Below are positions 1 to 5,194 of a stretch of DNA of 5,194 nucleotides, piece after piece. Position numbers and translations under genes: made by a program. Source of the DNA: Candidatus Lindowiibacteriota bacterium (lineage in GTDB: Bacteria > Lindowbacteria > 2-12-FULL-62-27); the NCBI GenBank assembly GCA_023249255.1, contig JAHFCY010000231.1, positions 1 through 5,194 on the forward strand. The letters are read 5' to 3'. Below the pieces are notes generated by a model that ran no database searches, was not told the DNA's origin, and saw nothing but the letters and a program-made list of their open reading frames with translations. Numbering within the stretch: position 1 is the stretch's first letter; each line of letters begins with the position of its first letter.

Positions 1-203
1 GCCGGGACCTGGGCCTTCTTCCACGAATCGGAGTTAAATGCCGGCAGGCGCCAATCGGGATTGTCACCGGTCGACAAATTCCACTGGCCTTCGAGGGACA
101 TCTCAAACCGCGGCGGTTCGAGCATGACGCCGAGGCCGAAAATATTCAGAAGAAGGCCGACAAGCGCGCTGACGCCCCAGGTTTTAGGTTCCACGACAAA
201 CAC
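1..203 (-). CDS. Signal-anchored protein with N-terminal beta-galactosidase-type sugar-binding domain (partial, N-terminus only)
   Basis: The frame runs off the left edge, leaving 67 residues. From a GTG at 203 it reads VFVVEPKTWG, then a hydrophobic segment (SALVGLLLNIFGLGVML, about residues 11-27) that is a signal peptide or membrane anchor. It continues into MSLEGQWNLSTGDNPDW and a P-x-F-x-x-S-x-W-x-x-x-x-VP pattern. That pattern is the opening of the galactose-binding-like jelly-roll found at the N-terminus of GH2 beta-galactosidases, and it closely parallels the C-terminal domain of the glycosidase at 693-4253. The remaining domains are outside the window, so it could be a glycosidase or a membrane sensor with a sugar-binding ectodomain. 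The start is uncertain: the frame is open back to the TGA at 269-267, no ATG precedes the hydrophobic segment, GTG 203 and GTG 194 have no clear Shine-Dalgarno, and TTG 242 has only a weak GGGG upstream. The heptamer tract lies directly upstream, so the native start may have been displaced. Confidence 0.7.
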   Translation of the reverse strand, partial: MFVVEPKTWGVSALVGLLLNIFGLGVMLEPPRFEMSLEGQWNLSTGDNPDWRLPAFNSDSWKKAQVP

Positions 204-208
204 CCGAG

Positions 209-239
209 ATTTTGGATTTTGGATTTTGGATTTTGGATT
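209..239. repeat. Left heptamer tract, four ATTTTGG units plus ATT
   Basis: On the plus strand the tract reads ATTTTGG four times without error (209-236), then ATT (237-239). It is strongly AT-rich against GC-rich surroundings. It forms an inverted repeat with 661-691. On the minus strand it lies just upstream of the GTG of the downstream gene, and if translated in that frame it would encode a NPKSKIQNPKS-like stretch. Short heptameric tandem repeats are known as dispersed intergenic elements in some bacteria, for example the STRR sequences of filamentous cyanobacteria. Whether this sequence is dispersed in the host genome cannot be seen here. Confidence 0.9.
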
Positions 240-250
240 CAAAAATCCAA
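233..250. other. Small perfect hairpin at the inner edge of the left tract
   Basis: TTGGATT (233-239) and AATCCAA (244-250) are perfect complements around the 4-nt loop CAAA. The right-hand arm amounts to part of one heptamer in reverse orientation. The hairpin lies 17 nt past the stop codon of the four-helix-bundle gene. It is too short, too AT-rich and lacks a following U-run, so it does not qualify as an intrinsic terminator on either strand. It may be part of the end structure of the unit. The right end has no equivalent hairpin. Confidence 0.5.
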
Positions 251-266
251 CCCCGTGTAAGGCAGG

Positions 267-620
267 TCATAAACGATCACGCAGGGTCTTGATGGATGCA
301 ACGGTCATTGCGACGATGGCATCGTATTCGGAGATGAGATCCTCCAACACTGCCGTGGGGACCAACCCCGATTCGGCGAGGAGCTCCAGCCAATATACGG
401 TTTCGTCTGCTTCTTCTTCAACAATGGCCAATTTTGAGATCATATCAGGCCGTGATTTTCCTCTGCACGCGGAACGGTAGTTTGCCCCTACTGACATCGC
501 CGACCTCAAGATCTGCCGCCCAATCACATCCATTGCCTGTTTCTTGGGAAGTGTCTCGATCAATCGAATCACCGCCAACGCCGCCTTTCGTGTCCTGTTT
601 TTGAAATCCTGCTCATTCAC
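267..620 (-). CDS. Four helix bundle protein (23S rRNA intervening-sequence protein / S23 family)
   Basis: This complete 117-residue protein is the usual length for the family. Family signatures are clear: an F-x-x-RT start of helix 1, LPKKQAMDVIGRQILRSAMS, the SVGANYRSACRGKSRPDMISK core with the near-invariant ANY and KSR-type motifs, an EEADETVYWLELL helix, and a final amphipathic helix (about residues 93-115). Known members form a pentameric, basic-faced four-helix bundle; they occur in ORFs inside 23S rRNA intervening sequences and include Avd, the accessory protein of diversity-generating retroelements. The start is GTG at 620, chosen because GGGGGAG lies 6 nt upstream and the protein begins at the expected family position; no in-frame ATG precedes it. 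There is no signal peptide, so it is cytoplasmic, unlike every neighbouring product. It is unrelated to the surrounding glycosidase genes and is bracketed by inverted heptamer tracts, suggesting a passenger or insertion. Its molecular function is unknown; nucleic-acid binding is the common proposal. Confidence 0.93.
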   Translation of the reverse strand: MNEQDFKNRTRKAALAVIRLIETLPKKQAMDVIGRQILRSAMSVGANYRSACRGKSRPDMISKLAIVEEEADETVYWLELLAESGLVPTAVLEDLISEYDAIVAMTVASIKTLRDRL

Positions 621-626
621 GGCATT

Positions 627-633
627 CTCCCCC
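627..633 (-). promoter_or_regulatory. Ribosome binding site deciding the GTG start of the four-helix-bundle gene
   Basis: The minus strand reads GGGGGAG, then six bases (AATGCC), then the GTG at 620. The strong purine block at ideal spacing supports a non-ATG start. The ATG inside the spacer (625-623) is out of frame. Confidence 0.7.
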
Positions 634-660
634 GAACATCAGTTTCTCCAGCCCGGCGCC

Positions 661-691
661 AATCCAAAATCCAAAATCTAAAATCCAAAAT
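661..691. repeat. Right heptamer tract, inverted copy of the left tract
   Basis: On the minus strand, from 691 downward, it reads ATTTTGG, ATTTTAG, ATTTTGG, ATTTTGG, ATT. This has the same unit count and length as the left tract, with one G-to-A change in the second unit. It begins one base after the TGA (695-693) of the glycosidase gene. The remainder of this 72-nt gap (621-660) carries only the ribosome binding site of the next gene and a GGCGCC palindrome at 655-660. I see no convincing promoter in it. Confidence 0.9.
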
Positions 692-692
692 T

Positions 693-3600
693 TCATTGGA
701 CTTTCCACGGCTTATAATCAAGCGGCAGGTAGGGGCCGAACTCAACGGGCCGCATCCAGATGCCGCCGCCGCCGCTGGCGTCGAATACTCTGACAGCGAG
801 GACGTTTTCGCCGCCGACGTCGACGAGTTTTTGCGGGACGGCATATTTTCGCGATTTTTCCCATGCGCTTTCACCGCCGGCGGTCATTGATCCGGTGGCG
901 CCGATTTTTTCGCCGTTGAGAAAAACGACGTCGGCGTCGTCGATGGCGCCGATGTGGAGGAACAGGTCCTGGCCCTGCCATGAATCCCAGACTTGCCGGG
1001 GGACTTCGAAGCGGAGCCGATACCAGCCAAATCCATCGTACTCGGGAAGTTTCCGGTCGCCGTCTTTCATGATCTCTGTTTCCCACTTGTCGGGCACGTA
1101 CATGTCGCGCCATCTGGAGTCGTCGAAATCGGGTTTGCTCCACGCGGCGTTATCGCCCTTGTTCCATTTCCAGTTTCCGGAAAGATCGAGCGGCCAGACT
1201 TTGGTTGTGCGGCGAGGCTCGTCCTTGAATCCGATCCGGTCGAGACCTTTCTGGATATAGTCGATTTTCATGGCGACGTCCCAGACGAATCCGGAGCGAT
1301 AATTTTCGATGGACAGCATCATGGGTCCCGTGCCGATTCCGATCATCCGGGGACAGGACCAGTTCTTGTCGAGGTTGTATCCGTCCGTAAATCCATATTT
1401 GCCCCAGACTTTGTCGTGGAGGTTGTCGTACATCCATCGCAGAGCGCGGATGGACAATTGAGGTGTTAACATGACGGACCCGCCGGCGGCGTTGATGGTG
1501 ATGGTCCCGTCCTGTCCGGGATAGGATGGCGGGGCGGCGAAGGCGTGATACCCTCCGGGGAAATCACCGGCGGTGAACCCCCAGGAATTGGGCCCGTATC
1601 CCTTGTGGTCCGGCGCCTTGTCGAGGGCGTAGTATCGGTTGGCGAGGGTGGCCTCGATGGCGTTTTCCCAGAAGTTGATAGTGCCGTCGTTCCGATCCCG
1701 GAAGTCGATCCAGCATTCGGGGAATTGGAACGTGAAAAGCGGCCCCTGGTTCAGGCTGCTGAATCCTTCGTATGTTCCGTAGTTTTCCGGAACGTCAAAC
1801 CAGAGATCAGTCGGCATGTTCTGGGGATGGCCGAGTTCCAAAATCGCCAGCATCTGGCCTTCGCAGTGGCGGTCCCAGTACGCATTGATGAAACCGCCGT
1901 TATTGGCGCCGGCGCCCATCGCGGCGAACTTGTTGTTGTTGTGCATCCATTTCCAGTCGACCCGTTCGTAAATTTTGCGCGCCATGGATTCGATTTCGGT
2001 GCCTTTGAAATACTGACCGGCAAACAAGATGCCGTAGAACAGCAGGGTCGAATCGACGGAGGACAGTTCCGTGTTCCGGTCGTTGACGCCTTTACGGTTG
2101 GTGAAATGGTAAAAAAACCCGTGATTGTTTTGAATTTTGTCGAGGTAAGCCGCGAGCGTGACGCGGCAGCGTTCAAACGCCTGGTCACGGGTGATCCAGC
2201 CGCGTTCGGCGCCAATGCACATGGCGGTGAGACCGAATCCGACGGCCGCAATCGAATTCCAGTCAAGGTCGTCGGTGGCCGCCCAATTGCTGGCGCCATC
2301 CAGCGTAATTCCATTTTCGGGATTGGCGCAGTACCAGTAAAATAAAAACGCGCGGCGCTCGACAAGGTCGAGGAATTCGTCGTCCGACATTCCGTCCGAC
2401 GTCTTGGGATCGGCCTGTGCAGACGACAGGAGCATGTCATGAACGGCTTTGCGGTCTTTGTCTGTGTAATCGAATACGCGGACTTCGGTGAGCGGTACGG
2501 GAGATTGCCGGATCGGCGCTTTGAAATAGGGGCTCCAGGAGGGTCGCTCCGGCCGTCCATGGCCTCCCGCGACACTCCCCCCGTCCGTGGAGGTCGGGAT
2601 GCCGGAAGCGGATGCGGCCGAGGGCGCCGAATCTTTCGGAGCGGCGACAGGCACTGGAGCGGACTGCCAGTTGTCCCAGTCGTCGACCGGCGAGGAAGAC
2701 GCAGGGGAGGCAGGTGCGGCGGACGAAATAAATTTTATAACAGATTTTTTCCCCACGGGAACGCCTCCCAGTATCCAGACGTCGTCGATGAAGACTTCTC
2801 CGGACTGATGTTTGTCCGTAAACCGAAGCGCGTAGGACTGGAGATTGTTGCGATCAATTTTTGTCAGAACCGATGACGGAATTTTAACCTGCCGCCAATC
2901 TTTGCTTCCGCCCTCCGTGCCGGGCGCCGCGAGAGTCATTTGTTTTCCGGCGTTGTCGCGCAGGGTCAATTCGAGAGGCGCGCCAACCGCCCACGATCCG
3001 CGCATCCAGAATGATAATTCAGTCCAGTTTTCCGGAAGGCCGGCGCCGAGGCGTTGGGTGAGAGAAGTTTTGCCGTCGGGGACGACCACAAACGCCGCGC
3101 GATACGCTTTGCCTGTGCCGCCCCGGCCCTGACCGTCAGGCGTTACCGCCGCCGAGATGAGACTTCCTTCGGATGCGTCGACCACCGGCGCGGATCCGAC
3201 CGCCGCCTCCTGCGCCTCCTCGAACGAATCGACCAGGATTTGTAACTGATCATCTCCTCGATTGAGGTGAGAGGAGTCAGAGAGTGATGTGCGAATCTTG
3301 CCACCCTCACCCCGACCCTCTCCCGCCAAGGCGGGAGAGGGGGAGTGGCTGAACAGATCCGGCGGTTTGACGGAATCATTCATGGATTTTACAGGCGACG
3401 GGGCAAGGCGCGGGGTGTCTATTGGAATTTCCATGGGATGAATCGCGGGCCGCTGCACCGATGCTATTTTTTTCTGTGTATCCGTCGGAGTGGATCGAGG
3501 CGGCGGGGGCGGGGGAGGAATCACGACGGGACGAATTGGCGCAGTCGGCGCCGGCCTCGTTTCCGCGGATCGGGCAAGAGCGGGGAGCATCGGTTCCGAA

Positions 3601-4253
3601 AGCGATACGCGGGGAGGCGTGGAGGGACTTTCAATTTTGGATTCGACAATAGGAACAGGCGCGGGCAGTTTGACGGGTGCGGCTTGAACAGGAATCGGTT
3701 TTGCGACCGGCGGCGACGGGGGTTGCGGTGATGCAACCGTCTTCGGGGATGGTTCAGCAGGTTTGGCGATCGGTGCGGGAGATTTCACGACCGGAACGGC
3801 GGATGGCGACGAATTACTCCAAACCTGGATGTCGAGAATGGAGGCGGCCACCGGATTATTGGAGTTGACGAGCAGGCGCAATCGGTCCGTCTGCAATTGC
3901 GGAGACGGCGAAATGATCGTTGAGGCTTCTTCCTTGATTCCCCGGGCGACTTCAACCCAGTTTCCATCCCGAAACGTTTCGAGACGCCAGGTTGCCATGA
4001 TGGAAAATTCCCACCGAATGACGACGTGATGGACCTCATAGGCCTTGTCAAGATCGAGTTCGATCCACGCGCCGACTCCTGCGGCCGGCACCCATGCGGT
4101 GAACAGGGATTCATCAACGGCGAAATGCGGCATGGCGGACGGCGCGAACGAGGAAGAGGCAATGACACGCGCGCGGGGAGCAACATTTTCAGCGGCCATG
4201 GCGGGCGCAACGAGAGACATGAACAGCGCCAGACACAGCCACGACCCGCGCAT
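693..4253 (-). CDS. Secreted multidomain glycosidase, GH144/glycoamylase-like (putative endo-beta-1,2-glucanase)
   Basis: This 1186-residue exported enzyme starts at ATG 4253, not at the ATG at 4295: from 4253 the protein begins with a clean signal peptide (MRGSWLCLALFMSLVAPAMA, cut near residue 20), GGGGA lies 7 nt upstream, and the start falls 1 nt after the preceding stop. Domains in order: discoidin/F5-8C-like (about 22-147, ending in SILDIQVWS); a Pro/Ala/Ser linker (about 148-335) with a run of eight prolines; a CBM-like jelly-roll (about 337-497, opening LQILVDSFE and closing GEVFIDDVWILGG); a second linker (about 498-590); a glycoamylase-like catalytic domain (about 622-1012); and a beta-galactosidase-type sugar-binding domain (about 1019-1176, LDLSGNWKWNKGDN to NVLAVRVFD). 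Catalytic-domain signatures include RRAFLFYWY, ELSSVDSTLLFYGILFAG, GPLFTFQFPECWIDFRD, GPNSWGFTAGD, INAAGGSVMLTPQLSIRALR and SIENYRSGFVWD. Known GH144 enzymes hydrolyse beta-1,2-glucan, but the PF10091 family is broader, so the substrate is inferred. The catalytic domain is only about a third of the protein. Confidence 0.88.
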   Translation of the reverse strand: MRGSWLCLALFMSLVAPAMAAENVAPRARVIASSSFAPSAMPHFAVDESLFTAWVPAAGVGAWIELDLDKAYEVHHVVIRWEFSIMATWRLETFRDGNWVEVARGIKEEASTIISPSPQLQTDRLRLLVNSNNPVAASILDIQVWSNSSPSAVPVVKSPAPIAKPAEPSPKTVASPQPPSPPVAKPIPVQAAPVKLPAPVPIVESKIESPSTPPRVSLSEPMLPALARSAETRPAPTAPIRPVVIPPPPPPPRSTPTDTQKKIASVQRPAIHPMEIPIDTPRLAPSPVKSMNDSVKPPDLFSHSPSPALAGEGRGEGGKIRTSLSDSSHLNRGDDQLQILVDSFEEAQEAAVGSAPVVDASEGSLISAAVTPDGQGRGGTGKAYRAAFVVVPDGKTSLTQRLGAGLPENWTELSFWMRGSWAVGAPLELTLRDNAGKQMTLAAPGTEGGSKDWRQVKIPSSVLTKIDRNNLQSYALRFTDKHQSGEVFIDDVWILGGVPVGKKSVIKFISSAAPASPASSSPVDDWDNWQSAPVPVAAPKDSAPSAASASGIPTSTDGGSVAGGHGRPERPSWSPYFKAPIRQSPVPLTEVRVFDYTDKDRKAVHDMLLSSAQADPKTSDGMSDDEFLDLVERRAFLFYWYCANPENGITLDGASNWAATDDLDWNSIAAVGFGLTAMCIGAERGWITRDQAFERCRVTLAAYLDKIQNNHGFFYHFTNRKGVNDRNTELSSVDSTLLFYGILFAGQYFKGTEIESMARKIYERVDWKWMHNNNKFAAMGAGANNGGFINAYWDRHCEGQMLAILELGHPQNMPTDLWFDVPENYGTYEGFSSLNQGPLFTFQFPECWIDFRDRNDGTINFWENAIEATLANRYYALDKAPDHKGYGPNSWGFTAGDFPGGYHAFAAPPSYPGQDGTITINAAGGSVMLTPQLSIRALRWMYDNLHDKVWGKYGFTDGYNLDKNWSCPRMIGIGTGPMMLSIENYRSGFVWDVAMKIDYIQKGLDRIGFKDEPRRTTKVWPLDLSGNWKWNKGDNAAWSKPDFDDSRWRDMYVPDKWETEIMKDGDRKLPEYDGFGWYRLRFEVPRQVWDSWQGQDLFLHIGAIDDADVVFLNGEKIGATGSMTAGGESAWEKSRKYAVPQKLVDVGGENVLAVRVFDASGGGGIWMRPVEFGPYLPLDYKPWKVQ
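3302..3348. repeat. Palindromic interspersed-type repeat inside the glycosidase linker
   Basis: CCCTCTCCCGCC (3316-3327) and GGCGGGAGAGGG (3330-3341) are perfect 12-bp inverted arms around a 2-nt AA. They are flanked by CCCTCACCCCGA on one side and GGAGTGG on the other. This sequence style, a CTCACCCC...CTCTCCC palindrome, is familiar to me as a dispersed, normally intergenic repeat in many proteobacterial and other genomes. Here it is read in frame as HSPSPALAGEGRGEGG (about residues 303-318 of the glycosidase), inside the disordered linker just before the jelly-roll domain. The following stretch at about 3249-3275 (CTCCTC...GAGGAG, imperfect) may belong to the same insertion; I cannot fix the boundary. 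Confidence 0.75.
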
Positions 4254-4254
4254 G

Positions 4255-4773
4255 TCAAAATCCCCAGATTTCAAATTCGTACAGGGAGAACCCATACTCG
4301 GTTGCGCGGTGGGCGCCGAACATTCGGATATAGCGGGCGGTCACCGGAGAAAATTCGAGCCGATCCTCTTCTCCGTCGCCGTTTCTGACAGTCGCGATTT
4401 TTGACCAGTCCTCGTTGTTGAGCGATCCTTCGATCCGGTATTCATCCGCAAATGCGGTTTCCCAGACCAGGCGGACGCCAATGACGGTGCGGTCAGCGCC
4501 CAGATCGGCGACAATCCACTGCCCGTCCGCGTGGGCCGAAGACCAGCGGGTTTTGGCGTCGCCGTCAAAGGCCATCGCGGCCCGGACATCGTCCGATTCC
4601 TGGCTTGAGACGAACGAACCGGCCGGCGCCAATTTTTTGGGCATCGACAACTGCGGATGCTGGAGTTCCGAACGATACGCCGCGCATCCCGCGAACATGA
4701 GAAGCACGACGACGCAGAGAAGCCCGGTGCGGAGGGTCACCCGCCGCTTCGACATTTGCCCAACTTGAGTCAT
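4255..4773 (-). CDS. Small discoidin-domain (F5/8 type C) lipoprotein
   Basis: This is a 172-residue protein. The start is ATG 4773, chosen over the upstream ATGs at 4803 and 4794 because a perfect AGGAGG lies 7 nt before it. Residues 8-29 form a basic then hydrophobic signal (KRRVTLRTGLLCVVVLLMFAG) ending in a lipobox-like FAGC, so Cys30 is the likely lipidated residue. Ala follows the cysteine, which under the E. coli rule would not retain it in the inner membrane. After a short spacer, residues about 45-172 form one F5/8C/CBM32-like jelly-roll: AMAFDGDAKTRWSSA, GQWIVADLG, ARYIRMFG and the closing LYEFEIWGF are standard strand motifs. It probably holds a glycan at the cell surface. The gene ends 1 nt before the ATG of the glycosidase, which also carries a discoidin domain, so the two are likely translated together. 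The lipobox is imperfect (Phe at -3). Confidence 0.88.
   Translation of the reverse strand: MTQVGQMSKRRVTLRTGLLCVVVLLMFAGCAAYRSELQHPQLSMPKKLAPAGSFVSSQESDDVRAAMAFDGDAKTRWSSAHADGQWIVADLGADRTVIGVRLVWETAFADEYRIEGSLNNEDWSKIATVRNGDGEEDRLEFSPVTARYIRMFGAHRATEYGFSLYEFEIWGF
4261..4265 (-). promoter_or_regulatory. Ribosome binding site of the glycosidase, inside the lipoprotein gene end
   Basis: GGGGA on the minus strand sits 7 nt before the ATG at 4253, overlapping the codons for the last Trp-Gly of the lipoprotein. Together with the TGA-C-ATG arrangement it supports termination-reinitiation coupling and argues against the upstream start at 4295. Confidence 0.55.
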
Positions 4774-4780
4774 GGTCAAT

Positions 4781-4786
4781 CCTCCT
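4781..4786 (-). promoter_or_regulatory. Ribosome binding site deciding the lipoprotein start
   Basis: A perfect AGGAGG on the minus strand, followed by 7 nt (ATTGACC), then ATG 4773. It lies in the 17-nt gap after the stop of the upstream glycosidase-like gene, so the lipoprotein shares that gene's transcript but has its own strong initiation signal. Confidence 0.85.
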
Positions 4787-4790
4787 GTTT

Positions 4791-5194
4791 TCATTTCATC
4801 CATTCGATCGTCACGGTTTTGGCGTCAGGCGGCAATTGTAATGGACGGTCAAACGATCTATTCAAGGGTTCGTCGTTGATCCGGACGGCCGAAATGGCGG
4901 TATCCGGGGGAAGATCGAGCAGAAATCCGGACGGGGGCGGCGTCGGCATATCGATCGTGAGAACTGACCGATCCGATCGGGATTCGAGCCGGAAAGAACA
5001 TGGTCCGAAATATGTCGGCACGGACCGGAGGTCGATCACCTGTCCGGCGGCGAGCCACTCACGCGGGACGTTCGGCAAAAGGTGGAGCGCGCCGCGCTCT
5101 TCCCGAAGGAGCATCTTTCGAAGAAGTTCGACATAGTGGCCGGCGACCCAGCCGTGGGGAACATCACCGACAATGCCGTCGGCAATTTCCCGCA
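4791..5194 (-). CDS. C-terminal part of a large glycosidase-like protein (partial)
   Basis: The frame is open to the right edge with no stop, giving the last 133 residues. They start as REIADGIVGDVPHGWVAGHY, so the ATG at 5114 is internal rather than a start. A helical stretch (YVELLRKMLLREE) is followed by ALHLLPNVPREWLAAGQ, then a beta-rich tail (VPTYFGPCSFRLES, VLTIDMPTPPPSGFLLDLPP, AVRINDEPLN, KTVTIEWMK). The 'LHLLPxVPxEWL...PTxFG' transition from helices into a beta-sandwich is typical of the C-terminus of six-hairpin (alpha/alpha barrel) glycosidases in environmental bacteria. I cannot assign a GH family or substrate from the tail alone. The stop at 4791 is 17 nt before the lipoprotein ATG, so this is likely the upstream gene of the same operon. 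Confidence 0.75.
   Translation of the reverse strand, partial: REIADGIVGDVPHGWVAGHYVELLRKMLLREERGALHLLPNVPREWLAAGQVIDLRSVPTYFGPCSFRLESRSDRSVLTIDMPTPPPSGFLLDLPPDTAISAVRINDEPLNRSFDRPLQLPPDAKTVTIEWMK

Follow-up and report, generated by a model that had tools for sequence, protein, structure and literature searches.

The S23 gene described here, together with the repeat arrays on either side of it, probably constitutes a small mobile insertion unit, in which one S23 gene lies between inverted arrays of a 7-bp word specific to its locus. Presence and absence at matching junctions, dispersal, inverted arms, a period of 7, and covariation between word and protein were all observed among the S23 loci compared.

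The window—the whole stretch of 5,194 nucleotides analyzed, which is the complete contig C301 of draft genome G000—contains in minus-strand order a partial gene, genes for an F5/8 type C lipoprotein, a glycoamylase and the S23 protein, and the beginning of a GH2-like gene. The features of the unit and its two host genes are:

3–194, minus strand: downstream host gene, GH2-like start; GTG start at 194, cut by the contig end
208–692, minus strand: inserted unit of ~485 bp, ends approximate; missing at the orthologous junction in G001:C40
209–239, minus strand: downstream arm, (AATCCAA)n in coding-strand orientation; four heptamers plus ATT
267–620, minus strand: gene for the S23 (four-helix-bundle) protein of 117 aa; GTG start
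661–691, minus strand: upstream arm, (ATTTTGG)n in coding-strand orientation; 30/31 identical to 209–239, inverted
693–4295, minus strand: upstream host gene, glycoamylase, F5/8 type C

The S23 gene is a clear member of both PF05635 (E = 1.5e-17; 64.1 bits against a curated cut-off of 33.8) and TIGR02436 (E = 1.7e-24; 86.1 bits against a curated cut-off of 24) in profile searches, and profile comparison identifies 2rld and 2gsc as its relatives in the PDB. It is the sole family match within the inverted repeats, where no transposase gene was found, and other overlapping ORFs within the unit have no support. The two tracts are each 31 bp long, are the only tandem arrays that TRF detects in the window, and occupy the gap between the glycoamylase and GH2-like genes. 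The inverted flank score of the gene is 30, and none of 5000 dinucleotide shuffles reaches it (mean 12, maximum 22). The arms pair with each other in the RNA fold predicted for the unit (z −2.4). An earlier note, made from the sequence alone, had described a four-helix-bundle gene between equal inverted tracts and proposed a free-standing relative of the intervening sequences (IVSs) of 23S rRNA, lacking a transposase gene; this description is borne out. The unit has the anatomy of an IVS, with complementary ends around an S23 ORF, and is positioned between two protein genes, not inside an rRNA gene.

The empty orthologous site that the earlier note had suggested looking for is present in Candidatus Lindowbacteria RIFCSPLOWO2_12_FULL_62_27 (G001), which belongs to the same family but to a different genus. 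The orthologues there are 65.6% identical over 867 aa (tblastn) for the glycoamylase, rising to 76% over the C-terminal 600 aa, and 72% identical for the GH2-like gene, and at their junction (G001:C40, near 62820) the stop codon TAA is followed by ATC and then GTG, a 3-nt gap from which the whole unit is absent. The third genome, G002, was searched for the operon gene and prmC and matched neither, such that no third genome polarizes the window's empty site.

Filled and empty sites are also seen among near-identical Nostoc plasmids. Plasmid pC052_D has a 417-bp insert with arm words AGGAGTC/AGAAGTC between a stop and a start codon that are separated by 3 nt in pC052_A and pC052_B, and at the next junction of this operon, one gene on, pNsp_c carries a different S23 gene with GGGAAAA-type arms at a TAATG overlap. 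In two plasmids an S23 unit separates cas2 from cas1—a third plasmid has a 2-nt gap there—and another unit is situated between drmD and a pglX gene; these units are within defence loci (L410 and L420, cas2/cas1; L405, drmD/pglX). One further unit sits inside a DNA methyltransferase gene, with the loss of ~300 bp. Comparison of the Nostoc sites and of the G055 units discussed below revealed no consistent target-site duplication, and imperfect 4–5 bp copies flank the insert at two Nostoc sites. Taken alone, the empty-site comparisons do not distinguish insertion from loss, which counts against reading the unit as mobile.

The framing of S23 genes by inverted repeats is widespread. S23 loci were drawn from two sources, a peptide-pattern scan and a Pfam search, and the result is therefore independent of any one way of sampling. 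Among 100 S23 loci spanning over 10 phyla, 83% gave inverted scores of at least 20, as against 4% of 27 PIN-toxin genes, these PIN-domain controls coming from 27 genomes of a relatives set that overlaps the S23 genome set. Among the 74 usable loci of 80 found in other genomes the proportion is 85%, compared with 15% of 592 positions taken at random from these loci, a rate higher than that of gene-bounded controls partly because random positions include high-G+C coding sequence; in the 27 loci of the separate Pfam search it is 74%, with 6% in the control. With gene-bounded controls and a score of at least 22, the values are 48% of 96 S23 ORFs and 2% of 196 other ORFs (odds ratio 44, p = 5e-22). 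In the three genomes that represent the phylum Lindowbacteria here, every one of the nine classical S23 genes scored has inverted flanking repeats (scores 23–53). Five longer S23-like proteins, extended by an additional C-terminal part, have no arms.

The flanks share a period rather than a sequence. Identity at lag 7 is 0.382 in S23 flanks, 0.255 in control flanks and 0.256 in PIN flanks, with further S23 peaks at lags 14 and 21, and arrays are present in 100 of 124 S23 loci (period 7 in 89, 8 in 10 and 9 in one). These array-bearing loci use 73 distinct words; at the Lindowbacteria S23 genes alone we find AGAAGAC, CAATGAAC, ATAGAAAAT, GGGATTA, GGGAGAAA, AAATCCT and others, and the ATTTTGG word of the window is thus not itself conserved. 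Period-7 arrays do occur elsewhere in these genomes, and slippage could by coincidence have lengthened microsatellite-like tracts on either side of the gene, but we regard this as extremely improbable: the arms are inverted with respect to each other and have variant words in common, the shuffles never attain the window's score, solo tracts keep a fixed length, and the low rates at other ORFs and PIN genes disfavour it further. A search for 23S rRNA at 20 other S23 loci found no rRNA. At two loci (L218 and L230) the S23 unit sits between two tRNA genes.

Similar units have dispersed recently in genome G055, which supports the mobility that the earlier note had guessed at. Four S23 units, 96–99% identical and located at unrelated sites, share the left end GTTAAGCGC and the right end GAATACAAGAC; a 201-bp unit with these ends but no S23 gene has 48 matches, often in tandem. 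At L314:2425-2827 (G055:C9) these tandem 201-bp units are near-palindromic and begin with GTTAAGC or GTTAGGC; they were considered as integron cassettes, whose attC sites pair RYYYAAC with GTTRRRY cores, on account of these starts and set aside, as no partner core could be recognized by eye at the other end. The proposal that the heptamer tracts form the ends of the unit holds in Lindowbacteria, in Nostoc and at most S23 loci, but the repeated unit in G055 reaches slightly past its arrays. Contig C4 of G001 has a truncated S23 copy, 98% identical over 259 bp starting at the array, and near it a short gene-less palindrome with related ends; in both genomes, a gene-bearing element is related to gene-less derivatives. 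Near-identical copies are known for a minority of S23 loci, which counts against the mobile-unit reading, and no mobility enzyme for S23 units was identified. Genome G010 contains many copies of back-to-back pairs of S23-like fragments, forming imperfect inverted repeats of ~500–700 bp (L319–L325).

These dispersed copies bear on whether the arms are a regulatory or processing hairpin that isolates the S23 gene in operons, the gene itself being ordinarily horizontally transferred. The arms adjoin the ORF and pair in the predicted fold, and at 30 of the 49 loci with long neighbours the S23 gene has the same direction as both, while at four it runs against both, an orientation count that is weak evidence since operon genes share direction in any case. 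We nonetheless judge a hairpin of this kind improbable, given that dispersed gene-less units carry the same ends, that near-identical copies occupy unrelated sites, and that one insert lies within the methyltransferase gene.

The earlier note had also tied the 31-bp tract to S23 units, which is not supported as it was stated. G000 contains the tract three more times, each single: one copy is on C135, one lies within prmC on C177, and one, on C104, is a variant with the word ATTTCGG. The prmC array (L106:4818-5714) is in frame and directly ahead of the conserved GTGSG motif; G001 prmC has the same array, which rules out a fresh insertion and, as the two genomes represent two genera, indicates that the array is old; this counts against the mobile-unit reading. 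In G001, where the array counts are based on pattern searches and on 1.55 Mb of sequence, a 21-bp pattern has 45 exact and 119 near matches; 13 of 15 arrays checked comprise exactly four heptamers plus ATT, and these ATTTTGG arrays do not frame the S23 genes of G001. Inverted ATTTTGG pairs in G001:C40 were rejected as an S23 unit, being separate arrays in a gene-rich cluster that enclose no S23 gene. The same four heptamers plus ATT form 20 of 33 ATTTTGG copies in viral stretches. No S23 gene was found within 18 viral stretches bearing the tracts; neither the window protein nor alignment A2 matched the viral contigs, and the 11 distant matches to alignment A3 were not used. Palindromic ATTTTGG array pairs spaced ~20–100 bp apart, without S23, are seen on viral contigs at L081, L084, L086 and L098. 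With the tract occurring mostly singly or in short S23-free palindromes in G000, G001 and the viral stretches, it is not by itself a marker of S23. A different word, AGAAGAC, forms arrays in alternating orientation between the genes of a small-gene cluster in G001 (L099:9100-14400, on C4), several of which resemble toxin-antitoxin or nucleotidyltransferase genes.

Given these S23-free ATTTTGG arrays, the arrays may be an independent class of repeats. On this alternative they would be dispersed intergenic repeats, spread by a transposase of the host or of IS200/REP-like type, and S23 would be cargo caught between inverted copies. The fixed length of solo arrays, the short palindromes without S23, the gene-less 201-bp units of G055 and the absence of clear target-site duplications all speak for it. 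Against it are the strong association of inverted flanks with S23 and not with PIN genes in an overlapping genome set, the absence of arms in the five long-subfamily cases, and the covariation of words with the S23 protein; we consider it rather unlikely.

This covariation was measured at 88 loci, where S23 protein similarity and word similarity are correlated with a Mantel r of 0.52 (0 of 2000 permutations). For pairs from different phyla only, r is 0.49, and permutation within phyla never attains the observed r. Within one S23 subfamily r falls to 0.31, so part of the covariation is the difference between two S23 subfamilies, and the covariation may come from joint inheritance, not recognition. 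The S23 protein of L050 (Lindowbacteria) is 62–65% identical to those of Nostoc plasmids (tblastn) and their words are related (AGAAGAC and AGAAGTC); such likeness of non-coding words is hardly expected at this level of protein identity without constraint, and suggests that S23 recognizes the words. Recent joint transfer could contribute to the likeness.

In the mobile-unit reading, the two arms would pair as a hairpin, in RNA or in single-stranded DNA, and the S23 protein, a known pentameric ring, would recognize the words repeated in its own arms and participate in copying or inserting the unit. We know of no catalytic site in S23, for which reason enzymes from elsewhere would have to supply movement. 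Operons would tolerate the unit because its landing sites are between stop and start codons and because RNase III would cut its stem out of the RNA, as happens with an IVS; rRNA IVSs would then be family members that landed in rRNA. More tentatively, and as a possibility that we favour less than mobility as such, S23 proteins may be sequence-specific mobility or maintenance proteins serving a widely distributed class of mobile elements in bacteria, with a ring that reads its own word, with words and proteins coevolving, insertion at stop/start junctions, and IVSs and many heptamer repeats as members or remnants of the family.

The IVS literature already holds the S23 ORF, inverted ends of 28 bp that are complementary, excision by RNase III, and an old idea of mobility (PMC4990558). 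The 23S rRNA IVSs of Coxiella and Leptospira resemble the present units in having an S23 ORF in an element of ~430–500 bp with complementary ends, sporadic presence and no transposase gene; unlike them, the S23 units are free-standing, reside in protein and tRNA operons, and have heptamer arrays as ends. From this shared anatomy, rRNA IVSs are probably one case of a family of mobile insertion units, and the earlier guess of an IVS-like mobile unit is supported in part, the pattern being broader than was stated there. MITE and REP-BIME elements are likewise short palindromic units with gene-less beside gene-bearing copies, but the arms of S23 units are tandem words that vary by locus, the protein they encode is not a known transposase, and no partner transposase was identified. 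Cyanobacterial heptanucleotide STRRs and the TAACTGA repeats of Beggiatoaceae are intergenic 7-bp arrays, often between close genes, and the available text of PMC4679880 gives no account of inverted framing of S23 genes. A literature search, with few subscription papers in reach, did not find S23 genes framed by inverted heptamer arrays described. Avd of diversity-generating retroelements is a homologous four-helix-bundle pentamer, but neither a reverse transcriptase nor a variable repeat adjoins the window gene.

To our knowledge, the S23 protein and rRNA IVSs have been without explanation since about 1990, and the intergenic heptamer repeats of bacteria likewise. The link between S23 and heptamers gives both puzzles one frame—a mobile unit with repeat words matched to its protein—and opens direct tests, in the binding of each S23 protein to its own word and in the swapping of words. 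The general S23-heptamer design across bacteria points to an overlooked class of mobile elements.
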